From NCBI GenBank assembly GCA_023247285.1, contig JAHFGU010000086.1, positions 1 through 6,579 of the forward strand: a DNA stretch of 6,579 nt, in the 5' to 3' direction. Positions 1 to 6,579 of this stretch are shown in pieces (the stretch's first letter is position 1; each line of letters opens with the position of its first letter). This DNA is from Candidatus Omnitrophota bacterium (GTDB lineage: Bacteria > Omnitrophota > Koll11 > Aquiviventales > Aquiviventaceae). The notes under the pieces are model-generated. The model worked only from the letters and a program-made list of their open reading frames with translations, searched no databases and was not told where the DNA came from. Position numbers and translations under genes: made by a program.

Positions 1-588
1 CGCGCCCAGCAAGTCGCGATAGTCCATGCCGTGGCGCCAGGCCAGCTCATCGAGGCATGTGCAGCCTTCCATCGGCACATTGATGTGCAAGCGCTGCAAG
101 ACCGGCTTGGCGTCCGGGTAATACTGCACCAACCGGTTCAGAGTCGTCGTCTCATCGACCGCATGCTCGCCGGCCTGAGGAGCGGTGTGGACGCCGGCCG
201 CATGCTCCAGCATAGGAAACACCATGGTTTCCTCCTCTTCCATCTGATCGCGCAGGCTCCGGATGAGCGCCTGCAGCGTCGCTGCGACCTGAGGGTACGC
301 CGATTCGTTCGGGACTAAGAGGTGCTCACTGAGGGCGTGAAGCCGGAGCGGCTTTTCATGGTGCTCGGTCGCGAGCCGGAGCCGAAGCGGCAGGGCCAGG
401 AACGGGCGGCAGGCCTGCACCGCTTCTTCTTCCCGCTTGCTGTGCTCCTCGATCTGCCGGCAAAGGCTGACGCAGAGCTCCCCCAGCGCGAACCACGCCT
501 CCGGACCCGCGCGCAGCGCGTGCTCCATGGTGCCGAGCTTCGCGCGGAGCTGCGCGTGGTCGCCGCGCAGCTGCGCCATCATATCCAT
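1..588 (-). CDS. Hemerythrin-like protein with C-terminal ScdA_N/DUF1858-like domain (partial, 3' end beyond window)
   Basis: The first 196 residues are visible; the frame is open to the window edge. Residues 5-130 look like a hemerythrin-type four-helix bundle that would bind a di-iron centre: H11 in GDHAQLR, H49 and E53 in EEHSKREEE, H76/H77 in TEHHEKP, and E-rich EEEETMVFP at 117-125. The last helix normally begins H-x-x-E-E; here Q115 sits where the histidine is expected, so metal binding may be altered. Residues 147-196 resemble the small ScdA_N/DUF542 or DUF1858 domain (LNRLVQYYPDAKPVLQRL, then C176-T-C178), which in RIC/YtfE-type repair proteins sits at the N-terminus. The likely role is O2, NO or iron sensing or repair in the cytoplasm; this is inferred from family. 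The start at 588 follows a GAGAGG Shine-Dalgarno and overlaps the stop of a five-codon minigene. It lies 21 nt after regulator A, with its own predicted promoter inside that gene. Confidence 0.85.
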   Translation of the reverse strand, partial: MDMMAQLRGDHAQLRAKLGTMEHALRAGPEAWFALGELCVSLCRQIEEHSKREEEAVQACRPFLALPLRLRLATEHHEKPLRLHALSEHLLVPNESAYPQVAATLQALIRSLRDQMEEEETMVFPMLEHAAGVHTAPQAGEHAVDETTTLNRLVQYYPDAKPVLQRLHINVPMEGCTCLDELAWRHGMDYRDLLGA

Positions 589-605
589 CAGGCCCTCTCG
601 CTCAT
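588..605 (-). CDS. Five-codon leaderless minigene (MSERA) coupled to the hemerythrin gene
   Basis: ATG AGC GAG AGG GCC TGA. The stop codon shares one base with the hemerythrin ATG (TGATG). The A of this ATG lies 41.5 bp from the centre of the palindrome at 639-654 and 6 nt after a TACCGT hexamer, so a transcript from that promoter would start on the ATG itself. The GAGAGG codons double as the hemerythrin Shine-Dalgarno. It may serve as a ribosome loading site that couples translation into the hemerythrin frame. The peptide is inferred and could equally be a chance ATG. Confidence 0.35.
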   Translation of the reverse strand: MSERA

Positions 606-609
606 GGCG

Positions 610-1326
610 TCACGGTACGCCGTTGCCAGAGGCGCGTATATGACCGGTGTCATACACACGGGCGCCGCGGAGGGCCGCTTGCAGCCGCCTGGGCCGCAGG
701 ATGAGCAGCGAGCCGCGCGCGCCGGCCACGTCCCCGACCTGCTTCAGCATCCGGACGGCGCGGATCGCGCTCTCCGTGGTCGTCCAGGACATCTGGGCCA
801 GCTCCCGGTGCGTGACCGGGATGCGGTTGCCGAACTGCTCCCGCAGGCGCAGGATGGAGCGCACGAGGCGCACGCGCACCGGTTCGGCCACTGCACCATA
901 CTGCTGCGCCATATGCTGGAGGCGCCTGGCGCACAGCACCAGCGCCTCGTAGGCTAGGCCGGCATCCTCGCGCAGCGCGGCAGCGAACGCCTCGCGCGGG
1001 ATGCGCAGCACCCGGCACGCGGTGCCGGCCACAGCCCCCATCTGATACGCGCCGGACTCGAGCGCCGAAATGCCGCAGAGCGCCTCGCGCGGCGTGATCG
1101 TAAAGAGCACCGCGGAGTGCTGCGCGGCAGCCGTCGCGTGGGACGAACGCATGAGATGCACCCAACCCTCCAGCACCACCCAGACGGCCGTTGCCGGCTG
1201 GCCCTGCCGGAAGAGGACGGCCCCTTTGGCGTAGCGCTCGATGCGCGCCGTGGCGAGGACGCGATCACCCCACCGAGCGGACATATGGCGGAAAAGCGGA
1301 AGGTTGCGCACCGCGTGCGGAAGCAT
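610..1326 (-). CDS. CRP/FNR-family transcriptional regulator A
   Basis: This 238-residue protein has the CRP/FNR layout: a cyclic-nucleotide-binding-like beta-roll (about residues 8-120, with LPLFRHMS at the start, GAVLFRQG at 35-42 and VLEGWVHLMR at 51-60), a dimer helix around 122-145, and a winged helix at about 148-215. The recognition helix WTTTESAIRAVRML contains E185 and R189, which in CRP and FNR contact the TGA of the operator. The FNR N-terminal cysteine cluster is absent, so it is not an oxygen-labile 4Fe-4S FNR; the effector is unknown. Only ATG 1326 gives a normal N-terminus, and it has no Shine-Dalgarno. The predicted transcription start coincides with this ATG, so the message may be leaderless. 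Its last 15 or so residues (VYDTGHIRASGNGVP) are encoded over the next operator. The hemerythrin gene follows in the same direction. Confidence 0.88.
   Translation of the reverse strand: MLPHAVRNLPLFRHMSARWGDRVLATARIERYAKGAVLFRQGQPATAVWVVLEGWVHLMRSSHATAAAQHSAVLFTITPREALCGISALESGAYQMGAVAGTACRVLRIPREAFAAALREDAGLAYEALVLCARRLQHMAQQYGAVAEPVRVRLVRSILRLREQFGNRIPVTHRELAQMSWTTTESAIRAVRMLKQVGDVAGARGSLLILRPRRLQAALRGARVYDTGHIRASGNGVP
612..654 (-). promoter_or_regulatory. CRP/FNR-type operator and class II promoter of the hemerythrin gene
   Basis: Bases 639-654 form a perfect 6+6 inverted repeat with a 4-nt spacer, TATGAC-N4-GTCATA. On the minus strand a 21-nt spacer follows, then TACCGT (617 to 612). 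The centre of the palindrome lies 41.5 bp from position 605. This is the standard class II position for CRP/FNR activators. The operator is embedded in the last codons of regulator A, so the hemerythrin gene can be transcribed apart from the regulator. Confidence 0.6.
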
Positions 1327-1332
1327 GGCGCC

Positions 1333-1375
1333 ACGGTACGCGATCGCTTGGCGGCCATCTATGACGGCGATCAGA
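1333..1375 (-). promoter_or_regulatory. Degenerate CRP/FNR-type operator and promoter of regulator A
   Basis: On the minus strand, TCTGAT-N4-GTCATA (1375 to 1360) keeps one perfect half-site and a 4/6 match in the other. A 21-nt spacer follows, then TACCGT (1338 to 1333), then 6 nt and the ATG at 1326. The distances match the hemerythrin promoter to the base, and the block GCGTACCGTG(G/A)CGCCATG is shared with it. This suggests autoregulation or cross-regulation by a CRP/FNR protein. The weaker half-site makes it less certain than the other three. Confidence 0.45.
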
Positions 1376-1386
1376 AAGGACGGGCT

Positions 1387-1527
1387 CTAAATGGAGCCAT
1401 CTATGCATCTTCACATTCGGGGTGGTTCCATTGACCCCGAGCAAGCGCAGCGCGTCGAGGGGTTCCCCTTCGACTTCGCTCAGGGTCACTGCGCCTTATG
1501 TGAAGATGCAATTGTGGGCGCATTTAG
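1387..1527. repeat. MITE-like element 1: 30-bp imperfect inverted repeats around a REP-like core
   Basis: Bases 1387-1416 and 1498-1527 are inverted copies that align without gaps over 30 positions, with 23 identical, including 13 in a row (ATGTGAAGATGCA and its complement) and CATTTAG at the outer end. The interior holds the palindromic core CCCTTCGAC...GCTCAGGG at 1466-1485. No gene is seen inside. The right arm provides the TAA stop of regulator B (1526-1524); the left arm ends 12 nt before the operator of regulator A. It may be a small non-autonomous mobile element; no transposase is present. Confidence 0.55.
1466..1485. repeat. REP-like palindromic core
   Basis: CCCTTCGACTTCGCTCAGGG is an imperfect palindrome whose minus-strand reading contains GAGCGAAGTCGAAGG. 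The same GAGCG-n-AGTCGA-GG style recurs in the hairpin cluster at 5637-5666, which points to a dispersed genomic repeat family. GGGGTTCCCC directly precedes it. Confidence 0.45.
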
Positions 1528-2174
1528 GCGCGGGCCAGGTCGGCGAGCTGCTGGGGCTTGACGATCGTCGTGGCCCCGCGGGAGGACTTCACGATGCCCT
1601 GCTTCTTCAACTGACTGAGGACGCGGATCGTCGTCTCCACCGTCGTGCCGGCGAGCTCAGCCAGCTCGTGCTTGGTGAGCGGGACCGTGGGGCCGAACTT
1701 CTCGGCCAGCAGCACCAAGGCCTGGGCCAGGCGCCGCTCGACGGAGTCGTAGACCGCGCAGCTCTTGTCTTCGACGTGGCGCAGCCGGTCGCAAAACAGG
1801 CACAGCGACGCCTGCAGGAAGGCCGGATTCCGCTGCAGCAGCTCATGGAAGGCGTCGGCCTGGATGCGCACGACCACCGAGTCCTCGGCCGCGACCGCAT
1901 CGACCGGGTAGGGCTTGCGATCGAGCGCCGGCAGGCAGCAGAAGGTTTCCCCCGGGGCCATCACGCAGGTCGTCGAGGCGTGCCCGCTCTCCAGGAACTT
2001 CATGAGGTGCACGCGCCCGGTCTTGACCACGCAGACCGTGTCCGCCCGGTCGCCGGCGCGGAAGATGGTTTCGCCTTTGGCATAGGCCCGCTCGCGGGAT
2101 CGGGCGGCCAGGCGCTGCCGCTCCTCAGGGGTCAGGCGCTTGAACAAGTCGAGGTGCGCGAGGAATTGTTCCAT
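1524..2174 (-). CDS. CRP/FNR-family transcriptional regulator B
   Basis: This 216-residue protein has an N-terminal beta-roll sensor (about 5-115; YAKGETIFRAGD, VKTGRVHLMK at 50-59, APGETFCCLPAL at 73-84), a dimer helix near 117-140, and a winged helix at 145-212. The recognition helix GTTVETTIRVLSQLKKQG has E180 and R184 at the operator-contact positions. It carries several cysteines (C48, C70, C79, C80, C125, C128, C139) but no FNR-type N-terminal cluster; whether any sense redox is unknown. ATG 2174 is chosen because MEQFLAHLDLFKRL is a typical family N-terminus; the frame is open back to GTG 2348, but that extension would translate a terminator hairpin. No clear Shine-Dalgarno is seen. 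Upstream lie an operator, a long leader and a terminator, suggesting attenuation or a separate promoter. The stop codon lies in an inverted-repeat arm. Confidence 0.9.
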   Translation of the reverse strand: MEQFLAHLDLFKRLTPEERQRLAARSRERAYAKGETIFRAGDRADTVCVVKTGRVHLMKFLESGHASTTCVMAPGETFCCLPALDRKPYPVDAVAAEDSVVVRIQADAFHELLQRNPAFLQASLCLFCDRLRHVEDKSCAVYDSVERRLAQALVLLAEKFGPTVPLTKHELAELAGTTVETTIRVLSQLKKQGIVKSSRGATTIVKPQQLADLARA

Positions 2175-2188
2175 GGGCGGTCGCCCGT

Positions 2189-2197
2189 ATCTTACCA
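2189..2197 (-). promoter_or_regulatory. Possible extended -10 promoter of regulator B
   Basis: The minus strand reads TGGTAAGAT, a TGn extension plus a TAAGAT hexamer. It would start transcription near 2182, only about 8 nt before ATG 2174 and downstream of the intrinsic terminator. No good -35 box is visible. If used, regulator B would have basal expression independent of the operator at 2409-2424. Confidence 0.3.
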
Positions 2198-2221
2198 GAG
2201 CGCCGCCTGCCTCTGCAGCAC

Positions 2222-2276
2222 AAAAAACCCCTGGATCCGCACGCCGTGTCTTCATACGTCCCGGCGGATCCAGGGG
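2222..2276 (-). terminator. Strong intrinsic terminator in the leader of regulator B
   Basis: Arms 2264-2276 and 2228-2240 form a perfect 13-bp GC-rich stem (CCCCTGGATCCGC with its complement) around a 23-nt loop. On the minus strand it is followed at once by TTTTTT (2227-2222). There is no T tract on the plus-strand side, so it acts on leftward transcription. It could end the pckA operon, or act as an attenuator for transcripts starting near 2375. Confidence 0.8.
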
Positions 2277-2293
2277 GTCAACCCCAGGGCCAT
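2252..2293 (-). CDS. Possible leader peptide MALGLTPWIRRDV overlapping the terminator
   Basis: A 13-codon frame with a good Shine-Dalgarno (GGGAGGGA, 2307-2300) 6 nt before ATG 2293. Codons 6-10 run through the 5' arm of the terminator stem, and the TGA stop (2254-2252) lies in its loop, so a translating ribosome would hold the stem open. The ATG itself is the 3-nt loop of a 6-bp hairpin (CAGGGC-ATG-GCCCTG, 2285-2299), which could limit initiation. This is the arrangement expected of translation-coupled attenuation, but it rests on sequence only. Confidence 0.4.
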   Translation of the reverse strand: MALGLTPWIRRDV

Positions 2294-2381
2294 GCCCTGT
2301 CCCTCCCTGGTGGGGATCACGCGGGAGTCGCTTGCCAGGGCGGAGCACTCCTCCGCGCCTGCCGCTCCTGTTCCCGCTCTT

Positions 2382-2424
2382 AGTCTAGTCGAGCGCTGGT
2401 GCCGCGTGTATGACCAGCGTCATG
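2382..2424 (-). promoter_or_regulatory. CRP/FNR-type operator and class II promoter upstream of regulator B
   Basis: Bases 2409-2424 read TATGAC-N4-GTCATG, a 5/6 inverted repeat. On the minus strand a 21-nt spacer separates it from TAGACT (2387-2382), giving a predicted start near 2375, 41.5 bp from the centre. The spacing is identical to the promoters of regulator A and the hemerythrin gene. No ATG lies at the start here; a leader of about 200 nt precedes regulator B. Confidence 0.6.
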
Positions 2425-2435
2425 CGGCCTACGAT

Positions 2436-2452
2436 GCGCAGGGTCTCTGCGC
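2436..2452 (-). other. Short hairpin just after the DUF2934 gene
   Basis: GCGCAG-N5-CTGCGC forms a perfect 6-bp stem beginning 1 nt after the TGA of the DUF2934 gene. It lacks a T tract, so it could be an RNA 3'-end protector or a weak pause site rather than an intrinsic terminator. Confidence 0.3.
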
Positions 2453-2453
2453 G

Positions 2454-2651
2454 TCAACTCAGCAAGCGATTCCTCAGCGCGCGCGAGCGCACGATGCGCT
2501 CAGCTTCCAGCCAGTCCTCCACATCACGGCCGTCCTCGCGGCCTCGCTGCTCGTACAGGCTGTACGCCACGCGCGCGATATCCGACGCGCCAACGGTCGA
2601 CGCCCCATTCCCCGGCTGCTCAGCCTTCGCTCGCTTTACGGCAACGGCCAT
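2454..2651 (-). CDS. DUF2934 domain small protein
   Basis: This 65-residue protein carries the DUF2934 signature at about residues 24-52: DIARVAYSLYEQRGREDGRD followed by VEDWLEAER. The function of the family is unknown; the proteins are small, soluble and charged. The N-terminal 20 residues are basic and probably disordered. A strong GGAGG sits 8 nt before ATG 2651, inside the end of the winged-helix gene, which it overlaps by 16 bp, so the two are probably translationally coupled. It is the last gene of the pckA operon. Confidence 0.8.
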   Translation of the reverse strand: MAVAVKRAKAEQPGNGASTVGASDIARVAYSLYEQRGREDGRDVEDWLEAERIVRSRALRNRLLS

Positions 2652-2974
2652 GGTCCGCCCTCCTCGTCACGACCCGCCCCGACTGCATCCTCCGCCGACA
2701 CCGCGCTCATCGGCGCCCGCGCCTCCACCACAACCTCCAAGTCATGCCGGACCGCGCGGACCAGGCCTGCTCGCGTGAGCGCGCCGACGGCCATCATCAC
2801 CATCGGCGCCGGCCAATCCAGCTCGCGGATCAGCCGGCGCAGCGTCGTCGCCCCATGCCCCTCGAGGCGCGTCAGGATGTCGCCCTCGACCAGCCCCAAC
2901 GGGGTCATCAGCGACCGGGTCGTGTCCCGCGCCTCGAGGCGGTTCACCGGCCCGGTGGTGCCCTGGGGATCCAT
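2636..2974 (-). CDS. Small winged-helix domain protein
   Basis: This 112-residue protein has a predicted winged helix at about residues 24-85: GDILTRLEGHGATTLRRLIRELDWP gives the first helices, APMVMMAVGALTRAGLVRAV a recognition-type helix, and HDLEVVVEA a wing strand. It looks like small MarR-like or DUF2582-like winged-helix proteins; I cannot assign a named family. It may be a local DNA-binding regulator of carbon metabolism genes, which is inference. GGGAGG lies 6 nt before ATG 2974, the gene follows pckA by 23 nt, and it overlaps the DUF2934 gene. The C-terminal 25 residues are Gly/Pro/acidic and likely disordered. Confidence 0.75.
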   Translation of the reverse strand: MDPQGTTGPVNRLEARDTTRSLMTPLGLVEGDILTRLEGHGATTLRRLIRELDWPAPMVMMAVGALTRAGLVRAVRHDLEVVVEARAPMSAVSAEDAVGAGRDEEGGPWPLP

Positions 2975-2997
2975 CGCGTCCTCCCGCGTGGCGTCCG

Positions 2998-4629
2998 CTA
3001 AGCGGGCGCGTCCGTCGCGCCTGCGAATTGTGTGGCGTTGTCGCGGAACCTGGCGGCCAGCTCCGCCGCCTTGGCGTCATAGGCGGCCGGATCGGCCCAG
3101 GTCGATCGGGGATCGAGCAGCCGCTCCGGCACGCCCGGGCACCGGGTGATGGCGGAGAGCTGGAAAACCGGATCCGGCGTGGCGGGGGCTTCGGTCAAGG
3201 CGCCGCTGAGCGCCGCGTTGATCATGGCGCGCGTCTGGCCGATCGGGATCCGCCGGCCGACGCCGTACGGGCCGCCGGTCCAACCGGTGTTGATGAGCCA
3301 GCAGGCCGCGCGGTGCGCGGTGATCTTCTCGGTCAGCAGATCCGCGTACACCCGGGGGCGCAGCGCCATGAAGGGCGCGCCGAAGCACGCGCTGAACGTG
3401 GCCTTCGGCTCGACGATGCCCAGCTCGGTGCCCGCCACCTTCGCCGTGTAGCCGGAGAGGAAGTGGTGCCGCGCCTGCTCGGGCGAGAGCCGCGCGACCG
3501 GCGGCAGCACGCCGAAGGCGTCGCAGGTCAGCATGACGATGTTCGCCGGATGACCCGCCGCGCGGGTGGGGCTGGCGTTGGGAATGCCGTCGAGCGGATA
3601 GGCGCCGCGCGTGTTCTCGGTGAGGGTATCGTCGTCCAGGTCGAGCGCGCGGGTGGCCGGATCGATGGCCACATTCTCGAGGACGGTGCCGAAGCGCCGC
3701 GTCGTCGCGAAAATTTCCGGCTCGGCCTGCGGCGAGAGCCGGATCATCTTCGCGTAGCAGCCGTTTTCGAAATTGAACACCCCGCGGTCGCTCCAGCCGT
3801 GCTCGTCGTCGCCGATGAGCGTGCGCCGGGGGTCGGCGGAGAGCGAGGTCTTCCCGGTCCCGGAGAGCCCGAAGAAGAGGGCCGCGTCCCCTTTCGGGCC
3901 GACGTTGGCGGCGCAATGCATGGAGAGCACGCCCCTGAGCGGCAGCAGGTAGTTCATGATCGTGAACACCGACTTTTTAATCTCGCCGGCGTAGCTGGTG
4001 CCGCCGATGAGGACGAGCCTGCGGCCGAAGTCCATGAGGATGAAGGTGCCTGAGCGCGTGCCGTCCCGCTTGGGCTCGGCCTGGAAGAGCGGCGCGTGCA
4101 GCATCGTGAACTCCGGCCGGAATACCCTGCCGTCATCCGCCGCCGCCGGGAGCGCAGGGAGGAACATGGTGCGCGCGAAGAGGCTGTGCCAGGCGGTCTC
4201 GGTGATCACCCGGATGGGGTGCTGATACGCCGGATCGGCGCCGACGAGACAATCCTGGACATAGCGCGCCTTGCTCTGGAGGTAGGCCAGCACCCGCCGG
4301 TGCAGCCGCTCGAAGCGCTGCGGATCAAACGGCCGGTTGACCGCGCCCCACCAGATGTGGTTGGCGCTGGACGGCTCGCGCACGATGAATTTGTCGCCCG
4401 GGGAGCGGCCGGTGTGGCGCCCGGTCCGCACGACCAGCGGGCCGCCGGAGGCGAGCAGCCCTTCCCCCCGATGGATCGCGTGCTCATACAGGGCGGCGAC
4501 GCCGAGGCGCCGATGGATCTGCGACGAAGGCCGGGCGGGGGATTGCGCGGAGACGGATAGCGCGCGGCGCGCAGATGCGGGACGTCGCGGCAGTATGCGC
4601 GGGCGTTTCATTGGGAGGCCTGGTGGCAT
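2998..4629 (-). CDS. pckA: Phosphoenolpyruvate carboxykinase (ATP)
   Basis: PckA (EC 4.1.1.49) interconverts oxaloacetate plus ATP with phosphoenolpyruvate, CO2 and ADP, the first committed step of gluconeogenesis or an anaplerotic route. Counting from ATG 4629 (543 residues; the family is about 530-540), it shows R75 in TGRSPGDKF, Y213 and K218/K219 in TSYAGEIKKS, H238 in LSMHCAANVG, the P-loop GLSGTGKTS at 254-262, the metal-binding LIGDDEHGW with D274/D275, and R341 in ENTRGAYPLD. All substrate, metal and nucleotide residues I can check are present. The frame is open to 4752, but that would overlap sufT and the promoter. ATG 4629 lies within 1 nt of the predicted transcription start; ATG 4611 (MKRPRILPRR, 537 residues) is the alternative, with only a weak AGG upstream. 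It heads an operon with the winged-helix and DUF2934 genes and has a CRP/FNR-type operator in front. Confidence 0.95.
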   Translation of the reverse strand: MPPGLPMKRPRILPRRPASARRALSVSAQSPARPSSQIHRRLGVAALYEHAIHRGEGLLASGGPLVVRTGRHTGRSPGDKFIVREPSSANHIWWGAVNRPFDPQRFERLHRRVLAYLQSKARYVQDCLVGADPAYQHPIRVITETAWHSLFARTMFLPALPAAADDGRVFRPEFTMLHAPLFQAEPKRDGTRSGTFILMDFGRRLVLIGGTSYAGEIKKSVFTIMNYLLPLRGVLSMHCAANVGPKGDAALFFGLSGTGKTSLSADPRRTLIGDDEHGWSDRGVFNFENGCYAKMIRLSPQAEPEIFATTRRFGTVLENVAIDPATRALDLDDDTLTENTRGAYPLDGIPNASPTRAAGHPANIVMLTCDAFGVLPPVARLSPEQARHHFLSGYTAKVAGTELGIVEPKATFSACFGAPFMALRPRVYADLLTEKITAHRAACWLINTGWTGGPYGVGRRIPIGQTRAMINAALSGALTEAPATPDPVFQLSAITRCPGVPERLLDPRSTWADPAAYDAKAAELAARFRDNATQFAGATDAPA

Positions 4630-4633
4630 CCCT

Positions 4634-4677
4634 ACTCTAGGACACCCGGCGCTTCCATATCTATGATGTCCGTCATA
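4634..4677 (-). promoter_or_regulatory. CRP/FNR-type operator and class II promoter of pckA
   Basis: Bases 4662-4677 read TATGAT-N4-GTCATA, a 5/6 inverted repeat. On the minus strand a 22-nt spacer leads to TAGAGT (4639-4634). A start 41.5 bp from the centre falls at 4628, within the ATG at 4629-4627. The site lies between sufT and pckA, so pckA is probably transcribed separately from the suf genes under control of a CRP/FNR-family protein, plausibly one of the two encoded nearby. Confidence 0.6.
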
Positions 4678-4705
4678 CCCAGAACCCTGGAAGACGCCGG
4701 CCCGG

Positions 4706-5071
4706 CTACCGCTCCTGCTCAGGGTTTGCGCCGCCGGCAGGATCACTCTCATCCCAGCCTAAGCCCAGCGCGATCTTGCAGTCCTCAGAGGCCATCGTGC
4801 GCGGGTCCCACGGCGGGGTGAACACGATGTTCACCGCGGCCTGCTTCACGCCAGGCAGCGTCGCCAGCGCCCGCTGCACTTGCGCCCTCAACTGCGGGCC
4901 GTACGGGCAGAAGGGCGAGGTGAACGTCATGGTCAGCTTGACCTCGTCTCCATCAGGGTGCGGGTTGATGTCGGCGCCGTAGATGAGCCCCAGATCCACG
5001 ATGCCCAGATGGAGCTCCGGGTCCTCGATGGGTTTGAGCGCCCCGAGCACCTGCTCCTCAGTGACGGCCAT
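4706..5071 (-). CDS. sufT: SufT-like MIP18-family (DUF59) iron-sulfur assembly protein
   Basis: This 121-residue protein has the MIP18/DUF59 hallmarks: EDPEL at 16-20, VDLGLIYG at 25-32, TSPFCPYGPQ at 51-60 with the conserved C55, and TPPWDP at 85-90. Family members such as SufT help mature Fe-S proteins, and the neighbouring sufU supports that role over the related phenylacetate-pathway PaaD. The start at 5071 is chosen over ATG 5077 because AGGAG is 7 nt before 5071 but only 1 nt before 5077. It overlaps the end of sufU by 14 bp, implying coupling. The C-terminal 20 residues are Gly/Glu-rich, with an extra C98. Confidence 0.88.
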   Translation of the reverse strand: MAVTEEQVLGALKPIEDPELHLGIVDLGLIYGADINPHPDGDEVKLTMTFTSPFCPYGPQLRAQVQRALATLPGVKQAAVNIVFTPPWDPRTMASEDCKIALGLGWDESDPAGGANPEQER

Positions 5072-5501
5072 TGGCATGCTCCTGTAGGCCTTGCTCCACC
5101 ACGTTCCATGAGAGGGCCGCGCACTTGACGCGCACCGGGAACTTCCGCACCCCGGCGAGGGCCTCGAGATCGCCGAGCTCCACGCCGGCCGCCGGCGCCT
5201 GCCCCTGCATCAACCCCTTCATGGCCTCGATGAGCCGCTGGACCTCCGGCACCGGCTTGCCTTCGATTTCCGCGGCCAGCATGGACGCGGCCGCCTGGCT
5301 GATCGCGCAGCCTTTGCCAGAGAACCGCACCTGCCTGATGCGCGCTCCGTCGAAGATGAAATCATACGCCAGCTCATCCCCGCAGAGCGGGTTGGCGCCG
5401 GTCACATGCACCTGCGGCGCCGGCAAGATCCCGCTGTGGCTCGGGTGCTTGAAGTGCTCCAGGATCACGTCGCGATACAGCTCGTCCAGCTGGTCGAACA
5501 T
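5058..5501 (-). CDS. sufU: SufU-type iron-sulfur scaffold / sulfur acceptor
   Basis: This 147-residue protein accepts persulfide sulfur from SufS; in Gram-positive-type SUF systems SufU is a zinc-dependent sulfurtransferase. It has C40 and D42 in NPLCGDE, C65 in GKGCAISQAAASM and C127 in RVKCAALSW, the full Cys/Asp set, and the inter-motif stretch at 84-118 longer than in IscU, which marks SufU. The start at ATG 5501 (MFDQLDELYRDVILEHF) matches the family N-terminus; an upstream ATG at 5525 would read into an inverted repeat. The GGGGTG before the start lies within the left inverted-repeat arm, so the element supplies the ribosome-binding region. It overlaps sufT downstream and is separated from sufS by the membrane gene and the repeat element. 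Confidence 0.93.
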   Translation of the reverse strand: MFDQLDELYRDVILEHFKHPSHSGILPAPQVHVTGANPLCGDELAYDFIFDGARIRQVRFSGKGCAISQAAASMLAAEIEGKPVPEVQRLIEAMKGLMQGQAPAAGVELGDLEALAGVRKFPVRVKCAALSWNVVEQGLQEHANGRH

Positions 5502-5502
5502 T

Positions 5503-5847
5503 AGAGCACCCCACAGCATGCCCACATGGCCGCGCTGGACCGAGCCGCGAGCCGCGCCAGGCGCGAGAAGGACGGCGTAGCCGAAGGAGCGCTACGCCGA
5601 CGACGAGCAACGCCGTCCTTCGGCTGACGCTCAGGACGGCGTCCCGAGCGGAGTCGAGGGACGCCGCGCGGCGACGCGGATCGGCCCAGCCTATGGATGA
5701 ACTCGGGGTTGCGGCGGCGGGCGGCCATCTCCGGCGTCGCTCCTCCTCGCCGTATCGCTACATGCTGATACGTCATCGTCGTCGCTTCTTGGAGTTGGCC
5801 GCCTGGCGCGCGCAACGCGACTCTGTGGGCATGCTGTGGGGTGCTCT
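5503..5847. mobile_element. MITE-like element 2: perfect 24-bp inverted repeats, no transposase
   Basis: Bases 5503-5526 and 5824-5847 are perfect 24-bp inverted copies (AGAGCACCCCACAGCATGCC plus CACA, and its complement). The 297 bp between them contain three adjacent hairpins (5573-5599, 5611-5641, 5637-5666) and no credible gene. This is the only stretch over 300 bp without a gene. The left arm abuts the sufU start and includes its ribosome-binding region; the right arm gives the last base of the TAA stop of the membrane protein. The arms could instead form a long mRNA stem within the suf transcript. Nothing encodes a transposase, so any mobility would depend on another locus. Confidence 0.55.
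5573..5666. repeat. Cluster of three REP-like hairpins
   Basis: Three back-to-back palindromes: CGGCGTAGC/GCTACGCCG (5573-5599, 9-bp stem), CGCCGTCCT/AGGACGGCG (5611-5641, 9-bp stem) and CGGCGTCCC/GGGACGCCG (5637-5666, 9-bp stem, sharing 5 bases with the previous one). The third has GAGCGGAGTCGA in its loop, like the core at 1466-1485. They resemble dispersed REP-type repeats and could act as RNA structure or transposition sites. Confidence 0.6.
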
Positions 5848-6068
5848 TAGGGCGCCCAGAACCGCTTCCAGTGCTTCGCCTTGACCGTCAGGCTCATCAG
5901 CATGCCGAGCAGGATCATCCATCCGCCGGTCCGCGCCGGGCAGCCGCCGGCTGCCGCGAGCAGCCCCAGCCCGAAGGCGGCGAGCATTTTTCCGCCCGCA
6001 TCCATCGCGAGATCGCTGAGCGTGACATGCGCGCGGATCCTGTTCCAGCGTTCGCTGAGGCTCGGCAT
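5847..6068 (-). CDS. Small two-helix membrane protein of unknown function
   Basis: This 73-residue protein is not a family I recognise. It has an amphipathic N-terminus (MPSLSERWNRIRAHVTLSDL), a hydrophobic segment at about 27-42 (KMLAAFGLGLLAAAGG), a short CPART turn, and a second segment at about 48-63 (GGWMILLGMLMSLTVKA), ending in a basic-aromatic tail (KHWKRFW). The charge pattern suggests both ends are cytoplasmic. ATG 6068 begins 2 nt after the sufS stop, with GGGA about 9 nt upstream, so it is co-transcribed with sufS. Its TAA stop uses the end of an inverted-repeat arm. A role with SufS is only suggested by position. Confidence 0.65.
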   Translation of the reverse strand: MPSLSERWNRIRAHVTLSDLAMDAGGKMLAAFGLGLLAAAGGCPARTGGWMILLGMLMSLTVKAKHWKRFWAP

Positions 6069-6070
6069 GG

Positions 6071-6579
<509 letters not shown>

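Follow-up and report, generated by a model that had tools for sequence, protein, structure and literature searches.

A conserved TATGA palindrome in Omnitrophota, the probable binding site of a class II Crp/Fnr-type activator

A class II Crp/Fnr-type activator quite probably uses the palindrome TATGA(C/T)-N4-(G/A)TCATA as its operator, and this activator is most likely regulator B or an orthologue of it. Four copies lie in a contig from Omnitrophota, a large and almost uncultured phylum; the contig, 6579 nucleotides long, is referred to below as the window. Further copies occur in related loci and genomes at a constant distance from a −10-like hexamer, in front of recurrent genes and together with the gene of regulator B. 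The predicted regulon is of the class II Crp/Fnr kind; it is small but extends over the whole genome, has a redox theme and is conserved across one Omnitrophota lineage. An earlier sequence-only reading of the window had called this regulon local, which does not agree with the recurrence of sites throughout the genomes of that lineage.

Palindromes and promoter-like elements of the window

The genes and elements described here all lie on the minus strand. A hemerythrin HHE protein is truncated by the contig end (1–588; PF01814, E 1.2e-9). At higher coordinates lie two proteins of the Crp/Fnr superfamily identified by domain matches: regulator A (610–1326, recognition helix TTTESAIR) and regulator B (1524–2174, recognition helix TTVETTIR). 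The gene pckA (2998–4611; PF01293, E 1.1e-209) encodes an ATP-type PEP carboxykinase; downstream of it lie a MarR-like small protein (2636–2974; PF12802, 25.1 bits, slightly below the 27-bit cut-off) and a DUF2934 protein (2454–2651; PF11154, E 4.3e-13). Homologues of the MarR-like protein are found downstream of a palindrome in two relatives.

The four palindromes that had been reported from the sequence were all located, with 0, 2, 1 and 1 mismatches to TATGAC-N4-GTCATA: operator 1 (TATGACACCGGTCATA, 639–654) upstream of the hemerythrin gene, operator 2 (TCTGATCGCCGTCATA, 1360–1375) upstream of regulator A, operator 3 (CATGACGCTGGTCATA, 2409–2424) 235 bp upstream of regulator B and operator 4 (TATGACGGACATCATA, 4662–4677) upstream of pckA. 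The TANNNT hexamers that were said to follow them after 21, 21, 21 and 22 nt are likewise present: TACCGT at 612–617 and again at 1333–1338, TAGACT at 2382–2387 and TAGAGT at 4634–4639, respectively. Behind operator 2, the hexamer is separated by 6 nt from the ATG of regulator A, whose mRNA is probably leaderless. A simple promoter and terminator scan, the loop rule of which allows 3–8 only, returned neither these putative class II promoters nor the terminator described next.

Operator 3 had been placed before regulator B. This is correct for its position, but probably not for control: a strong intrinsic terminator, a hairpin followed by TTTTTT (2222–2276), stands in between, and operator 3 probably drives a transcript of ∼155 nt (2375–2222) instead of regulator B. 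TAAGAT at 2189–2194, picked by eye, may be regulator B's own −10. Of 26 further loci, just 1 has a site with a −10 in front of regulator B and facing it (up to two mismatches, 700 bp). Because of this rarity and the intervening terminator, autoregulation of regulator B is doubtful. One or both regulators had been proposed to control themselves. Control of regulator A is well supported, the operator standing in front of its gene in 12 of 26 sets; self-control of regulator B is not. An Rfam search of the window gave two matches at E ≤1, both below the gathering score; the better of the two, to NsiR1 (2220–2292, minus strand, E 0.21), spans the hairpin of the terminator and was taken as chance.

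Recurrence of the operator and of its target genes

The comparative set consisted of 28 sequences, the window and 27 related loci; L002, a near-copy of L001, was left out. Exact TATGA-N6-TCATA occurs 28 times in these sequences and not once in three shuffles, and with up to one mismatch there are 59 occurrences, whereas Markov shuffling, done three times, left 6, 6 and 3. Of 118 site-orientations, 54 show the hexamer TANNNT at an offset of 21 (46) or 22 (8), whereas any other offset in the range of 0–49 accounts for at most three cases. This comparison is the decisive evidence for the motif: the enrichment supports the shared operator suggested earlier, and the spacing fits the proposed class II geometry. 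In 25 genomes bearing regulator B, ATGA-N6-TCATA-N21/22-TANNNT yielded 71 matches versus 1 in a reversed control, a relaxed pattern yielded 53 versus 0 in 16 of these genomes, and target genes recur.

Taken alone, the window could suggest that the four palindromes arose by chance or from its GC-rich composition: it is small, one site carries two mismatches, and the four matches to TATGAC-N4-GTCATA (up to three mismatches; mean of 0.51 in 200 shuffles) were also reached in 1 of the 200 shuffles. The enrichment in relatives, the constant −10 spacing and the control comparisons above reduce this explanation to a practically negligible one, and we rejected it.

The distance from the operator centre to the −10 behind it is fixed at 29.5 or 30.5 bp, and the site covers the −35 region. 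A site covering the −35 region at a constant distance from the −10 is the layout of class II activators. Palindromic operators near promoters can also suit repressors, and several Crp/Fnr proteins are able to repress; a repressor, however, would not need this fixed spacing, and we regard repression as very unlikely.

The 25 genomes were picked via regulator B, so that co-occurrence of site and regulator is built into this set. In an unbiased sample of 193 genomes from the phylum, which contains just 6 with regulator B (E <1e-40), a YR-extended pattern matches 5 of these 6 (15 matches, 0 in the control); among the 187 genomes without such a match to regulator B, it matches 36 (40 matches versus 21 in the control). 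Individual genomes deviate. The strict operator pattern gives no match in G017, where relaxed patterns do, and G148 has a clear regulator B with the same helix, yet no convincing site; allowing one mismatch there produced five matches versus one in the control, and in four of the five the mismatch falls in the −10, in the fifth in TCATA.

A target was assigned for all but 13 of 95 sites. The genes that recur behind them are functionally coherent and encode hemerythrin, in line with its proposed membership of the regulon, regulator A, which had also been placed under the operator, PEP carboxykinase, AhbC/NirJ-like haem enzymes and cytochromes; HemA is also among them. The suggested control of PEP carboxykinase is supported, but varies: the operator precedes the ATP-type gene in 5 of 9 genomes with a full-length copy and is missing there in the other 4, and one GTP-type PEP carboxykinase stands behind the same operator in a genome without an ATP-type match.

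Candidate regulators and proposed mechanism

Regulators A and B both combine a cNMP_binding beta-roll with a Crp-type HTH, which places them in the Crp/Fnr superfamily and agrees with the earlier assignment of a regulator of this type to the operator. From sequence, we consider B likelier than A as the cognate protein, since 8 of 26 genomes possess B and 1–5 sites each while A was not detected at E 1e-20; as MAGs can be incomplete, failure to detect A does not prove that it is absent. Alternatively, the sites might mainly be bound by regulator A, on its own or jointly with B, as two related Crp/Fnr proteins that share one operator or compete for it. The recognition helix of A is similar and ends in IR, its E and R recognition residues are invariant in 27 aligned sequences, as they are in the B set, and the operator precedes the gene of A itself in 12 of the 26 sets. 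We rate this as a minor possibility. Besides the genomes with sites and no detected A, in the sample of 193 genomes a clear A never occurs unless B is present as well; in G088 and G128 the A model gives weak matches only (E 5.8e-17 and 3.3e-18); and the equivalent of position 180 is T, L, W, I or V in A as opposed to V, H or Q in B.

With regulator B as the preferred activator, a dimer would read both TGA half-sites via E180 and R184, the equivalents of Glu181 and Arg185. It would be centred ∼41 bp upstream of the predicted transcription start, at promoters with a TANNNT −10 and the operator over the −35 region, and would switch on a small redox and respiratory set: hemerythrin, regulator A, PEP carboxykinase, haem and siroheme-type enzymes, cytochromes, Fe-S and molybdenum-cofactor genes and iron transport. 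Regulator A, itself a member of the regulon, could recognise this site or one like it, which would extend the circuit.

The G-E and R-S residues of the phosphate-binding cassette bind cAMP. Aligned to 4ev0, regulator B has these residues replaced, with FCCLP for FGEMS and YP for RS; regulator A has LCGIS and YQ at the same positions. Conserved cysteines of regulator B are found at 70, 79, 80, 125, 128 and 139, some of them in the pocket region. Modelled with AlphaFold, regulator B reached a mean pLDDT of 81 and a pTM of 0.57, with residues 132–142 below 50. A fold comparison brought up Crp/Fnr and cNMP-domain proteins as relatives and points to no ligand. Tentatively, and with more doubt than confidence, regulator B can be taken to found a new Omnitrophota subfamily of Crp/Fnr proteins that reads TATGA and senses through a former cAMP pocket refitted with cysteines. 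C70, C79-C80 and C125 and/or C128 would be candidates for holding a metal, an Fe-S cluster or a haem/NO/redox sensor, and respiratory, haem and gluconeogenic genes could in this way be coupled to the redox state.

Relation to known Crp/Fnr systems

The third base of the half-site is A in 70 of the 95 sites, G in 6 and T in 3, and the operator is, as had been suggested, distinct from the CRP (G) and FNR (T) boxes; HcpR also has T at this base. With the CRP site TGTGA-N6-TCACA it shares the N6 spacing, the TGA...TCA core, the E181/R185 equivalents of the regulator and the predicted class II geometry; it differs in having A for G3, and regulator B has V/H/Q at the R180 equivalent and FCC..YP for the cAMP cassette FGE..RS of 4ev0. 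The FNR/DNR systems (box TTGATnnnnATCAA, TTGAT-N4-ATCAA) are similar in Crp/Fnr fold, predicted class II layout and redox/respiratory targets, and the FNR recognition helix has TVET, as does that of regulator B. However, their half-site is TTGAT where TATGA is found here, and regulator B lacks the N-terminal cysteines that hold the oxygen-labile [4Fe-4S] cluster of FNR, its first cysteine being residue 48.

A slightly drifted box of an HcpR/DNR/FNR regulon would accommodate the NCBIfam results, in which FtrB and FnrL are the best models for A and B and those for B are of FnrL and FixK type, although scores of 51–59 bits against cut-offs of 211–300 exclude membership. The base preference and the missing FNR cluster speak against it, as does hcp (PF03063), which was not found in any of the 25 genomes, MAGs that are perhaps incomplete, by a search that was positive in 5 of 14 known genomes. 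Consequently, hcp was rejected as a target, and we consider a drifted box unlikely. According to PMC1274295, HcpR1 of delta-proteobacteria resembles our system in its TGAC-N4-GTCA core, in a non-R residue at position 180 and in targets, among them genes like those for hemerythrin, cytochrome c and ferredoxin, and differs in its third base, T instead of A. PEP carboxykinase, HemA, AhbC/NirJ-like enzymes and regulator A are among the targets here, a further difference besides hcp. That paper gives a specificity rule of R180-G3 and E181-A6; the invariant E and R of A and B fit this rule, as does the absence of R180 from both proteins and of G3 from the site.

Among titles and opening lines of abstracts in open-licence PubMed Central, we found no description of this operator or of an Omnitrophota regulon, and the terms Omnitroph and TATGA were not found in PMC12531629. 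The operator and regulator B thus offer a testable regulator–operator pair in Omnitrophota and, with A3, a third choice of base for the Crp/Fnr specificity rule of PMC1274295. Regulator B offers a candidate cysteine-lined sensor pocket, and the list of targets hints at a respiratory lifestyle.

Operator and promoter spacing

The four palindromes of the form TATGAC-N4-GTCATA (639-654, 1360-1375, 2409-2424 and 4662-4677, minus strand) and their -10-like TANNNT hexamers lie exactly where the sequence-only reading had placed them. Taken by itself, the window shows a modest excess: 4 motif matches compare with a mean of 0.51 in shuffles, and 1 of 200 shuffles was equally high. In 27 related loci plus the window, exact TATGA-N6-TCATA occurs 28 times versus 0, 0 and 0 in three Markov shuffles; with at most one mismatch, 59 matches compare with 6, 6 and 3. 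The fixed-distance tie of the motif to a promoter is the strongest single result: over 118 site-orientations the TANNNT offset is 21 in 46 cases and 22 in 8, while any other offset from 0 to 49 occurs at most three times.

We derived a consensus from 95 sites chosen on TGA...TCATA plus a -10, leaving out L002, a near-copy of locus L001; as this selection fixed the promoter-proximal half, the invariance of that half is no evidence. At the free positions the consensus reads T/C-A-TGA-C/T-N4-G/A-TCATA-GA, with A at site position 2 (the third base in published numbering) in 70 of 95 sites, C/T at position 6 in 89, G/A at position 11 in 88, and the following G and A in 66 and 71, respectively. Spacing to the -10 is 21 nt in 76 sites and 22 nt in 19. 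Some operators are flanked by a -10 on both sides and apparently serve two divergent promoters each (L006 9473-9488, L015 4796-4811 and G023:C94:22606-22675). In locus L007, two complete operator-promoter units (10658 and 10819, 161 bp apart) lie upstream of a single hemerythrin gene.

The strict pattern ATGA-N6-TCATA-N21/22-TANNNT was found 36 times in 11 B-bearing genomes and 35 times in 14 more (71 matches; reversed pattern, 1), with at least one match in 24 of the 25 genomes, none in G017 and a maximum of 7. A relaxed pattern, less constrained in its left half and limited to spacing 21, matched 53 times versus 0 in the control (16 of the 25 genomes, 15 positive). B is present in each of the 25 by construction, and co-occurrence of B and site is built in because these genomes were reached through B. 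In a sample of 193 genomes of the phylum, 110 contain the strict pattern when YR is not required, and its reversed control is also frequent. The YR-extended pattern gave 55 matches in this sample: 15 in five of the six B genomes (model E below 1e-40; G001 6, G009 4, G007 2, G022 2, G011 1). The remaining 187 genomes contain the other 40, spread over 36 of them, and all 21 reversed-control matches. At E 1e-15 the B model matches 14 of the 193; the eight beyond the top six score E 2.4e-24 or weaker.

The probable regulator of the site

Two encoded Crp/Fnr regulators, A (610..1326) and B (1524..2174, both minus strand), could read this operator. When 26 genomes were searched at E 1e-20 with the model of A, eight yielded one protein only, at B's place. 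Sites persist in these eight (G003 3, G004 2, G005 3, G016 5, G018 4, G021 2, G023 5, G024 1), and no clear A without B was found in the 193-genome sample; B is therefore the economical choice as probable cognate regulator. A single A-model match was also obtained in G011 (distant B, one site) and G148. The latter counts against B: its B (locus L184) has an identical helix core and a model E below 1e-40, yet the genome holds no convincing operator and no YR-extended match.

B has the recognition helix TTVETTIR and A has TTTESAIR; their E and R are invariant in the aligned sets (28 B and 27 A sequences), and the 180-equivalent residue of B is V, H or Q. In the published comparison (PMC1274295), R180 pairs with G3 and E181 with A6. 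Set against that rule, the Omnitrophota site keeps A6 and lacks G3, just as A and B keep the E and lack R180; A3 would be a third variant, consistent with the specificity rule. The Crp/Fnr subfamily of this regulon is apparently undescribed.

Both A and B match Crp/Fnr chains, as does a predicted model of B. The cassette residues of CRP hold cAMP; they are replaced in both A and B. The first cysteine of B is residue 48, and an alignment of 28 homologues (B included) shows no variation at C70, C79, C80, C125, C128 and C139. The C-x8-CC trio is present without exception in 29 sequences (L001-L027, L184 and the window), all of which retain at least one of C125/C128. The trio count is biased by the FCC and TTC peptide patterns that retrieved L001-L027; the 28-homologue alignment and G148 were chosen independently of them. 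In the alignment to 4ev0, C79-C80 fall within the cassette and C125/C128 within the long C helix. We infer that B may be a metal or redox sensor.

Control of the regulator genes

Control of A by the operator is well borne out, a site preceding this gene in 12 of 26 sets (25 genomes plus window). Of 12 promoters of A examined, 8 (L003, L005, L008, L010, L014, L019, L021 and the window, 1326-1338) place its ATG 6-9 nt past the -10, which suggests a conserved leaderless mRNA.

The proposed autoregulation of B is doubtful. Site 2409-2424 points towards B, yet between them lies a hairpin (stem of up to 13 perfect pairs, then TTTTTT) that ends ~47 nt before the B start. Of 26 other loci, only L006 has a forward site (at most 2 mismatches) with a -10 in the 700 bp before B, at a distance of 528 bp; L004 and L013 have less than 700 bp upstream of B. 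L005 has a forward site at 3 mismatches, and in L023, L025 and L027 the nearby site points away. Given the terminator and the rarity of forward sites, the more probable product of 2409-2424 is an RNA of ~155 nt; if B is transcribed from it at all, this would be by read-through. Flanked by a predicted class II promoter and a strong terminator, 2222-2375 (minus strand) would yield such an RNA, in which a possible 13-codon ORF was seen by eye; Rfam returned no family above cut-off for it. The leader folds at -80.5 kcal/mol (z -2.6), and TAAGAT begins 20 nt upstream of the B start (by eye).

Target genes

The minus strand of the window encodes, in order, SufS (cut), a 73-aa protein, SufU, a SufT/DUF59-like protein, pckA, a MarR-like protein, DUF2934, B, A and hemerythrin. 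The intergenic stretches 1450-1490 and 5560-5665 share related inverted-repeat words (TTCGACTTCGCTCAGGG type) that look by eye like dispersed repeats. Homologues of A and B bearing an organism name come from Candidatus Omnitrophica; of 28 related loci from reference genomes, 26 bear an Omnitrophota or Omnitrophica title, L015 a Planctomycetales title and L026 a Chlamydiae title.

To assign targets we used BLAST against the window proteins, BLAST clustering, Pfam (50 of 53 listed ORFs) and NCBIfam (ten), and set the labels by hand; 13 of 95 sites remained without a target. Hemerythrin follows a site in 13 of 26 sets, with a HemA-like gene downstream of it in L007, L011 and L014 (clustering). 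AhbC/NirJ-like radical SAM enzymes follow in 7 sets (two by NCBIfam, at 484-508 bits versus a NirJ1 cut-off of 650), and cysteine desulfurase and a small HTH gene then cytochrome c in 3 each. NIR/SIR reductase, VIT1, MarR-like, GGDEF, acyl-CoA ligase, 2-oxoacid:ferredoxin oxidoreductase, MoaA and YtxH occur twice each and FeoB in two entries; single cases include HemA, a DsrO/NrfC-like ferredoxin, COX2, a multihaem cytochrome, GltD and Rrf2. In L032, L033 and L040 (near 1554-1557) and L034 (near 1489, minus strand), the first gene downstream of the operator encodes a protein of 70-76 aa, assigned as HTH by Pfam in L032 and by clustering in the others; cytochrome c or AhbC/NirJ-like genes come next.

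PEPCK follows a site in 7 of 26 sets, six of ATP-type (window included) and one of GTP-type (G019). The suggested control of pckA and gluconeogenesis stands in part: a site precedes ATP-PEPCK in five of nine genomes with a full-length gene, but none does in the other four, so the link is not universal.

Judged from sequence, the operator is real and conserved, has a spacing that fits class II, and is predicted to control a small redox regulon. The putative targets centre on redox, respiration, haem, Fe-S and iron, and PEPCK provides the link to metabolism.
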